DNA of 64,000 bases, taken from the NCBI RefSeq assembly GCF_900453105.1, contig NZ_UGPW01000001.1:2170001-2234000 (forward strand), read 5' to 3'. Source of the stretch: Moraxella ovis. GTDB taxonomy: Bacteria > Pseudomonadota > Gammaproteobacteria > Pseudomonadales > Moraxellaceae. Position numbers and translations under genes: made by a program. Under the pieces are notes generated by a model. That model searched no databases, was not told the origin of the DNA, and was given only the letters and a program-made list of their open reading frames with translations. Below, one piece after another: positions 1-64,000 of the stretch. Every line of letters starts with the position of its first letter. The stretch's first letter is position 1.

Positions 1-2
1 TG

Positions 3-371
3 AGTAAATCCCACCCCATGGCGAATACCACATTGACGCTGGATGAGTTCTGTGAACTGCCCTTCGCGATGCTGTCCTATAACGGCGGCGAGTTCAGCGG
101 TGCGACCGACATCGCCTTACAACGACTGGGACGAACACGCAACGTCATGGTGTCGGTCAATCACATCTCGCTATTGCCGCAGCTGCTACAAGAATCCGAT
201 CTGGTGGCGGTACTGCCCAAGCACCTAGCCCAGACCCTGCCGAACGTTCATCTGCAAAGCCCACCAATCCCTGTTGATGGCTTTACCATGATGATGACAT
301 GGCACGAGCGCACCGAACACGACATAGCGCATCGCTGGCTTCGGGATGTCGTACTGAATGCATTAAAATGA
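3..371 (+). CDS. LysR-family regulator, C-terminal part (5' cut by window edge)
   Basis: The frame is open to the window edge, so this is the C-terminal ~120 residues of a longer protein. The sequence matches the effector-binding (periplasmic-binding-protein type 2) domain of LysR regulators: an HP-(x)-LT-(x)-F/LP segment, then ESDLVAVLP, and the closing WH-(x)n-HRWLRD helix typical of NahR/NodD-like members. The HTH lies outside the window. The Met at base 18 is internal, not a start. A hairpin terminator follows directly. Target genes cannot be named. Confidence 0.85.
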   Translation, partial: SKSHPMANTTLTLDEFCELPFAMLSYNGGEFSGATDIALQRLGRTRNVMVSVNHISLLPQLLQESDLVAVLPKHLAQTLPNVHLQSPPIPVDGFTMMMTWHERTEHDIAHRWLRDVVLNALK

Positions 372-375
372 TCAC

Positions 376-416
376 AAAAACAAAACACCGCCCATTTGGA
401 CGGTATTTTGTTTTTT
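376..416. terminator. Bidirectional rho-independent terminator
   Basis: Imperfect hairpin with CAAAA..CCG (381-390) pairing to CGG..TTTTG (401-410) and a T-run to 416. It lies between two convergent genes, the LysR fragment and the broken lipoprotein gene. Confidence 0.7.
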
Positions 417-417
417 G

Positions 418-1518
418 CTATTTACCTTCAAAATACGCCATTTTATCTCTATAAAACGAGCCTAGATAATAAGTATTATCCATCATTAGCACAGTCGAAA
501 CCCCACTAAAATCGGCAGTATATTTACCTTGATAAAGTGATTTTACCGCTAAATTATCAGGATTAATGATCGTAACGTGAAAATCTTTTAGGCAATCATA
601 GGTCATCGTTTGACCGCAGTTTTGGGTTCTTGATCCTGCGGTGATGAGTTTGTCACCCACCCAATGCAGATTATCAAACACGCCATAATCAAGCTGTGCA
701 GTTGCCACGACTGTGGTAGGGTTGGTGTTGGTGAGTTTACTCATGTTTTTCATGTGGGCGACATAGATGTGCTTTTCGTCTTTGGATAGCTCAATGCCGT
801 TATTACCGCTAAACTCCGAACCTTGTAATTTTTTCAAATTTTTGTGTGGTCGGTGTCCAGCGATACACCGCCCCTGTGATTTTGCCTGCAATCATTTCTG
901 TTAAATTGTGTTCTGGGTGCATCATCACGGTGGTGTAAATCGCCCCGTCCGCCCCTGACACCACGCTGTTACCTGCCAAATTCTGCCCTTGTCGTCTTTG
1001 GGCATTGGTACATTGCCAAGCCAAGTGATGGTCGGTGTGGCGGTGCTTGTATTTACTTCAAAAATTTCAATGGTTTCACGCGTGATGTTTTTGTCAAAAC
1101 CATTGTGATTGACCGCATACAAAAGCGACTTGCCAGAGCCAATCGCACGAATGCTCAAACCGTGAATTTGCATTTCATCGGCGTGCGGTTGTGGCTGGCT
1201 GTTTTGAAATTGGCTGTACGGTTTATCGGCTTTTGGGGCGATTAAGCGTTGGGCGGTTTTTGTTTGGCTGTCAATCAAATACAAACCGCTGTGGTGCGTC
1301 ATTCCGCTGGCGATAATCCATTTGGAATTGGGGATTTGCACCAAATCTTCGGGGCTTTTTAGATTTTCAATATAGCTTAATTGAGCAACTTCTTTGGCGG
1401 TGTCAATGGTTGCCGTCTGAATGCGTGGTGTGGCGTGGATTGTTTGGTTGATTGGCGTGCACGCTACGCCCAATGTGGCAAGGGTTAGGGCAAGGGCGGT
1501 GCTGGCGAATTTTTTCAT
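418..1518 (-). pseudogene. SMP-30/gluconolactonase-like beta-propeller lipoprotein, two frameshifts
   Basis: Three overlapping minus-strand ORFs (1518-925, 1024-809, 891-418) join into one protein of about 365 aa. It starts with a lipoprotein signal (MKKFASTALALTLATLGVAC; lipobox Cys at residue 20) and continues as repeats resembling SMP-30/gluconolactonase propellers. The first break is near 988-992, in a G-run (AAGGG where AAGGGG restores frame). The second is near 836-841, in an A6 run where A5 restores frame. The two changes compensate, so the first and last segments share a frame. Substrate unknown; the protein would be outside the cytoplasm. The upstream 100 bp is nearly identical to that of the nitronate monooxygenase gene at 21.5 kb. 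An exact Neisseria uptake 10-mer lies inside (1412-1421). Confidence 0.75.
1412..1421 (+). repeat. Neisseria-type DNA uptake word GCCGTCTGAA
   Basis: Exact 10-mer GCCGTCTGAA, the core Neisseria DUS, on the plus strand inside the lipoprotein pseudogene. The preceding bases TT give 11 of 12 matches to the extended AT-DUS. One 10-mer alone could be chance. The other DUS-like words nearby make origin from Neisseriaceae more likely. Confidence 0.6.
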
Positions 1519-1618
1519 AAAATTTTCTCTTTAAAATAAATGGAATGGGCGTATTATAAGATTCAATTTTTAAAATTTGAATGGCAAAAAATGGGAAGTT
1601 GGTTTTCTTTTTTGGAAA
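1516..1618 (-). promoter_or_regulatory. Promoter/operator region, 96% repeat of 21529-21631
   Basis: From the start codon outward, 103 bp match the region upstream of the nitronate monooxygenase gene with no gaps and about 4 mismatches. On the minus strand it contains a TATAAT -10 box with a TTCAAA -35 box 17 bp away. Upstream of these is a conserved block (about 1585-1618) with GGAAGTTGGTTTTC and TTTGGAAA. Related blocks precede the genes starting at 6782 and 16436. It probably binds a LysR-type regulator. Confidence 0.65.
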
Positions 1619-1636
1619 GATTATTTAAAATCCATT

Positions 1637-1651
1637 TTCAGGCTGGCTGAA
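1637..1651. repeat. DUS-like word TTCAGGCTGGCTGAA
   Basis: Near-palindromic 15-mer, one base from the Neisseriaceae dialect AGGCTGCCTGAA. The identical AGGCTGGCTGAA occurs at 18458-18469 and, inverted, at 2490-2501. Confidence 0.5.
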
Positions 1652-1656
1652 AACAA

Positions 1657-1687
1657 AAATATCGTCTGAAATATTTTTCAAACGGCA
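1657..1687 (-). terminator. Terminator of the LLM oxidoreductase gene, with DUS-like arm
   Basis: On the minus strand, GCCGTTTGAA pairs imperfectly with TTCAGACGA and is followed by a T-rich stretch, 9 nt after the stop at 1695. The right arm carries TCGTCTGAA on the plus strand, 9 bases of the Neisseria mucosa-type DUS. Hairpins built on uptake words are common in Neisseriaceae. Confidence 0.55.
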
Positions 1688-1694
1688 TTGTTAC

Positions 1695-2626
1695 TCAAAA
1701 CCGACTTAACACACATTCCGCCAATTCCGTCAGCACTTCATCGGCTGGTCTTTGCGTGGGTTTTAAATTTAACGCCAAATGCGTTACGCCTTTTTCTTGT
1801 TCTTTTGCCCAAAAATCCGCCAAGCCGTTTGCTCCGCCACGCAAATAAATGTTGTCAAACAACTGGGCTTTTGCGTTTTTATCCGCCAACACTTCCACAA
1901 ATTGAGCATAGCCAAAGGCGGTTGGCGTCTCTTTTTGGCATAAATCGTCAAGCGTTTTGATGATGTTTGCCGTGTCATCGGGGTTCACACCGTGCCATAG
2001 CCACGCATCAGGCACATTGGCAAGCCAGTCCATTTCCTGCCTTGCTCGCCCAATCGCCACGACTGGCAAGGGACAATCAGGCTTGGGGAGCAAATCCAAA
2101 TTCCCTGTCAAATCGCCATAATACTTGCCGTTAAAATGGGGAAAATCCTGTTCGGTCAAGGTTTTAATCAACTCAATGCTTTCACGAAAACGCTCGCTAC
2201 GAGAGGCAAAATCAGCCCCAAATGCAGGGTATTCCACAGGTCTGTCGCCAGAGGATAAGCCCAATAAAAACCGTCCATGACTCAAACTATCCACACTTGT
2301 CGCCATTTTGGCAATGTGAATGGGACTACGCAAAGGGGCAATCAACCCTGCCGTGCCAAGGGCGATTTTTTGGGTGTGGGCGGACAAAAACGCCAGCGTA
2401 ACCATTGGGTCAAGCCCCTGCCCGACATCGCCAAAATGGGGGTCGTAAAACGGCACATCTCGCACCCACAATGCCGAAAAACCCAAGTTTTCAGCCAGCC
2501 TTCATTGTCGGCAATGGCGGTCAAATTGTCTGGAATGTGGCTTTGATAGCCCATAAAGGGGGCGATTAAGCCAAACGAGAGCGTATGGGCTTGAAAAACT
2601 TGATTGAAAATGGGCGATAAGTTCAT
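1695..2626 (-). pseudogene. LLM-class flavin-dependent oxidoreductase, one frameshift
   Basis: Two minus-strand ORFs (2626-2342, and 2486-1695 beginning at a TTG) give one ~311-aa luciferase-like monooxygenase once a single A is added in the A4 run near 2487-2490, which restores WLKNLGFSALWVRDVPF. The joined protein has the usual landmarks: the N-terminal LSFGLIAPFMGY strand, DPMVTLAFLSAHTQKIALGTAGLIAPLRSP, and GRFLLGLSSGDRPVEYPAFG. This fits the luciferase-type oxidoreductases of about 310 aa that use FMN and a partner reductase. The substrate is unknown. An LTTR-type palindrome lies about 90 bp upstream (2712-2724). The usual divergent LysR gene is missing, and rloA sits there instead. Confidence 0.8.
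2490..2502 (-). repeat. DUS-like word AAGGCTGGCTGAA inside the LLM gene
   Basis: The minus strand reads AAGGCTGGCTGAA, sharing its last 12 bases with words at 1640-1651 and 18458-18469. It directly abuts the A-run where the frame is lost. Confidence 0.4.
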
Positions 2627-2706
2627 TGTTTTGCCTTAAAAATAATGAGAATGGGCGTATTTTAAGGGATTTTTGGTTTTGTAAAAATAGCAAGAATATC
2701 AAAAAT

Positions 2707-2728
2707 CTTTTGCCAGATTGGTATAAAT
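2707..2728 (-). promoter_or_regulatory. LTTR-type operator upstream of the LLM oxidoreductase
   Basis: First of four related 22-bp sites (also 9994, 11246, 14088). The core here is TGCCAGATTGGTA, an imperfect palindrome of T-N11-A form, as bound by LysR-type regulators. It lies about 85 bp upstream of the start at 2626, the normal position for activator binding. Confidence 0.5.
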
Positions 2729-2839
2729 CAATAAAAATTTTCACACGGATTGACTTAAACATGAGAAGTGTCCACTTGATTTTTGTTAAATTGCATGATA
2801 TTTTATGGAAAATTTTTCCAAAAAATAGCTTGAAAATAT

Positions 2840-4102
2840 ATGTTAATTGAATTTAGCGTGGCAAATTGCCTGTCTTTTGATGAAAGACAAACTTTAAGTA
2901 TGGTTAAATCGCACAGCGATGAGTTGCCAGATAACGCCTATTCGGTTGTAAAGGCAAAGGATTTGCATTTGCTACATTCAGTTGCCATTTACGGTGCAAA
3001 TGCCAGTGGCAAATCCAATTTCATTAAGGCTTTCCGCTTGATGGAACAGATTGTAACAACCACATCACAGCGTGGCGATGAACTTGATGTAACACCTTTT
3101 AAACTTAATCAAAAAAACATCACAGAACCATCTGAGTTTGAAGTGGTTTTTGTCATTGATGGTGTCCGCTATCAGTACGGTTTTTCAGCAGATAAATATC
3201 AAATTTATGATGAATGGCTTTATGCCTATCCAAAAAATCGCCCACAAAAATGGTTTGAACGGGTTTGGGTTAATGATGAAAAACGCCATACTTGGCAATT
3301 TAGTTCATTATTTTTGGGTAACAAACGCTTGTGGCAAGAATCTACAAGAGATAACGCCTTATTTTTATCTACTGCGGTGCAATTAAATAGTGAGCAATTA
3401 AAGCCTTTATTTGATTGGTTTGATAAAACATTGGCATTTATTGGTGTTGATGGGTTAAGCCCAAGTTACACCGCTCAGCTATGCACTAAAGAACAAAAAA
3501 ATGAAATCATTCGCCTGCTAAGGACTGCTGATTTTAATATTCATGATATTAAAGTTCAAATTGAGGATTTTGATGAATCCAAACTGCCTGACGATATGCC
3601 TCCCGAGTTAAAAAATCATTTAGTGAAAGCCTTAAAAGGAACCAAACAAATTGATAGCATTGAATTGTTGCATTATGATGATTTGGGTAATCCTGTTTAT
3701 TTTGATTTTGATGAAGAGTCAGATGGCACACAAAAATTCTTTGCTTTTTCTGGTCCCATTTTAGATATTTTAATGAATGGCAGGATTTTATTTATTGATG
3801 AATTAAATCAAAATCTACACCCTAAATTAGTACAATTTTTGGTTGATTTATTTCATAATCCCAAGTCCAACCCAAGACACGCCCAACTTATTTTTACAAC
3901 GCATGAAACTTCTATTCTAAATCAAAATATCTTTCGTAGAGACCAAATTTGGTTTTGCGAACGCAGCAAGCAACAATCATCTATTTTGTATCCTTTATCT
4001 GATTTTAGCCCCAAAAAAGGCAAAGAAAACTTAGAAAATGTTTATTTGTCGGGCGGATATGGAGCAGTGCCATTTATTGACCATTTTATTTTGGAGCAAT
4101 AA
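2840..4102 (+). CDS. RloA-like AAA ATPase (AbiL-type defence pair)
   Basis: 420-aa AAA15-type ATPase related to OLD/RloA proteins. It starts MLIEFSVANCLSF, the usual N-terminal strand of the family. Walker A is GANASGKS at residues 52-59, Walker B is ILFIDEL with Asp near residue 320, and FTTHET near 350 is the switch His. RloB follows after 3 bp, so the two are one operon. RloA was named from Campylobacter restriction loci; the same ATPase plus Toprim-like arrangement occurs in AbiL abortive infection and in PARIS. The proposed role is a phage-sensing ATPase that holds or releases its partner. AT-rich codon use and its place between oxidoreductase genes suggest acquisition. Confidence 0.8.
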   Translation: MLIEFSVANCLSFDERQTLSMVKSHSDELPDNAYSVVKAKDLHLLHSVAIYGANASGKSNFIKAFRLMEQIVTTTSQRGDELDVTPFKLNQKNITEPSEFEVVFVIDGVRYQYGFSADKYQIYDEWLYAYPKNRPQKWFERVWVNDEKRHTWQFSSLFLGNKRLWQESTRDNALFLSTAVQLNSEQLKPLFDWFDKTLAFIGVDGLSPSYTAQLCTKEQKNEIIRLLRTADFNIHDIKVQIEDFDESKLPDDMPPELKNHLVKALKGTKQIDSIELLHYDDLGNPVYFDFDEESDGTQKFFAFSGPILDILMNGRILFIDELNQNLHPKLVQFLVDLFHNPKSNPRHAQLIFTTHETSILNQNIFRRDQIWFCERSKQQSSILYPLSDFSPKKGKENLENVYLSGGYGAVPFIDHFILEQ

Positions 4103-4105
4103 ATA

Positions 4106-4801
4106 ATGGGTAGTGATGATTTATTTAAAAAACGCAAATTACGAGCCGCCAAAGAAAAACGCAAGAAAACTGAAAGAAAAAATCATGATAGAGTTTTGAT
4201 TGTTTGTGAAGGTGAGAAAACAGAACCATTTTATTTTAATGGTTTGCGTTCGGCTTATAAATTGGATACCGCAAACATTAAGATAACAGGTGATTGCGGT
4301 TCTGACCCAATGAGTATCGTTGATAAAGCCATTAAAGAGTATGAAAAATCCAAACAAGATGGGAATTGTTTTGATAGGGTTTATTGTGTGTTTGATAAAG
4401 ATGCGCACCCAAAATATCAAGATGCCATCAATAAAATCAAACAATTATCAACAGGGAAAAACAAAAAGCCATTCTTTGTAGTTTGTTCTGTTCCTTGTTT
4501 TGAGTATTGGTTATTATTACATTTTGTTTATACAACACAGCCATTTTCAGCATCTGGTAAAAATAGTATTGCCGATAATGTTATTAAAGAGCTTAAAAAA
4601 TATATTCCAACCTATGAAAAGGGACAAAATGATATATTTGTATTATTGAAAGATAAACTAAATTTTGCCATTCAAAATACCAAAAGAGTCAATCAAGAAT
4701 CGGTGGAAAATAATACAGACAATCCGAGTACGACTATTGTTGGATTGGTTGAATATCTGATTGGGTTGAGTAAAACAAATGGGGCTGTCCTAGATAACTA
4801 A
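4106..4801 (+). CDS. RloB-like Toprim-type partner, 3' end replaced by an IS
   Basis: 231-aa RloB-family protein. It has a lysine/arginine-rich N-terminus, then VLIVCEGEKTEPFYF (acidic Glu at residue 35) and YCVFDKDAH (Asp 97 and Asp 99). That spacing resembles the Glu..DxD metal site of Toprim nucleases. In AbiL/RloAB systems it would be the effector. The reading frame runs into the left inverted repeat of the IS at 4781, so the last six residues and the stop are IS-encoded. Without the IS, the frame would probably have ended within a few codons. The protein may therefore be nearly complete and active. Confidence 0.78.
   Translation: MGSDDLFKKRKLRAAKEKRKKTERKNHDRVLIVCEGEKTEPFYFNGLRSAYKLDTANIKITGDCGSDPMSIVDKAIKEYEKSKQDGNCFDRVYCVFDKDAHPKYQDAINKIKQLSTGKNKKPFFVVCSVPCFEYWLLLHFVYTTQPFSASGKNSIADNVIKELKKYIPTYEKGQNDIFVLLKDKLNFAIQNTKRVNQESVENNTDNPSTTIVGLVEYLIGLSKTNGAVLDN
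4781..4797 (+). repeat. Left terminal inverted repeat of the IS1016-like element
   Basis: GGGGCTGTCCTAGATAA; it also supplies the last codons and the stop of the rloB-like ORF. Confidence 0.88.
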
Positions 4802-5448
4802 CCCAAACTGCCCTTAAATAATTGTTTTAAAATGGAAATTTGAGATTTAAGGTCACTGTTATTAAAATGCCATTCGCATTCTTTAAGATAAAGCTCAAAG
4901 TGTTCTTTGGGAACACCGTTAAATTTGCGTAAATGGCGTTTTGCCTGATTCCAAAAATTCTCTATTCCGTTAATGTGATTTTGTTTTTCTGCAAAGTGCG
5001 TACTGTGATTGATTCCAAAGTGATTAAATTCACTAACATCAAGCACATCATAGCTTTCGTAGAAATCTGTGTAAACAATGCTGTCAGGCTTTACTTTTTC
5101 TCGTATAATGGGCAATAAAGTGGCTGACTTTGTATTAGGTACGGCAACGGTATAAACCTTGCCATTTCGCTTTAATAAGCCAAATACCGCAGTCTTACCG
5201 CTTGCACCACGACCACACTTACCTTTGCGTGTTCCGCCAAAATAGCTCTCATCAGCTTCAACTTCGCCATCTAGCATTTCTAGGTGCTGACTGTGTTGAT
5301 AGATGAGTAGGCGTAATCGGTGAAAATAGTAAGCAGCTGTTGTTTTATTTACATTGGCTAATTGAGCTGCCGTTCTTGCAGTAACACCTGCAACAAACAG
5401 CTCAATGAGTTTGTTTTGTTTGTACTGACTTAGACGACTTTTTCTCAC
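4798..5448 (-). CDS. IS1595-family (IS1016-like) transposase
   Basis: 216-aa DDE transposase, full length for the IS1016 group. An N-terminal HTH-like segment (residues 14-47, with TARTAAQLANVNKTTAAYYF) is followed by the catalytic domain. Acidic residues are visible at D66 (EVEADESYFGG), D128 (VYTDFYESYD) and E163 (HINGIENFW). A basic GKCGRGASGKT stretch follows the first Asp, as in ISXO2-like enzymes. It appears intact, so the element may still be mobile. The gene is convergent with rloB and overlaps its stop by a few bases. Confidence 0.92.
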   Translation of the reverse strand: MRKSRLSQYKQNKLIELFVAGVTARTAAQLANVNKTTAAYYFHRLRLLIYQHSQHLEMLDGEVEADESYFGGTRKGKCGRGASGKTAVFGLLKRNGKVYTVAVPNTKSATLLPIIREKVKPDSIVYTDFYESYDVLDVSEFNHFGINHSTHFAEKQNHINGIENFWNQAKRHLRKFNGVPKEHFELYLKECEWHFNNSDLKSQISILKQLFKGSLG

Positions 5449-5482
5449 TGGGTTATTTTAACCTAAATGGAGTTTTTAGTCA

Positions 5483-5499
5483 TTATCTAGGACAGCCCC
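5483..5499 (-). repeat. Right terminal inverted repeat of the IS1016-like element
   Basis: Exact reverse complement of the left 17-bp end. Confidence 0.88.
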
Positions 5500-5593
5500 A
5501 AATAAAATAAATAATAGTTATGTATTTATAGTTATTTTAACAAGATAAAGACATTGCTTGTTTTTCAGTATAATTTATTGAACTGTTTTATTC

Positions 5594-5626
5594 CCAAATC
5601 AATGTTATTGGTTTGGTCATCATTTT
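5594..5626 (+). terminator. Possible original rloB terminator
   Basis: CCAAATCAAT and ATTGGTTTGG form a hairpin with a 3-nt loop; a T-run follows at about 5621-5627. The rest of 5500-5735 is AT-rich with no gene seen. Confidence 0.4.
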
Positions 5627-5735
5627 TTACTGTTAACAAATAATTATAATTGCTAGTATCTTAAAACTAATAACTTAATGGTGATTTTTGTAAATTTATT
5701 TTTCAAAAATTGAAATTTTGAATTTTAACTAGCCC

Positions 5736-5776
5736 AAAAAAACAAAAACACCGCCTGAAACATTGTTCAAACGGCA
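5736..5776 (-). terminator. Terminator of the quinone-reductase-like gene
   Basis: On the minus strand, GCCGTTTGAA (5775-5766) pairs with TTCAGGCGG (5759-5751), followed by GTTTTTGTTTTTTT. It starts 18 nt after the stop at 5794. Confidence 0.65.
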
Positions 5777-5793
5777 TTTCACTTAAAAATCAA

Positions 5794-6782
5794 TCAAACC
5801 TTCACCACAATCTTCCCAATCTGCTGATTGCTTGCCATATATTCGTGGGCTTTAACCATTTCATCAAAGGCAAAGATTTTGTCAATTTCAGGGCGTAACT
5901 GACCGTTTGCCAAGCCGTCATAGACAAAGGTTTTGGCTTGTGCCAATTTTTCAGGCACGGTGGTAATTTCAAAAAGTTCATACCCCCGCACGGTCAAATG
6001 CTTGCCCAAAATTGGGAACACAGGCACAGCGATGTCATCGTGGCTTAACGCCCCATAAATGATGTAGCGACCGTCTTGTGCCATTGCGTGAAAAATTTTG
6101 GACGCTTCTTGCCCGCCCACAGGGTCAAACACCACATTGATGCCTTTGCCGTTTGTGATTTCAAACAGTTTGGCGGTTACATCGTCTTCGCTTGTGGCAA
6201 TCACAAAATCCGCCCCTTTTTCCAAAAGCACATCGCCTTTGGCGTGGGTGCGAGACAAGGCAATCACGGTTGCCCCTTGCATTTTGGCGATTTGGATACT
6301 GGCTAAACCAACCGAACTGGTTGCACCGCCCAGCACCACCACATCGCCTTTTTGCATTTTGCCAAACTCAATCAGTCCGCCATAAGCGGTAATAAACGCC
6401 ATCCAACTGGCGGACGCTTGTTCCATTGATAAATTATCAGGGTGCTTAACGACTGCGTGTTTGGGCATATTGACAATCTCGCCATAAGTGCCGTATTCGG
6501 TAAACATAAAGGACGGAATGACGCTGACCTTATCGCCAATGGCAACTTCGTTCACACCCTCGCCAATAGCCACAACCACGCTTGCCCCTTCATAACCCAA
6601 AGTCGCAGGGAATACAGGGTCAATCACATACGCCCCTTCTCGGTACATCATTTCGGCACGGTTTAAGCCTATGGCTTGGATTTGGATTTGCACTTCGCCC
6701 GATTTTGGGCGGGGATTTGTACATCAACGATTTGCAGGACATCAGGCGAACCTGTTTGGGTGAATTGGATTTGTTTGGTCAT
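5794..6782 (-). pseudogene. Zinc-dependent-alcohol-dehydrogenase/quinone-reductase-like protein, frameshifted near N-terminus
   Basis: Medium-chain dehydrogenase/reductase of about 329 aa. The large ORF (6693-5794) begins too late, at MQIQIQAIGLNRAEMMYREG. An in-frame-looking ATG at 6782 gives MTKQIQFTQTGSPDVLQIVDV, typical for the family, but the frame is lost near 6709 where one C is missing (GCCCAAAA; GCCCCAAAA restores PAPKSGEVQIQIQA). The Rossmann motif GGATSSVGLASIQIAKMQG and the substrate-domain GYEGASVVVAIG are intact. It should bind NADPH and reduce quinone-like or enone substrates. The upstream region shares the operator block seen at 1585 and 21600. Confidence 0.78.
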
Positions 6783-6839
6783 TTTTTTACCTTATTTATG
6801 AAATGGAATGAGCGTATTTTAATGTATTGAAATTAGGAT

Positions 6840-6888
6840 AAGAATAGCGAAAAATGGGAAGTGGGTTTTCGTATTTGGAAAGGTGGCT
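6840..6888 (-). promoter_or_regulatory. Operator block related to 1585-1618 and 21598-21631
   Basis: Contains GCGAAAAATGGGAAGTGGGT and TATTTGGAAAGG, closely matching the blocks upstream of the genes that start at 1518 and 21531. Spacing to the start codon (58-106 bp) is similar. Probably the same regulator or a close relative. Confidence 0.5.
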
Positions 6889-6907
6889 TCGGGCAATTAA
6901 AAAACAC

Positions 6908-6923
6908 TTCAATCATACTTGAA
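6908..6923. promoter_or_regulatory. ArsR operator 1, first ars operon
   Basis: TTCAATCATACTTGAA: arms TTCAA/TTGAA separated by 6 bp. The same 16-bp geometry appears at 16597, 16996 and, with one mismatch in an arm, 7291. It overlaps the -35 box, as expected for ArsR repression. Confidence 0.7.
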
Positions 6924-6946
6924 ATATTGAAATTTCTTGTTATAAT
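6919..6946 (+). promoter_or_regulatory. Promoter of first ars operon, probably leaderless
   Basis: TTGAAA (6919-6924), 16 bp, TATAAT (6941-6946). The ATG of arsR is only 7 nt after the -10 box, so the transcript should start at or next to the ATG. There is no Shine-Dalgarno sequence. Confidence 0.65.
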
Positions 6947-6953
6947 TACGCCT

Positions 6954-7256
6954 ATGAATACGATACAAGCAAGCAAACTCTTTGAGAGCCTGTCTTCTCC
7001 GATAAGACTGGCGATTTTTCAACAACTTACCGCCGCAGGCAGTACTGGCATGATTGCTGGCGACTTGGCAAAACAGCTTAACCTTGCCCCGAATAATGTG
7101 TCTTTTCATCTAAAAAGCCTGTTGCATTCGGGGCTTGTGCGTGTGGTGCAGGAAGGACGGCACATGCGTTATTTTGCCGAGCTGGATTTGATGATGGCAT
7201 TGACCCATTTTCTGACCCAAAACTGCTGTTCTCAAACAGGCGAATCTTGCCAGTGA
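6954..7256 (+). CDS. arsR: ArsR-family arsenic-responsive repressor (copy 1)
   Basis: 100-aa winged-helix repressor. The start at 6954 (MNTIQASKLFESLSSP) is chosen because the paralogue at 16645 starts at the same place and the -10 box lies just upstream. The helix-turn-helix is GDLAKQLNLAPNNVSFHLKSL, and the wing contains VVQEGRHMRYF. The only cysteines are near the C-terminus (NCCSQTGESC), a likely As(III)-binding site. In the classical R773 ArsR the cysteines are in the DNA-recognition helix, so this is a C-terminal-Cys type. First gene of arsR-arsC-acr3. Confidence 0.88.
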   Translation: MNTIQASKLFESLSSPIRLAIFQQLTAAGSTGMIAGDLAKQLNLAPNNVSFHLKSLLHSGLVRVVQEGRHMRYFAELDLMMALTHFLTQNCCSQTGESCQ

Positions 7257-7258
7257 TT

Positions 7259-7273
7259 TTCAGGCAGCCTGAA
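7259..7273. repeat. Neisseriaceae DNA uptake sequence (king/sim dialect)
   Basis: TTCAGGCAGCCTGAA. The plus strand holds AGGCAGCCTGAA, the Kingella-type DUS, exactly. The minus strand holds AGGCTGCCTGAA, the Simonsiella-type DUS. It lies between arsR and arsC. Confidence 0.75.
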
Positions 7274-7290
7274 AAATTATTGCCAAATAT

Positions 7291-7306
7291 TTCTATATTT
7301 CTTGAA
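7291..7306. promoter_or_regulatory. Degenerate second ArsR site before arsC (copy 1)
   Basis: TTCTATATTTCTTGAA keeps the 16-bp spacing of the other sites with one arm mismatch. It lies 14 bp before the arsC start. Confidence 0.4.
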
Positions 7307-7320
7307 AGATTGGAGTAACT

Positions 7321-7725
7321 ATGAACATCACCATTTATCACAACCCAAACTGCGGTACTTCACGCAATGTACTAGCACTCATCCGCCACGCTGGTATTGA
7401 GCCACAAGTGATTGAATATTTGAAAAATCCGCCAAGTGAAACGACTTTGCGTGATTTAATCAAACGCATGGGCATCACGCCTCGCCAATTGCTGCGAACC
7501 AATGTGCCTCCGTATGAAACGTTTGATTTGCAAAATGAAAAATTAAGCGATGACGAGCTCATTTCCGCCATGCTTCGTGAACCGATTTTAATCAATCGTC
7601 CGATTGTGGTGAGTGAAAAAGGTGTGAAATTATGCCGTCCGTCCGAAACAGTTTTGGCATTTTTACCGCCTTTTGCGACCCCGTTTGTCAAAGAAGACGG
7701 CGAAATTATTAATCATAAGGAGTAA
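7321..7725 (+). CDS. arsC: Arsenate reductase, glutaredoxin-linked type (copy 1)
   Basis: 134-aa ArsC of the R773 family. Thioredoxin-like fold with catalytic Cys in [20 protein letters not shown] (residues 4-23) and the conserved C-terminal arginine region INRPIVVSEKGVKLCRPSE. It reduces arsenate to arsenite with glutathione and glutaredoxin, so that Acr3 can export it. A GGAG Shine-Dalgarno precedes ATG 7321. acr3 follows after 3 bp. A close paralogue is encoded at 17026. Confidence 0.93.
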   Translation: MNITIYHNPNCGTSRNVLALIRHAGIEPQVIEYLKNPPSETTLRDLIKRMGITPRQLLRTNVPPYETFDLQNEKLSDDELISAMLREPILINRPIVVSEKGVKLCRPSETVLAFLPPFATPFVKEDGEIINHKE

Positions 7726-7728
7726 ATC

Positions 7729-8745
7729 ATGGGTTTGTTTGAACGTTTTTTAAGCCTTTGGGTGGCGTTGGCGATTGTGCTGGGCGTGGTTTTGGGTGTT
7801 TGGTTTCCCAATGTATTTCAATGGGTTGCATCTTTGGAAGTGGCTCATGTGAATTTGCCTGTGGCGATACTGATTTGGCTGATGATTTATCCGATGATGA
7901 TTCAGATTGATTGGTCGGCAATCAAAGACGTGGGCAAAAAACCAAAGGGCTTATTTTTAACCTTATTTATCAACTGGTTGGTCAAGCCGTTTACGATGGC
8001 GATGTTCGGCTGGTTATTTTTTCGGGTGTTTTTTGCAGGTTGGGTGGACGCACAGTCGGCACAAGAATACATTGCCGGCATGATTTTGCTGGGCGTGGCA
8101 CCGTGTACGGCAATGGTGTTTGTGTGGTCGCAACTGGTCAAAGGCGACCCCAATTACACTTTGGTGCAGGTTTCGGTCAATGATTTGATTATGATTGTGG
8201 CGTATGCTCCGATTGCAGGCGTATTGCTCGGCGTAAGCGACATAGAGATTCCGTGGAATACCTTGATTTTAAGCACGGTTTTATATGTGCTGTTGCCCTT
8301 GCTGGCAGGCTGGCTTACCCGCTCTTATTTACAAAAATCGGGTAAATCGGTGGCACAATTTTCAGGCAGCCTAAAACCCTTTTCCGTGATGGGCTTGATT
8401 TTGACGGTGGTGTTGCTATTCGCCTTTCAAGCCCAAACCATTATTGCCAACCCTTTGATTATTCTGCTGATTGCTATTCCCCTGCTGGCACAGACTTACG
8501 GCATTTTTGCCTTGACTCACGTTTTGGCAAAATGGCTCAAATTACCACACGAAATTTCCGCCCCTGCGTGCTTGATTGGCACGAGTAATTTTTTTGAATT
8601 GGCGGTGGCGGTGGCAATTTCTTTGTTCGGTTTGCACTCGGGGGCGGCATTGGCAACGGTGGTCGGTGTGCTGGTGGAAGTGCCTGTGATGTTGTCGCTG
8701 GTGTGGTGGATAAACCGAAAATCGCTGGGGAATAAAGGGGTGTAG
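7729..8745 (+). CDS. acr3: ACR3 arsenite efflux permease (copy 1)
   Basis: 338-aa inner-membrane protein with about 10 hydrophobic segments. It belongs to the ACR3 (bile acid:Na+ symporter superfamily) type rather than ArsB. Landmarks are [21 protein letters not shown], the essential transmembrane Cys in [20 protein letters not shown], and the C-terminal [19 protein letters not shown]. It exports As(III) using the proton-motive force. It ends the arsR-arsC-acr3 operon. Compared with the copy at 17438, most residues are identical and differences are spread evenly, so the copies are old paralogues or separate imports. Confidence 0.92.
8361..8375 (+). repeat. DUS-like word inside acr3
   Basis: TTCAGGCAGCCTAAA, one base from the exact DUS at 7259 and 8750. 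Confidence 0.45.
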
Positions 8746-8749
8746 GTTT

Positions 8750-8764
8750 TTCAGGCAGCCTGAA
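8750..8764. repeat. Neisseriaceae DNA uptake sequence (king/sim dialect)
   Basis: TTCAGGCAGCCTGAA, identical to the word at 7259, 4 nt after the acr3 stop codon. Confidence 0.75.
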
Positions 8765-8787
8765 AGTTATTTTGCAAAATTTAAAAA

Positions 8788-8825
8788 TAAAAACACCGCT
8801 TGAACATCAATCCAAACGGTGTTTT
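8788..8825. terminator. Bidirectional terminator between acr3 and the CDF gene
   Basis: AAAACACCG..TTG pairs with CAA.CGGTGTTTT, with A- and T-rich flanks on both sides. It serves two convergent genes. Confidence 0.8.
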
Positions 8826-8828
8826 AAA

Positions 8829-9443
8829 TTAACTGACTTTTAATTCCGCCCAAGCCCTTTTGATGATTTCTTGACTGGCTTGTAATGCCAAAAATGCCAA
8901 AACAAACGCCACAATTAAATCAGGATATTTTGATTGAAAGAAATAAACTGCCATACCCGCCAAAATTACCGCCACATTACCAATCGCATCGTTTCGGGAA
9001 CACACCCACACACTGCGGACATTGCTGTCGCCATCACGAAATTTTAATAATATCAACAATGCCGACACATTGACCAATAACGCCAAAAATCCCACAATGC
9101 TCATTTCAGAATAACTGGGCATTTCCCCATAAAACACACGATAAATGGTCGTCATTAAAATAAATAAACCAAAACCGCCCATCGTTAGCCCCTTAACCAT
9201 AGATGCTTTGGCTCGGTAACTTAACGCCATTGGCAAAACAATCAAACTTATCAAATAATTGGCACTGTCGCCCAAGAAATCCAAACTGTCCGACAACAGC
9301 GAAGTTGAACCTGATTTAACCCCCATCACAATTTCCACAAAAAACATTGATAAATTTAATATCAAGACAATCCACAAGGCTTTTTTGTACTTGGGCGATT
9401 GATGAATGGGCTGATTTGAACCACAACAATTTTGGCACGCCAT
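8829..9443 (-). CDS. Cation diffusion facilitator, short form
   Basis: 204-aa CDF-type metal exporter. It has an N-terminal Cys cluster (MACQNCCGS), six hydrophobic segments, the TM2 metal site SDSLDFLGDSANY and the TM5 segment CSRNDAIGNVAVI. It lacks the ~80-residue cytoplasmic C-terminal domain of longer members such as YiiP or CzcD, so it is a CTD-less CDF. It is transcribed divergently from a MerR regulator, whose 19-bp-spaced operator lies on this gene's promoter. Zn, Cd, Pb or Co efflux is likely; the metal cannot be fixed from sequence. Confidence 0.85.
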   Translation of the reverse strand: MACQNCCGSNQPIHQSPKYKKALWIVLILNLSMFFVEIVMGVKSGSTSLLSDSLDFLGDSANYLISLIVLPMALSYRAKASMVKGLTMGGFGLFILMTTIYRVFYGEMPSYSEMSIVGFLALLVNVSALLILLKFRDGDSNVRSVWVCSRNDAIGNVAVILAGMAVYFFQSKYPDLIVAFVLAFLALQASQEIIKRAWAELKVS

Positions 9444-9479
9444 TTTTTTTGCTCCTGTTTTAAGATGAAAATTTGCTAT

Positions 9480-9510
9480 ACTATAAACTCCGTAGTCATT
9501 ACAGGGTCAA
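9480..9510 (-). promoter_or_regulatory. MerR-type promoter (19-bp spacer) of the CDF gene
   Basis: On the minus strand: -35 TTGACC (9510-9505), a 19-bp spacer with the dyad CTGTAATGACTACGGAG, and -10 TATAGT (9485-9480). The long spacer is the hallmark of promoters untwisted by metal-bound MerR/ZntR/CadR proteins. Confidence 0.85.
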
Positions 9511-9516
9511 GCCAAA

Positions 9517-9915
9517 ATGTCAAAATTTTTTAAAATAAAACAAGCCAGCGAACAGACAGGCGTGCATTTGGAAACCATTCGTTATTATGAAAAACAAGGC
9601 TTAATCAGCCCCACGCACCAACAAAATGGCTATCGTGTATTTGACGAACAAACACTTGCTCAATTACGCTTTATCAAAGCCTGTCGCAATATCGGTTTTT
9701 CTTTAAATAACATCAAAACACTGTTGCAATTACAACAAACGCCTACCAAACAATGCAATGAAGTCAATGCACTTGCTGAGCAACATTTGGCATATTTGGA
9801 CGAACAAATCACAGAACTACAACAAGTTAAAACTTTTTTAATGCAATTTGTGGGTTGTGAAAATAAAACGGTTGATAAGTGTCAGATTATTCAAGGTATT
9901 AAAGAAAAAGAATAG
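9517..9915 (+). CDS. MerR-family heavy-metal regulator
   Basis: 132-aa MerR protein with the HTH FKIKQASEQTGVHLETIRYYEKQGLI at the N-terminus and a long dimerisation helix. Cysteines at the start of the dimer helix (KQCNEVN, about residue 79) and in the C-terminal loop (FVGCENKTVDKC) match the three-Cys layout of CadR/PbrR/ZntR. It should respond to a divalent soft metal and activate the divergent CDF gene. The start codon lies 6 bp from the operator, so autoregulation is expected. Confidence 0.88.
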   Translation: MSKFFKIKQASEQTGVHLETIRYYEKQGLISPTHQQNGYRVFDEQTLAQLRFIKACRNIGFSLNNIKTLLQLQQTPTKQCNEVNALAEQHLAYLDEQITELQQVKTFLMQFVGCENKTVDKCQIIQGIKEKE

Positions 9916-9925
9916 CGGAATATTT

Positions 9926-9940
9926 TTCAGGCTGTCAGAA
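9926..9940. repeat. Degenerate DUS-like word
   Basis: TTCAGGCTGTCAGAA, two mismatches from TTCAGGCTGCCTGAA. Confidence 0.3.
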
Positions 9941-9993
9941 AAGGTTATTTTGTAAAATTTTAAAAGAAAAACACCGTTTGAATTGCTCAACCA

Positions 9994-10015
9994 CTTTTGC
10001 CAAATTGGCATAAAT
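9994..10015. promoter_or_regulatory. Orphan LTTR-type operator
   Basis: Second copy of the 22-bp motif, holding the perfect palindrome TGCCAAATTGGCA (T-N11-A). No gene start is adjacent; merR ends upstream and a convergent gene ends downstream. This suggests a gene deleted from this spot. Confidence 0.45.
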
Positions 10016-10020
10016 GGACT

Positions 10021-10035
10021 TTCAGGCTGCCTGAA
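10021..10035. repeat. Neisseriaceae DNA uptake sequence (sim/king dialect)
   Basis: TTCAGGCTGCCTGAA: AGGCTGCCTGAA on plus, AGGCAGCCTGAA on minus. Reverse complement of the words at 7259 and 8750. Confidence 0.75.
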
Positions 10036-10061
10036 AAACGGTTTTGCCGATTTTGCAAAGA

Positions 10062-10097
10062 AAAACACCGCTTGAACCTTCATTCAAACGGTGTGGT
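10062..10097. terminator. Bidirectional terminator
   Basis: ACACCGCTTGAA pairs with TTCAAACGGTGT around a 6-nt loop. It follows the stop at 10110 on the minus strand, and merR on the plus strand. Confidence 0.75.
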
Positions 10098-10109
10098 ATC
10101 TAATGAATA

Positions 10110-11131
10110 TTAATATTCAAGCGGTTTATATTCAACCGGCACCCAAGAGAAACCTTTGGCTTCTTTGCGCAGATGTCCTAAACCGGGGAATGGAAGGTGT
10201 GCACCTGCAATCCACACTTTGCGCTCGGCTAATTGTGGCAGAATGTCTAAACGAGCTTGTCTTGCCCCTTTTGCATCGACATCAAATTCCGCAGCGACCT
10301 CAGGTTCAGGTAATTGCAAGGCGTGATTATGCAATAAATCACCCCATACAAATAAGCTTTCGCCATTGGAAGTCACTTCTACGCTGGAATGCCCCGGAGT
10401 ATGCCCTGTGGTTGCCACCGATTTGAAATTCGGTATAATCTCATCGCCCAAATTATAATACTTCACACGCCCTGCCACCGCATAAGGGGCGATTGCATCT
10501 CGTGTCCACTGTGCATATTTCTGCGTATGCTCGGGCATTTCTTTGATTGGTGTATCTAACCAAAACGCTTTTTCTTGATTAGCGATATAAACCGTTGCAT
10601 TAGGAAATTCCATTTTGCCATTGCGAGTTACGCCACTAAAATGGTCAAAATGCAAACGCGTTGGAATGATAATATCCACCTGTTCAGGACGATAGCCTGA
10701 TTTAATCAAACTTTCGGCTAATTTACCCACTTTATCGTCAAACACATCGCCAGAACCTGCGTCAAGTAGCACCAAATTTTTGCCTGTGTTAATCAAATAT
10801 CCCGTAACAGCCGTTTGCACGCCACCATCTGGAAGCATTGGACGAAATTGCCCTGAAATCAACTCATCTAATTGTTTTTTGGTCAATCTGGTGAATTTTG
10901 ATAAGCAGGAACGCCAATGGACAAATAGCCGTCATACAAAGCGGTAACTTCATAATCGCCAAGCATCATACGATAGTAGCCGTCCACTTGGGTGCGTTTT
11001 TGTGCTACGGCATTTTCTGTGGGTTGATAAACTGCGTGTGAATGCGAATGCGTACCGTGAGCCATTGCCACTGAGCTAAAAAGCGAGCCTGCAAGCAATA
11101 ACGCCGTGCTGATTTTGGATAATGTTTTCAT
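10110..11131 (-). pseudogene. Secreted MBL-fold metallo-hydrolase, one frameshift
   Basis: ORFs 11131-10883 and 10886-10110 join into a ~340-aa protein if one A is added to the A4 run at about 10898-10901 (restoring AYQKFTRLTKKQLDEL). The first part carries a signal peptide (MKTLSKISTALLLAGSLFSSVAMA), then a His-rich stretch and GYYRMMLGDYEVTALYDGY. The second part has the metal ligands TRLHFDHFSG (variant of HxHxDH), TGHTPGHSS and the late AGAHLPFPGLGH. The HxHxDH motif reads RLHFDH, so its first His is replaced by Arg. A periplasmic lactonase-like or esterase role is possible. The substrate is unknown. Confidence 0.78.
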
Positions 11132-11245
11132 AAAAAACCTTATTAAAATAATGAATAATAGATAAAGCCAAATGCCCTATCCTGTGAAGTGAGCATATTG
11201 TAATGGCTTTTTAAATTTTGTTAAAATAACAACAATCACATAACA

Positions 11246-11267
11246 CTTTTGCCAATTTAGCACAAAT
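11246..11267 (-). promoter_or_regulatory. LTTR-type operator upstream of the MBL hydrolase
   Basis: Third copy of the 22-bp motif, core TGCCAATTTAGCA, about 115 bp upstream of the start at 11131. The region between site and gene aligns with that upstream of the LLM gene at 2626. Confidence 0.5.
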
Positions 11268-11360
11268 GAACCTCAAAATTGGTTTACAACCCATATAAAA
11301 TCAAGCAAAATAACCTTTTTGTGGGTATAACCCTAAGCAGTTAATAGAATAATATGAATA

Positions 11361-12062
11361 TTGATGGCGAATATACAAATGTTTAAAAAATACTTGATTT
11401 CGTATCAAAATGAGATTTTGTCTGCCAGACATTATATAGGTGTTGGCGATACAATCATATTATTGCACGGTGCAGGAGAAACCAATCAATCTGTATTAGA
11501 ACCTGTGGCAAAAATATTACAAAACCACAATTACAATGTGATTAGCTTTGATTATTCAGGACACGGAGAAAGTAGTCATCATAATCCGTCATCTGTTGCT
11601 ATTAAAACAGAGCAAGCATTAACGGTCATCAATTATTTTAAATGTTTAAATATACATTTATTTGCTTGGAGTATGAGTGGGCAAATTGCAGTAAATTTAT
11701 TGAAATATTTTCCAAATATTCAATCGCTTACTTTATTTTCCCCTGCTTTATATGCCAAAGATATTATGGATATTGAATTTGGTGAAAATTTTAAACTCGC
11801 ATTGAGAGAACAGGGTAACTGGCATAGAACAAATGCCAAAGATTTATTACCAAAATTTCAAGGAAAATTAACTTTAATTCGCCCAAAGTATGACCCGGTT
11901 ATCCCAAATGGAGTCAGTCAAATCTATAAAGAATATAGCAATCCTGATTTATTTCAAGAAATTATTTTAGAAAATGCTCCACATACTTTGGGTGCTTGGT
12001 TTAATGAAAATCCTAATCAGTTTTTGGAAATATTTAAAATTATTAGATATAGATTAAAATAA
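11361..12062 (+). CDS. Alpha/beta-hydrolase, substrate unknown
   Basis: 233-aa alpha/beta-hydrolase without a signal peptide. It has the oxyanion-hole segment IILLHGAGETNQS (residues 31-43), DYSGHGESS, a nucleophile elbow FAWSMSGQIAV with Ser in place, a late Asp (RPKYDPVIP) and His (NAPHTLGAW). The elbow reads W-S-M-S-G instead of G-x-S-x-G. Base composition is clearly more AT-rich than the neighbours. The upstream ATG pair leaves the exact start uncertain (11361 or 11364). No operon partner. Confidence 0.75.
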   Translation: MMANIQMFKKYLISYQNEILSARHYIGVGDTIILLHGAGETNQSVLEPVAKILQNHNYNVISFDYSGHGESSHHNPSSVAIKTEQALTVINYFKCLNIHLFAWSMSGQIAVNLLKYFPNIQSLTLFSPALYAKDIMDIEFGENFKLALREQGNWHRTNAKDLLPKFQGKLTLIRPKYDPVIPNGVSQIYKEYSNPDLFQEIILENAPHTLGAWFNENPNQFLEIFKIIRYRLK

Positions 12063-12101
12063 AATTACCCCTACGAGCTATTGTGCTTGCAGGGGTATAA
12101 C

Positions 12102-12890
12102 TTAATTCAAAAGAGTGATGATATATTGGTACATTGGATTATTTTTATCAAAAAGCAATTTGAGAGCCATTGAAATACTGATAATGATAAGTAATGGCTT
12201 TATAAGCTTTGAGCCAAATTTAACCGCAAACCTCGCCCCCAAATTAGCACCAATATAAGCACCAACTGCCATTGTGATGGCGACAGGAAAAATAATTGCT
12301 CCATAAAATAAAAATACAGACAGCGAGCCAAAGTTACAAGCAACATTAGCAAGTTTAGTATAAGACATTGCATTAAGTAATTTGCAGCCCAGCAATACAA
12401 TAAACGCTATTAGGAAAAATGAACCTACACCTGGACCGAATATGCCATCATAAAATCCCAATACAGGAGCAATAATTAGACTGAATAAAAAATACGATAT
12501 TTTTGCCTGCCCTTCCTTGCTGTCATCCAATTTTGGTGAAAACATAAAATAAATAGCAACACATATCAATAAAATCGGCACTATTGTTAATAGTATGTGT
12601 TTGGGAATAAGATTGACTGATACAGCACCAATCGCTCCGCCCAAAAAAGACATTAACGCAATAGGCAAGCCTTTTTTCCAGTCAATCAAACCCTTGCGAG
12701 CAAAAGAAATAGTTGCAGACAAGGTTGCAGCAGCAGCTTGTAGCTTATTGGTTGCAATGGCAGATACAGGTGGAACACCAGCTAGCAACAAGGCAGGAAG
12801 CGTAATAAGCCCGCCCCCACCCGCAATAGCATCAATAAAACCAGCTACCATTGCAACAAAGCCTAATATTGTAATAATATATAAATCCAC
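12102..12890 (-). CDS. TSUP (TauE/SafE) family transporter
   Basis: 262-aa membrane protein of the sulfite-exporter TauE/SafE family. It begins with the repeat signature GFIDAIAGGGGLITLPALLLAGVPP, with the second repeat FYDGIFGPGVGSFFLIAFI in the middle. About eight hydrophobic segments. Family members move sulfite, sulfoacetate or other organic anions. It starts 5 bp after the stop of the dioxygenase-like gene, so the two form an operon. Both may act on one small sulfonate or carboxylate; that is inference. Confidence 0.85.
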   Translation of the reverse strand: MDLYIITILGFVAMVAGFIDAIAGGGGLITLPALLLAGVPPVSAIATNKLQAAAATLSATISFARKGLIDWKKGLPIALMSFLGGAIGAVSVNLIPKHILLTIVPILLICVAIYFMFSPKLDDSKEGQAKISYFLFSLIIAPVLGFYDGIFGPGVGSFFLIAFIVLLGCKLLNAMSYTKLANVACNFGSLSVFLFYGAIIFPVAITMAVGAYIGANLGARFAVKFGSKLIKPLLIIISISMALKLLFDKNNPMYQYIITLLN

Positions 12891-12895
12891 TTCTA

Positions 12896-13948
12896 TTATC
12901 CTTGTACTAGTGCTGGATTATCTTGCAATTTTATGCATTCAATATTATTTTTATACCCAAAAATACGAATTAGCAATCTTCTATTATCTTGGATAACATC
13001 ACGACAATCAAGTGCTAATGTATTATTTATAATCATACAAGTACTTGGTTGAAGATTGATTTTATAAGCTGCGGCATTATCAATCAAAGAATTAAATTTA
13101 TCTAATGCTAATTTAACTTCTTCAGGTGCATTTGTATTAGCTGTAAAACGATAAGAATTATATTTAATACCGATAACACCATCGTCATTAAATTCCACAA
13201 TAGCTACTTTTGAACCACCAGTACCTTTTCCGTCAGTAAAAGTTTCACTACGAGTAAAATCAAAATTATTAGTTGTTAATGCTAACAACTCCATATAATG
13301 TAATTGTTCTAATATTGGTTGTAACGGAATGACGGTAGTTGGCTCTGATAGTGGATTATAGCGTGCAGTCAAAACCAATGATGATGGAGCAGGAGAATGA
13401 CTATCTACAACTTTTGTAGCAGAATGATAGGGTGCCTCTGTGTGAGCACCCAATGCAATACCAGAATGAGAACTTTTATCTGCCTTACTTGCGTCTTCAT
13501 TGGCTAATTTAGTTGCTCCGCCACCTTTGAAGTTGCCAACCAAACGCATAATTTTTCCATAATTATCAATATCGTAAGCAAAAGCAAATTGCTCTACTGT
13601 TGCTAACAAAATTTGATTAGAGGCAGATAATTTTAAACACTCCAAATCAGTTTCCAGTGTCTGCATAGACGGTAAACTACTAGGTAGTTCAATATTAGAA
13701 CCGTCTATATTTTTATCATAGAGATTTTCAAAAACAATCACACAAGTTTCCTGTTTGATAAATTTTTGAATTTCTAACTTTTGAATTTCATTAAAATGAG
13801 TGCTAAGCAAGATATTAGCGGTCTCTTGTGCTAATTGCTTTGCCTCCACCGCCTGACAGCCACCAAGTTTCGCAATCTTTGTAGCAACCTCCTGTACAAG
13901 CAAAGCTGCTTGCTCCGATAAATGGATTGATGATTTAAACTGTTTCAT
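12896..13948 (-). CDS. Clavaminate-synthase/TauD-like dioxygenase candidate
   Basis: 350-aa protein that I place tentatively with Fe(II)/2-oxoglutarate oxygenases of the CAS-like group. LGAHTEAPYHSA (near residue 170) gives an HxE metal pair as in asparagine or arginine oxygenases. A late INNTLALDCRDVIQDNRRLLIRIFGY segment aligns with the N(x)n-HGR...R region. There the expected second His of the iron triad reads Asp (LDCRD). The 2-OG-binding Arg is plausible in RRLLIR. It may be an atypical or non-catalytic member. It is co-transcribed with the TSUP transporter and divergent from a LysR gene. Confidence 0.55.
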   Translation of the reverse strand: MKQFKSSIHLSEQAALLVQEVATKIAKLGGCQAVEAKQLAQETANILLSTHFNEIQKLEIQKFIKQETCVIVFENLYDKNIDGSNIELPSSLPSMQTLETDLECLKLSASNQILLATVEQFAFAYDIDNYGKIMRLVGNFKGGGATKLANEDASKADKSSHSGIALGAHTEAPYHSATKVVDSHSPAPSSLVLTARYNPLSEPTTVIPLQPILEQLHYMELLALTTNNFDFTRSETFTDGKGTGGSKVAIVEFNDDGVIGIKYNSYRFTANTNAPEEVKLALDKFNSLIDNAAAYKINLQPSTCMIINNTLALDCRDVIQDNRRLLIRIFGYKNNIECIKLQDNPALVQG

Positions 13949-14059
13949 AAAAAACTTCTCAATATTAAATTATTTTATAATATAACATAACATTAGTTAC
14001 CAATAAAGAACTTAAAAAAAACAATTTTTAGGATTTTTTTCGCAGTCATATCATCAAAT

Positions 14060-15040
14060 ATGTTAAAATCACACCAATCACAAAATACTTTTCCTAATTT
14101 TGCACAAAGGAACCCTAAAAACATCACCTTTTACGCCCTAGAACTCTTTTTAGCCGTTGCCAAAGAAAAGAATTTTTCCGAAGTGGTTCGTCGTTACGAT
14201 GTGGCAAGTTCGGTCATTTCTCGGCAAATCAAACAGCTTGAAGATGATTTTGGGCAAACGCTGTTTTACCGAAACACCCGTGCGATGAGTTTGACCCAAG
14301 CGGGTGAACAGTTTGCCAAGCACGCTCATGCAATGTTGAGCCAGTTCCAGAGCCTAAATGAAGAACTTCATCGTAGCAACCAAGAGCCGCACGGCATTAT
14401 TCGCCTGAATGCACCGGTATTCTTCGGGCAGAAACATATTGCACCCCACTTGGCGGAGTTGCACCGCCGTTATCCGAAATTGCATATTCAGCTCACCCAG
14501 ACCGATGATTTTATCGATCCGTATAGTGAAACGGCGGACGTGATTTTTCGGGTATCGGCATTGGTGGACAGTAATCTGAAACTGCGGATCATTGCCCCGC
14601 AACGCCATTTTCTGCTTGCCTCACCGAGCTATCTCGCCCAACACGGCACGCTCAAGCAGTTGAGCGATTTGCCTCAACATCAAGGCTTGTTTTATCGAGG
14701 GCAGTTGGGCGTGTTACATTGGCGGTTTGGCAAACAAGGGAAGCAGATTGAGGCACAGCCGATGCTGATCAGCAACAATGCCAACAGCTTGATTGAAACA
14801 GCGGTAAACGGCGGCGGTTTGCTGATGATGCCGGATTGGGCGGTGCATCACGAGCTACGCAACGGCACGCTGGTGCAAGTGCTGCCCGACCAGCTGATTT
14901 CCAGCCAAGAGAGCGAGATTTTTATCTCAATGCTCACCCCACAAAGCACCTATCGCCCAGTGAATGTGCAAGCGGTGATGGATTTTTTTATCGAGAAATT
15001 AGACGGTGGGAAGTGTTGGCAGGTGGAAAGTGCGGTCTAA
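14060..15040 (+). CDS. LysR-family regulator with Pasteurellaceae-type uptake words
   Basis: Up to 326 aa. A full LysR body starts at about residue 21 (ITFYALELFLAVAKEKNFSEVVRRYDVASSVISRQIKQLE is the HTH region), followed by an effector domain of normal length. The first ~20 residues do not look like LysR sequence, and the DNA encoding them contains an LTTR-type operator. Either the true start codon was lost, or the gene was joined to host promoter DNA. No other ATG/GTG/TTG is in frame before the HTH. The 3' end carries Haemophilus- and Actinobacillus-type uptake words. Divergent from the dioxygenase-TSUP operon and convergent with an LLM monooxygenase. Confidence 0.82.
   Translation: MLKSHQSQNTFPNFAQRNPKNITFYALELFLAVAKEKNFSEVVRRYDVASSVISRQIKQLEDDFGQTLFYRNTRAMSLTQAGEQFAKHAHAMLSQFQSLNEELHRSNQEPHGIIRLNAPVFFGQKHIAPHLAELHRRYPKLHIQLTQTDDFIDPYSETADVIFRVSALVDSNLKLRIIAPQRHFLLASPSYLAQHGTLKQLSDLPQHQGLFYRGQLGVLHWRFGKQGKQIEAQPMLISNNANSLIETAVNGGGLLMMPDWAVHHELRNGTLVQVLPDQLISSQESEIFISMLTPQSTYRPVNVQAVMDFFIEKLDGGKCWQVESAV
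14088..14109. promoter_or_regulatory. LTTR-type operator overlapping the lysR 5' end
   Basis: Fourth copy of the 22-bp motif (core TCCTAATTTTGCA, weaker palindrome). It lies about 140 bp upstream of the divergent dioxygenase gene and inside the annotated start of lysR. Confidence 0.4.
15028..15036 (+). repeat. Pasteurellaceae uptake signal (Haemophilus type)
   Basis: AAGTGCGGT exactly, followed by CTAAATTTG, matching the AT-rich tail of the Haemophilus influenzae USS. It covers the last codons of lysR. Confidence 0.7.
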
Positions 15041-15059
15041 ATTTGCAAAGTTTTGAGGA

Positions 15060-15092
15060 AAAAGACCGCTTGCGTGTAGCAAACGGTCAGTT
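15060..15092. terminator. Terminator built on Actinobacillus-type uptake words
   Basis: GACCGCTTGC (15064-15073) pairs with GCAAACGGTC (15079-15088). The left arm, read on minus, is GCAAGCGGTC, close to the Apl-type USS ACAAGCGGTC. Lies between convergent lysR and the LLM gene. Confidence 0.65.
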
Positions 15093-15110
15093 TGTTTTCA
15101 AACATAAAGG

Positions 15111-16436
15111 CTATGCTTTTAGCCCATACTGATAACCCACGCCCAAATGCTCACGTAAGGTATCCCCTTCATAATCAAGATGATAAATGCCTCGCTCTTG
15201 CAAAATCGGCACGACTTTTTCCACAAAATCGCTTACCCCTTTTTGGCTGTCCGGAGCGAGCGAAAAGCCGTCCGTTGCCCCTGCCTTAAACCATTCTTCC
15301 ATAAAATCCGCCACATCGCTTGCCGTACCCACCACCACAGGGTGATAGTTAATCACGCCATTTGCCAGCACTTCTTTGGGCGACATTCCACGCTGAATCA
15401 GCTCCACCGCTCTTGGCGAACGCGGGTCGTGGGGGTGTGGGCTTGCCTGATTTTGTAGATATTCCGGCAAAGGCTCATTCACATCTCGCCCTGTCAAATC
15501 CACCCCAATCATCGCCGATAAATAGCGAATTTGCCCATTAAATTCCTCATCACTCATAAAATCAAGGAGCTGCATACGGCGAGCGAGCGCTTCTTCATAA
15601 CTGTCGCCAATGGTAAACATAAATCCACTAAACATATTGATTTCATCAGGATTTCTGCCGTGAGCCAAAGCGCTTTGTTTTAACACATTGCGGTAACTTC
15701 TTGCCTCATCAATGCTAAACGGATTGGCATACACGCCACTGGCAAAGCGTCCTGCCAGCTCCACCCCCTCAGGACTTGGACCTGCCTGAAAAATCGGCGG
15801 TTGACCTTGTGGTGTGACTGGAATCGGCAATGCCCCTTTGACTTGATAATGCTTGCCTTGATAATTGGCAGGCTTGATTTGGCTCATATCGGCAAATTGT
15901 CCTGACACTTTGTCGGTGATGTAGGCATTTTCGCCAAAAGTCCCCCACAGCGTTTGCACCGCTTCTACCATTTCGTGTGCCATCTCATAACGAGTGGTGG
16001 TGTCAGGCAAGGGCTTATTGCCAAAATTGTACGCCACTTCTCTTGTGCCTGTGGTTACGGCATTCCAACCGATACGCCCACCACTGATGATGTCCAGCGT
16101 TTTGAGTTGGCGTGCCAAATTATAGGGCAGGTTGTAGGTCGTGGAATAAGTCGCCACCAAGCCGATTTTTTGGGTGTGTGTGGCAATGGCGGAAAAAATG
16201 GTCATCGGCTCCAACACAAACATCGGCGATTTACGGGCAAAATCGCCACTCACGCCCGCCCCAACCATTGCAGGGGTATCGGCAATAAACAGGGTGTGGA
16301 TTTTGCCTTGTTCGGCAATTTGAGCCAGTTTGATGTAGTTATTGATGTCAGTGTAGGCGCGCTCGTTGCTATCGGCAAGTCGCCACGCATAAGATTCGTT
16401 GCCATAACCTGTGACAAACATCATCGCCAGTTTCAT
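15111..16436 (-). CDS. NtaA/SnaA/DszA-type flavin-dependent monooxygenase
   Basis: 441-aa luciferase-fold monooxygenase of the nitrilotriacetate/DszA group. It has the N-terminal LAMMFVTGYG, FIADTPAMVG, LEPMTIFSAIATHTQKIGLVATYSTTYNLPYNLARQ, SGGRIGWNAVTTGTREVAYNFG (flavin and dimer region) and QAGPSPEGVELAGRFASGVYA. It uses FMNH2 from a separate reductase. The substrate is not predictable. The chosen ATG 16436 has no ribosome-binding site. An ATG at 16465 with a good GGAG site gives a 10-codon ORF whose TGA overlaps this ATG. One extra A near 16437 would make a single ORF, so a slight N-terminal frameshift is possible. Confidence 0.88.
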   Translation of the reverse strand: MKLAMMFVTGYGNESYAWRLADSNERAYTDINNYIKLAQIAEQGKIHTLFIADTPAMVGAGVSGDFARKSPMFVLEPMTIFSAIATHTQKIGLVATYSTTYNLPYNLARQLKTLDIISGGRIGWNAVTTGTREVAYNFGNKPLPDTTTRYEMAHEMVEAVQTLWGTFGENAYITDKVSGQFADMSQIKPANYQGKHYQVKGALPIPVTPQGQPPIFQAGPSPEGVELAGRFASGVYANPFSIDEARSYRNVLKQSALAHGRNPDEINMFSGFMFTIGDSYEEALARRMQLLDFMSDEEFNGQIRYLSAMIGVDLTGRDVNEPLPEYLQNQASPHPHDPRSPRAVELIQRGMSPKEVLANGVINYHPVVVGTASDVADFMEEWFKAGATDGFSLAPDSQKGVSDFVEKVVPILQERGIYHLDYEGDTLREHLGVGYQYGLKA

Positions 16437-16489
16437 TTGTTTGAATTGTCAAGATAATCGCTCATTTTGTTCTCCAATTTAAGTTTATG

Positions 16490-16562
16490 GGCGTATTATA
16501 AGATTTTGAAATTGGGAATAGAATGGCGATTATTGGGAAGATGGGTTTTGGATTTGGAAAGG
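16490..16562 (-). promoter_or_regulatory. Promoter/operator region of the LLM monooxygenase
   Basis: On minus, TTATAATACGCCC matches the -10 region at 1555 and 21570. Further upstream, GAATGGCGATTATTGGGAAG and GGATTTGGAAAGG match the operator blocks at 1585, 6845 and 21595. Confidence 0.5.
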
Positions 16563-16596
16563 TTTTTTGTTAGGCAACCTCGACACACAAAATCAT

Positions 16597-16612
16597 TTCA
16601 ATTCTTATTGAA
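16597..16612. promoter_or_regulatory. ArsR operator 1, second ars operon
   Basis: TTCAATTCTTATTGAA, inside a perfect 8-bp-arm dyad ATTTCAAT/ATTGAAAT (16595-16614). It overlaps the -35 box. Confidence 0.75.
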
Positions 16613-16636
16613 ATGAAAAATACATCCTGCTATACT
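16608..16636 (+). promoter_or_regulatory. Promoter of second ars operon, probably leaderless
   Basis: TTGAAA (16608-16613), 17 bp, TATACT (16631-16636), with the arsR ATG 8 nt later. Same layout as the first operon. Confidence 0.7.
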
Positions 16637-16644
16637 AATCGCCT

Positions 16645-16974
16645 ATGAATATGAACACCGAACACGCCAGCAAACTGTTTGAAAGTCTTGCTTCGCCCAC
16701 ACGCCTTGCCATTTTCCAAGCCCTGACCGCCGAAGGGGGGCGTGGTATGGTGGCGGGCGATTTGGCAAAACAGCTCAATCTTGCCCCCAATAATCTGTCG
16801 TTTCACTTAAAAACTTTGGCAAACGCCAACCTTGTTTACAGTGAACAGCAGGGAAAATTTGTCCGTTATTTCGCCAATTTAGCGATGATGAACGGCTTGA
16901 TTGAATTTTTATTGCATCGCTGTTGTGAAAACGCAAGCGGTGGCGATTGCGAAAAATTTTGCCAATCGTGTTAG
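16645..16974 (+). CDS. arsR: ArsR-family arsenic-responsive repressor (copy 2)
   Basis: 109-aa paralogue of the protein at 6954. HTH GDLAKQLNLAPNNLSFHLKTL; C-terminal cysteines HRCCENASGGDCEKFCQSC form a longer thiol cluster than in copy 1. The first residues MNMNTEHASKLFESLASPTRLAIFQAL are characteristic. Two ArsR sites (16597 and 16996) bracket the gene, so internal control of arsC is possible in addition to the main promoter. Confidence 0.88.
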   Translation: MNMNTEHASKLFESLASPTRLAIFQALTAEGGRGMVAGDLAKQLNLAPNNLSFHLKTLANANLVYSEQQGKFVRYFANLAMMNGLIEFLLHRCCENASGGDCEKFCQSC

Positions 16975-16995
16975 CAAATTTTTTTGCTTATTCAT

Positions 16996-17011
16996 TTCAA
17001 TAACTCTTGAA
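16996..17011. promoter_or_regulatory. Second ArsR operator, before arsC (copy 2)
   Basis: TTCAATAACTCTTGAA, both arms intact, in the 51-bp gap between arsR and arsC. Confidence 0.65.
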
Positions 17012-17025
17012 ATAAGGAACATACT

Positions 17026-17436
17026 ATGCACCAAATCAGCATTTATCACAATCCTAATTGTGGTACTTCTCGCAACACGCTGGCTTTGATTCGCCATTTG
17101 GGCATTGAGCCGACCATTATTCATTATCTGGACACCCCGCCCGATGAACGCACATTACGCCAATTGATTGAGCAAATGAACATCACGCCCAGAGAGCTTT
17201 TGCGAAGTAATGTGCCTGAATATCAACAATTTAATTTGGACAACGATGTGAGCGACGACGACATCATCAAGGCAATGCTAAATGCTCCCATTTTAATCAA
17301 CCGCCCGATTGTCATCACCGAAAAAGGCGTGCGTTTGTGCCGTCCGAGCGAAGTATTTTTGAGCATTTCACCTGTGGCATTGCAAAGTGATTTTATCAAA
17401 GAAGACGGCGAAATCATCCGTGTACAAGGGGCATAA
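17026..17436 (+). CDS. arsC: Arsenate reductase (copy 2)
   Basis: 136-aa R773-type ArsC, collinear with the protein at 7321: [20 protein letters not shown] around the catalytic Cys, then [24 protein letters not shown] precedes the ATG. It ends 1 bp before acr3 and is probably translationally coupled to it. It differs from copy 1 mostly in the central helix region. Confidence 0.93.
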
Positions 17437-17437
17437 A

Positions 17438-18451
17438 ATGGGCATTTTTGAACGATTTTTGAGTGTGTGGGTGGGGTTGGCGATTTTGCTTGGCGTGGGG
17501 CTGGGTATTTGGTTTACGCCTTATTTTCAATGGATTGCCACAATGCAAGTGGCTCAAATCAATTTGCCGATTGCGGTGCTGATTTGGCTGATGATTTATC
17601 CAATGATGATACAAATTGACTGGCTTGCCATTAAAAATATCCGCCACAATCCCAAAGGGCTGTGGCTGACTTTAACGGTAAATTGGTTGATTAAGCCTTT
17701 TACTATGGCACTTGTGGGCTGGTTGTTTTTTAAGATGCTTTTTGCTGGCTGGGTAGATGAACAATCGGCAAGCGAGTACATTGCAGGTATGATTTTGCTT
17801 GGGGTTGCACCTTGTACGGCAATGGTTTTTGTTTGGTCTCAACTGGTCAAAGGCGACCCCAATTACACGCTGGTGCAAGTGTCCTTAAATGATGTGATTA
17901 TGATTTTTGCCTTTGCTCCGATTACAGGGCTTTTGCTTGGTATGAACGACATCACAATCCCGTGGGACACGCTGTTTTTTAGCGTGTTGCTGTATTTGGT
18001 GTTGCCTTTGCTTGTGGGAGTTGCCACTCGCAAATCTTTGCAAGATGAACACAAAATTCGCCAATTCAGCCAGCGTTTTAAGCCTTTGTCTATTTTGGGA
18101 TTGTTATTGACGGTGGTGCTGTTGTTTGCGTTTCAGGCACAAACCATTGTGGATAAGCCGATGATTATCCTGCTGATTGCCATTCCTTTATTGGTGCAGA
18201 CTTACGGCATTTTTGCACTCAGTGCGATTTGGGCAAAATGGCTTAAATTGCCCCACGCCATTTCCGCCCCTGCTTGCTTAATCGGCACGAGCAATTTTTT
18301 TGAATTGGCGGTGGCGGTGGCGATTGCTTTATTTGGTTTAAATTCAGGGGCGGCATTGGCAACGGTGGTGGGTGTGTTGGTTGAAGTGCCTGTGATGTTG
18401 TCGCTGGTGTGGTGGATAAACCGAAAATCGCTAAAAAATAAAGAGGCGTAG
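17438..18451 (+). CDS. acr3: ACR3 arsenite efflux permease (copy 2)
   Basis: 337 aa from ATG 17438 ([13 protein letters not shown]). A longer in-frame extension back to 17387 lies inside arsC and is not used. It has the same landmarks as copy 1, including [20 protein letters not shown] and [19 protein letters not shown]. The extreme C-termini ([18 protein letters not shown]) are identical between copies. Both pumps look functional, so the pair may provide dosage or cover different inducing levels. Confidence 0.92.
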
Positions 18452-18454
18452 GCT

Positions 18455-18469
18455 TTCAGGCTGGCTGAA
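18455..18469. repeat. DUS-like word after acr3 copy 2
   Basis: TTCAGGCTGGCTGAA, identical to 1637-1651; it sits at the same place relative to acr3 as the exact DUS after copy 1. Confidence 0.5.
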
Positions 18470-18486
18470 ATTTTACACAATTTCAA

Positions 18487-18520
18487 TAAAAACACCGTTT
18501 CCCAAAAAACGGTGTTTTTT
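18487..18520. terminator. Bidirectional terminator
   Basis: AAAACACCGTTT pairs with AACGGTGTTTT around a short loop, followed by TT; convergent genes on both sides. Confidence 0.8.
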
Positions 18521-18526
18521 ATCAGC

Positions 18527-19468
18527 TTATTTTGCTCGCTCCCCAATCCATTCCACCACATCATCATTAATTTTCTGCCCACCCTTTTCCAACATCAACA
18601 AATGCCCAAAATTGGGATATAAAATCAAACTTTTATCTAACGAGTTGGTTTCATTATAAAAATCAATGGCATCTTTGGGTACGACAAACAAATCTTTGTT
18701 ACCGCTAATCAAAAGTACAGGGGCGACAAATTTGTCGTCATTGTCTTTTAGATACTGTATGCCTTCTTTAAAACTGTTGGGGAATGAAACGGAGAATTTG
18801 TCTAACATCAACGGATCGCCACCCAGCGATAACCCCTCGCCATTAAAGGGTAAATTCAGTGTGGTCATCGCCACCATTCCGCTGACAAAACTGTCCGCAG
18901 GTTCGGGTCGTGGCAAATGCCCAAAATTCATTTGGTTATACCGCAAAACACCTGCCGCCAAAATAAAGCCGTCCGCCCCTTGTGGGTATTTTGTGCCATA
19001 GAGTGCGGCAATGTGTCCGCCCATTGAATGCCCCAACACAAACACAGGTGTGTTTGGATTTTCACGCTTGGCTTTTTCTACCACCAAACGCAAATCCTCC
19101 ACCATTTCAAAATAGCTTTTGATGTGAATGCTGTCCCGACCGTCCGATTTGCCGTGCCCTCGGTGATCAAAGCGGTAAACGGCAATGCCGTTTTGGTTCA
19201 TCGTTTTGGCAAACTCGCCAAACACCCCAGAATGGCTCGCCAAACCGTGCGAAATCACGACAATGGCTTTGGGTTTGGTGTTTGGAATGTCTTTTTGCAG
19301 GTGCAATTTTAAGCCGTCTTGGGTGCGAATATGGGTGATGACGGATTGGGATTGAACGGCCGCTGCGGCAGATGTCACAGGCACATCAGCATGGGCAACG
19401 CCGCCAAAGGCCAGTGCTAGAGATAAAGATAATGCCAGAGCAATGGATTTGATTGAATGTTTCATCAT
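18527..19468 (-). CDS. Secreted alpha/beta-hydrolase (monoacylglycerol-lipase-like)
   Basis: 313-aa serine hydrolase of the S33/monoglyceride-lipase type with an N-terminal signal peptide ending near ALAFGGVAHA. Motifs: VVISHGLASHSG (oxyanion hole), FDHRGHGKSDGRDS, nucleophile elbow VLGHSMGGHIAALYG, ISGNKDLFVVP (Asp) and NFGHLLMLE (His). It should act in the periplasm on lipid esters. The promoter region ends in a TATTGGAAAAGA block resembling the operator blocks of the nearby oxidoreductases. Confidence 0.85.
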   Translation of the reverse strand: MMKHSIKSIALALSLSLALAFGGVAHADVPVTSAAAAVQSQSVITHIRTQDGLKLHLQKDIPNTKPKAIVVISHGLASHSGVFGEFAKTMNQNGIAVYRFDHRGHGKSDGRDSIHIKSYFEMVEDLRLVVEKAKRENPNTPVFVLGHSMGGHIAALYGTKYPQGADGFILAAGVLRYNQMNFGHLPRPEPADSFVSGMVAMTTLNLPFNGEGLSLGGDPLMLDKFSVSFPNSFKEGIQYLKDNDDKFVAPVLLISGNKDLFVVPKDAIDFYNETNSLDKSLILYPNFGHLLMLEKGGQKINDDVVEWIGERAK

Positions 19469-19565
19469 GGACTCACTTAGTTCTATTATTGGAAAGTAAG
19501 TTCATTATAGATTTTTATAATTAATAAAAGAGTAGTCAGTATTGGAAAAGATATTTTTAAATTTG

Positions 19566-19596
19566 AAAAAAACCACCCTAGTTCGGGCGGTTTTTG
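19566..19596 (-). terminator. Terminator after the 39-aa ORF
   Basis: AAAAACC.CCC and GGG.GGTTTTT form a strong hairpin about 25 nt after the stop of the small ORF. Confidence 0.75.
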
Positions 19597-19620
19597 ACTG
19601 ATGCAGTCCTTAGATGCTGA

Positions 19621-19740
19621 TTAAATTTTGCCAACCACCCATAAGAATGACAAGAACATCACCCCCGTCAGGACGGAGCTGGTGACGATGATAAATAGAT
19701 AAGGGTAGGCTACTTTAAAGGCGTTGATGAGTGCTTTCAT
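19621..19740 (-). CDS. 39-aa single-span membrane protein
   Basis: Small ORF with an excellent Shine-Dalgarno (AAGGAGGT, 5 nt before the ATG at 19740) and its own terminator. The product starts MKALINAFKVAYPYLF, continues with one hydrophobic segment of about 20 residues (IIVTSSVLTGVMFLSFLWVV) and ends GKI. One transmembrane helix with positively charged ends. It resembles in style the small subunits or stabilisers of membrane complexes, but I do not recognise the family. Neither neighbour suggests a partner. Confidence 0.7.
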   Translation of the reverse strand: MKALINAFKVAYPYLFIIVTSSVLTGVMFLSFLWVVGKI

Positions 19741-19891
19741 GATGACCTCCTTGTAAAGTTCAGTCATGGATTATAGGCTAGGATATATCATTCGGATTCT
19801 TTTTTCAATCGTCATTTACACCATCAAAGTTACCCGGACCAACCCGACTAGCACTACCCTGCATACCCAAAACCATGCTATACTAAGCCCA

Positions 19892-19900
19892 CCCCCCCCC
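19892..19900 (+). repeat. C9 homopolymer in the 5' untranslated region
   Basis: Nine consecutive C, 20 bp before the GST-like start and about 7 bp after a TATACT box. Such tracts slip easily and could vary expression. Confidence 0.5.
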
Positions 19901-19919
19901 TCTACAAAAAGGACACCTC

Positions 19920-20513
19920 ATGCAAACCCTATATATCAGCACCACATCGCCTTATACTCGTATGCTTCTTATGATTGCATACACCAAAAACATTGAGCTT
20001 GCCCTGCGGTTTGTTGTGCCGTGGGAGAACCCAAGCGAGCTTGTCGCCGTCAATTCATTTAGCCAAGTCCCTGCATTGGCGTGGCAAAATGGCGATACCA
20101 TCACCGAGACCCCGCTAATCATTCAGGCACTCGCACCCGATGTGTACACGGACAACCCTGCCTACAACCTGCCACGCATTGCCAAGGCGTTAGGCATTAC
20201 CGCACAAGGTGTGCGAGCCTATTCCACTCAAATTTTTGGCAAAGATACGCCCCACCCTTTTGTGGCACGCTCTACCGATATTTTGACCAGTGCCTTACCT
20301 GCCCTGCCTACGCTTTCGGCAGATAGCGATGAATGGGGCGATAAGCTTTTGCTTTGTTCGCTGATTTGGATTGGCATTCGCCTGCCCCATGTTTTTGAGA
20401 CACTAAGTGATGACAACAAAAAAGCGGTGTCGGAATTTAGCCAAACACCACTTATGCAAAAACTCACCACCGAAATGCTAGAAAATATGCCAAAAACGGT
20501 GCAGGATTTGTGA
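19920..20513 (+). CDS. Glutathione S-transferase-like protein
   Basis: 197-aa protein with an N-terminal thioredoxin-like GST domain: LYISTTSPYTRMLLMIAYTK at the active-site end, FSQVPALAW with the cis-Pro, and ITETPLIIQAL as the ETxxI glutathione contact. An alpha-helical C-terminal half follows. Catalytic Ser/Cys/Tyr is probably within STTSPYTR. AAGGA lies 7 bp before the ATG. Substrate unknown; likely detoxification. Confidence 0.8.
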   Translation: MQTLYISTTSPYTRMLLMIAYTKNIELALRFVVPWENPSELVAVNSFSQVPALAWQNGDTITETPLIIQALAPDVYTDNPAYNLPRIAKALGITAQGVRAYSTQIFGKDTPHPFVARSTDILTSALPALPTLSADSDEWGDKLLLCSLIWIGIRLPHVFETLSDDNKKAVSEFSQTPLMQKLTTEMLENMPKTVQDL

Positions 20514-20545
20514 TTTAAAGTTGTAATTTAAAGTTGTGATTTAAA

Positions 20546-20582
20546 AAAATGCAGGGAAAATATTCGCCCTGCATTTTATTTG
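20546..20582. terminator. Bidirectional terminator
   Basis: AAAATGCAGGG pairs with CCCTGCATTTT, followed by ATTT; between the GST gene and the nitronate monooxygenase gene. Two tandem near-copies of GTGATTTAAAGTT precede it. Confidence 0.8.
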
Positions 20583-20584
20583 AA

Positions 20585-21531
20585 TTAGCTCATCAACTCA
20601 TCAATCATCTCTTGTACGCTTTTGATACGGTTAATGGCACCAATGCCATTGCCCACCGACACATAGCCATTTTCAAAATCGCCTTCTAGCATTCCCAAAC
20701 GCATGCCTGTGCCAGCGTTCATCACTTTGGCGATGTCGGCTCGGCTTGCTCCACTTTCACTCATTTGGAAGCATTGTTTGGCAAGTTCGGTTGGCAATGA
20801 GCGGTAATAATACGGCTCAGTGCGGAAAAGAAATAAATCGTTGGCGGTAGAATCCACAATCCACTGCTTGACTTTTACGCTCGCTCGGCATTCTTTGGTG
20901 GCGATAAATGCCGTGCCAACCCAAATGCCCTCCGCCCCAAGCGTTAAAGCCGCCTGCACCGCTTTTTTATCGGCAATGCCACCAGCCAGCATTATGGGCA
21001 AATCCACCTTACCGACAAACTCTGCCAAAACGCTAAAACTGCCCACTTCTTTCATCGGCAAAGTTCCGCCTTCGTCAAAGCCTGTCAAAACCAAAATATC
21101 CGCCCCCAGTTTTTGGGCTTTTAAAGCGTCTGCCAAGTTGGGATTGGGCAGGCGACAGATGATTTTGGTGCCAGCAGTTTTGAATTTTTGGTAAATATTT
21201 TCATCAAGCAAGCCGTTATCCAGCACCACAGGCACACGCTCGTCAATCAATAAATCCACCATCAAGGGAATGAGCGACAAATCATAAGACAGCATAAACG
21301 GCACGCCAAAGGGCTTGTCGGTCAAGGCTTTGACCTTACGGATTCGTTACGCATACGATCTAAGACTTCTTCGTTGGAGCTTGGGTTGGTCGTCTGCCCT
21401 GCGTGTGGGGCCAAAAAACCAAGCCCGCCTGCGTCTGCCACGCTTGCCACCAAATGTGCATCTGTCAGCCACGACATTGGGGCTTGGACAATGGGGTATT
21501 TGATGTTTAGGATTTGGGTGATACGGTTCAT
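20585..21531 (-). pseudogene. Nitronate monooxygenase (2-nitropropane-dioxygenase-like), one frameshift
   Basis: ORFs 21531-21322 and 21325-20585 join into a ~315-aa FMN-dependent nitronate monooxygenase. One A is missing near 21344 (AACGAATCC; AACGAAATCC restores RNEIRKVKALTDKPFGVP). Motifs: YPIVQAPMSWLTDAHLVASVADAGGLGFL (FMN site), MLAGGIADKKAVQAALTLGAEGIWVGTAF (phosphate site), then RTEPYYYRSLPT. The enzyme would oxidise alkyl nitronates. The gene keeps a strong promoter, and its likely regulator is the LysR gene at 23471, now separated from it by the HEPN-like gene. Confidence 0.82.
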
Positions 21532-21631
21532 AAAATTTTCTCTTTAAAATAAATGGAATGGGCGTATTATAAGATTTAATTTTTAAAATTTGAATGGCGA
21601 AAAATAGGAAGTTGGTTTTCGTTTTTGGAAA
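21529..21631 (-). promoter_or_regulatory. Promoter/operator region, 96% repeat of 1516-1618
   Basis: TATAAT with TTCAAA 17 bp upstream on the minus strand, and the conserved distal block GGAAGTTGGTTTTCG..TTTGGAAA. The two 103-bp copies have no gaps relative to each other. Confidence 0.65.
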
Positions 21632-21697
21632 TTTAAACTTGAAAAATTCTTAACTAACCACATATGTGAGAACACTATTGTTTTAAGGTGATGATAT

Positions 21698-23474
21698 ATG
21701 AATCAAAAGCAAGATAAATTAGAGTGGCTTTTGCAAACCAAAGAAACTCGTCAATATTTTGAGAAAAGTACTTGGGTTACTTTACGAGCATCCAATCATC
21801 AAAAACAAGGCGAATGCAGAGAGATAGGCTTTGTAGAAGGATATTTTGGCTGTTATTCCGTTGCATTTCCTCCTGAGCATAAAGAGAGAGCTTCTGAATT
21901 GACTTGGTCTCAATTTGGTGGAATGGAAGTTCTGCCTTATGCATATGATGATGGTCATTATTCGCCTATTGAAGAATATGAAATTGGCGATAAAGAACCA
22001 GTGGGTGTTAATTTGATTTTTAATCATCCTCAACCTGTAATAGGTGGAAATAAATGGATTATCAACCCAGACCTAATTGTGGCTTTACGCCTAATTAAAG
22101 AAGGAAATAATTGGGTAAGACCAGAAGAAAATTTTGTTATTGTTATTCAAGAAGAGTTGGATTCTGATGGAAATCACATTTCTATCAGAATTAAAAGAGA
22201 GTTTTTATTGGATTATCTAGCAGCAAGAAATTTATCTTTGCGTTTGTCATATTATAGACGAAGAGTAGAAAATGTTGATAATTTATCAACAAGCCCATAT
22301 TTTTTCCCTTCAAAATACACAAGAAGAGAGAGATGGGGGTAGATTTGAAATATTGATTCGTCATTTAAATGATATTTATGGTGGTTGTTGGTCTATGTTT
22401 CGTGTATGGAGAACCGATATAGATGAAAATGACGATGCCCCACTTATGACAGAAGAAACCGACCAAAATACAGCCTATGAACAAAAGCAAGGCTATGAAA
22501 GTGGCTATGTTGGCATTAGAGTTGAAAGTGAGTTTTGGAGAGACGAATGGATTGAACACAAAAATCAAAGTATTAGAATTAGAGGAGATAAGGATTTAAA
22601 TTTACCTTCTTTTATTGTGGAAACAGATGGTTCACGCCTAGCTTCTGAAAAACTCAATAACGAAGATGTGGGTAGATGGCTTTGGTTTAGAACAGGTATC
22701 ATTAATGAGCTTTTGAATTGTCGTGGATTTAAACTTGAATGGCACACAGCACAAACAGGGGCTATTCATTCTACTTCTGGATACAGAACGCATTTTGGGA
22801 TTAATAATGCAGATTTAATCACGGTTTATGCCTATGACATTGCAAAACTTGATTCTTGGGAACAACATCTTTGGGCTGGTCATAATGTTGTGCCTGATGG
22901 TAAAGTATCATCAGAATTATTAGATTCACAAGTAAAAGTTCAGCCTGCCAAAACTTATGCAGTAGAGGATTTGTTATTTAAGTGTTTAGATGCATTAGAG
23001 CGAGATTTCTTAAAAAAATACAATAAACCGTTATTCTCTCACAAGTTAGATGAACAAATGATTCAAAATATTTCTCGCTTTGCAAGTATGGACAAGGCAT
23101 CATTGTTGCGATTAGCCAAAGATTTAGTGAGGGTTTTTACTGATAGACTTAATGTAAAATCTTTAAGAGAAATATCACAACATAAAGATAAGGATAAGCT
23201 AGGTTCAAATAAATTACTTCAAGATATTATTGCTCAAACAATAGGGGAAGATAAAGCAAAATCATTATTTTCCAATATTGTTGGGATTTATAATATGAGA
23301 TTAGGAGATGCACACCCAACGGGTTCAAAAATTGATGATGCTATCAAATTGGCAGGAATTGATGAAAACTTATCATACTTGCGACAAGGAGAACAGCTTA
23401 TTCACAATTTACAAAAAGCAATAACTTATATTGGATATGTTTTATTTGTACTTAATAAGAATGCAAAACAATGA
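21698..23474 (+). pseudogene. Unrecognised ~590-aa protein with HEPN-like R-x4-H motif, one frameshift
   Basis: ORFs 21698-22342 and (in the +1 frame) up to 23474 join to about 590 aa if one T is removed from the T6 run at 22300-22305; the joint then reads PYFSLQNTQEERDGGRFE. I do not recognise the N-terminal 400 residues. The C-terminal ~150 residues are helical and end with YNMRLGDAHPTGS (R at 23297, H at 23312), an R-x4-H motif as in HEPN RNases of Abi and toxin proteins. AT-rich codon use differs from the core. It lies between the nitronate monooxygenase promoter and a LysR gene, whose ATG overlaps this stop. A phage-defence role is an inference. The frame break could switch it off or be reversible. 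Confidence 0.55.
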
Positions 23475-24343
23475 ACCTCAACGCCTTATCCCTATTTGTT
23501 GCCGTCATCAAACACGGCAGTTTCTCCAAAACGGCTGAAAAATTGGGCGTGCCGATTGCCACCATTAGCCGTCAAATTGCCGAGCTGGAAAAATACTTAC
23601 AAATTCAACTCTTTGACCGCCAAAAATCAGGCGTGAAGCCCACAATGGCAGGGCAAAAACTCTATGATGAAGTGCATTTGCCCATTGAGAGTTTGTTGAA
23701 TGCCAAGCAGGTTTTGTTTGACGATGAACAAAATTTAAAAGGTGTGTTACGCATCTCTACCATGCCTGCGTGTGAGCCGATTTTGGGGTGGGTGGGCGAA
23801 TTTCAAGCACAGTTTCCCCACATTCAAATCCATTGCACCATGACCGACCGAGTGCTGGACATGACCGCAGACGGCATTGATGTGGCGTTTCGCATGGGAG
23901 CGCTACATGGCGAGCAGTTTATCGCCAAAAAAGTGCTGTCCGTCCGCTCAAAATGGGTGGCTCACCCTGACTTACTTGCCCAACATGGCACGCCAAGCAC
24001 CATGCGGGACTTGGCAAATCTCCCCTTGGCAGGCTGGGCAAGGAATGGCGAGACGGCTTTGTCTATCAAAATTGACAAACAAACCCATCATTTGCCTTAT
24101 TTATTTGCCAGCAATGAAAGCCCAGCGGTGGAATTTATGGCGATAAATGGGCGAGCAGTGTGTCAGCTTGCTGATTATACGGCAGATAGGCTTATCAAGG
24201 ATTATGGGCTAACAGAAGTCTTGGCGGACATAGAACTTCCAAGCTATGACGTGTCCATGCTCTATGCTTCACAGCGTTATCCGTCTGCGATAGTGCGGGC
24301 GTTCGTTGAATTTATTATGAATAAAATTGGTATCGCTTCATGA
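23471..24343 (+). CDS. LysR-family regulator (CrgA/AaeR-like)
   Basis: 290-aa full-length LysR. HTH at residues 1-60 (MNLNALSLFVAVIKHGSFSKTAEKLGVPIATISRQIAELE) and an effector domain with ADGIDVAFRMGAL, common in the CrgA-like branch. Its start overlaps the stop of the HEPN-like ORF (ATGA). Its GC content and codon use resemble the nitronate monooxygenase gene rather than the HEPN-like gene. It is therefore the likely original divergent regulator of that oxidoreductase. Confidence 0.88.
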   Translation: MNLNALSLFVAVIKHGSFSKTAEKLGVPIATISRQIAELEKYLQIQLFDRQKSGVKPTMAGQKLYDEVHLPIESLLNAKQVLFDDEQNLKGVLRISTMPACEPILGWVGEFQAQFPHIQIHCTMTDRVLDMTADGIDVAFRMGALHGEQFIAKKVLSVRSKWVAHPDLLAQHGTPSTMRDLANLPLAGWARNGETALSIKIDKQTHHLPYLFASNESPAVEFMAINGRAVCQLADYTADRLIKDYGLTEVLADIELPSYDVSMLYASQRYPSAIVRAFVEFIMNKIGIAS

Positions 24344-24444
24344 CGGACAGATCTTAATATAATCATTACGCCAAATAATAACCATGTACAAATCTCAAAA
24401 ACTGATTTAAACTTAAAAAAGATACTCACAAGCCTACCGCCGTT

Positions 24445-26316
24445 ATGACAGAATTACTTCTCTACACTTTTATTTATCTCTCCTTTGCTGTGCTTGCGGT
24501 CATGATAAGCCAGCGAGCGGGCTTGGGATCGGTCTTGGGTTATCTGCTTGCCGGGATTGCCATAGGACCTGTGCTTGGCTTTGTCGGTAAAGAGACCGAG
24601 AGTATCGGGCACGTTGCCGAGTTTGGCGTGGTAATGATGTTGTTCATTGTCGGTTTGGAGCTTGCCCCAAAAATGCTGTGGCAAATGCGTCATAAGCTCA
24701 TCGGACTTGGCGGATTACAGGTGGGGCTTAGCCTGCTTGGAATTATGATGGTGGCCATGCTGATGGGCTTGCCGTGGCAAATTGGCGTGGCGTTAGGCTG
24801 TATCCTGTCCTTATCATCTACCGCCATTGTCCTACAAACCTTCGCCGAAAAAAAGCTCATGAACACTCAAGGCGGTCAGTCTGGCTTTGCCGTGCTACTA
24901 TTCCAAGATGTCGCCGCCATTCCCATGCTAACGCTCTTACCCCTGCTTGGTGTGGCAAGTGTACAAACTGAACATAACGATCTACTATCCGGTATGGACG
25001 GCTGGGTGATTGCTCTTGTGGGTGTGGGAGCGGTGGCTCTTATCGTCATGCTCATGCGGTATGTCGTGCCGTTTTCTTTGCAGATGATTAGCCGTTATCG
25101 CATTCATGAGATGTTTTTGGTGTTTACGCTTACGGTGGTAGTGGGCATTGCCACACTGATGTCGCTTGTGGGTTTGTCGCCTGCGTTGGGGGCGTTTATT
25201 GCAGGGGTCGCCCTTGCCAACAGCCCTTATCGTCATGAAATGGAAAGCCAGCTTGACCCCTTCAAAAGCCTATTTCTAGGACTGTTTTTTATCACGGTGG
25301 GGGCGAGCATGAATTTTGCCCTATTAAAGTCCAATCTTGGCGAGATTCTCGCCATAACGCTTGGGGTCATGGCTCTAAAAGGGGCGGTGCTGTATGGGCT
25401 TGGGCGATTGTTTAAATTAAACCCCTTATCCAACAAACTTTTTGCCCTATCATTGGCAGGGGCAGGGGAATTTGGTTTTGTGCTGATTTCTATTGCCAAT
25501 CATAGCCGAGTTTTGCCAAAAGAATTAAGCGATAAAATCCTACTGGTGGTCGCTTTGTCCATGATTTTAACGCCACTTTGCTTTATCATTTATGAAAAAA
25601 TCTTTGCCAAAAAGGCTTTGGTGCATGAACAACATGAGCGAGCCGATGATGACATTGCCCATACAGGGGAAGTGGTGATTTTGGGGCATGGTCGCTTTGG
25701 GCAACAGGTCAATAGCCTGCTTATGGCGTGTGGGTTTAATACCACCGTGATTGACAACCATGTGGAGATGATTGAAGGGCTTGCCAAGTTTGGCATACAG
25801 ACCTATTATGGCGATGCCACACGCCCCGACATGCTAAAAAGTATCGGACTCAAAAACGCCAAAATGCTCGTCATCTGCCTTGCCAATGAACAAGCGTCCA
25901 CCGACATTATCCATTTTGTCCGCCGTCATTATCCGCATTTGACGATTTTGGCTCGGGCGTATGACGCTCGTCATACCTTTGATTTGCACCATGCTGGGGC
26001 GAATTATATCATCAGGGAGACAGCCGATTCTGCCATTCGTAGCGGTCGCATTGTCCTTGAACAGCTTGGGCTGTCCCGTGATAAAGCTCGTGAGCTGACC
26101 AAGTTCTATGAAGCCCGTGAACGTCATCATTTGGGGCGTGCGTCCTATCTGTATGACCCTGCCGTGTCGGTCTATGATAATGACGAAATGATGAATCTTA
26201 TCAAGGACTTACGAGATGAGACACACGAGATGATGGGTGCGATACGCCGTGGCGAGAGCGTGGACTGGCAAGAAGACCCAGAATGCTGGACAAGGACGAA
26301 GAAGGGGATTAGTTAA
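24445..26316 (+). CDS. Kef-type monovalent cation:proton antiporter (CPA2)
   Basis: 623-aa protein: about 12 membrane segments (residues 1-380) with GLGSVLGYLLAGIAIGP and the family signature LGCILSLSSTAIVLQTFAEKK, then a cytoplasmic RCK/TrkA-N domain starting VVILGHGRFGQQVNSLLMACG (GxGxxG, about residue 410). It exchanges K+ or Na+ for H+. KefB/KefC are gated by glutathione adducts. The NAD-binding domain is present, but glutathione gating cannot be judged here. The stop overlaps the convergent yqiA-like gene by 8 bp. Confidence 0.9.
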   Translation: MTELLLYTFIYLSFAVLAVMISQRAGLGSVLGYLLAGIAIGPVLGFVGKETESIGHVAEFGVVMMLFIVGLELAPKMLWQMRHKLIGLGGLQVGLSLLGIMMVAMLMGLPWQIGVALGCILSLSSTAIVLQTFAEKKLMNTQGGQSGFAVLLFQDVAAIPMLTLLPLLGVASVQTEHNDLLSGMDGWVIALVGVGAVALIVMLMRYVVPFSLQMISRYRIHEMFLVFTLTVVVGIATLMSLVGLSPALGAFIAGVALANSPYRHEMESQLDPFKSLFLGLFFITVGASMNFALLKSNLGEILAITLGVMALKGAVLYGLGRLFKLNPLSNKLFALSLAGAGEFGFVLISIANHSRVLPKELSDKILLVVALSMILTPLCFIIYEKIFAKKALVHEQHERADDDIAHTGEVVILGHGRFGQQVNSLLMACGFNTTVIDNHVEMIEGLAKFGIQTYYGDATRPDMLKSIGLKNAKMLVICLANEQASTDIIHFVRRHYPHLTILARAYDARHTFDLHHAGANYIIRETADSAIRSGRIVLEQLGLSRDKARELTKFYEARERHHLGRASYLYDPAVSVYDNDEMMNLIKDLRDETHEMMGAIRRGESVDWQEDPECWTRTKKGIS

Positions 26317-26905
26317 ACATCCTAACCAATTCAAGTACCAATCTCACCTGCTCATCATAATCACTCATTCTGCGGTCGCCCCTGTCTTGGGCGACAACGT
26401 CCGCCCCACAACTTTCAAAAAATGCTTGTGTGGCATGGGCGTCCAACAGTTCATCGCCCATTTTTAACAGGACTTTGATTTTGTGGGCATTTTTGGCGGT
26501 TAAGCGGTGCTTTTCAAGCCACGCCAAATCGCCATAACGAATCTGCCAACCCCCTGTTGTGGTATAGATGATGGTATCGTCCGTGAGCGTTTGCCCGTCA
26601 AAATTATCCGTTAAAAATCGAGTAAAGCTAAGATCAGGGCGTATGCTTGGGTTTGACAGCACCGCAGGCATGCCTGTCATGTCGGATAACAGCGTGGCAA
26701 AGTACCCGCCCAAAGACGAACCGACCAGCACGGCATTGGGGTTTTCTTTGATTAAATTTAAGAGCTTAGCCACTACTTCATCAGGCGGACAGTTCAAATC
26801 AGGGCGCAGCGTGTCTATGCCAAGCGCTTTGGCATGATTGGCGGTGATAATGGCTTTATTGGCGTTGGGGTCGGCATCTAGCCCGTGCAGGTAAATGATG
26901 GTCAT
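26309..26905 (-). CDS. YqiA/YcfP-family esterase-like protein
   Basis: 198 aa from ATG 26905 (MTIIYLHGLDADPNANKA); a longer frame to 26950 lacks family resemblance. Alpha/beta fold with IIYLHGLD, nucleophile elbow LVGSSLGGYFATLL and YDEQVRLVLE at the end. In the catalytic Asp/His region KMGDELLDAHAT provides Asp and DRGDRRMSDYDE lies where His is expected. Related YqiA proteins hydrolyse short acyl esters; YcfP may lack activity. Confidence 0.8.
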   Translation of the reverse strand: MTIIYLHGLDADPNANKAIITANHAKALGIDTLRPDLNCPPDEVVAKLLNLIKENPNAVLVGSSLGGYFATLLSDMTGMPAVLSNPSIRPDLSFTRFLTDNFDGQTLTDDTIIYTTTGGWQIRYGDLAWLEKHRLTAKNAHKIKVLLKMGDELLDAHATQAFFESCGADVVAQDRGDRRMSDYDEQVRLVLELVRMFN

Positions 26906-26986
26906 GGAATTTCCTGTATTTGTACAGACAAAGTATTGATTAATCAACAAAAAATCGTTATAGTAATATTTTTGTCACGGTTTTTT

Positions 26987-27247
26987 ATGTCGCAATTTGA
27001 ATTGTTCGACATTGACAGCCCATGCATTGGTGTCTGCCAGATGAACAAGAAGGGCTACTGCATCGGCTGTCTGCGCAATCGCACAGAACGGCAGAGGTGG
27101 CACACCCTTGGCGACGACGACAAGCACCGAATCCTAAACCGAATCATCAGACGACAACGCAAGCTCATGGATGCGCGCCGCCAAAGACAGCAAGCAGAGC
27201 TGGACTTTTTTGGGGTGCGCGAACAGCTTAGTCTGGACGGTTCTTAA
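26987..27247 (+). CDS. DUF1289 protein
   Basis: 86 aa from ATG 26987 (MSQFELFDIDSPCIGVCQMN). The four-cysteine pattern SPCIGVC..GYCIGCLRNRTER-(x)-W is diagnostic for DUF1289, a small probable metal- or Fe-S-binding family of unknown role. A long basic/glutamine-rich helix follows (RRQRKLMDARRQRQQAELDF). The stop overlaps the convergent FKBP gene by 4 bp. Confidence 0.85.
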   Translation: MSQFELFDIDSPCIGVCQMNKKGYCIGCLRNRTERQRWHTLGDDDKHRILNRIIRRQRKLMDARRQRQQAELDFFGVREQLSLDGS

Positions 27248-27642
27248 TCGCGCGTCTTCACATCGAGAAGCTCAATCTCAAAGGTCAGATCTGAATTCGG
27301 TGGAATTTTCCCCACCGAACGCTCACCATAGCCAAGGTGCGTGGGCACGACAAGCTGTCTTTTACCGCCGACTTTCATCGCATCGAATGCTGGCAGCTCA
27401 AGCTCAATGCCCCACTTTTGGACAAGCTTTGCCCCGATCTCACTACCCAATACACCCAGATCCCACCCCTTAATCACGCGCCCTGTACCGATGACGCACT
27501 CAAACGGCTGCCCACGACTGTGCGATGAATCAAATACCGTGCCATCCGCCAGATAGCCCGTATAGTGAGCGGTGATTAATGCGCCACGTTCAGCAGCTTT
27601 ACCGGTGCCTACAATGAGGTCTTGTGTTTTAAAATCAATCAT
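27244..27642 (-). CDS. FKBP-type peptidyl-prolyl isomerase with insertion
   Basis: 132 aa from ATG 27642 (MIDFKTQDLIVGTG). FKBP landmarks: AHYTGYLADGTVFDSSHSRGQPFECVIGTGRVIKGWDLG and GKRQLVVPTHLGYGERSVGKIPPNSDLTFEIELLDV. Between VLG and MKVGGKRQL, where ordinary single-domain FKBPs continue directly, there are about 22 extra residues (SEIGAKLVQKWGIELELPAFD). No signal peptide, so cytoplasmic. The insertion lies beside the active site and could be a substrate-binding flap, as the IF domain is in SlyD. Confidence 0.85.
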   Translation of the reverse strand: MIDFKTQDLIVGTGKAAERGALITAHYTGYLADGTVFDSSHSRGQPFECVIGTGRVIKGWDLGVLGSEIGAKLVQKWGIELELPAFDAMKVGGKRQLVVPTHLGYGERSVGKIPPNSDLTFEIELLDVKTRD

Positions 27643-27655
27643 GTTGTCCTTGGTG

Positions 27656-28238
27656 CTACTGCATCTTTTGTTGTAAGTTATGTTTAACGTTTGGCCATTC
27701 ATCCGCCGTGATGCTGTACATCACCGTATCGCAAATGATGCCGTCTTGGGTAGTGCGTTGATTGCGGATGACGCCATCTTTTTTGGCACCCAGTCGCTCA
27801 ATCGCCGCCTGTGAACGTATGTTTAAACTACTGGTTCTAAGCGCAACCGTCTGATAAGACAGCACTTCAAAGGCGTACCTCATCAGCAGAAACTTACAGG
27901 CAGTGTTCACGCGTGCGCCAATAACTCTTGGCATACCAAGTATAGCCAATCTCGAGGCGCAAACAATGCGGCAAGATATCATGATAACTCGTACTGCCAA
28001 TCGCACGCCCTGTGATCTCATCGATGACCACAAAGGCAACCCTATCCATCATCGCATGAGCCGTAGCGATGTATTCATGAACTTTATCAGGGCTTGGTGC
28101 GATGGTGTAAAGCAGCTTCCACAGATTACCATCTTGGCATGCCTGCACCAAATCATCCTCATGACGAAGGTCCAATAACTCTAGTCGCACGCCATCATGC
28201 GATAGCGTCAGGTCGGACGGCAATTGCAAAAGTTTCAA
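27656..28238 (-). pseudogene. GNAT N-acetyltransferase, frameshifted
   Basis: ORFs 28238-27894 and 28039-27656 cover one ~194-aa GNAT of the RimJ/RimL type: VRLELLDLRHEDDLVQA, FVVIDEITGRAIGSTSYHDI, LEIGYTWYAKSYWRT, then (other frame) VNTACKFLLMRYAFEVLSYQTVALRTSSLNIRSQAAIERLGAKKDGVIRNQ. The break is near 27909, at ACGCGTG, where ACGCGCGTG (2 bp more in a CG repeat) restores WRTRVNT. It probably once acetylated an amino group of a small molecule or protein. Start overlaps the DUF1653 stop (ATGA). Confidence 0.8.
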
Positions 28239-28459
28239 GAGACGATCTCCTTGATAAGCTCAAATCGTGGTACATCTTGACCATCGACATTCACCATCTC
28301 GTGGAACATGTCGGCAGGTCGCACCCACACGCCATAATCGCCATACAACGCGCGATACACCACAAGGCACTCTTCAGTCTCGCTGTGCTGCGCGGTGTGT
28401 AGAACTTGGTACAGATTGCCCTTATAATGACGATAGATGCCCGGCTGAACCTTATTCAT
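28235..28459 (-). CDS. DUF1653 protein
   Basis: 74 aa from ATG 28459 ([20 protein letters not shown]); the family always starts here, and the longer frame to 28501 is not supported. Motifs [43 protein letters not shown] and FELI are typical. Function unknown; found as small cytoplasmic proteins. It overlaps the upstream phosphatase gene by 8 bp and the downstream GNAT by 4 bp, so the three are co-translated. Confidence 0.88.
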
Positions 28460-29090
28460 CACGCACCCGCACCTTCGCCACTGACTGCACGCCTTGGGCA
28501 TCTGTTAGTAGATAGACTTCACAGTTTTTTGGGCGGATAGCAAGCTCATACGCACGAAAAGCCGGCATGTCCATCATGCGTGTACCATTGCCGTGGATAA
28601 TCTGCCACATCAACATGCCAATCCACATACCATGTGTAAATACAACGTAATTACCATCTGGCAGCTCATCGAACATCTGGCGCACCGTGCACACTCGCTC
28701 CACGAACCGCTCATAGGTATCTTCTGCCGTGCCGTCCTGATAAGTGGTATCGCCCTGCTGCCAAAAATTATCCGCCGTAGCGATCAAGTCCTCAAATGAC
28801 AGATCCTTAATACGATCAAAGTCCAAATAATCAAACTCATGCAGCGCCTCGATTACCTTTGCTGTGCCGCCAAGCTGTGCCAAAAACGGCGCGGCTGTCT
28901 GTGCCGTACGTACATAGTGGGACGTAAACACGCCATCGATCGGCTGCTGGATGTTAATGCTTAGCCATTCGGAGAGCTCTTCAGCCTCCATTCTGCCGAC
29001 ATCGGTCAGATTAATCACAGGGTTTGGACGAATGGCAAGGCGGGCGTTGGATTCACTCTGAGCGTGGCGAATAAGGTAAAATTTTTTCAT
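28452..29090 (-). CDS. Histidine phosphatase family protein
   Basis: 212 aa of the phosphoglycerate-mutase-like superfamily. The catalytic phospho-His lies in [16 protein letters not shown] (RHA instead of RHG), with later [11 protein letters not shown] (acidic) and [14 protein letters not shown] (second His). Substrate not predictable; could be a broad phosphatase. First gene of phosphatase-DUF1653-GNAT. Confidence 0.85.
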
Positions 29091-29092
29091 GA

Positions 29093-29941
29093 TTATTGGT
29101 ATTCTTTAGTGATTGGGTTAAATAGCAGCTCTTGGCTAAAGTCGACATAATTGATCTGCTCGCCGCTTTCATCGATTGGCATATCACCCACAAAATGCAG
29201 ACGAATCGGATAATATGCCACACCGTTATTTACAACACTGGGCGTGCTCTCGTAGCTATATGCCAAAGGGCTGTCCTCGCCATAGATGCTACTGGTATCA
29301 GTGCCGCTATCCCCAACATAATAAGCACCAATATAGTCAGACTCTAGAAGGTGCAGTGCCAACCATACAGACTCACAAACCCCCGTGCTACAATAGCCAA
29401 GATTCATCAAAGAGCCCATCAGCGATTTTCCCAGTGGCTGTATGGTACCTGCAATATCTTCGCTGTTAAAGTTCGAGCGACCCTAGCTGCCGCCTATGCC
29501 ATCATATTCAGCTGGCGTTCTACTGACCAGCTCATAGCCACCCACGGATGATTCCTTAAAAATATACAAATCCACAGGCGCATCACAGACATGACAAGCA
29601 ACCAAATTACCATCTTCATCAAATGACGGCTTTTCAATTGTAACCAGATAACGCTTTTGCCCATCTTGATTTTCATATTCGATGACAGGGTGCATCAGTG
29701 CAACGACACTCTCGCCAATTTCAGAAGTTTCATCCAGCGCGACATTTGGAAATTGGCTTAACTCATCATCAGCAATGTGCGCGTTGCCCAGCATTTTTCC
29801 TGCGTATAGCGCACACATGATGCTTTTAAAGCTCAAATCTCGCACTTTGGTTTGTTGCATTTGGCTTGATGAGAAACTTTGAGCGTGCGCATCATTCACC
29901 ACCATACCCATTGTAGACGCGATCGCCAGAGTCATCGCCAA
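29093..29941 (-). pseudogene. Secreted hypothetical protein with in-frame amber stop
   Basis: Two ORFs in the same frame (29941-29483 and 29419-29093) are separated by a TAG at 29483-29485, so a nonsense mutation has cut one ~280-aa protein. The N-terminus has a signal peptide (LAIASTMGMVVNDAHAQS). The usual MKK start is missing; one extra A near 29950 and ATG for CTG would restore it. There is a CHVCDAP pair and later GYCSTGVCESVW, suggesting periplasmic disulfides. No family recognised. Confidence 0.65.
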
Positions 29942-29973
29942 CAGTATTTTTTCAGGACCTAATTATCTATTCA

Positions 29974-30008
29974 ATAAAAAACAACCAAGATGACAGAATC
30001 ACCTTGGC
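29974..30008 (-). terminator. Terminator of tyrS
   Basis: CCAAGGTGAT pairs with ATCTTGG on the minus strand, followed by TTGTTTTTT; it lies 9 nt after the tyrS stop. Confidence 0.75.
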
Positions 30009-30016
30009 TGGGTTCA

Positions 30017-31225
30017 TTATGCAACGCTTACTCTGGCATACGCCTTTTTCCCTGCCTGTATCACAACCGTCTGCCCTGCACCAAGGGCAAAACTTGCGTC
30101 CACGACTTGCCCGTCCACTTTGACCGCCCCACGAGACAGCATATCTTTGGCTTGGGCGGAATTTTTGGCAAGGCTGGCTTGATTTAGCACTTGGGTGATA
30201 AAGAGCTTGTCCGCACCGTCAAGAGACAGCGACACTTCGGGCAAATCAATGGGCAACTCCCCGTCTGCCAAGCGATTGCCTGCTGAGCGGTGGGCGTTGT
30301 CGGCAGACTCTTTATCATGAAAACGCTCAATGAGCTCATGGGCTAGGATTTTCTTTAATTCTTGGGGGTTGCGACCGTTTGCCATTTCATCAAGCAAGGC
30401 ATTCACTTCATTCATCGGCTTAAAGCTCAAAAGCTCAAAATAGCGAGCGATGAGCGTGTCGGGCATGGATAGGATTTTTTGGTACATCACGCCCGCAGGT
30501 TCGTCAATGCCAATGTAGTTGCCAAGCGATTTGGACATTTTTTGTACACCGTCCAAGCCCTCCAAAAGGGGCATGGTGATACAAACTTGGGGTTCTTTGC
30601 CGTAGCGACCCTGTAGGGTACGTCCCATAAGCACGTTAAAGGTCTGGTCAGTACCGCCAATCTCCACATCAGCTTCCATGGCAATGCTGTCATAGCCTTG
30701 TACAAGTGGGTACAAAAATTCGTGAATGGCGATCGGGGTTTGGCTGTTGTAGCGTTTTGAGAAATCATCACGTTCAAGCATACGAGACACGGTAAGCTGA
30801 CTGGCTAGGGCAATCATGTCCCCTGCACTCATCTTGGAGAACCAGTCAGAGTTAAACATAATGGTGGTTTTGTCTTTATCTAGGATTTTAAAGACTTGCT
30901 TGGCGTAAGTTTCGGCATTTGCCTTGACCTGCTCTTCAGATAGGGTCGGACGGGTGGCGTTTTTGCCAGACGGGTCGCCAATGCGAGCGGTGTAGTCGCC
31001 AATAAGAAACAGCACTTCATGCCCCAATTCTTGAAAGGCACGCAGTTTGTTCAAAACAACCGTATGCCCAAAATGCAAATCAGGAGCGGTGGGGTCCATG
31101 CCAAGTTTGATACGCAAAGGGCGACCTTTGGCGAGTTTTTTTAACAAATCTTCTTCGGAATAAATCTCAACCACGCCACGTTTTAGAAGTTCAAGTTGTT
31201 CGGCAGGGGGCAAAAAATTTGACAT
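30017..31225 (-). CDS. tyrS: Tyrosyl-tRNA synthetase
   Basis: 402-aa class I synthetase that charges tRNA-Tyr. HIGH-type motif [13 protein letters not shown] (residues 50-62), the tyrosine pocket with [28 protein letters not shown], the KMSKS loop [14 protein letters not shown], and a C-terminal S4 RNA-binding domain ([17 protein letters not shown]). Length and the FHFGH variant place it with the shorter TyrZ-like bacterial TyrRS. Single gene with its own terminator. Confidence 0.95.
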
Positions 31226-31457
31226 GGGACACCTTAAAAAATTTCAAAATACACAAAATTAGCCTAGTATAGCAGAATTTTTGGGATGAAAAAACGCCAA
31301 GCATCGGATTTTCTTTGCCATTATTCGCCCATAGGCTTATAATAGGCAAAACACCGCCAGACACGTTATGGCATGGTTGGTTATGCAAAATTAGCACATT
31401 AAAATACATCGATACGCCTTATAATAAGCAAAAATTAGGCAAGTACGGGGATTAATT

Positions 31458-33014
31458 ATGAAAACACAGCAATTTCGCCTGCCTGAATGGTTCGACTCCG
31501 AGTTGGTCGCAGGCATGAAGCGCGGCATCGAAAAAGAAGGCTTGCGCATGCGCGCTGATGGCTATGCCGCCAAGACGCCGCACCCTGCCGATCTGGGCTC
31601 AAAGCTAACCCATCCCTACATCACAACTGACTATTCTGAGAATTTACTTGAGCTCATCACCGAGCCTTTTTCATCAATCAAAGAAGCCTTGGACATGCTA
31701 AGAGAGCTACATGTGCTCGTGCACCGCTCACTAGGCGATGAATTGATGTGGCCGCTATCCATGCCGTGCATGACCGCCGACAATGATGAAGACATTCCAC
31801 TGGCCGATTACGGCACATCCAATATCGGCAAACTAAAAACCCTGTACCGCTCTGGGCTTGGGGTGCGTTATGGTCGCAAGATGCAAACCATCGCAGGGCT
31901 GCACTACAACCTATCCATCGGCGATGACTTGTTTGACAGATGGTTCAAGCATTCAGGTGGGGAAGACTTTACCGCTTTTAAAAACGACAAATATCTTGCC
32001 TTAATCCGTAACTTCAAGCGCCTAACCCCGCTTGTGCTGTATCTGCTGGGGGCAAGTCCTGCGGTGTGTGCGTCATTCATTAAGGGACGCGAGCACCACC
32101 TTGTGCCGCTGTCAGATGGCAGCTACACCTACTATCAGCCACACGGGACAAGCCTTCGCATGGGTAAGCTTGGCTATACTAACAGCGTCCAAGAAGACCT
32201 AAACATCGAATACAACGATCTAAACGAGTACATCAAAGGTCTGCGTGCAGCGATCGGTACACCATTTAAAGACTTTAGCGACATCGGCGTGGATGACAAG
32301 GACGGCAATCCTATCCAGATTAACGACCACATCCTCCAAATCGAGAACGAATTCTACAGCCCGATTCGCCCAAAACAAATCACCAAATCGGGCGAAACAC
32401 CAACCGCTGCCTTGGCTGATCGCGGCATCGCTTATGTTGAATTCCGTGCCATCGACTTAGACCCTTATAGTGACATCGGCATTCGCGTACAGACAGCGTG
32501 TTTCCTAGAAGTATTGGCGGTGTATTGCCTACTGCTTAACTCGCCTGCCCTATATAAAGATGAAGAAAAACGCCTACAAGCCAACATCGACACTGTGGTA
32601 AACCATGGCCGTAATACGGATCTTGTCATTAACACCGAGATCGGCGACATGTATCTGCACGACTGGATCGTCAAGCACCTAACCAACATGCAGATCATCG
32701 CTGATGCCTTTGATGACCATCACGGTGGTAATGCCTATCGCGAAGCCTTGGCGATGATGCAAGGCAAGGCGACCAACCCAGAGTTTACGCTCTCCGCCCA
32801 AATCGAGACCGACAGTCGTAGACTTGGTAGCACATGGGCATTGGGCAAGCTACTTGCTAAGAAACACCAAAACGACCTTCTTAATCATGCGCTAAGCCAA
32901 GAGAACGAAGCGCATTTTGCCAAAGTCACCAAAGACTCCATCCAAGAGCAAGCCGACATTGAACAGGCGGATACGCTGTCATTCTATGACTATATCCAAA
33001 GCCATCGCCAGTAA
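31458..33014 (+). CDS. gshA: Glutamate-cysteine ligase
   Basis: 518-aa class 1 (proteobacterial) gamma-glutamylcysteine synthetase, first step of glutathione synthesis. Landmarks: GIEKEGLRMRADGYAA (Mg/ATP site), LGSKLTHPYITTDYSENLLELIT, YGRKMQTIAGLHYNLS and EFRAIDLDPYSDIGI. Full length. AGGGG-like site upstream of ATG 31458. dsbB follows after 21 bp and mpl after that, an operon-like row. Confidence 0.95.
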   Translation: MKTQQFRLPEWFDSELVAGMKRGIEKEGLRMRADGYAAKTPHPADLGSKLTHPYITTDYSENLLELITEPFSSIKEALDMLRELHVLVHRSLGDELMWPLSMPCMTADNDEDIPLADYGTSNIGKLKTLYRSGLGVRYGRKMQTIAGLHYNLSIGDDLFDRWFKHSGGEDFTAFKNDKYLALIRNFKRLTPLVLYLLGASPAVCASFIKGREHHLVPLSDGSYTYYQPHGTSLRMGKLGYTNSVQEDLNIEYNDLNEYIKGLRAAIGTPFKDFSDIGVDDKDGNPIQINDHILQIENEFYSPIRPKQITKSGETPTAALADRGIAYVEFRAIDLDPYSDIGIRVQTACFLEVLAVYCLLLNSPALYKDEEKRLQANIDTVVNHGRNTDLVINTEIGDMYLHDWIVKHLTNMQIIADAFDDHHGGNAYREALAMMQGKATNPEFTLSAQIETDSRRLGSTWALGKLLAKKHQNDLLNHALSQENEAHFAKVTKDSIQEQADIEQADTLSFYDYIQSHRQ

Positions 33015-33035
33015 TTCATCATTTTTGAGAGTTTT

Positions 33036-33536
33036 ATGACTTATCGTCAAATCAACGCCTTCTTGGTATTCATCTGTGCGGTAGGCAGTGTATTTGCCAT
33101 CGGCTACCTTCAAAACACTCTTGGACTTGACCCGTGCCCTTTGTGTATTTTTCAGCGGATTGGGCTGTGGGCGATGGGCTTATTTGCATTCTTGGGGCTG
33201 ATTTTTAACCCCAAAGGCAAAGGATCTCGCCTAACATTATGGCTAGGCTCACTGCTGGGTACGCTGTGGGGCGCAGGTGTCGCTGCTCGTCATGTGTGGC
33301 TGCAGCATCTGCCTGCCGATGAAGTGCCTGCCTGCGGACCGGGACTGAACTACTGGGTGGAGACGCTGCCTATAATGCAGGTCTTTGAGCAGGTGTTAAA
33401 AGGCTCAGGCGAATGCGCACTCATTGATTGGACATTCCTAGGTCTATCCATTCCCATGCAGACACTGGTTCTGTTTGTTGTTATTTTGGTGATTTTATTG
33501 GTGCAACTCACCAAGATTCTTCAACATCGCCCTTGA
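33036..33536 (+). CDS. dsbB: Disulfide bond formation protein B
   Basis: 166-aa quinone reductase of the inner membrane with four hydrophobic segments. It reoxidises DsbA. The first Cys pair is LDPCPLCIFQRIGLW (CPLC) and the second is in periplasmic loop 2, with Cys in VPACGPGLNY and SGECALIDW. All four redox cysteines are present. Confidence 0.93.
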   Translation: MTYRQINAFLVFICAVGSVFAIGYLQNTLGLDPCPLCIFQRIGLWAMGLFAFLGLIFNPKGKGSRLTLWLGSLLGTLWGAGVAARHVWLQHLPADEVPACGPGLNYWVETLPIMQVFEQVLKGSGECALIDWTFLGLSIPMQTLVLFVVILVILLVQLTKILQHRP

Positions 33537-33562
33537 TCCATTTATTATAAAAAGGTTATTTC

Positions 33563-34942
33563 ATGCACGTTCATATTTTAGGTATTTGTGGTACTTTCAT
33601 GGGTTCGCTTGCCCTATTGGCGCGCGATCTGGGCCACACCGTAACAGGCTCGGACACTGCCATCTACCCGCCGATGAGCACTCAGCTGCATAACGCTGGT
33701 GTTGAGATCTTAGAAGGTTATAAAGCTGAACACCTACAACCTGCGCCAGATCTTGTCATCGTGGGCAATGCCAGCAAGCGCGGCATGGAAGCGGTCGAAT
33801 ACATGCTAAACGAACGCCTGCCCTACACATCAGGACCGCAGTTCTTAGCCGAGCACGTCCTACAGCATCGTCATGTCTTGGCGGTGGCGGGCACACACGG
33901 CAAAACCACGACCACAACCATGCTGTCATGGATTCTGCAATATGCTGGCATTGATACGGGATTTTTGATCGGTGGTGTGCCACAAGTTAGCAGTGATGAT
34001 ATGCGCCTGCAAGATGCCTTTAAGCACAGCTCGCACCTGGGTAAAGATTATTTTGTCATCGAAGCGGACGAGTATGACTCGGCATTTTTTGATAAGCGTT
34101 CTAAGTTCGTGCATTATCGCCCGACGACCGCCATCTTAAATAACCTAGAATATGATCACGCTGACATCTTCCCAGATCTAAAGGCAATCCAAACCCAATT
34201 TCACCACATGATTCGCATGATTCCTGCCAAGGGTCAGATTATCATGCCTGCCAACACCCAAAGCCTAGAAGATACTCTGGAGATGGGCGCATGGACGCCT
34301 GTGGTGCGTACCTCTCTAGGCGATGATGGCGATCACAAGGCACAGCTATTAAAAGAAGACGGCTCATCATTCAATGTGACCATCGCAGGCGACAGCGCCC
34401 AAGTAAATTGGGGCATGAGCGGTCTGCATAACGTCAATAATGCACTGGTTGCCATTAGTGCCGCTCATCATGTGGGCGTAAGCGTGGCGAATGCGTGTGA
34501 AGCGTTGTCGAACTTTGGCGGCATCAAAAGACGTATGGAGCTGATCGGCGATGTTGGTGATATTCTGGTATTCGATGACTTTGCACACCATCCTACTGCC
34601 ATCACCACCACACTAGACGGCGCCAAAAAAATGCTGCAAAGTCGTAGAATTTGGGCGGTCATCGAGCCACGCTCCAACACCATGAAGCTGGGCAGTCACC
34701 GCGACCATCTTGCGCCATCGGCGTCGATCGCTGACTTTGCGCTGTGGTATGAGCCTGCCAATTTGGCATGGGGCTTGGCTGACGCCATTGGCAATGCACC
34801 AAACCAACAAGTGTTGACCAACACAGATGACATCATCGCCTGCCTAAAAGCAAACGCCAAAGCAGGCGATGCCATCATCATCATGTCAAATGGCGGCTTT
34901 GAGAGCATTCACACCCGTCTATTGGACGCATTGTCTGAGTGA
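33563..34942 (+). CDS. mpl: UDP-N-acetylmuramate:tripeptide ligase (murein recycling)
   Basis: 459-aa Mur ligase homologue. It joins recovered L-Ala-D-Glu-mDAP tripeptide to UDP-MurNAc in the cytoplasm. N-terminal Rossmann segment VHILGICGTFMGSLALLARDLGHTVTGSD, P-loop VAGTHGKTTTTTMLSW, central FVIEADEYDSAFFDKRSKF and NNLEYDHADIF, and C-terminal FDDFAHHPTAI. The HKLG-less N-terminus and ICGTFMG motif identify Mpl rather than MurC. Confidence 0.95.
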   Translation: MHVHILGICGTFMGSLALLARDLGHTVTGSDTAIYPPMSTQLHNAGVEILEGYKAEHLQPAPDLVIVGNASKRGMEAVEYMLNERLPYTSGPQFLAEHVLQHRHVLAVAGTHGKTTTTTMLSWILQYAGIDTGFLIGGVPQVSSDDMRLQDAFKHSSHLGKDYFVIEADEYDSAFFDKRSKFVHYRPTTAILNNLEYDHADIFPDLKAIQTQFHHMIRMIPAKGQIIMPANTQSLEDTLEMGAWTPVVRTSLGDDGDHKAQLLKEDGSSFNVTIAGDSAQVNWGMSGLHNVNNALVAISAAHHVGVSVANACEALSNFGGIKRRMELIGDVGDILVFDDFAHHPTAITTTLDGAKKMLQSRRIWAVIEPRSNTMKLGSHRDHLAPSASIADFALWYEPANLAWGLADAIGNAPNQQVLTNTDDIIACLKANAKAGDAIIIMSNGGFESIHTRLLDALSE

Positions 34943-34957
34943 TTTCATAAGACATAA

Positions 34958-34985
34958 AACCTCGATAAATTTCGAGGTTTTTTAT
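34958..34985. terminator. Bidirectional terminator
   Basis: AACCTCG pairs with CGAGGTT, followed by TTTTAT; between mpl and the convergent thioesterase gene. Confidence 0.85.
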
Positions 34986-35003
34986 TGATTGCATTATTTA
35001 AGC

Positions 35004-35477
35004 TTAAAGCTCGCGACCTTCAAACTTAGCAAAGGCTGCTCGCTCACTGTCCGCCCACACTTGCTTTGCGCCATGTTCATCAGCGCGCACCATCACCGCC
35101 TCGGCTGTCGCTACGATGGCGTCTTGAGCGGTGCTATAATAAGCATGTTCGAACACCACGCTTGTCGTGCCCAAGTTCTTAATGCGCACACCGACCAGCA
35201 ATGTGTCTGGATAAGTGACGGGGCATTTGTACTGACAGCTGTTCGCCGCCAAGATGGTCGAAATATCAGTACGCGTCTTCACCAGCCCGGACGCGCGCAA
35301 ATAGCTAATGCGCGCTGACTCAGCATAGCGGTAGAATACCACGTTATTTAGGTGGTGAAAGCCATCCATCTCGCCCCACGCCACAGGCTGAACATGGACG
35401 CTAGGATACTCCGCCAACACATCAGGGCGATCATCGCCCACCAATATCGGCTCATACACGCCAGTCACACTAAGCAT
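35004..35477 (-). CDS. 4HBT-fold acyl-CoA thioesterase
   Basis: 157-aa hot-dog-fold thioesterase of the FcbC/YbgC type. The catalytic-region WGEMDGFHHLNNVVFYRYAESARISYLRASG contains the DxxxHxN pattern, with D in EMDGFHHLNN. Long N-terminal extension of about 30 residues. It starts on the last base of the yggX stop (TAATG), so the two are coupled. Substrate chain length unknown. Confidence 0.88.
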   Translation of the reverse strand: MLSVTGVYEPILVGDDRPDVLAEYPSVHVQPVAWGEMDGFHHLNNVVFYRYAESARISYLRASGLVKTRTDISTILAANSCQYKCPVTYPDTLLVGVRIKNLGTTSVVFEHAYYSTAQDAIVATAEAVMVRADEHGAKQVWADSERAAFAKFEGREL

Positions 35478-35770
35478 TAGGCATCCGCCTTTGGTTTATA
35501 GCCTGCGGGGCGTTCGTAATCGCCATTATCTAGGAATAATTCACGCTGTTCAGCGATGAATTTTTTGGCTTCTTTATCCACCATACTTAGGTGTTTTTCG
35601 TTGATGAGCATGGTTTGTAGTTCTAGCCACTCGCCCCATGCCTTAGCAGAGACGGTGTCTTGAATCTCCTGCCCTTTGGCATTAGGAAAAGGTGGGTTGG
35701 GTAGTTTGGGTAATTCTTGTTTGTATTTACGGCACATCACAAGATTGGCTTTAGGGTTAAAGATTTCCAT
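35477..35770 (-). CDS. YggX-type oxidative-damage / iron trafficking protein
   Basis: 97-aa YggX family protein that protects Fe-S clusters from oxidants. Signature [47 protein letters not shown] and YERPAGYKP. Most YggX proteins begin right at the CRKY segment, so the first 11 residues (from ATG 35770) are optional; ATG 35737 is an alternative start. The conserved Cys is present. Confidence 0.9.
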
Positions 35771-35967
35771 GGTGCTTCCAAATGATAAAAAGGTATTATA
35801 ACAAATGTGGGGATGGATTTGGTGTTATCAATGATGAGTTTTCAGTTTATAAAAATTTAGATGCGATGGCAAGAGCTACCGTAATTAACACGGTACAAAC
35901 TTAGTGTCCAAATCTAGCCATCCTGTACATCTACCACCAATAATCCATCAGACATTTCACCCAAACA

Positions 35968-35998
35968 AAAACCCAACGCTTAACACATTGGGTTTTAT
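35968..35998 (-). terminator. Terminator in the yggX-argH gap
   Basis: AAACCCAA pairs with TTGGGTTT around a 10-nt loop. It lies downstream of argH (minus). The remaining gap 35771-35967 shows no gene. Confidence 0.65.
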
Positions 35999-36012
35999 CA
36001 ATCACTTTTTAA

Positions 36013-37422
36013 TCAGCCTTTAACCCGACCACGCCCCCGCTCAATCGCTTTTACCACCTGCTCTGGGGCAGTACCCCCGATATGATTACGAGCGTTTAGC
36101 GAGCCTTCTAGGGTTAGGCAGTCAAAGACATCATCGCTAATCAGCGGACTAAACGCCTTTAACTCATCAAGGCTAAGCTCACTCAAATCCACGCCTTTTG
36201 ATACGCCAAGTGCCACCGCACTCCCAACCACTTCATGAGCATCACGAAACGGCAAGCCCTTTTTGACGAGATAATCCGCCAAATCAGTCGCTGTGGCATA
36301 GCCTTTCATCGTGGCGGTACGCATATTTTCTACATTTGGCGTGATGTTTGGAAGCATATCAGCAAAGGCGATGAGCGAGCCTGTCAGTGTGTCCACGCAG
36401 TCAAACAGGGGCTCTTTGTCTTCTTGGTTGTCCTTATTGTACGCTAGGGGCTGATTTTTCATGAGTGTGAGCAGAGTTGTGAGCTGTCCGAACACACGAG
36501 CGGTCTTACCACGCACAAGCTCTGGCACGTCAGGATTTTTCTTTTGGGGCATGATAGACGACCCTGTACAAAAGCGGTCAGGGATATGGATAAAACCAAA
36601 CTGTGCCGACATCCACAAAATCAGCTCTTCACTCATGCGAGATAGGTGCATCATCAAAATGCTGGCGTTGGCGGTAAATTCAATGGCAAAATCACGGTCA
36701 GACACCGCATCGAGCGAGTTCTCAGAAATGCCGTCAAAGCCAAGCAGACGAGCGGTGATTGTGCGGTCAATGGGATAAGTTGTCCCTGCCAGAGCCGCCG
36801 AGCCAAGTGGCATTTGGTTAATGCGAGTGCGAGTCTGGGCAAAACGCTCGCTATCACGGCAAAGCATCTCAAACCACGCCATGACATGATGAGAAAAACT
36901 CACAGGCTGGGCGGTCTGCAAATGCGTAAAGCCGGGCATGATGGTCGTGGTGTGTTTGCTCGCCAAATCTAATAGACCATTTTGTAATTTGCCAATTAAG
37001 GCGATGATTTTGTCGGTCTCATCTCTTAGGTACAGGCGAATGTCGGTTGCCACTTGGTCGTTACGGCTACGCCCTGTGTGCAGTTTTTTGCCGACATCGC
37101 CAATCAAGGCGGTCAAGCGACTCTCAATGTTCATATGAACGTCTTCTAGCTCCACACGCCATTCAAATTCGCCACGCTCAATCTCGCCTTTGATTTGAGT
37201 CAGTCCGTCCACGATTTGACGGCTCTCATCGGCGGTGATGATACCGCACTGTCCAAGCATGGTGGCGTGGGCGATAGAGCCTTGTATGTCTTGATTTGCC
37301 ATGCGTTTGTCAAAATTGACCGAGGCGGTAAATTCGGCAACAAAACGGTCGGTGGCTTCGGTAAAACGTCCGCCCCACATTTGGGCGGTGGGTTGATCAT
37401 TGTGTGTATTATTGGTCATCAT
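36013..37422 (-). CDS. argH: Argininosuccinate lyase
   Basis: 469-aa enzyme of arginine synthesis, splitting argininosuccinate into arginine and fumarate. Family signature [19 protein letters not shown] carries the catalytic Ser. Other landmarks: [21 protein letters not shown] at the start, [18 protein letters not shown] and [18 protein letters not shown]. The divergent neighbour is the LytTR regulator, an arrangement shared with Pseudomonas (argH/algR-hemC). Confidence 0.96.
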
Positions 37423-37545
37423 AACACCTATATTCAGTCTAAAATCTCATGAATTATAACACAGCCCACCCCCAAAACCGCGCCAAAGATGGGAAAATTA
37501 TCACAAAAATGCTATGATGCTCGTAAATTATTCGCAAGTTTGGCC

Positions 37546-38295
37546 ATGCAGATTTTATTATTTAGCAATCATCGCGCGCTGATAGACCACGTTCGGCGAT
37601 CCCTAGCGGATGACAATAGCTCACACACGCTGATTCATGCTGGCACGCTCACAGACACCATCACATCATGCAGGCTAAACCAGCCTGCCATCATCATTAT
37701 TGATGTCTATACAGCACCCATCACGTTCTTTGCTCACAGATTCATCGAGCACTATCATAGAAAGCTGCGCCCTGCCATTGTGCTGTTTAGCCAAGATGAC
37801 AACCTGCCCATGGACATCGCATCGCTTGGCGTGCAGGGCGTTCACGCGTATGGCGATAACAAATTCCCCTGCATGGCAGACATCATCGAGCGCTGCACCC
37901 AGCCCACCCTAGCGCAGCGCCAGTCGCACGAGTACATCATGATACACAGCCATCGCGGCGATGAGCGGATTTTTATTGATGATATTTTTTATTGCCAAGC
38001 GGAACAAAAATACACCAAGATTCTCCATCGCCACGGCACCACATTCACCGACGACACCTTAAAATCCCTAGAGTCTCTACACCCCGCCAAGCTGGTGCGC
38101 ATCCATCGCCACACCTTAGTAGGCATGGCGCACATCCGCGCCATCACGAGCGATGATGGTCATCAGCTGCATTTATACGGTGTCAGCGAATCACTTGACA
38201 TCTCACGGCGCTGCCTACCAGCCCTGCATGATAAGTTAAAAAGCAGCCAAGATAACCAAAATAGGTCAGCATTTGCCCAAAGCTCATTAATGTGA
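37546..38295 (+). CDS. LytTR-family (AlgR-like) regulator with degenerate receiver
   Basis: 249 aa from ATG 37546 (MQILLFSNHRALI); the 19-residue longer frame is not conserved in this family. The N-terminal receiver keeps one Asp at the phosphorylation strand (IIIIDVYTAP) but lacks the N-terminal acidic pair (LLFSNHR where VDDE is usual), and the Lys of the response site is not evident. The C-terminal LytTR DNA-binding domain is clear: IDDIFYCQAEQKYTKILHRHGT and KLVRIHRHTLVGMAHIRAI. Position between argH and hemC matches AlgR. Phosphorylation may be absent or weak. Confidence 0.85.
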   Translation: MQILLFSNHRALIDHVRRSLADDNSSHTLIHAGTLTDTITSCRLNQPAIIIIDVYTAPITFFAHRFIEHYHRKLRPAIVLFSQDDNLPMDIASLGVQGVHAYGDNKFPCMADIIERCTQPTLAQRQSHEYIMIHSHRGDERIFIDDIFYCQAEQKYTKILHRHGTTFTDDTLKSLESLHPAKLVRIHRHTLVGMAHIRAITSDDGHQLHLYGVSESLDISRRCLPALHDKLKSSQDNQNRSAFAQSSLM

Positions 38296-38339
38296 TTAAA
38301 TATGACCAACCAAATAACTCTACGGAAAAATGAAAAATC

Positions 38340-39311
38340 ATGACAACTGCACTTAACATCCCTGCCACCCTAACCATCGCCACACGTCAAAGCCCGCTTG
38401 CGCTATGGCAGGCGAATTTTGTCAAAGATACGCTTGAGGAGCTGTATCCTACGATGAAAGTCGAGCTGCTTGAGATGGTTACCAAAGGCGATAAAATCCT
38501 AGACACCCCGCTTGCCAAGATCGGCGGTAAGGGCCTATTCGTCAAAGAACTCGAAAACGCCCTATATGAAAAACGCGCTGACATTGCTGTGCACTCCCTA
38601 AAAGACGTGCCGATGGTTCTGCCAGAAGGGCTGACATTAGGCGCCTATCTAGAGCGCCACGCGCCGACAGACGCCTTCGTATCGAACCGCTATGCCAGCC
38701 TAGATGAGCTGCCTGATGGCGCAGTCCTAGGCACATCAAGCCTACGCCGTGAATGCCAAATCGCTCACACCAAGGGAAACCTAACCATCAAATCCCTGCG
38801 CGGTAATGTCGGCACCCGCCTATCAAAACTCGATGCTGGCGAATATGATGCCATCATTCTGGCAACCAGCGGACTAGAGCGCCTAGGCTTGGGCGAGCGT
38901 ATCCGTCATGAGCTCGATGATGAGCTTAGTCTGCCTGCGGTGGGTCAAGGGGCATTGGCGATCGAATGCCGAGCGGATGACGAGACGATTTTACAGTTAT
39001 TAGCACCACTAAACCACCTGGCCACACGTCTGTGTGTGATCGCAGAACGTGCGATGAACAAGACGCTAGAAGGCGGCTGCCAAGTGCCGATCGCAGGCTT
39101 TGCCACCATCGATGGCGACACGCTCAGCCTTCGCGGCCGAGTGGGCAGCATCGATGGCAAGACACTACTAAAATCTCAAAACACCATCACCTTAACACAC
39201 ACCGCAGATGATGAACAAAATGCCGAAAACCTAGGTAAACAAATCGCCCAAGACCTACTATCCCAAGGCGCTGATCAGATTCTAAAAGAAGTCTATCAAA
39301 ACAATGGCTGA
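38340..39311 (+). CDS. hemC: Porphobilinogen deaminase
   Basis: 323-aa hydroxymethylbilane synthase of heme synthesis. [17 protein letters not shown] at the start, [28 protein letters not shown] (substrate arginines), and the dipyrromethane-cofactor Cys in [13 protein letters not shown]. It overlaps hemD by 8 bp, a normal coupled pair. Confidence 0.96.
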
Positions 39312-40101
39312 CACTCTGTTCATCAATACCCGCCCCACGCACCGAAGTGATGCACTCAATCGCTTGAGCGTGCGTGTGGCAAATCTGCCCTTACTTGCCA
39401 TCAATGATTTATCACTGACGGCAAGCGAGCAGGCGATGATGGGTAAATTTTGTCACACCAACCCGTATAAAGTCCTGATCGTCACCAGTGTAGAGTCCGC
39501 CAAACGTGCCATTCGTTATCTAAGCAATCAAGGCTATAATGCCGCTCAAGAACTGACAGCCTTGTCAGAATGCACTATTGTCGCCGTGGGAAGTGCGACC
39601 GCCAGAGCCTTGATCAATTTTGGCTTTACAGTGGTTCTGCCTGCCACCGCCAATAACGAAGGCATGTTGGCACTTGATGTCATCCAGCGCCTAACATCAG
39701 GCGATCAGGTCATGATCTGGCGCGGTGTAGGTGGGCGCAGGCTACTGCATGATGACCTAATCGGCCGCGGCGTGCAGATAGATGCCATCGAATGGTACGA
39801 ACGCACCGCCCCACATGACCTGATTAACATTCATCATGCCATCGCACCACTCATCGATGATGCGATGGCAATGCGCACACCTGTATTTATGCTCATCGCC
39901 AGTCAGATGGCGTTCGAACATTGGCAAAACCTCAACAACCCACACGCCCCACAGCTGCACTATCTCACCCTAGGCGAGCGTTTGTTTGATATCGTCAAGA
40001 CCGCGCACCCCGCCGCACAGGTACATCTGATTGATAATCTCGACGCCGACCACGTCAGCGCCATCATCACACACCTGCCTCAAGACCTCCTAGACTGCTA
40101 A
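39304..40101 (+). CDS. hemD: Uroporphyrinogen-III synthase
   Basis: 265-aa enzyme that closes hydroxymethylbilane to uroporphyrinogen III. Sequence is divergent, as usual for HemD. It has the two-domain pattern with [64 protein letters not shown]. Identification rests on these and on the overlap with hemC. Confidence 0.9.
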
Positions 40102-40217
40102 ACTGCTAAATTTTCACCAATTTTTCGCAAATTTGTCCCACGCCCCTTGAAAAACACCCAAAAGCCTTTATCAAGATAAGGATTTTATTGTTATATCTTT
40201 TCACAGGCAGGACAACC

Positions 40218-40739
40218 ATGACCGAACAAACTCAAGACATCACCAACGAAGAGACCACAGCCACTGAGCAGGTCGCAGGCGAAACTTGCGAATTGACCGC
40301 CAAAATTGCCGAATTAGAAGCCCAAGTCAAAGAGGCCAAAGACGCGGCAGCCCGTGCCAATGCCGAGAGCTACAACGCCCAACGCCGCATGGAGCAAGAA
40401 ACCGATAAGGCAAAAAAATTCGCTCTACAAAAGTTTGCCAAAGAACTGCTTGACGTGGTGGATAACTTGGAGCGCGGTCTAGAAGCCAGCGAAAAATCAG
40501 GAACGGATGAGAGCGTTCTTGAAGGCTTGCGCTTGACCCATAAATCTCTGCTTGGCGTCCTAGAACGCAATGGCGTGGTTGCCGTGGGCGAAGTGGGTGA
40601 GAGTTTCAACCCTGATTTGCACGAAGCGGTGGGCATTTTCCCTGATGCCGACAAAGACACCATTGGCCAAGTACTGCAAAAAGGCTACACGCTAAATGAA
40701 CGCTCCATTCGTCCTGCGATGGTATTGGTGGGAGCTTAA
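40218..40739 (+). CDS. grpE: GrpE nucleotide exchange factor
   Basis: 173 aa from ATG 40218 (MTEQTQDITNEE). Acidic N-terminus, long coiled coil (LTAKIAELEAQVKEAKDAAARANAESYNAQRRMEQETDKAKKFALQKFAKELL), then the beta domain with GVVAVGEVGESFNPDLHEAVGIFP and QVLQKGYTLNERSIRPAMVLV. It releases ADP from DnaK and directly precedes dnaK with a 277-bp gap. Confidence 0.95.
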   Translation: MTEQTQDITNEETTATEQVAGETCELTAKIAELEAQVKEAKDAAARANAESYNAQRRMEQETDKAKKFALQKFAKELLDVVDNLERGLEASEKSGTDESVLEGLRLTHKSLLGVLERNGVVAVGEVGESFNPDLHEAVGIFPDADKDTIGQVLQKGYTLNERSIRPAMVLVGA

Positions 40740-41016
40740 TCCCGTCCTTGAACGTTTGATTTATGCTTAAAACTTGGGTGAATTATAACTTGCTCAAGTT
40801 GGATAAGCATAAAAACACATGGGCGAAATTTTTATGATAGCCTGTGGATTTTGTTTTAAATTTCAATGGCTTAAAACAAAATTTTTATAAAAATTTTTTA
40901 AGAATTTGTCAAATTTTCTCTTGAAAATACAAATTTGACACAAATATAACAGACAAGTGTGACAAAACTGTTTTGCAAATTTGTCAAAAATTCACTTAAC
41001 AAATCGGAGAAAAATT
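40740..41016 (+). promoter_or_regulatory. dnaK upstream region with repeated AAATTTGTCAAA words
   Basis: AT-rich leader without a gene. AATTTGTCAAATTTT (40903-40917), AAATTTGACA inverted (40931-40940) and GCAAATTTGTCAAAAA (40975-40990) repeat one word in both directions. CTCTTGAAAA (40918-40927) resembles a sigma-32 -35 box, but no CCCCAT-type -10 follows at 13-15 bp. Either the heat-shock promoter is divergent or another regulator binds the repeats. Confidence 0.4.
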
Positions 41017-42930
41017 ATGGGTAAAGTTATCGGTATTGACTTAGGTACAACCAACTCTTGTGTGGCAGTCCTAGAAAATGGCAACGTCAAAGTCATTGAA
41101 AATGCCGAAGGTGCCAGAACCACGCCTTCTATCGTGGCATTCAAAGACGGCGAGACCCTTGTCGGTCAATCTGCCAAACGCCAAGCAGTTACCAACCCCC
41201 AAAACACCCTATTTGCCGTCAAACGCCTCATCGGTCGTCGTTATGACGAACAAGCGGTTCAAAAAGACATCGGTCTTGTGCCTTACAAAATCGTCAAAGC
41301 CGACAATGGCGATGCGTGGGTAGAAGTGAACGGTAAAAAACAAGCACCGCCACAAATCTCTGCCGAAGTTTTGAAAAAAATGAAAAAAACCGCCGAAGAT
41401 TATCTTGGCGAAACCGTTACCGAAGCGGTCGTTACTGTGCCTGCTTATTTTAACGACGCCCAGCGTCAAGCCACAAAAGACGCAGGACGCATTGCAGGTC
41501 TTGATGTTAAGCGTATCATCAACGAGCCAACCGCTGCCGCCCTTGCTTTTGGTCTTGACAAAAAAGAAGGCGACCGCACCATTGCTGTCTATGACTTAGG
41601 TGGTGGTACCTTTGACGTGTCTATCATTGAGATTGCGGACGTGGACGGCGAACAGCAGTTTGAAGTACTATCTACCAACGGCGATACCTTCTTGGGTGGT
41701 GAAGACTTTGACATTGCTTTGATCGACTACCTTGTGGACGAGTTCAAAAAAGAGCAAAACGTCAATCTAAAAGGCGACCCGCTAGCCATGCAACGCCTAA
41801 AAGAAGCTGCCGAAAAAGCCAAGATTGAACTGTCAAGCTCAACTTCCACCGAAGTGAACTTGCCGTACATCACCGCAGATGCCTCAGGTCCTAAGCACTT
41901 GGTAATCACCATCAGCCGTGCCAAACTAGAAGCCTTGACCGAAGAGCTGGTGGCTCGCACGATTGCTCCATGTAAGATTGCCCTAGAAGATGCTGGTCTG
42001 TCAGCTGGCGATATTGATGACGTGATTTTGGTGGGTGGTCAAAGCCGTATGCCACTTGTACAGCAAAAAGTGCAAGAGTTTTTTGGTAAAGAGCCAAGAA
42101 AAGACGTGAACCCTGATGAAGCGGTGGCAATCGGTGCGGCGATTCAAGGGGCGGTACTTGCGGGCGACAAAAAAGATGTCTTGCTACTTGACGTAACTCC
42201 GCTAACGCTAGGCATTGAGACCATGGGTGGCGTGATGACGGCAATCATTGAGAAAAACACGATGATTCCTACCAAAAAATCACAAGTGTTCTCAACCGCT
42301 GCTGACAACCAACCTGCCGTAAGCATTCAGGTGTATCAAGGTGAGCGTAAGATTGCCAACCAAAACAAACTTTTGGGCAACTTTGACCTAACCGACATTC
42401 CGCCTGCACCCCGTGGCGTGCCACAGATTGAAGTTACCTTTGACATCAACGCAGACGGTATCATGAACATCTCCGCTAAGGACAAAGGCACAGGCAAATC
42501 ACAATCTATCCAAATCAAAGCCGACAGCGGTTTGACGGATGAAGAGATTGAACAAATGGTGCGTGATGCCGAAGCCAATGCTGAAGCGGACAAGAAGTTT
42601 GCCGAGCTTGCAGATGCACGCAATGAAGCAGATGGTCGCATCAGTGCGGTGCAAAAAGCCCTAAAAGAAAATGGCGACAAAGCCACCGATGAAGAAAAAC
42701 AAGCGGTAGAAACGGCAATCAGCGAGCTAGAACTTGCGACCAAAGAAGATGACGTGGACGCAATCAAAGCCAAGCTAGAAGCCCTTGACAACGCATTCTT
42801 GCCAATCGGTACGAAGATTTATAGCACTGACCAAGGCGGTGCGGACGCAGGTCAAGCACAAGAGCAAGCCAAACCTGCCGATGACGGCGTGGTAGACGCT
42901 GAGTTTACCGAAGTTAAAGATGATAAATAA
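41017..42930 (+). CDS. dnaK: Chaperone DnaK (Hsp70)
   Basis: 637 aa from ATG 41017 ([18 protein letters not shown]), preceded by GGAG; the earlier in-frame ATG at 40981 is ignored. ATPase domain with [24 protein letters not shown] and [13 protein letters not shown], substrate-binding domain from about residue 390, and the C-terminal acidic EFTEVKDDK tail. dnaJ is not in the window after it. Confidence 0.98.
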
Positions 42931-42954
42931 TCTTTAGTCGTTAGGCAAAAACGA

Positions 42955-42988
42955 AACACCGCTCAATTTGATTGGGCGGTGTTCTTTT
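42955..42988 (+). terminator. Terminator of dnaK
   Basis: AACACCGC.CAAT pairs with ATTG.GCGGTGTT, followed by CTTTT. Confidence 0.85.
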
Positions 42989-43072
42989 ATGGAAAATTTG
43001 TGAAAAATTTTCTTGTGCAGTATTTGTATCTAATTTTGACGTATAATATTGACATACCAACTAATACGCCAT

Positions 43073-43804
43073 GCCATGCACATTCTCATCATCGAAGACG
43101 ACCCTGCCATTGCCACGACCTTGCGTTTTTCCTTAGAGCGCGAAGGCTATACCGTGTCATGGGCGGACACGATTGCCAAAGTCGCCCCCTGCCTTGATAC
43201 GCCACGCCTTGACGCTGTTGTGCTGGACGTGGGATTGCCTGACGGGGACGGTTTTGACGTGTGCCAAATGATACGCCAAGGCGACAGGCACGCCCACGCT
43301 CCCATACTGTTTTTGACAGCACGCACGGACGAGATAGACCGAATTTTGGGCTTGGAGCTGGGGGCGGATGACTACATCGCCAAGCCATTTAGCCCCCGAG
43401 AGCTGATGGCACGGCTAAAAGCGATATGGCGTAGAGAGAATATCTTTACCCAAAAATCGGACAAATCTGATACATCAGGCAAATCAGACCCCACCCACAC
43501 CGATTTTACCAAAACCACGGGCACGCATACTTGGCGTTATCAAGCCCATGATTATTCACTTTTTCTAAATAATCACGCCTTGACCTTATCAAAAACCGAG
43601 CTTGGTATCATGCTCACCTTGCTTGCCAATCCCACGCACATTTTGTCCCGTGAGCAGATTTTGGCAAGCATTTCCGGCCACCCCGAACACCGCCTATCAC
43701 GCACCATTGACAGTCATATCAAGACTTTACGGCAAAGATTGGGCGATGTGTGCGATGATGAGATTATCATCACGCATCGGGGGCTTGGGTATGGGTTGGC
43801 TTAA
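43073..43804 (+). CDS. creB: OmpR-family response regulator, CreB-like
   Basis: 243 aa from ATG 43073 (MHILIIEDDPAIA). Receiver with acidic pair ED-D, phospho-Asp in AVVLDVGLPDGDGFD, Thr in FLTART and Lys in YIAKPFSPRELMARLKAIWRRE; then a linker and a winged helix ending RTIDSHIKTLRQRLGD...IITHRGLGYGLA. The CreB-like domain pattern and the creC-creD genes 2 kb downstream support the name. The cognate kinase is not adjacent; two small genes and an MBL gene intervene. Confidence 0.8.
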   Translation, partial: AMHILIIEDDPAIATTLRFSLEREGYTVSWADTIAKVAPCLDTPRLDAVVLDVGLPDGDGFDVCQMIRQGDRHAHAPILFLTARTDEIDRILGLELGADDYIAKPFSPRELMARLKAIWRRENIFTQKSDKSDTSGKSDPTHTDFTKTTGTHTWRYQAHDYSLFLNNHALTLSKTELGIMLTLLANPTHILSREQILASISGHPEHRLSRTIDSHIKTLRQRLGDVCDDEIIITHRGLGYGLA

Positions 43805-43879
43805 AAGATGAGTTTGGAACAAAATTTGCGCTAACACAAAATAAAATTGCCAAATACTTGCTTTTCTTTTTATTATATG

Positions 43880-43959
43880 CACTATCATTAAGGGATGCGG
43901 ATGTTGATTTTATGGCGAGCCAAAAGATTTAATCTCAATTTAATCAAAAGATGATAGTG
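43880..43959. repeat. Separated 9-bp inverted repeat between creB and small gene 1
   Basis: CACTATCAT (43880-43888) and ATGATAGTG (43951-43959) are perfect complements 62 bp apart. Could be paired operator half-sites or an old element edge. The gap 43805-44034 holds no other gene that I can support. Confidence 0.3.
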
Positions 43960-44034
43960 TGATTTTATTGATTAATTTCTTTTGAAATACCATCCTATCT
44001 TTTAAATAAAGTTTTTGGAAATTAAGGCGGAATC

Positions 44035-44226
44035 ATGACACAAAAAAGACACCAGTTGTATTACAGAAAATTAATCCCCTTACATCTTGAAAAAGATGCA
44101 GATTTAATTGAGGCCATTAACAAAGACGAAGGCAGCTTCAATGATCTGATGAGGGTATTGCTATCAAGGCATTATCAATTAGGCGAATCCGCACAAGCGC
44201 AAAAATCAGAACCCAAAAAAGATTAA
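44035..44226 (+). CDS. Small ribbon-helix-helix-like protein (1)
   Basis: 63 aa, with AAGGCGG ribosome-binding site before ATG 44035. The core LIPLHLEKDADLIEAINKDEGSFNDLMRVLLSRHYQL parallels the protein at 44435 and fits strand-helix-helix spacing of MetJ/Arc-type DNA-binding proteins (strand KLIPLH, helix KDADLIEAIN, helix FNDLMRVLLSRHY). Charged tails on both sides. Plasmid and mobile-element regulators of this size often have this shape. Target unknown. Confidence 0.6.
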   Translation: MTQKRHQLYYRKLIPLHLEKDADLIEAINKDEGSFNDLMRVLLSRHYQLGESAQAQKSEPKKD

Positions 44227-44298
44227 AAACTGAAAGTTTATGGGTGAATTTATCCAATGCATTGCATGGCTCAGTCATGCCAACATCAGATAAAAAGT

Positions 44299-44330
44299 AA
44301 AGCCCTAAGCTATAAACTTAGGGCTTTTTA
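44299..44330 (+). terminator. Terminator after small gene 1
   Basis: AAAGCCCTAAG pairs with CTTAGGGCTTT, then TTA. Confidence 0.8.
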
Positions 44331-44434
44331 AAAATCAAAAGGCAATGATTTTTATGTAAGCCAACATATAATATTGACTTGCTAAGCATTATAACACTTT
44401 CCCAAGAAAGCGCAAATTTTTTTAAGGCAATAGA

Positions 44435-44665
44435 ATGAGTAATTTTAAAAATCCAAATGAATTAAAAACACCTGATTATGTCCGCCGAGCCATCAAGAAG
44501 CGCGAAGAAAACATCGTGAACAAATTGATTAACTTTCATAAAGAAAAAGACGCGGCATTGATTAAGGCAATCAACCAAGAAGCGCGCGGCAACTTTGCGC
44601 CATTGGCAAGAAAACTACTACGTGAACACTACCAATTGCCAGCAGAAAACCGAAATGACAGATAA
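44435..44665 (+). CDS. Small ribbon-helix-helix-like protein (2)
   Basis: 76 aa, with TTAAGG upstream. Core KLINFHKEKDAALIKAINQEARGNFAPLARKLLREHYQL aligns with the protein at 44035 (K-L-I-x-x-H, EKDAxLIxAIN, F-x-x-L-x-R-x-L-L-x-x-HYQL). The basic N-terminus (DYVRRAIKKREEN) is longer. Both genes lie inside the creB-creC interval on the same strand, each with its own upstream region, which looks like tandem duplication and divergence. Confidence 0.6.
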   Translation: MSNFKNPNELKTPDYVRRAIKKREENIVNKLINFHKEKDAALIKAINQEARGNFAPLARKLLREHYQLPAENRNDR

Positions 44666-44752
44666 AGAATAGTTGTCATCATTGCAGCATTTGCAAGTGA
44701 TTTGTCTATGGCATTGGTGTGCAAGCTTAATCTGATGTCCGTATTTGAATAT

Positions 44753-45616
44753 CTAGAACTGATTAACAGGAATGCGAACATACGGCTTGCCGTTTTGGGT
44801 GGTAAAAAACTCGCCTGCGTTGATATTGACCTGCACGGACGGAAGCATGAGTCTAGGCACGGATAGGGTTTTGTCCCGAGTGTCTCTCATGTTAATAAAG
44901 TCATCTCGGCTGATACCGTCTTTGACGTGGATATTATGCCGTCTTTGCTCGCCGACTGTCGTGGTTGGGCTATACGTGCGGTGCTTTGACGGATAGTCAT
45001 GGCACAGATACAATACCGTCTCATCGGGCAGTGCCAGAATGCGTTGTATCGAATCATAAAGCCGACCACTATCACCAGCAGGAAAATCACAACGAGCCGT
45101 ACCAACATCAGGAGCAAAGAGCGTATCACCCACAAAGACGATGAGCCGTGTGCCGTCCGTTACCTGATACGCCATGTCTGCAGGGGTATGCCCTGCCACG
45201 TGCATGGCGGTAATGCTAAGACTGCCAAGTGCAAGAGTCGTGCCGTCATCGGTCAAATGGTCAAATTGAGAAGCATTGGGAATAAAGTCATCATCAAGGT
45301 CATAGATGTCCTTAAAAATATGCTGAACCGTGGCAATGTGTTTGCCGATGACCGTCTGCCCACCAAGTTGCTCTTTTAGATAATGGGCGGACGTAATATG
45401 GTCGGCATGGGCGTGGGTCTCAATGATGTATTTGACCGTCAAATCGTGCGTTGTGATAAAATTGATGAGTTTATCGGCATTATCATAACTCACCCGCCCC
45501 GACACAGGGTCATAATCTAACACAGGGTCAATGATGGCACACAGTTTGGTATCATCATCGATGAGTATGTGGCTATACGTCTCGGTCTGTGGGTCTAAAA
45601 AAGAATGCACGTTCAT
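44753..45616 (-). CDS. MBL-fold persulfide-dioxygenase-like protein (ETHE1/Blh type)
   Basis: 287-aa metallo-beta-lactamase-fold enzyme. Metal site ETHAHADHITSAHYLK (HxHxDH), VAGHTPADMAYQV (His), FVGDTLFAPDVGTARCDFPAGD (Asp, with the GDTLF-DVGR(CDF) pattern of ETHE1), and LCHDYPSKHR (last His). It would oxidise glutathione persulfide in sulfide detoxification. Divergent from creC, with a perfect 20-bp palindrome just upstream of its promoter. Confidence 0.85.
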   Translation of the reverse strand: MNVHSFLDPQTETYSHILIDDDTKLCAIIDPVLDYDPVSGRVSYDNADKLINFITTHDLTVKYIIETHAHADHITSAHYLKEQLGGQTVIGKHIATVQHIFKDIYDLDDDFIPNASQFDHLTDDGTTLALGSLSITAMHVAGHTPADMAYQVTDGTRLIVFVGDTLFAPDVGTARCDFPAGDSGRLYDSIQRILALPDETVLYLCHDYPSKHRTYSPTTTVGEQRRHNIHVKDGISRDDFINMRDTRDKTLSVPRLMLPSVQVNINAGEFFTTQNGKPYVRIPVNQF

Positions 45617-45649
45617 GTGTCCGCTCCCTGATATTCGTGGGTTTAGTTA

Positions 45650-45678
45650 TTTATAGCATAATTTACCCACCCCTACAA
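45650..45678 (-). promoter_or_regulatory. Promoter of the persulfide-dioxygenase-like gene
   Basis: On minus: TTGTAG (45678-45673), 17-bp spacer, TATAAA (45655-45650), about 30 bp before the ATG. Confidence 0.6.
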
Positions 45679-45682
45679 TGCT

Positions 45683-45702
45683 ATTTTAGATAATTCTAAA
45701 AT
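45683..45702. promoter_or_regulatory. Perfect 20-bp palindrome, putative operator
   Basis: ATTTTAGATAATTCTAAAAT, 4 bp upstream of the minus-strand -35 box and 30 bp before the creC ATG. Suited to bind a homodimer controlling both divergent genes. Confidence 0.6.
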
Positions 45703-45731
45703 AAGAGGAATTAATCAAAATAATTATCATC

Positions 45732-47192
45732 ATGCCAACTTTTCACACCCTACTTGACCGCATTTTTAAAAAACGCCTAAGTTTTAGCATTTTTGTGCGG
45801 ATATGGCTCACCTTTGCCTTGATTACCCTGTTGTCATCGTCCCTTGCCCTATATTATGTCCAAAAAACCGTGCGACCGTCCGCCAAGCGTGTGGTAGAAG
45901 ACAGCCTTGTGGATACATCGATGCTACTGTCGCACATCGTGGCAGATGACGTGGCAGATTTATCAAAAGATGAGTTAAATCAATCCCTTAACGCCAAATT
46001 ATCCCACGCCTTTACCGACCCAAGCGAGCTTGCTGGCACGCCAATTTGGTATCATCAAAAATCCACAAGCACTTACCACATCTATATCACAGACAGCACA
46101 GGCGTGGTCATCTATGACAGTCGTGGGGCGAGCGTGGGGGCGGATTTTAGCCGTTGGAATGACGTTTATCTGACCCTGCGTGGCAAATACGGGGCAAGAA
46201 GCACTGACATCGGCGGGCATTCGGTCATGTATGTGGCAAGCCCGATTGTCTCAGACGGGCAGATAATTGGCGTGGTATCCGTTGGCAAGCCCACCCAAAC
46301 GCTTATTCCCTATATCAACAAAAGCACCGATGAGATTATTAAGATTATCTTAACAATTATGGTAATCACGCTTGCCACCGCCACACTCATGGCATGGTGG
46401 TTAAGACGCAGCATAGACAGCGTAAACCGCTACACCAAAGGGCTTGCCAGCACCGCTCCGCCCCATTTTTATCTTGGGCGAGAGCTGAACGAACTCATGG
46501 CAAGCATTCACGCCATGAAAGACACCATAGAAAACAAGGCGTACGTCAGCGAGTACGTCCACACGCTCACGCATGAGCTAAAATCCCCCCTGACCGCCAT
46601 TCGTGCCAGTAGCGAGATTTTGACGGACGAGCTGAGTCTTGCCGAGCGTGAGCAGTTTACGGGCATTATCCTATCGCAAACGGACAAATTAACCGCCTTG
46701 GTGGACAAACTTTTGACCCTTGCCAAGATTGAACAGCCCACCTTTAAACTTACCATGAGCGATGTTGATTTGGACGCACTCATTCAAACCTGCCTAAATC
46801 AGCAGTCGGCAACCCTAAAACAGCTTGGCAAAACCGTGCAATTTGACAAAAGCGGTATTCATATCCGTGCCGATGAATTTTGGCTCACCCAAGCGGTGCA
46901 AAACGTCATTGACAACGCCATTTATTATAGCAAAAGCACAATAGTCATTCATATAAGCCAAACCGAGACAGACACGTTTATCCATATCAAAAACGACAGC
47001 GACACGCTGGACGACTTTATCATCAGGCGAGCCTTTGAGCGGTATTTTAGCATGGGCAACAGCCACCGCCAAAAAAGCACAGGGCTTGGGCTAACCCTTG
47101 TCAAGCAAGTGGTAGAGCTACATGGCGGGGCAGTGAGTTTTGGGCAGGATAAGGATAATTGCGTGATTATGGTGATGAGTGTGCCACGCTGA
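45732..47192 (+). CDS. creC: Sensor histidine kinase, CreC-like
   Basis: 486-aa membrane kinase. Two membrane spans (residues 17-38 and about 195-215) flank a periplasmic sensor domain of about 150 residues; then HAMP, the H-box VHTLTHELKSPLTAIRASSEIL, the N-box VIDNAIYYSKST, and the G-boxes with KSTGLGLTLVKQVVELHGG. The partner regulator is most likely CreB at 43073. creD follows after 93 bp. In E. coli CreBC responds to carbon source and cell-wall stress. Confidence 0.85.
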   Translation: MPTFHTLLDRIFKKRLSFSIFVRIWLTFALITLLSSSLALYYVQKTVRPSAKRVVEDSLVDTSMLLSHIVADDVADLSKDELNQSLNAKLSHAFTDPSELAGTPIWYHQKSTSTYHIYITDSTGVVIYDSRGASVGADFSRWNDVYLTLRGKYGARSTDIGGHSVMYVASPIVSDGQIIGVVSVGKPTQTLIPYINKSTDEIIKIILTIMVITLATATLMAWWLRRSIDSVNRYTKGLASTAPPHFYLGRELNELMASIHAMKDTIENKAYVSEYVHTLTHELKSPLTAIRASSEILTDELSLAEREQFTGIILSQTDKLTALVDKLLTLAKIEQPTFKLTMSDVDLDALIQTCLNQQSATLKQLGKTVQFDKSGIHIRADEFWLTQAVQNVIDNAIYYSKSTIVIHISQTETDTFIHIKNDSDTLDDFIIRRAFERYFSMGNSHRQKSTGLGLTLVKQVVELHGGAVSFGQDKDNCVIMVMSVPR

Positions 47193-47201
47193 TTTCACAC
47201 A

Positions 47202-47230
47202 TTTTCCATAAAAGTCCCACCTTTTTCCAT
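47202..47230 (+). promoter_or_regulatory. Possible CreB site before creD
   Basis: TTTTCCAT at 47202-47209 and again at 47223-47230: tandem direct repeats 21 bp apart (two helical turns), the pattern bound by OmpR-family dimers. The E. coli cre tag TTCAC-N6-TTCAC is not present, although GTCCCACC and TTCACAC lie nearby. Confidence 0.4.
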
Positions 47231-47285
47231 CATTTTTGCATACAGGGTTTGTACTATTTGCATAAATTTCCCACAGGAGTAATTT

Positions 47286-48596
47286 ATGCAAAAGACCTTT
47301 ACCATTAAACTGTTCATCATCGGCACGCTATGCTTTTTATTCGGCTTGGGAATGGTGTTTATAAACTCACTGGTTTACGAACGCTCAAATTACCACCAAA
47401 GCGTGATGGAAGAAATCAAAACCATGCACGCAGGCGATCAGTTCATGATTGCGCCATTTTTATTGGTCGGTGATGCGCCCATTTTTGCCCAAAGTAGCAA
47501 CATCGCGGGCACAAGCGACGTACAGGATGATAAATATCGCCGCGGCATTTATCACGCCATCAGCCATCAAAGCAGCCTAGACATCTCTCAAAAATACCAA
47601 CCCATCACCCCACCAAAGACCGAAGGTAACGACGCAACCCCCGTCAGCCTGATCATCCCCATATCCGACCTTCGCGGCGCAAGCAACGCCAAAATCACCA
47701 TCAATGGCAAAGAATATCCGACCAAGTTCAACACTCAAGGTAAATATTACTTATCCTACATCGAAGCCATCATCGCCGACGATGCACACACTTTAGATAA
47801 GCCTCTGAACATCCGCACCAACCTGAACGTCTTAGGCATCGACAGCCTGCACATCGCACCGACAGGTGACAATGCCAAAGTCTCATTGGCGGGCAATTGG
47901 GCAGAGCCTAAGTTTTTGGGTGATGCGCTGCCAAATAATAAGCGCATAGACGCCACAGGATTTAGCGCGGACTGGCAGAATGATTTTTTGGCGACCGCCA
48001 ACACACAAGCCATCATCAGCGCCAGCGAATGCAAGAGCGAATGCAGCCCCAATCTTCATAACAACCTAAACCATTTGGCGGTGGCATTCGTCAATACCAC
48101 AGACACCTACACCCTAACCGACCGCGCCATCAAATACGCACTGCTGTTCTTGGTTATTTCATTTGGTACTTTCTTTTTATTTGAGACCATGAAGAAGCTG
48201 CGCATTCACCCACTACAGTACGGTCTGGTGGCGAGCGCCTTATTGATATTTTATGTGCTGCTGCTGTCGCTTGCTGAACACATCGCCTTCTATGCAGCCT
48301 ATGGCATCGCGGCAGGTGCATGCGCCTTGCTCATCGGGTTCTATACCTACTACGTGTTGGATGGCGCCAAGCGTTCTGGCACATTTACGCTCTTATTATC
48401 ATCACTTTATGCGGGATTCTATTTTATCCTATCGATCGACGAACTTAATCTACTGTTGGGCGCTGTTTTTTGCTTCCTACTGTTAGCGGCGGTCATGTTC
48501 ATCACACGCAAGGTGAATTGGTACGCTCTAGAATTAAACCCAATGAAGCCAAACCAAACCCATCAACCAGAAGGAGATAACCATGCAAACCCATGA
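47286..48596 (+). CDS. creD: Inner-membrane protein CreD
   Basis: 436 aa. One N-terminal membrane span (FIIGTLCFLFGLGMVFINSLVYER), a periplasmic domain (residues 35-280) with ISDLRGASNAKITINGKEY, then five spans including SFGTFFLFETMKKLRIHPLQYGLVASALLIFYVLLLSLAEH, the most conserved part of CreD. Usual CreBC target, linked to beta-lactam and envelope stress responses. GGAG before ATG 47286. It overlaps a 53-aa ORF by 14 bp. Confidence 0.9.
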   Translation: MQKTFTIKLFIIGTLCFLFGLGMVFINSLVYERSNYHQSVMEEIKTMHAGDQFMIAPFLLVGDAPIFAQSSNIAGTSDVQDDKYRRGIYHAISHQSSLDISQKYQPITPPKTEGNDATPVSLIIPISDLRGASNAKITINGKEYPTKFNTQGKYYLSYIEAIIADDAHTLDKPLNIRTNLNVLGIDSLHIAPTGDNAKVSLAGNWAEPKFLGDALPNNKRIDATGFSADWQNDFLATANTQAIISASECKSECSPNLHNNLNHLAVAFVNTTDTYTLTDRAIKYALLFLVISFGTFFLFETMKKLRIHPLQYGLVASALLIFYVLLLSLAEHIAFYAAYGIAAGACALLIGFYTYYVLDGAKRSGTFTLLLSSLYAGFYFILSIDELNLLLGAVFCFLLLAAVMFITRKVNWYALELNPMKPNQTHQPEGDNHANP

Positions 48597-48744
48597 TCTG
48601 ATCGGCTTGTCCAAATCTGCCATCATGCGGCATTTTGAAGGTGCGGTAGAGTTTTTGCATTGGCTGTATCTGCCAACATTGGGGCTGATTCTTAGCTTTG
48701 ATAAACAAATCTGCTGCCAAGCAAACCCTTTATCAGACCACTAA
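48583..48744 (+). CDS. 53-aa ORF coupled to creD
   Basis: ATG 48583 has a near-perfect Shine-Dalgarno (AAGGAGAT) placed inside creD, and the start overlaps the creD stop. The product begins MQTHDLIGLSKSAIMRHFEG, has one moderately hydrophobic stretch (FLHWLYLPTLGLILSF) and ends with a CC pair. A terminator follows 20 bp after the stop. No family recognised. A small membrane-associated partner of CreD is possible. Confidence 0.6.
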   Translation: MQTHDLIGLSKSAIMRHFEGAVEFLHWLYLPTLGLILSFDKQICCQANPLSDH

Positions 48745-48762
48745 ACGCACCAAAACCATACA

Positions 48763-48801
48763 AAAATCAGCCACGGGTTTACAAATGTGGCTGATTTTTT
48801 G
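48763..48801 (+). terminator. Terminator of the creC-creD unit
   Basis: AAAATCAGCCAC pairs with GTGGCTGATTTT, then TTG. Confidence 0.85.
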
Positions 48802-48860
48802 TGCAAAAAAGCTTATAATAGAATAAATTTATCTTGCCATCTGAAAAAAAGGAGCAAGCC

Positions 48861-49109
48861 ATGACCGACATGTTTTATCAATTTTTACCTGTATTTGCGG
48901 TGACTTTTGGTATTTTTTTGCTGTTTTTCTTATTCATGGGCGTGGGCTATTTGGTAAAAAAACAACCCCTAAAAGGCTCATGCGGCGGTGTCGCCAATCT
49001 TATGGGTGATGAATATTGCCAGTTCTGCGGCAATGACCCCAATAAATGCGAAAGCAATATGGACAAGGCGACCAGCGATAAAGCCAAAAGCTTGGCAAAA
49101 TCTGCATAA
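48861..49109 (+). CDS. nqrM: NqrM, Na+-NQR maturation protein (DUF539)
   Basis: 82 aa from ATG 48861 (MTDMFYQFLPVFAVTFG), with AAGGAG 10 bp upstream. One membrane helix, then LKGSCGGVANLMGDEYCQFCGNDPNKCES, the cysteine pattern of NqrM, which helps insert the membrane Fe centre of the sodium-pumping NADH:quinone reductase. The nqr operon itself is not in the window. Confidence 0.88.
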   Translation: MTDMFYQFLPVFAVTFGIFLLFFLFMGVGYLVKKQPLKGSCGGVANLMGDEYCQFCGNDPNKCESNMDKATSDKAKSLAKSA

Positions 49110-49119
49110 AGCTGAATCA

Positions 49120-49135
49120 TGTTTCACGTGAAACA
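49120..49135. other. parS centromere site
   Basis: TGTTTCACGTGAAACA, an exact 16-bp palindrome equal to the general chromosomal parS consensus bound by ParB. It lies in a gap between two genes. It is the only full match seen here. parS sites cluster near the replication origin, so this window may be origin-proximal. Confidence 0.85.
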
Positions 49136-49145
49136 CAATAAAAAT

Positions 49146-49178
49146 AATCGCCCAATCTCTTGAGTTTGGGCGATTTAT
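49146..49178. terminator. Bidirectional terminator
   Basis: AATCGCCCAA pairs with TTGGGCGATT around a 10-nt loop; between nqrM and rlmB. Confidence 0.75.
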
Positions 49179-49197
49179 TATGGTGATTTAACTAAGG

Positions 49198-50043
49198 TTA
49201 TTTGGCGCGCTGTCTTGTTACTTCATACAGCGCCATGCCTGTGGCAACACTCACGTTAAGGCTCTGAGGTCGATCAGGATTATCCGCCATCGGGATATAG
49301 ACCAGCGTATCGCAATACTCACGCGTCAAGCGTCTCATGCCATCGCCTTCTGATCCCATGATGATGGCAACCTTACCCGAGAAGTCACAATCATACAAAG
49401 GCTTGGCCGTCTCATCTAGGGCGGTGCCAAAGACGAATACGCCTGATTTTTTGAGGGCATACAGACTACGAGCCAAATTCGTCACCGCCACCAATGGGAT
49501 AACTTCTGCTGCCCCGACCGACACCTTGGCGACCGTCGGCGTGATGGAGACACTTTGATGCTTGGGAATGATGACCGCATCCACACCCATCGCGCTGGCA
49601 GAACGCAGGCATGCGCCCAGATTATGCGCATCGGTAATCTGATCTAACACCAAAAATAACGCATCTGCCTTATCACACAATGCCACCAGATCGCTCTCAT
49701 CATACAGCTTCGGCGCTCGCGCAGACACAACCACACCCTGATGCTGATGACTGTCGCACAGCTCAGCAAGCTTGTCCTTGTGCGTCATCTGCACACTCAC
49801 GCCCACATCTTTGGCAAGCTTGATGATGTCGTCATGCGTCTGGCTAGTCGCACCATCTTCGCGCAGCTGCACAAATAACGCCAACGCATCCTGTGGGCGG
49901 TGCTTTAATAATGCCATCACCGCATGAATGCCGTAGAAATGTGGCGTGCGATTGGGTTTGGCTTTTGATGAATTTGGCTTGCCCGACTTGTCTTTTTTGA
50001 ATTTATCGGTAGATTTGGCGAATGCTTTGGGTGCTTTTGACAT
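49198..50043 (-). CDS. rlmB: 23S rRNA (guanosine-2251-2'-O)-methyltransferase
   Basis: 281-aa SpoU-type (SPOUT) methyltransferase. A lysine-rich N-terminal tail (residues 1-33) precedes the substrate-binding domain FYGIHAVMALLKHRPQDA. The knotted catalytic part has LDQITDAHNLGACLRSASAMGVDAVIIP, KVAIIMGSEGDGMRRLTREYCDTLVYIPM and LNVSVATGMALYEVTRQ, the three SpoU motifs. Confidence 0.93.
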   Translation of the reverse strand: MSKAPKAFAKSTDKFKKDKSGKPNSSKAKPNRTPHFYGIHAVMALLKHRPQDALALFVQLREDGATSQTHDDIIKLAKDVGVSVQMTHKDKLAELCDSHQHQGVVVSARAPKLYDESDLVALCDKADALFLVLDQITDAHNLGACLRSASAMGVDAVIIPKHQSVSITPTVAKVSVGAAEVIPLVAVTNLARSLYALKKSGVFVFGTALDETAKPLYDCDFSGKVAIIMGSEGDGMRRLTREYCDTLVYIPMADNPDRPQSLNVSVATGMALYEVTRQRAK

Positions 50044-50322
50044 AAAATGGGCTTATTAAGAAGGTAAAATCTTTGATATTGTGGCAAATTTATGCCAAAT
50101 TGTCAAAACATCGTCCGGTAATGGCAGATAATTTTAGCCAGCACTTTTGAATGGCAAGCATCATCCCCATTATAATCCCAAAGCACACAAAAATAACCGA
50201 TGCCGCCCACGATGGTATGCGTCATCATCTCACGCATGCATTAAAATTAACATTTCATAAATTGCTAAATCGGCATAAATTGATTATCATAAACCGCCGC
50301 CTTTTTACGGAAAAATGTCGCC

Positions 50323-52038
50323 ATGTTGGTATCTCTAAGCCTAAATAATCTTGCCCTGGTCCAGGAAAAAGAAATCAGCTTTGATGAGCGTTTTAACGTC
50401 ATCACGGGTGAGACAGGTGCGGGCAAGTCATTGATTTTAGATGCATTATCCTTATGCGCTGGGGAACGTGCTGACAGTGGCATCGTGCGTCATGGCTGTG
50501 ATGAGGCGACGGTTTTTGGCGAATTTGACATCACCAATAACGATGAAGTCACCGCATGGTTCGCCGAGCACGAGCGCGAATTAGAGGAAGACACCCTGCT
50601 GATCCGCCGTAAGATTAGCAGCCAAGGGCGTTCAAAGTCGTGGATCAACGGTGTGCCCGCCAGCATCAGCGAGCTAAAATCACTGGGGCAAATTCTCGTC
50701 AATATCCACTCTCAGCACGCAGGGCTTGAATTATTAAAGCCGCAATTCGTCATTGATTGGCTGGACAAAATTGGCGAACTCACCACCTTAAAGACCGCCA
50801 CCAAAACAGCCTATCAGAACTGGCAAACCATCAAAAAACAAGCCGATGACGCAAAAAGCCAATCTGTACAACGTGCCGATCGTATGGCATTACTGTCTGC
50901 CAAGCTTGCTGACATTGAACCGCTGTTGTCAGTGAATTTCGACGAGATCGAAAGCGAATATGACGAGCTGTCAAACCTTGAAGCCTTGATGACCGAGGCG
51001 ATGACGGCGGTGAATTTCTTGGATAATGACAGTGACGAGCCTAGCGTGGCAAGCCTGCTAGGTCGTGCGATGCGTATCTGCGATCACAGCGCGGATAAGA
51101 GCAAGGTATTTAGCGAATGCAGTCAGCTGCTGGCACTCGCCCAAGAGCAAATCATGGACGCCACCGCCAAGCTCTCCGACTATGCTGAACAGTCACTACC
51201 CGACGAAGAACGCCTGCATGAGCTGAACAAACTGCTGGACTTAGCGCACCAACTGTCTAATAAATACCACACGCCTGTCAATGAACTGATCGCGGATGCC
51301 TCGAACTGGCAAGCCGAACTTGATCATCTAGGCGGTCTGCCCGATAATGATACGCTTGACGCCAAGGTCAATGAAGCCTATGAAGCATATCTGTCAGCGG
51401 CAGAAGCGCTTGATAACGCACGCATCGCCATCGCGCCTGACATCTGTGAGCGCCTAGAGGCAAGACTGCTACCACTTGCTCTGCCGAATGCACGCTGCGA
51501 ATTTGCCTTCAATGCCAAAGACGAAAGCCAATATAACGCACACGGTAAATACGACATCACACTCTTGTTCAGCGCCAACGTCGGCATGCCGCTACAGCCA
51601 TTACACAAGGTCGCCTCAGGGGGTGAGCTGTCGCGTATGGCGCTCGTCATGCAGGTAATGGCAGCAGGTGATGGCAAAGGCAGCCGCCCAACGCTGGTAT
51701 TCGATGAAGTCGATGTGGGCATCAGCGGCGGCACAGCGCAGGTCGTGGGCGAACTGCTTCGCAGCTTGGGCAAGCATCAGCAGCTACTTGCCATCACCCA
51801 CCAAGCCCAAGTCGCTGCCGCTGCACACCGCCACATTCTGGTCTATAAAGACCATGGTGAACAGACCACCAGCGACATCAGCGTCATCACAGGCGAACAC
51901 CAGATCGATGAACTGGCGCGCATGTCAGGTGGAGTGAACATCAATGAAGCCACGCGCAACCACGTCAAGAGTCTGCTGGCGGATATTGCCCATGCCGACC
52001 AGATTGGCGCGAATGCTGATGCCAACTTAAATAATTAG
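50323..52038 (+). CDS. recN: DNA repair protein RecN
   Basis: 571-aa SMC-like ATPase for double-strand break repair. Walker A GETGAGKSLILDALSLCAGERADSGIVRHG (residues 29-58), a coiled-coil middle with an SQHAGLELLKPQFVIDWLD insert, the ABC signature VASGGELSRMALVMQV, and Walker B LVFDEVDVGISGGTAQVVGELL. The upstream gap (50044-50322) shows no LexA box that I can support, nor any gene. Confidence 0.95.
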   Translation: MLVSLSLNNLALVQEKEISFDERFNVITGETGAGKSLILDALSLCAGERADSGIVRHGCDEATVFGEFDITNNDEVTAWFAEHERELEEDTLLIRRKISSQGRSKSWINGVPASISELKSLGQILVNIHSQHAGLELLKPQFVIDWLDKIGELTTLKTATKTAYQNWQTIKKQADDAKSQSVQRADRMALLSAKLADIEPLLSVNFDEIESEYDELSNLEALMTEAMTAVNFLDNDSDEPSVASLLGRAMRICDHSADKSKVFSECSQLLALAQEQIMDATAKLSDYAEQSLPDEERLHELNKLLDLAHQLSNKYHTPVNELIADASNWQAELDHLGGLPDNDTLDAKVNEAYEAYLSAAEALDNARIAIAPDICERLEARLLPLALPNARCEFAFNAKDESQYNAHGKYDITLLFSANVGMPLQPLHKVASGGELSRMALVMQVMAAGDGKGSRPTLVFDEVDVGISGGTAQVVGELLRSLGKHQQLLAITHQAQVAAAAHRHILVYKDHGEQTTSDISVITGEHQIDELARMSGGVNINEATRNHVKSLLADIAHADQIGANADANLNN

Positions 52039-52056
52039 ATAAAAATAACACACACG

Positions 52057-52623
52057 ATGAATAAAAAAACCAATCCAAAAAGCCTTGCGCATCATTTCTT
52101 GTTGGCAAGCCCACAGATGGATGATGAGCGCTTTGAAGATACATTGATCTATGTCTGCCGTCACAATGCCGATGGCGCGTGGGGCTTTATTGTCAATCAG
52201 CCCCTATCCATCTCGGTAGGTGGACTCTTGCACGAGCTGGATCTACCAAGCTCACAGATCGCCATGAACACGCCTGCCATCAATGGCGGGCCAATGCGCC
52301 CTGATGCAGGCTTTGTGCTGCATACAGGATTGCCCGACTTCAAATCAAGCTTCGCCATCGGAGAGAATGTCTGTCTGACGACCAGCAAAGACATCCTAGA
52401 GCGCCTGTCAGAAGACAGCATGGCGCATTATCTGATGTGTATGGGCTTTTGTACTTGGGGTAAGGGTCAGCTTGAAGACGAGCTTGAAGCTGGAGACTGG
52501 CTGATTTGCCCTGCTGATTTGCAGATACTGTTCCGCGCACCGTTTGATGAGCGGCTGTCCTTAGCTTATGATAAAATCGGTGTCAAACCCACCGCCTTCG
52601 TCGCCACCCAAGGACGCGCCTAA
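52057..52623 (+). CDS. YqgE/AlgH family protein (UPF0301)
   Basis: 188 aa with the family start HHFLLASPQMDDERFEDTLIYVCRHNADGAWGFIVNQPLSISVGGLL, then NGGPMRPDAGFVLHTG and GWSQ-like LMCMGFCTWGKGQLEDELEAGDWLIC. Biochemical role unknown; AlgH affects alginate genes in Pseudomonas. It overlaps ruvX by 1 bp, the usual yqgE-yqgF pair. Confidence 0.92.
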   Translation: MNKKTNPKSLAHHFLLASPQMDDERFEDTLIYVCRHNADGAWGFIVNQPLSISVGGLLHELDLPSSQIAMNTPAINGGPMRPDAGFVLHTGLPDFKSSFAIGENVCLTTSKDILERLSEDSMAHYLMCMGFCTWGKGQLEDELEAGDWLICPADLQILFRAPFDERLSLAYDKIGVKPTAFVATQGRA

Positions 52624-53111
52624 TGACTGACAAGCCAACACTCATCCTTGCACTGGATTTTGGTGTCAAAAAAATGGGGATGGCGCTGGGCAATAGCCTA
52701 AGTAAAGATGCGCGCCCCTTTGACATCCTAGCGATGAACAACGGTCAGCCCGACTGGGATAACCTGCTTGGCATCATCGAGACTTGGAAAATCGATGAAG
52801 TACTGGTGGGCTTACCGCTGAATATGGATGGCACGGATTCGATGCTCTCGAAGCGCGCGCATAAATTCGCCCGCCGCCTATCGCATCGCCTTGGCGAACG
52901 CAAACACCCTGCCAAGGTCTTCACTTATGATGAACGCCTAAGCTCTGCTGAAGCACGTTCATTGGCGTGGGAGCGCGGCTGGATGCAGAATGAGCGTGAC
53001 CCGATCGATGACATCGCGGCTTGCATTCTGTTGGATGGCTATTTTTATGCGCCAGAGCTTGCCCAATATGTCGGCAGCTACCATGACAATCCCACCAAGG
53101 GCAAAGACTAA
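52623..53111 (+). CDS. ruvX: Putative pre-16S rRNA nuclease RuvX/YqgF
   Basis: 162-aa RNase H-fold protein. Metal-site Asp in LILALDFGVKKMGMALGN, VLVGLPLNMDGTDSML, YDERLSSAEARSL (Glu) and DPIDDIAACILLDGYF (Asp). Acts in 16S rRNA 5'-end processing and was earlier proposed as a Holliday junction resolvase. Confidence 0.93.
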   Translation: MTDKPTLILALDFGVKKMGMALGNSLSKDARPFDILAMNNGQPDWDNLLGIIETWKIDEVLVGLPLNMDGTDSMLSKRAHKFARRLSHRLGERKHPAKVFTYDERLSSAEARSLAWERGWMQNERDPIDDIAACILLDGYFYAPELAQYVGSYHDNPTKGKD

Positions 53112-53143
53112 CTTTATTTTGACAACATTTACCCAAGACACTC

Positions 53144-53605
53144 ATGACTCATACCGCCACACTCATCACTCGCACCAAAGAAGCCATCCGCCTTGCCAAC
53201 ATTAGCATCTATCTAGGCATGGCAGCCATTATCTGCTTTGGTGTGTTTGGCACATTGGCTAGCATGGCAAGCTTTAAGGATAACACACTCATCTATTACG
53301 CCTTTCACTACCTGCCTTATGTGCTGATCGGGCTTGGCATTCCGCTGAGTCTGTTTCATGCGATGTTCTTGCAGCGTTATCGCATCATGCAAGGCGGCAT
53401 CTTGGCGACGATTCTACTAACTGCCGTTATCTTGGTTGCTTTTGCTGTTAGCGTCTATGTGCTACATGGCGCAACCACGACTTTCTTTATGAGTGTGTTT
53501 TTGGCGATGGTAGCTTGGTTTACCATGCCGTATGTTTTTCGAGTGAATTTAAAGAAATTTTTAAACTTTTTAGAAGACAAACAAAAAAGCGAAACCAACT
53601 CATGA
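53144..53605 (+). CDS. Hypothetical four-span membrane protein
   Basis: 153 aa with four clear hydrophobic segments (about residues 20-42, 55-77, 88-110 and 115-132) and charged ends (LKKFLNFLEDKQKSE). No motif recognised. Its stop overlaps the tusA-like start (ATGA), so it belongs to the yqgE-ruvX-xerD run. Possibly a conserved Moraxellaceae membrane protein. Confidence 0.75.
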   Translation: MTHTATLITRTKEAIRLANISIYLGMAAIICFGVFGTLASMASFKDNTLIYYAFHYLPYVLIGLGIPLSLFHAMFLQRYRIMQGGILATILLTAVILVAFAVSVYVLHGATTTFFMSVFLAMVAWFTMPYVFRVNLKKFLNFLEDKQKSETNS

Positions 53606-53832
53606 GCGATCATCAATTAGACACCACAGGACTCATCTGCCCAGAGCCCATCATGCTGCTGCATAAGACCATCCGTAAGGCGGCAGGCGGCGAGCGCATC
53701 GAAATCATCGCCACCGATCCTGCGACGACGCGCGACATTCCGAATTTCTGTCGGCATCTGGGGCATACGCTAGAGAATCAAGAAACCCTAGCAGACGGCA
53801 AATACCGCTATCTGGTCATCAAAAAATCCTAA
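53602..53832 (+). CDS. TusA-family sulfur carrier
   Basis: 76 aa from ATG 53602 (MSDHQLDTTGLICPEPIMLLHKTIRK). The sulfur-carrying Cys is in the diagnostic GLICPEPIM (CPxP). TATDPATTRDIPNFCRHLGH follows the family pattern. A transfer carrier for tRNA thiolation or other persulfide chemistry. Translationally coupled to the upstream membrane protein; xerD starts 1 bp after the stop. Confidence 0.92.
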   Translation: MSDHQLDTTGLICPEPIMLLHKTIRKAAGGERIEIIATDPATTRDIPNFCRHLGHTLENQETLADGKYRYLVIKKS

Positions 53833-53833
53833 C

Positions 53834-54763
53834 ATGAGCAAAGTCCGCGCCAAAGAGCCTCGCACGCCCACCATCATCCATGTGATGGGCGATCCCGTCT
53901 ATCTGACCGAATTTCGCACAGCGATGCTGGCACGCGGTCTGTCGGTGCGCACGCGTAACGCCTACATCAGAGACCTAAGATTATGCATGGCGACCACCGA
54001 CAAGCCTTTGACGACTTGGGATAAAGCGGACGTGTATCACTGCCTAGAATCTGCCCAATCCCAAGGCAAAAATCCGCGCACCATCTCTAGAATGCTCGCC
54101 AGCCTGCGCCAGTTCTTCTTGTGGCAGATTGGCAATGAAGTGCGCCTTGACAACCCCTGTCAAGACATCAAGAACCCAAAAGTCACCAAGCCTCTACCCA
54201 AGACCTTATCCGAAGCCGACATCACGCGCCTACTAGACACGCCAAACGTCGCCGCCATGTGCGGACTGCGCGACAAAGCGATGCTTGAAGTCATGTACGC
54301 CTGCGGGCTGCGCGTGAGTGAGCTCGTGAATCTATCGCTAGAGCAGGTCAATCTCAACGCCGGCTGGCTACAGATCACCGGCAAAGGCAACAAGACTCGC
54401 CTTATCCCACTGGGTGAATACGCCCAAAACGCCCTACAAGACTATCTCATCAGACGCGGTGAACTGCTGTCAGGCAAGAGCGACTGTCAAGCGGTGTTCC
54501 TCACCGAACAAGGCGGCTACATGACGCGGCATAATTTTTGGCACATGATTAAAAAATACGCTCTACTGGCGGGTATCAAAACCGACATCTCACCGCACAC
54601 GCTTCGCCATGCTTTTGCCACGCACCTGCTCAACCACGGGGCGGATTTGCGTAGCGTTCAGCTTTTGCTCGGGCATAGCGACCTATCCACCACGCAGATT
54701 TATACCCACGTTGCCACGGCACGCTTACAGACGCTCCACGCTGAACATCATCCTAGAGGCTAA
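53834..54763 (+). CDS. xerD: Tyrosine recombinase XerD
   Basis: 309-aa site-specific recombinase for chromosome dimer resolution at dif. N-terminal SAM-like domain (LARGLSVRTRNAYIRDLRLC), catalytic Arg in YACGLRVSELVNLSLEQVN, GKGNKTRLIPL (Lys), HTLRHAFATHLLNHGADLRSVQLLLGH (His-x-x-Arg and His) and the Tyr nucleophile in STTQIYTHV. XerD rather than XerC is inferred from overall pattern. Its 3' end overlaps the restriction island by 11 bp. Confidence 0.88.
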   Translation: MSKVRAKEPRTPTIIHVMGDPVYLTEFRTAMLARGLSVRTRNAYIRDLRLCMATTDKPLTTWDKADVYHCLESAQSQGKNPRTISRMLASLRQFFLWQIGNEVRLDNPCQDIKNPKVTKPLPKTLSEADITRLLDTPNVAAMCGLRDKAMLEVMYACGLRVSELVNLSLEQVNLNAGWLQITGKGNKTRLIPLGEYAQNALQDYLIRRGELLSGKSDCQAVFLTEQGGYMTRHNFWHMIKKYALLAGIKTDISPHTLRHAFATHLLNHGADLRSVQLLLGHSDLSTTQIYTHVATARLQTLHAEHHPRG

Positions 54764-57236
54764 GGTATTTTCTCGGTACCACTGTGTTATAAAGCCCCAC
54801 ATACTCATCTTGCCTGTCAATCCCTGCGTATTCAAGACTGGCATCTTCATAGCGTTTAAAATGCCAAACGGCTTGATTCATCACGCTTTCGTCGAAGACA
54901 TTTAAAGACACCAATAGCGAAAAATCAACCTGTGATAAGCCCGTAACCTTAGTAAACAGCTCAGGCTCAAGCTCTTGAATGACATCTTGCAAATTATGCT
55001 CACGGTAATCGCTTAAATACATAAAAATCGGAATGCGAGTGGCAAACTTGATGAGTTTTTCTTGGATTTGCTTGCGCAAGGATTTTTCTTTTTTCTCTTC
55101 GTCCGTCAGTGTTTTCTTTTCTTCTTTGGTCAGCTCTTCTTCGCCTGCTTTTTTCTTCAAGCCTTTGACTTTTTCTGAACGATTAATGACCACTTCAATA
55201 TCATCATTAAGGCTTCTAAACTCTTCAATTTTCATCAAAGCGTCCATGGCATCTTGATTTTTCATCAGATTTTGCAAGGTAAAATCATCAACATTGACCA
55301 AAAGTGCCGACTGCCAACGGCGAGCCAGTAGCGTTGCCGTTGTGCCACTCATCGCCATATCAAGGAGTAGTTTTGCGTCCACTTGTTGCATTGCACTGCC
55401 GTCATAGGCAAGCACAGGCAAAAAGGCGATAAATTCAGATACTTTACTCTCAGGGTTGCCCTCGGCTGGGTTTAGTTTATGGGCATAATCAGCGATTTGG
55501 CGTAAGGCACGATTGGGAGCAAAATCAAAGATATAGCATTGATTTTTAATAATATTTATCCCATCATCACCACGCACCGTCCACGGAGTCTGCACCCGAA
55601 ATCCCGCCTGAAAATAAGTCTCAGGGCTGGCACAATTTCTTAGCATAAAAATCCCCGTCCACGCAGGCACGGAGACGCCCGTCATCAGCTTGCCACACGA
55701 CAGCGTAATGGATTTTGTCGCAAGTGGATTATTGCCAATCGCATTATTCACAGGAATTAACGCCCTATCGCCCATTCCTGCACTATTGCCTGCCGATACG
55801 ATAATATCATAATCGTGGTAAAATTTATTATTAGGGGCTTTTAATAAATTTGCCATTGCATAACAACTTGCCACGCTAGGCAAAAACCAAAGCGTATGTA
55901 ATAAACTGTTTAACAAATTCACATCGCTAAATGGCATTGGCGGTTTGGCATTGCCTTGTTTTAAATTGCTAACAATCATCTCATCAAGATTATCACGAAT
56001 TAAATCCAGCCATTTTTGCACATAATTTTCGTGTTTAAATTTAGCCGTTTCACCATTGCCATCTGCTTTAAAAAATTCGCCCAAATCAAATTCATTAAAT
56101 TCGCCTTGTGTGGCAATATGGCGAATATTTTCTGGCAATTGATAAGTTAATAACATCATTTGTGGCAATGACAAATAAGGATTATCGCCTTTTGTCTTAT
56201 CCCATTCTAATTTGGCTTTTTGTTCATCGCCATAAGTCCAATTAAAAATCTGCTCCTCTATAAATTCACCACTGGCAATCGCTCGAAATGGCGTACCTGA
56301 TAAATACAAATAATGCTCTGTGGTAATGGGCAATTCATTTTCATCAAAACTTTCTACCCCAATTTCCATTTCTTGATATTCATTTTGCATTTTTGCCAAT
56401 TCATCATCTTTGGCAAAAAGCGATTTGGCGTTATCACGCCACGCCCCAAAATGGTATTCATCAAATACCACACAATCCCAATTGATGCTATGTATCCATT
56501 CATTTTTCGCCTTAATGTTGCCATATTTATCCCTACCCAGCACATCTTGAAATGAACCAAAATACACCATTGGGCGATTTTTATCATAATCATCAATCGT
56601 CAAATCACTATCACGGCTGATAAATTGCCAACCATTAAAATCAATGTGGCTTGTCAAATCATCTTGCCACGCCATTTTTACCGCAGGCTTAAAGGTCAAA
56701 ATCAAAATACGTTGCCAATTCATCTTTTTGGCAAGCTGATAAGTGGCAAAAGTTTTACCAAATCGCATTTTGGCATTCCACAAAAAATGCGGTGTGCGGT
56801 TGTTATTTTTATCTTGTTTAATAGAATTAAAATAATAAGCGGTTTTATTCACAGCGTCCAATTGCTCTGGACGCATTTTAAAATCTTGTGTGCGTTGCCG
56901 TTCAAAAGTTTTGGCTTTCTTAATATTTAAAATGGCATTTTTGATAGTATCAATATTACATTCAAACCATTCGCCTGCAATGCGGTTAATACCCATTGTT
57001 TCTAGCATTTTATGCACGGCAAAATCTTTAAAATAACTGCCGTCATCTTTAATCGCCAAAATCTCAAATTCTAGTTTCCAACTTTGGCTTGGCGTAACGG
57101 TTGGATAATGCTGTTTCATTCGCTGGCTTACCGTTTCTTGGGCGGTATAGCCGACTTTTAGGGCGTTGGGATAACGGCTGTCGGAATAGACATAGATTTT
57201 TGGTGTGTGGATTTGGGTAAAGGTTGGGTTGGTCAT
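54753..57236 (-). CDS. GIY-YIG (T5orf172-like) plus SF2 helicase restriction protein
   Basis: 827 aa. Residues 10-105 resemble T5orf172/GIY-YIG nuclease domains: KIYVYSDSRYPNALKVGYT, QRMKQHYP and GEWFECNIDTI. Then an SF2 helicase/translocase: Walker A NAKMRFGKTFATYQLAKK, motif II VVFDEYHFG, motif III YLSGTPFRA, and motif VI QAGFRVQTPW. A lysine/glutamate-rich stretch lies near residues 690-730. It is the last gene of the operon. Probably the ATP-dependent cutting subunit of the system. It overlaps the FRG gene by 4 bp. Confidence 0.8.
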   Translation of the reverse strand: MTNPTFTQIHTPKIYVYSDSRYPNALKVGYTAQETVSQRMKQHYPTVTPSQSWKLEFEILAIKDDGSYFKDFAVHKMLETMGINRIAGEWFECNIDTIKNAILNIKKAKTFERQRTQDFKMRPEQLDAVNKTAYYFNSIKQDKNNNRTPHFLWNAKMRFGKTFATYQLAKKMNWQRILILTFKPAVKMAWQDDLTSHIDFNGWQFISRDSDLTIDDYDKNRPMVYFGSFQDVLGRDKYGNIKAKNEWIHSINWDCVVFDEYHFGAWRDNAKSLFAKDDELAKMQNEYQEMEIGVESFDENELPITTEHYLYLSGTPFRAIASGEFIEEQIFNWTYGDEQKAKLEWDKTKGDNPYLSLPQMMLLTYQLPENIRHIATQGEFNEFDLGEFFKADGNGETAKFKHENYVQKWLDLIRDNLDEMIVSNLKQGNAKPPMPFSDVNLLNSLLHTLWFLPSVASCYAMANLLKAPNNKFYHDYDIIVSAGNSAGMGDRALIPVNNAIGNNPLATKSITLSCGKLMTGVSVPAWTGIFMLRNCASPETYFQAGFRVQTPWTVRGDDGINIIKNQCYIFDFAPNRALRQIADYAHKLNPAEGNPESKVSEFIAFLPVLAYDGSAMQQVDAKLLLDMAMSGTTATLLARRWQSALLVNVDDFTLQNLMKNQDAMDALMKIEEFRSLNDDIEVVINRSEKVKGLKKKAGEEELTKEEKKTLTDEEKKEKSLRKQIQEKLIKFATRIPIFMYLSDYREHNLQDVIQELEPELFTKVTGLSQVDFSLLVSLNVFDESVMNQAVWHFKRYEDASLEYAGIDRQDEYVGLYNTVVPRKYLSL

Positions 57237-58285
57237 TTTGAGTTGTCCTTGTAGCGATTGATAATATGAGCGGATTGTTTATCCAATTCTGGGAATAAGG
57301 TTTGATGTCTAATACCAAAATATGCCAACTCTCTTAGAATATTGTTCTTACTGTCAGCATCAATAATAAACTTTGCCCTAACCCACTTTGGATTAACATC
57401 AGCTTGATTACTTTTATTATTTTGAATGCCAAAAATTAAAAACGCTCCGTGTTGCTTGGCAATTCTTGGATTGTTTAATTTTGGCTTGACACAAATAACT
57501 TTTTCTAAATCATTTGAGTTAATAATTGGCATAAAGTAAGACTTATCTTTACGAATATCATTTAATAATCTCATTATTTGTTCTTGCTGATTAAATGTTT
57601 CAAGAAATTTTTTATTGTATTCTCTATTTGATAAATGACTTAGTAAATCTTTTGGACTGGAAAAACCAAGCCTTAACATTTCATCTTTTATCTCAATATT
57701 AAACTCATTATTTTGATAAGTTGATTTTGAATTAAACTCTTTTACCATATAAAATGTTTGTGCAATTTTTGCTTGCTGGTCAGAAAAGGAAATAATTTCC
57801 TCTAAATCAAAACTTTCATCTCTTAAACTTAAAGCTGATAAAATAGCAACCGTATCACTATCGTGATGTTTTATTTCATCATTAGGAATATCAAAAACAA
57901 TCACCTCTCCGTCATTTTTGTCTTTTAATTCATCTTTTGAATTGGAAATGGCAAAATATAAACCAACCAACGCATTATAAGAAATATCTAATAATCGTGT
58001 TGGATAATCATAATGTTGCATTTTTACCAATTTATCAAAAAGTGTATCGTGTGGCGAAAAGTATTCGGCACATTCAGTTAAAACATCTTTGACAATACGA
58101 TGTTCGTTTTGAATATGCTCTTGCTTTCCAGTATTTTTGTCTTTTCTATAAATGCTTGACTCTAACAAATATTCTTTGTTAGAATGCCCACGAAAAAATC
58201 GTGATTTATCTCTATCACATTCCCCTAACTCTGATAAAGCACTGACAAAATCTGCAACACTTTCAATTCTAATCGCATTACTCAT
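57233..58285 (-). CDS. FRG-domain protein inside the R-M operon
   Basis: 350 aa from ATG 58285 (MSNAIRIESVADFVSALSEL); GGAG lies 7 bp upstream. FRG domain: FFRGHSNKEYLLESSIYR near residue 30 and MQHYDYPTRLLDISYNALVGLYFAIS near residue 95. FRG domains occur often beside defence genes, but the biochemical activity is not settled. It overlaps both neighbours (methylase by 8 bp, helicase by 4 bp), so it is made with them. It may be a toxin or sensor guarding the restriction system. Strongly AT-rich. Confidence 0.8.
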   Translation of the reverse strand: MSNAIRIESVADFVSALSELGECDRDKSRFFRGHSNKEYLLESSIYRKDKNTGKQEHIQNEHRIVKDVLTECAEYFSPHDTLFDKLVKMQHYDYPTRLLDISYNALVGLYFAISNSKDELKDKNDGEVIVFDIPNDEIKHHDSDTVAILSALSLRDESFDLEEIISFSDQQAKIAQTFYMVKEFNSKSTYQNNEFNIEIKDEMLRLGFSSPKDLLSHLSNREYNKKFLETFNQQEQIMRLLNDIRKDKSYFMPIINSNDLEKVICVKPKLNNPRIAKQHGAFLIFGIQNNKSNQADVNPKWVRAKFIIDADSKNNILRELAYFGIRHQTLFPELDKQSAHIINRYKDNSK

Positions 58286-60017
58286 CATCACTCTCCAAAT
58301 CCAACTCTGATTGCGTGGTCTTTTTACCACGAGATTTTTTAGGTTTTTCGCCTGTATCGTTATCCATTGAACTTATTGTATTTTCAATTAAATTAATTTC
58401 ATCTTTTGACAACCCATATTTCAAATACAGTTTTTCATCAGACCAACTCTCATAAAAATTTTGCAAAGGCACGAATTGATAAACGCCCCTTGCACCATTT
58501 TGGGTTTTTTTCTTAATGCTTACTAAATATCTAAAAAATTTGGTTTGAATATAAGAAATGATATTTTCGCATTGCTCTTTTGTTAAAAAATGCTTTTTAG
58601 GGTCATAACCAATAACAAGATAAGTTTGCGAACATACACTATTAGGTTCTCCATAAAAAGGTTTTCCCAAAATTAGATTATTAGAACCATTGGCGGCTGG
58701 AATATAAACTTTATGTAAATCTTTGCTTGCCAAATTCTTTGGAATTTGTGTTTGACTTACCCAGCCAAATCCAACCGATGAGACATTTTTATTTAGATAA
58801 TATTTGATATTAAAATCATCTGTTGGCGATTTTTTAAATCCTTTCCACTTTGAAGTTAAAAACTCTTTATTGGTAAAAAAGTCTTTTGGGCTAACTAATG
58901 ATGAAAAGTTATTTTCTTCTTCCAAAAAATAATCTTTATGAATTTTTTTAATTTTATCAATAATTTTAAAAGAATTAGGGTCTCTAATAACAACACCTAT
59001 TTTATTGGCATCTAATAAATCAAATCTGCTCAAAACATTTCCGCTTGTTGTGTGATAATTGTATTCACATTTACCATTATAATTACCGTCCCATAAAAAA
59101 TAGTTTACACCACCTTCAATAGGCTGTGCCAAATTTGGAAAACACTCTTTTGAGCTTTCAAAATCATGTATCACTTTAAATTTTGTAGAATTTAATATAC
59201 CATCAATCCATTCTGGCGGAATACCTTCCACACTTCGTGTCATCCATCTGCTTGGTGTAATCATAACCAAATATTTAGGATTTAATTTTATTGCCTGCTC
59301 TATAAAAAGATGATAAATTGCTTTTGCCTTAGAACTATTACCGCCATCATTACCAATATTTAATTGATAAGGCGGATTGCCAATAATCACATCAAATTTC
59401 ATTTTTAAAATCTCTTTAAATTCATTGTCTTTATCGCTATGAATAAACGCATAAGCGTGGTTTTCTAAGCCTTGTCGATTACCAAAAACTTCTTGGCTTG
59501 CTCCACATTCTGTGCATTTGCCATTGTCAAATTGATGATTGACATTGCCAAAAATAATATTGCCACTTTCATTATCAAATTCATCACAGATAGAAAATGG
59601 CGAATTGGCAACTTTGGCACAATACACACTACGGCGGGATAATAGGGCGGTAAGTTGGGTAATAGCAATACCAAAAACTTGATGTTTTAGAATGTGGTTA
59701 ATGCGGGTTTGTTTATCGGGTATTTGACTTGCCAAACCTTTATCCAAGCGTTTGACAATCTCTCGCAGGAACACGCCCGATTTGCACACAGGGTCTAAAA
59801 ATCTGGCATTGGGATTTTGCCAAATGTCGCTTGGCAATAAATCCAGCATTTGGTTGGCTAGTTTTGGCGATGTAAATACCTCATCATTGGATAGACTGGA
59901 TAAACAATCCAAAACATCAGGATTGTAGGCTTGCTCAAATAGCGATAATTGACCTTGATTAAGAACGTCTAGGTCTTTTGTGATGTTACTGTTTATTTGC
60001 AAGTTTAAATTGTCCAT
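58278..60017 (-). CDS. Eco57I-type N6-adenine DNA methyltransferase
   Basis: 579 aa. LSNDEVFTSPKLANQMLDLLP then motif I FLDPVCKSGVFLREIVKRLDKG (near residue 72), a CTECG zinc-ribbon-like spot with a possible second pair, motif IV FDVIIGNPPYQLN (near residue 210), and a C-terminal half that would hold target recognition. The tail is acidic and lysine-rich. Motif I reads DPVCKSG rather than DPACGSG, a known variant in this family. It is separated from the short upstream MTase-like gene by 1 bp. Confidence 0.85.
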   Translation of the reverse strand: MDNLNLQINSNITKDLDVLNQGQLSLFEQAYNPDVLDCLSSLSNDEVFTSPKLANQMLDLLPSDIWQNPNARFLDPVCKSGVFLREIVKRLDKGLASQIPDKQTRINHILKHQVFGIAITQLTALLSRRSVYCAKVANSPFSICDEFDNESGNIIFGNVNHQFDNGKCTECGASQEVFGNRQGLENHAYAFIHSDKDNEFKEILKMKFDVIIGNPPYQLNIGNDGGNSSKAKAIYHLFIEQAIKLNPKYLVMITPSRWMTRSVEGIPPEWIDGILNSTKFKVIHDFESSKECFPNLAQPIEGGVNYFLWDGNYNGKCEYNYHTTSGNVLSRFDLLDANKIGVVIRDPNSFKIIDKIKKIHKDYFLEEENNFSSLVSPKDFFTNKEFLTSKWKGFKKSPTDDFNIKYYLNKNVSSVGFGWVSQTQIPKNLASKDLHKVYIPAANGSNNLILGKPFYGEPNSVCSQTYLVIGYDPKKHFLTKEQCENIISYIQTKFFRYLVSIKKKTQNGARGVYQFVPLQNFYESWSDEKLYLKYGLSKDEINLIENTISSMDNDTGEKPKKSRGKKTTQSELDLESDDE

Positions 60018-60018
60018 T

Positions 60019-60660
60019 TTATTGCTCGCTTAATTTTAGATAATGAATGGGCGGATAATCTTGGATATTTTTGGGAATAAATCCTTGATTGTCGGTTAAT
60101 TGATTATTGGTTTTTTCTACCAAATGCTCATAAATATAATCACGCCTTTGAATGATCGTGTCGCTGATGAACTTCCATTCGCTAAATAGAATCGGATTAT
60201 CATTTAAATCTTTTAAGGTTAGGGCATTGCCATTGACAATATTTTTTGACAACAAAAACTCTGCCGTTTGAATAACAGCAGAGTTAATTTTTTTAAAATG
60301 GCTTTGATAATGGTCTAGAAATAAACCCAATAATCGGCTACGGCATTCGGTGCAATTATCCGATAATAGCTCAATGCCATAAATGCTGGATATGGCATGA
60401 ATGGCGTGCTTTTCGTAATGAAATTGGGAATATTTGGGGGATTTTTGGCTTTTGTTGATTTGGGATAATTTTAGGGAGGTTGTCAGTTTTCGGCTTAAAA
60501 TTTCCGCCAAAAAATTGCCCGTGCCACACGCAGGCTCCAAAAAGGTGCTGGCGATTTGTTCGGATTGGGCTTTGACCAAATCCAGCATTGCCTTAACTTC
60601 ACGCTCAGCGGTAAATACTTCGCCGTGGTCGGCAACACGCTGACGAGATTTAACCTGCAT
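60019..60660 (-). CDS. Short SAM-methyltransferase-like protein, first gene of the R-M operon
   Basis: 213 aa: MQVKSRQRVADHGEVFTAEREVKAMLDLVK and a clean motif I FLEPACGTGNFLAEIL (residues 41-56), then SSIYGIELLSDNCTECRSRLLGL. No NPPY motif, so it cannot be a complete adenine methylase. Small leading partners of this sort precede Eco57I-like methylases in related loci. AAGGGG lies about 9 bp before the ATG. An in-frame TAG at 60679-60681 rules out a longer ORF through the octamer repeat. Confidence 0.78.
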   Translation of the reverse strand: MQVKSRQRVADHGEVFTAEREVKAMLDLVKAQSEQIASTFLEPACGTGNFLAEILSRKLTTSLKLSQINKSQKSPKYSQFHYEKHAIHAISSIYGIELLSDNCTECRSRLLGLFLDHYQSHFKKINSAVIQTAEFLLSKNIVNGNALTLKDLNDNPILFSEWKFISDTIIQRRDYIYEHLVEKTNNQLTDNQGFIPKNIQDYPPIHYLKLSEQ

Positions 60661-60740
60661 GGGATTGCCCCTTGCAAGCTAGTGGATGATAGGATTTAGA
60701 ATAAGAAAAAGAAGTGGAATATCGGGCGGAAGTTAGGCTA

Positions 60741-60836
60741 GCAGGTACGCAGGTACGCAGGTACGCAGGTACGCAGGTACGCAGGTACGCAGGTACGCAG
60801 GTACGCAGGTACGCAGGTACGCAGGTACGCAGGTAC
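60741..60836. repeat. Octanucleotide tandem repeat (GCAGGTAC)12
   Basis: Twelve perfect copies of GCAGGTAC followed by a partial GCA. The tract starts 81 bp upstream of the first restriction-operon gene (minus) and ends 166 bp before the methyltransferase gene at 61002 (plus). It is intergenic. The rest of the 341-bp gap (60661-61001) holds no gene. Repeat-number change would alter promoter or leader length. Confidence 0.95.
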
Positions 60837-61001
60837 GCATTATAGCGCGCTTGAGAATTTCGTCAATAAAATACATAACAAAACCGAGTAAATATTTATG
60901 AAAATTCTATCATATAGCGCTTATTTTCTAAAGTAAAATAAATAGGTTTTATGGCGTATGGCTTTTTGTTACAATAATCAAAACTTTTTTGGAAAAACAT
61001 C

Positions 61002-61607
61002 ATGACCACCACCCTAGCCGACCTTCAAAATAAAGCCAAACAATGGCGACAAGACATCACATTTACCCAAGACGTGCTTGGCAAGCCCTTTACCTTTCAC
61101 ACCACTTGGGGGATTTTTAGCCCAGAACGTCTTGATGACGGCAGCCTCATGCTCCTTGATTATATTGATTTTAAGGCTCATGATAATTCCATAGACCTAG
61201 GCTGTGGCTATGGCGTGCTGGGCATGACGGCGGCTCGCGAATGCCCCAATGGTCAGCACATCCTGATCGACAAGGACTTCGTCGCGGTAGAATACGCCCG
61301 CTTAAATTGCCAAAAAAACGGGCTGACTAATACCCACGTTCAACTCTCCAACGGCTTTTATCACGTGGATAAAGACAAAAAATTCAGCCTTGTCATGAGT
61401 AACCTACCTGCCAAGGCAAGTAAAGAACAGCATTATCTGTATCTGCTAGACGCTTATGAACGCATGGAAGCGGGCGGACGGTTTTATGTGGTTACCATTA
61501 ACGGACTGCGTGATTTTATGAAACGCTCATTTAATGAAGTGTTTGGCAATGCCGACAAAATCAAACAAGGCAAAACTTATACGGTGACGCTTGCGGTGAA
61601 GGAATAG
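61002..61607 (+). CDS. MTS-type class I methyltransferase (RsmC-like)
   Basis: 201 aa. Motif I IDLGCGYGVLGMTAA and the NPPxF-like site as MSNLPAKASKEQH (SNLPAK). This is the C-terminal MTS domain of RsmC/RlmG-type enzymes that methylate guanine N2 in rRNA; RsmC of E. coli is about 340 aa, so this is a single-domain form. An earlier TTTTTGTTACAATAA stretch may hold its -10. Confidence 0.85.
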   Translation: MTTTLADLQNKAKQWRQDITFTQDVLGKPFTFHTTWGIFSPERLDDGSLMLLDYIDFKAHDNSIDLGCGYGVLGMTAARECPNGQHILIDKDFVAVEYARLNCQKNGLTNTHVQLSNGFYHVDKDKKFSLVMSNLPAKASKEQHYLYLLDAYERMEAGGRFYVVTINGLRDFMKRSFNEVFGNADKIKQGKTYTVTLAVKE

Positions 61608-61646
61608 CACCATTCGAGCAAACACCCACCAATAAAAGGAAAATTC

Positions 61647-62990
61647 ATGAGCTGGTCACAATTACTCTCCACCAATCGATTTAAGGTTGAACGTGGCGTC
61701 GTCAGTCCAAAGATGGCCAGTCAAGATGGCATCGGTGTTCTGCGCACGCCCTTTCACGTGGATTCTGACCGTGTGGTCTTCTCGGGCGCCTTTCGCAGAT
61801 TGGGTCGCAAGACTCAGGTTCACCCCTTTGCCAAGCACGACCACACCCACAACCGCCTAACTCACAGCGTCGAGGTGGCGAGTGTCGGGCGAAGCCTTGG
61901 TAATCGTGTCGGGGTACAGCTCGAACAAGGCGGTCTTCTGCCCGATCCGTTCACCCCAAGCGACATCGGCACGGTGGTTCAAGTGGCGTGTTTGGCGCAC
62001 GACATGGGCAATCCGCCCTTTGGACATACGGGCGAAGATGCGCTGCGGGCGTGGTTTCGCAATCCGAATCACTCGCATTTTTTGGCGAATCTTAGCAACC
62101 CTGAGCATGATGACATCTGCACTTATGAAGGCAATGCTCACAGCCTAAGGCTGCTTGCCACGCTTGAGATGTATGCTGAACGCGGCGGCATGCGCCTCAC
62201 CTCAGCCAGCCTAGGCACACTATTAAAATACCCTTGGACGTCCAGCCATCCCACCGCACGCACCCGAGGTAAATTCAACATCTATCAGACCGAACTGCCA
62301 CTCATGCAGACAGTCGCCGAAGATCTGGGGCTTGCCAAGCTCGGCGATAACCACTGGGCGCGTCACCCCTTGTCATACCTGATGGAGGCGGCGGATGACA
62401 TCTGTTATGCCCTGCTGGACTTGGAAGATGCGGTTGAGCTGGATTTATTAGATATCAATGAATTTGAGACCGTGCTGCACACCCTCATCCCTGTCGAGAA
62501 AACTTGGCGCATCACCAACCAAAAAGAGCGCTGCGCTGCCTTGCGTGGCATGGCGATCGGTCAGGCGATTGAGGTGGTGTCAGATACCTTTATCCGCCAT
62601 CAAAGTACACTCGTGGCAGGTGAATTCGCCGCCAAAGACCTGCTCGCTGTCTGTGATGACAACCTACAAGAAACCCTAGAAAACGCCAAAGACCTAGCAC
62701 GGCGTAAGATTTTTAACCATCATAGTAAGCTTGCGACCGAAGTGGCGAGCTTTGGCTGCATTGGGTTGATCTTAGATTTGTTGGTGCCTGCAGTGCACGC
62801 CAAAGTCACCCATCAATCATTATCCAACAAAGACGCGCTATGCCTACAGCTCATCGACACACCGATTGATCCTCATGACACACCTTATCAGGCATACATG
62901 AAGGTGCTTGACTTTGTGGGCGGGATGACCGACAACCGCGCAGCGACATTGGCCAGAGATCTGTCAGGCATGGGCATGATGTCGGTATAA
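61647..62990 (+). CDS. dgt: Deoxyguanosine triphosphate triphosphohydrolase
   Basis: 447-aa HD-domain enzyme that splits dGTP to deoxyguanosine and PPPi. GAFRRLGRKTQVHPFAKHDHTHNRLTHSVEVASVGRSLG holds the first His; LAHDMGNPPFGHTGEDALR is the HD pair; LMEAADDICYALLDLEDAVE the final Asp region. Length and start fit Dgt type 1/2 of proteobacteria. Confidence 0.92.
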   Translation: MSWSQLLSTNRFKVERGVVSPKMASQDGIGVLRTPFHVDSDRVVFSGAFRRLGRKTQVHPFAKHDHTHNRLTHSVEVASVGRSLGNRVGVQLEQGGLLPDPFTPSDIGTVVQVACLAHDMGNPPFGHTGEDALRAWFRNPNHSHFLANLSNPEHDDICTYEGNAHSLRLLATLEMYAERGGMRLTSASLGTLLKYPWTSSHPTARTRGKFNIYQTELPLMQTVAEDLGLAKLGDNHWARHPLSYLMEAADDICYALLDLEDAVELDLLDINEFETVLHTLIPVEKTWRITNQKERCAALRGMAIGQAIEVVSDTFIRHQSTLVAGEFAAKDLLAVCDDNLQETLENAKDLARRKIFNHHSKLATEVASFGCIGLILDLLVPAVHAKVTHQSLSNKDALCLQLIDTPIDPHDTPYQAYMKVLDFVGGMTDNRAATLARDLSGMGMMSV

Positions 62991-62991
62991 C

Positions 62992-63501
62992 ATGATCAAC
63001 TGGGCATTGCCATGGCTAAAACTGCCATGGTTCATCAAAAAATACCAAAAAATCAAACCACCCATTCGCCACCTGACAGATGGCGAGGTGGCGTTGGCAC
63101 GCGGTGTATTTGGCGAGCTCATGGATTATAACAGGGTGCGCGTGGTGAATTATCCTTACATTCCTTGGCAGTCTGACGATGTGTTTATTGCGCCTAATGG
63201 TTGGATTTTTGTGGGTGGTCGGCATTATCGTGATGATTTTAGCGCGCATGGCAGGCTGTATCAGCAGATTTTTATTCATGAGATGACGCACGTTCTGCAG
63301 TATCAGCACGGCATCAATGTTCTGCTAAAGGGTGCATGGCTACAGACCCTGTACTACCTTAGCCTAAAAAAATACAACCCCTACAGATACACCTTCGATC
63401 AATACAAGAGCTTTTGGGATTATAACATCGAGCAACAAGGGCGCATCGCTGAGCACGTCTATCTGGGCAAGATTCCCAACATTCTGTGTAAAAGACACTA
63501 A
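62992..63501 (+). CDS. Zincin-like small metalloprotein
   Basis: 169 aa, starting 1 bp after dgt. HExxH motif in IFIHEMTHVLQYQHGIN (near residue 101), with NIEQQGRIAEHVYLGK near residue 147 offering a Glu third ligand. Preceding sequence ALARGVFGELMDYNRVRVVNYPYIPWQSDDVFIAPNGWIFV is like proteins annotated as Vgr-related. No signal peptide. A peptidase or self-cleaving effector role is possible; no toxin or immunity gene is adjacent. Confidence 0.7.
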   Translation: MINWALPWLKLPWFIKKYQKIKPPIRHLTDGEVALARGVFGELMDYNRVRVVNYPYIPWQSDDVFIAPNGWIFVGGRHYRDDFSAHGRLYQQIFIHEMTHVLQYQHGINVLLKGAWLQTLYYLSLKKYNPYRYTFDQYKSFWDYNIEQQGRIAEHVYLGKIPNILCKRH

Positions 63502-63530
63502 AAAAGCAAGTCCGAAAACTTGCTTTTTTG
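63501..63530. terminator. Bidirectional terminator
   Basis: AAAAAGCAAG pairs with CTTGCTTTTT around an 8-nt loop. Confidence 0.85.
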
Positions 63531-63550
63531 TACTTTACATAGGCTAATGT

Positions 63551-64000
63551 TTATTCAAAAATATTGCCCGTTAGGTTGAACTCAACACGCATCAGCTCTT
63601 TTAACTTAAACTTCTGCGGCTTGCCCGATGCGGTCATCGGAAATTCCTTCACGAAGGCGACATAGCGTGGCACCTTGTGATGCGATACCTGCGATCGGCA
63701 GAAGTCTCTAATCTCGTCTTCGTTACCGTCCATACCGTCATTTAGGATGATACACGCGCACAGCTCTTCGCCATAGCGCTTGTCAGGCAGACCGATGACT
63801 TGTACGCTAGAGACGGCAGGATGCTTAAATAGCAGATCTTCGATCTCTTTAGGGAACAGGTTCTCACCACCGCGGATCACGACGTCTTTGATGCGCCCTT
63901 TGATCTTCACGAAGCCATCTTCATCCATCTCAGCGATGTCGCCTGTGCGCATCCAGCCGTGCTTGTCCACGACTTCCTTGGTCTTATCTGGCTCGCCCCA
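63551..64000 (-). CDS. Acyl-CoA synthetase (AMP-binding), C-terminal part
   Basis: The 5' end is cut by the window edge; 149 residues of the C-terminal domain are visible. Hinge motif WMRTGDIAEMDEDGFVKIKGRIKDVVIRGGENLFPKEIEDLLFKHPAV (GD, then KGRIKD, with catalytic RGGE), GLPDKRYGEELCACI, and the acyl-adenylate Lys in TASGKPQKFKL. A FadD-like or medium-chain ligase. The upstream in-frame residues WGEPDKTKEVVDKH show it continues. Confidence 0.92.
   Translation of the reverse strand, partial: WGEPDKTKEVVDKHGWMRTGDIAEMDEDGFVKIKGRIKDVVIRGGENLFPKEIEDLLFKHPAVSSVQVIGLPDKRYGEELCACIILNDGMDGNEDEIRDFCRSQVSHHKVPRYVAFVKEFPMTASGKPQKFKLKELMRVEFNLTGNIFE

Follow-up and report, generated by a model that had tools for sequence, protein, structure and literature searches.

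The perfect octamer array that precedes a restriction–modification (R-M) operon in the 64,000-nucleotide stretch of Moraxella ovis DNA analysed here (the window) is very probably the phase-variation element of that operon, and by its anatomy and copy-number variation the locus appears to be a phase-variable R-M system. The best explanation of its action, which we regard as rather probable, is a phase-variable, translationally coupled leader ORF ahead of the operon, with the array as its variable part. TRF detected the array at 60741–60839 (period 8, 12.4 copies, 100% matches), reading (GCAGGTAC)12 without interruption on the forward strand. The doubled unit, a 16-mer, occurs 11 times in the window, every time inside the array, is absent from 100 shuffles and has no second site in the 2.32-Mb genome. 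A plasmid contig belonging to this genome aligns with a Moraxella ovis plasmid at 99.7% across 92% of an 8-kb query, which places the host among the bovine-type Moraxella. A long perfect repeat tract is thus present at an R-M locus, and the initial annotation of a perfect 12-copy octamer array near an R-M operon is borne out; the span it described, 60661–60860, takes in the array and the spacer. The array is flanked by a plus-strand methyltransferase-like gene (61002–61607) and the minus-strand operon, with 80 nt between its end and the ATG (60660) of the first operon gene. Two weak tandem repeats were also seen, an 18-bp unit (2.2 copies) within ORF2 (58930–58969) and a 13-bp unit (2.9 copies) at 20508–20545 of the window.

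Table 1. Features of the repeat locus and its operon, in window positions
Feature	Position	Strand	Basis
Promoter-like site TTTAGA-17-TAGAAT (TG present), ahead of leader ATG 60876	60904..60932	-	9/12 matches; consensus match only
Leader ORF at n = 12: putative starts ATG 60876 and in-frame second ATG 60840, 47 codons, TAA 60735-60733; predicted OFF phase	60733..60876	-	
Promoter-like site TTGACG-16-TATAAT, abuts array, one base in common	60839..60866	-	11/12 matches; consensus match only
Tandem array (GTACCTGC)12, 12.4 copies, perfect	60741..60839	- (operon strand)	TRF, shuffles, genome search
Two stops right behind array, TAG 60740-60738 and TAA 60735-60733, closing two exit frames	60733..60740	-	
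Predicted RNA hairpin holding ORF1 Shine–Dalgarno AAGGGG (60668-60673) and ATG (60658-60660)	60651..60681	-	-16.4 kcal/mol; z -3.6; 0/200 shuffles as good
TAA 60652-60650 ending read-through frame, 8 nt past A of ORF1 ATG	60650..60652	-	used at n = 2 mod 3
ORF1, 213 aa, short DNA-methyltransferase-like subunit	60019..60660	-	Pfam MmeI_Mtase 26.6 bits, just below cut-off 27; PADLOC MTase_II
ORF2, 579 aa, Eco57I-type adenine methylase	58278..60017	-	PF07669 E 6e-32
ORF3, 365 aa, FRG domain protein	57233..58330	-	PF08867 E 3e-18; PADLOC candidate PDC-S15
ORF4, 827 aa, T5orf172 domain and N-terminal part of Type IIG model	54753..57236	-	PF10544; PDLC03626 positions 131-822 of 1359

Judged by domain matches and order, the operon comprises four R-M-like genes on the minus strand (Table 1), adjacent ORFs being separated by 1 nt or overlapping. 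NCBIfam gave weak hits only to the operon proteins. Both halves of the PADLOC model PDLC03626 (1359 aa) are present, positions 131–822 in ORF4 and 863–1356 in ORF2, consistent with a Type IIG-like R-M system whose model halves are divided between these two genes. Homologs of ORF1 and ORF2 occur together in all 10 loci compared, and an ORF4 homolog in eight; the remaining two are fragments of 3.0 and 5.6 kb that break off inside ORF2. Truncation of ORF1 is unlikely, because the 120 matches listed (8000 candidates scored) span 163–242 aa. With tblastn, the FRG gene ORF3 was matched in L021 (partial) and L024 and not in L022, L023, L044, L051 and L088, though ORF2 and ORF4 are present there; it looks like an accessory gene between ORF2 and ORF4. 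Separately, the N-terminal parts of ORF1 and ORF2 are alike, residues 14–57 of ORF1 giving a 42% match to the beginning of ORF2 in L020 and L023, as if the two methylase subunits had been derived by duplication.

On the operon strand the array, (GTACCTGC)n, is stop-free in all frames. At n = 0 or 1 mod 3, the leader stop follows within 8 nt of the array. At n = 2 mod 3, the frame stays open across the whole 80-nt spacer, runs on over the ORF1 ATG and meets a stop 8 nt into ORF1. The frame of ORF1 itself is shut by TAG 60681–60679 in every phase. The initial annotation had called the array intergenic on account of this TAG, which does close the gene frame; another frame is open from before the array, via the spacer, to beyond the ORF1 ATG. 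Its corollary that slippage moves no reading frame holds for direct fusion to the methyltransferase and not for the leader ORF, whose frame does shift. Translational phase variation within the gene, of the modM type, was rejected for the window on the same TAG. Barring readthrough or frameshifting, it is exceedingly improbable that the array sits within the methyltransferase ORF, in its 5′ portion, as in classic phase variation. That arrangement is found at L114 (Rodentibacter) and L119, where the ORF1 homolog lacks an ATG of its own and no stop interrupts its frame across the (GCAAC) array; these two loci appear to use classic in-ORF phase variation.

Under the coupled-leader explanation, slippage by one 8-bp unit would place ribosomes leaving the array in a new frame. 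At n = 0 or 1 mod 3, as in the window (n = 12), they would halt within 8 nt of the array and leave the ORF1 start closed in its predicted hairpin (OFF). At n = 2 mod 3, they would cross the hairpin and stop 8 nt inside ORF1, so that the start site would be opened and translation could start or restart there (ON). The downstream genes, which abut or overlap, would follow ORF1; R-M expression would change accordingly with phase, and any phasevarion would be a further consequence. The predicted fold at the ORF1 start recurs in relatives, with z of –4.2 in Bco_11, –5.3 in G067, –3.4 in Muribacter, –5.5 in a Pasteurellaceae MAG and –4.1 in G333; it is weaker in G322 (–2.0), and the ATG-less L114 scores –3.1. 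In the inner stem the Shine–Dalgarno is paired with differing complements, its register shifting between loci, a shift with which any fixed-register count has to be read: of 72 cells, 95.8% are paired, against a maximum of 44% after sliding, and covariation amounts to a single double change, reached by 87 of 500 shuffles.

The weakest point of this explanation is the start of the leader, for want of a Shine–Dalgarno and with a possible promoter placed so that its transcript would exclude both leader ATGs. A Shine–Dalgarno of 5–6 nt precedes the leader ATG in 6 of 13 loci; none longer than 3 nt is present at either window ATG (60876 and 60840). Codon-position bias in the leader tail is weak across four type-B loci, with 19/18/25 differences by position in the pair G063-VT16 and other pairs no better, and amino-acid conservation of the tail was dropped as proof of coding. 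Three promoter-like sites were found in 60500–61100, all on the operon strand and upstream of the array (60937–60839). The initial annotation had slippage moving promoter elements; seen from the operon, however, all three sites are beyond the array, and their internal spacing is independent of n. A promoter-spacing model was accordingly discarded, the repeat being neither between nor inside the promoter elements found, one of which has a single base in common with it.

The array-abutting site TTGACG-16-TATAAT raises the main alternative, in which transcription starts there, the array forms the 5′ end of the mRNA, and n tunes mRNA amount or stability gradually and independently of frame. A transcript from this predicted site would be without both leader ATGs, and the alternative gains if it is the only site used. 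Similar sites abut the array in L023 and G067 (11/12 matches, as in the window) and in L104 (10/12). The precedent is Haemophilus influenzae hmw1A/hmw2A, whose heptamer repeats, like the window array, touch a –10 box (that of P2 in hmw1A) and lie in the 5′ part of the transcript, more repeats giving less expression (PMC8262952). Unlike the window locus, these are adhesin genes whose expression falls gradually with n, and the passages of that paper on the repeats describe no coupled leader (PMC8262952). Such an effect does not account for a frame left open as far as the gene start, for the pair of stops that follows the array, for the predicted hairpin or for the leader Shine–Dalgarno in six loci. 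In Muribacter the best promoter match (TTGATA-17-TAGAAT) is upstream of the Shine–Dalgarno and ATG that precede the array. We consider this alternative unlikely.

The leader frame could instead have a transcriptional output: an untranslated spacer would let RNA polymerase stop, at an intrinsic terminator or through Rho, and leader translation would prevent this. Terminator-like hairpins are present in spacers of the other leader type, in M. catarrhalis (L023) and L104, and also in G067; none was found in 60500–61100 of the window. Over its first 62 nt the window spacer is rich in C and T and contains little G (C 0.32, T 0.39, G 0.06), a composition that Rho sites tend to share. Changes at modO and other loci have been measured as mRNA (PMC7302503), as this output would predict, but the predicted start-site hairpin requires no effect on transcription. 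As the main output we regard it as quite unlikely; it may act jointly with the coupled leader, the untranslated spacer adding to the frame switch.

The frame layout on which the coupled leader depends recurs at homologous loci. Of 22 genomes from the genus, 9 have an ORF1 homolog, as do 25 of 140 from Pasteurellaceae (26 matches); the best 80 of 444 loci include R. israeli, among others. Arrays lie upstream of the homolog at 14 loci (six of the nine in the genus, R. israeli, and seven of the 26 Pasteurellaceae matches), with repeat units of 4, 5, 7 or 8 bp. Among these 14, the L118 array has 3.4 copies and L119 begins at a contig end; among the three genus loci without an array, M. oblonga offers just 140 nt upstream. 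Within the 26 Pasteurellaceae matches, no repeat of the kind sought was found upstream of L117 or of the 18 more divergent matches L120–L137. Among the best 80 of 444 loci, seven carry a repeat of period 4–10 with at least three copies within 300 nt upstream, six of them in Moraxellaceae or Pasteurellaceae and the seventh a trivial (CCGG)3. Two loci merit separate mention. L117 (G237) has a leader-like ATG ORF with a Shine–Dalgarno-like AGGA and no repeat, and no ATG was found for its ORF1 homolog; it may have lost its array. L106 (G067) shares the octamer of the window array and has a comparable leader, yet its ORF1 is only 53% identical, as if leader and enzyme genes had been exchanged independently.

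At all 12 array loci with an ORF1 ATG of their own, one non-gene frame crosses the spacer, with units of 4, 7 and 8 bp and in two families. The read-through stop falls at +8 relative to the ORF1 start in seven loci, the window included, at +1 as ATGA in four, and at +5 in one. One such frame together with two early stops was seen at 11 of 12 loci, as against 1.1 of 12 expected with shuffled spacers, in a set from which Bco_11 was left out as a near copy and to which modO was added; G067 misses this joint pattern, one early stop spanning the array end. The chance probability of the joint pattern is approximately 1e-11 with loci treated as independent and 1.35e-9 for eight representatives, and that of the open frame alone 1.4e-5 (all loci) and 3.8e-4 (eight representatives), figures that are rough because thresholds were set after the pattern was seen and some loci are related. 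It is very improbable, given that two families show this layout with differing repeat units and given the long perfect arrays in 14 homologous loci, that the array varies without regulatory effect, the open frame and hairpin being coincidental or serving something else.

Repeat number differs between genomes, as the initial annotation expected of a perfect repeat of this length: close relatives have 12 (window), 11 (implied by protein P0121) and 6 (MAG Bco_11), and five M. catarrhalis strains range from 2 to 28. P0121 (60 aa), retrieved in a protein search with the window leader, is identical letter for letter to the leader from ATG 60840 minus one unit, which puts its genome at n = 11, by sequence a read-through phase; the window, at n = 12, is predicted to be OFF. 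The M. catarrhalis counts (5, 28, 2, 12 and 11 repeats) come from a published survey (PMC7302503), and the locus listed there is very probably the ortholog of the window locus. A search with the M. catarrhalis read-through frame gave five proteins, including the annotated M. canis P0127, M. catarrhalis P0129 (24 members) and P0130, which begin with M, include the repeat-encoded part and end like the read-through frames of L023 or L020; having been sought in that frame, they show that such alleles exist and say nothing of their frequency. A leader ATG is present at 13 loci (12 of the 14 array loci, and modO), of which only L107 is in read-through phase. At one in three, a result of one or none out of 13 has a chance of about 4% (hand calculation); therefore, either the OFF phase is in excess or the starts of some leaders have been wrongly assigned.

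The coupling that we propose has well-known counterparts in the leaders of erm genes and in overlapping genes, where ribosomes open a hairpin over the next start and stop and start are close together. Whereas erm-type leaders respond to a drug and overlapping genes set a ratio, repeat slippage would set the leader frame in the window. H. influenzae lex2A/lex2B is a possible further case in which a repeat lies within, or constitutes, a short upstream gene, and lex2A has been called a glucosyltransferase gene in the literature. So, possibly, is (CAAG)32 of strain F3031, located 58 bp upstream of an adenine methylase (PMC2651432). In modM and modN, as would occur in the window, repeat slippage in a methyltransferase system shifts a reading frame, but there the repeat is within the gene itself rather than in a separate leader ORF ending in the first codons of the gene (PMC6241649). 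The M. catarrhalis gene RS08500, annotated as 'restriction endonuclease subunit M', has GCGTCAA repeats upstream (PMC7302503); the passages of that paper on this gene set it aside as a truncated ORF, propose no mechanism and report no expression measurement. A close parallel is M. catarrhalis modO, likewise a methyltransferase gene, whose upstream (CAACG)n array lies in a leader ORF that has an AAGGA and an ATG; of its exit frames, one ends in ATGA at the gene, the same frame logic as at the window locus. Its mRNA was 1.00, 20.66 and 1.75 at n = 9, 10 and 11, respectively (PMC7302503; PMC6241649).

A repeat within an ORF is usually taken for a translational switch and one upstream for a transcriptional switch, and the modO repeat has been read in the latter way (PMC6241649). 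Insofar as upstream repeats act via a leader frame, ON and OFF would be predictable from sequence (n mod 3 and the flanks), overlooked phase-variable R-M systems could be found, and the published one-in-three pattern of modO would gain a mechanism. We see an even chance that Moraxellaceae and Pasteurellaceae share a conserved class of phase switches, in which a repeat in a small leader ORF opens a locked start (or blocks a terminator) in one of three phases, with a frame logic that persists although the unit (4, 5, 7 or 8 bp) is freely exchanged, and to which 'transcriptional' upstream repeats including that of modO would belong. Among the papers listed in literature searches of open-licence PMC articles, no title or abstract opening described a repeat-in-leader mechanism. 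As a further observation, a different gene of G063 contains a (CAACG) array, roughly 11 copies long (L142; G063:C19:10815-10864), and one phase opens a longer ORF there; it is preceded by the start MLDILKKVATM, which resembles that of the window leader, MYFIDEILKRAIM.
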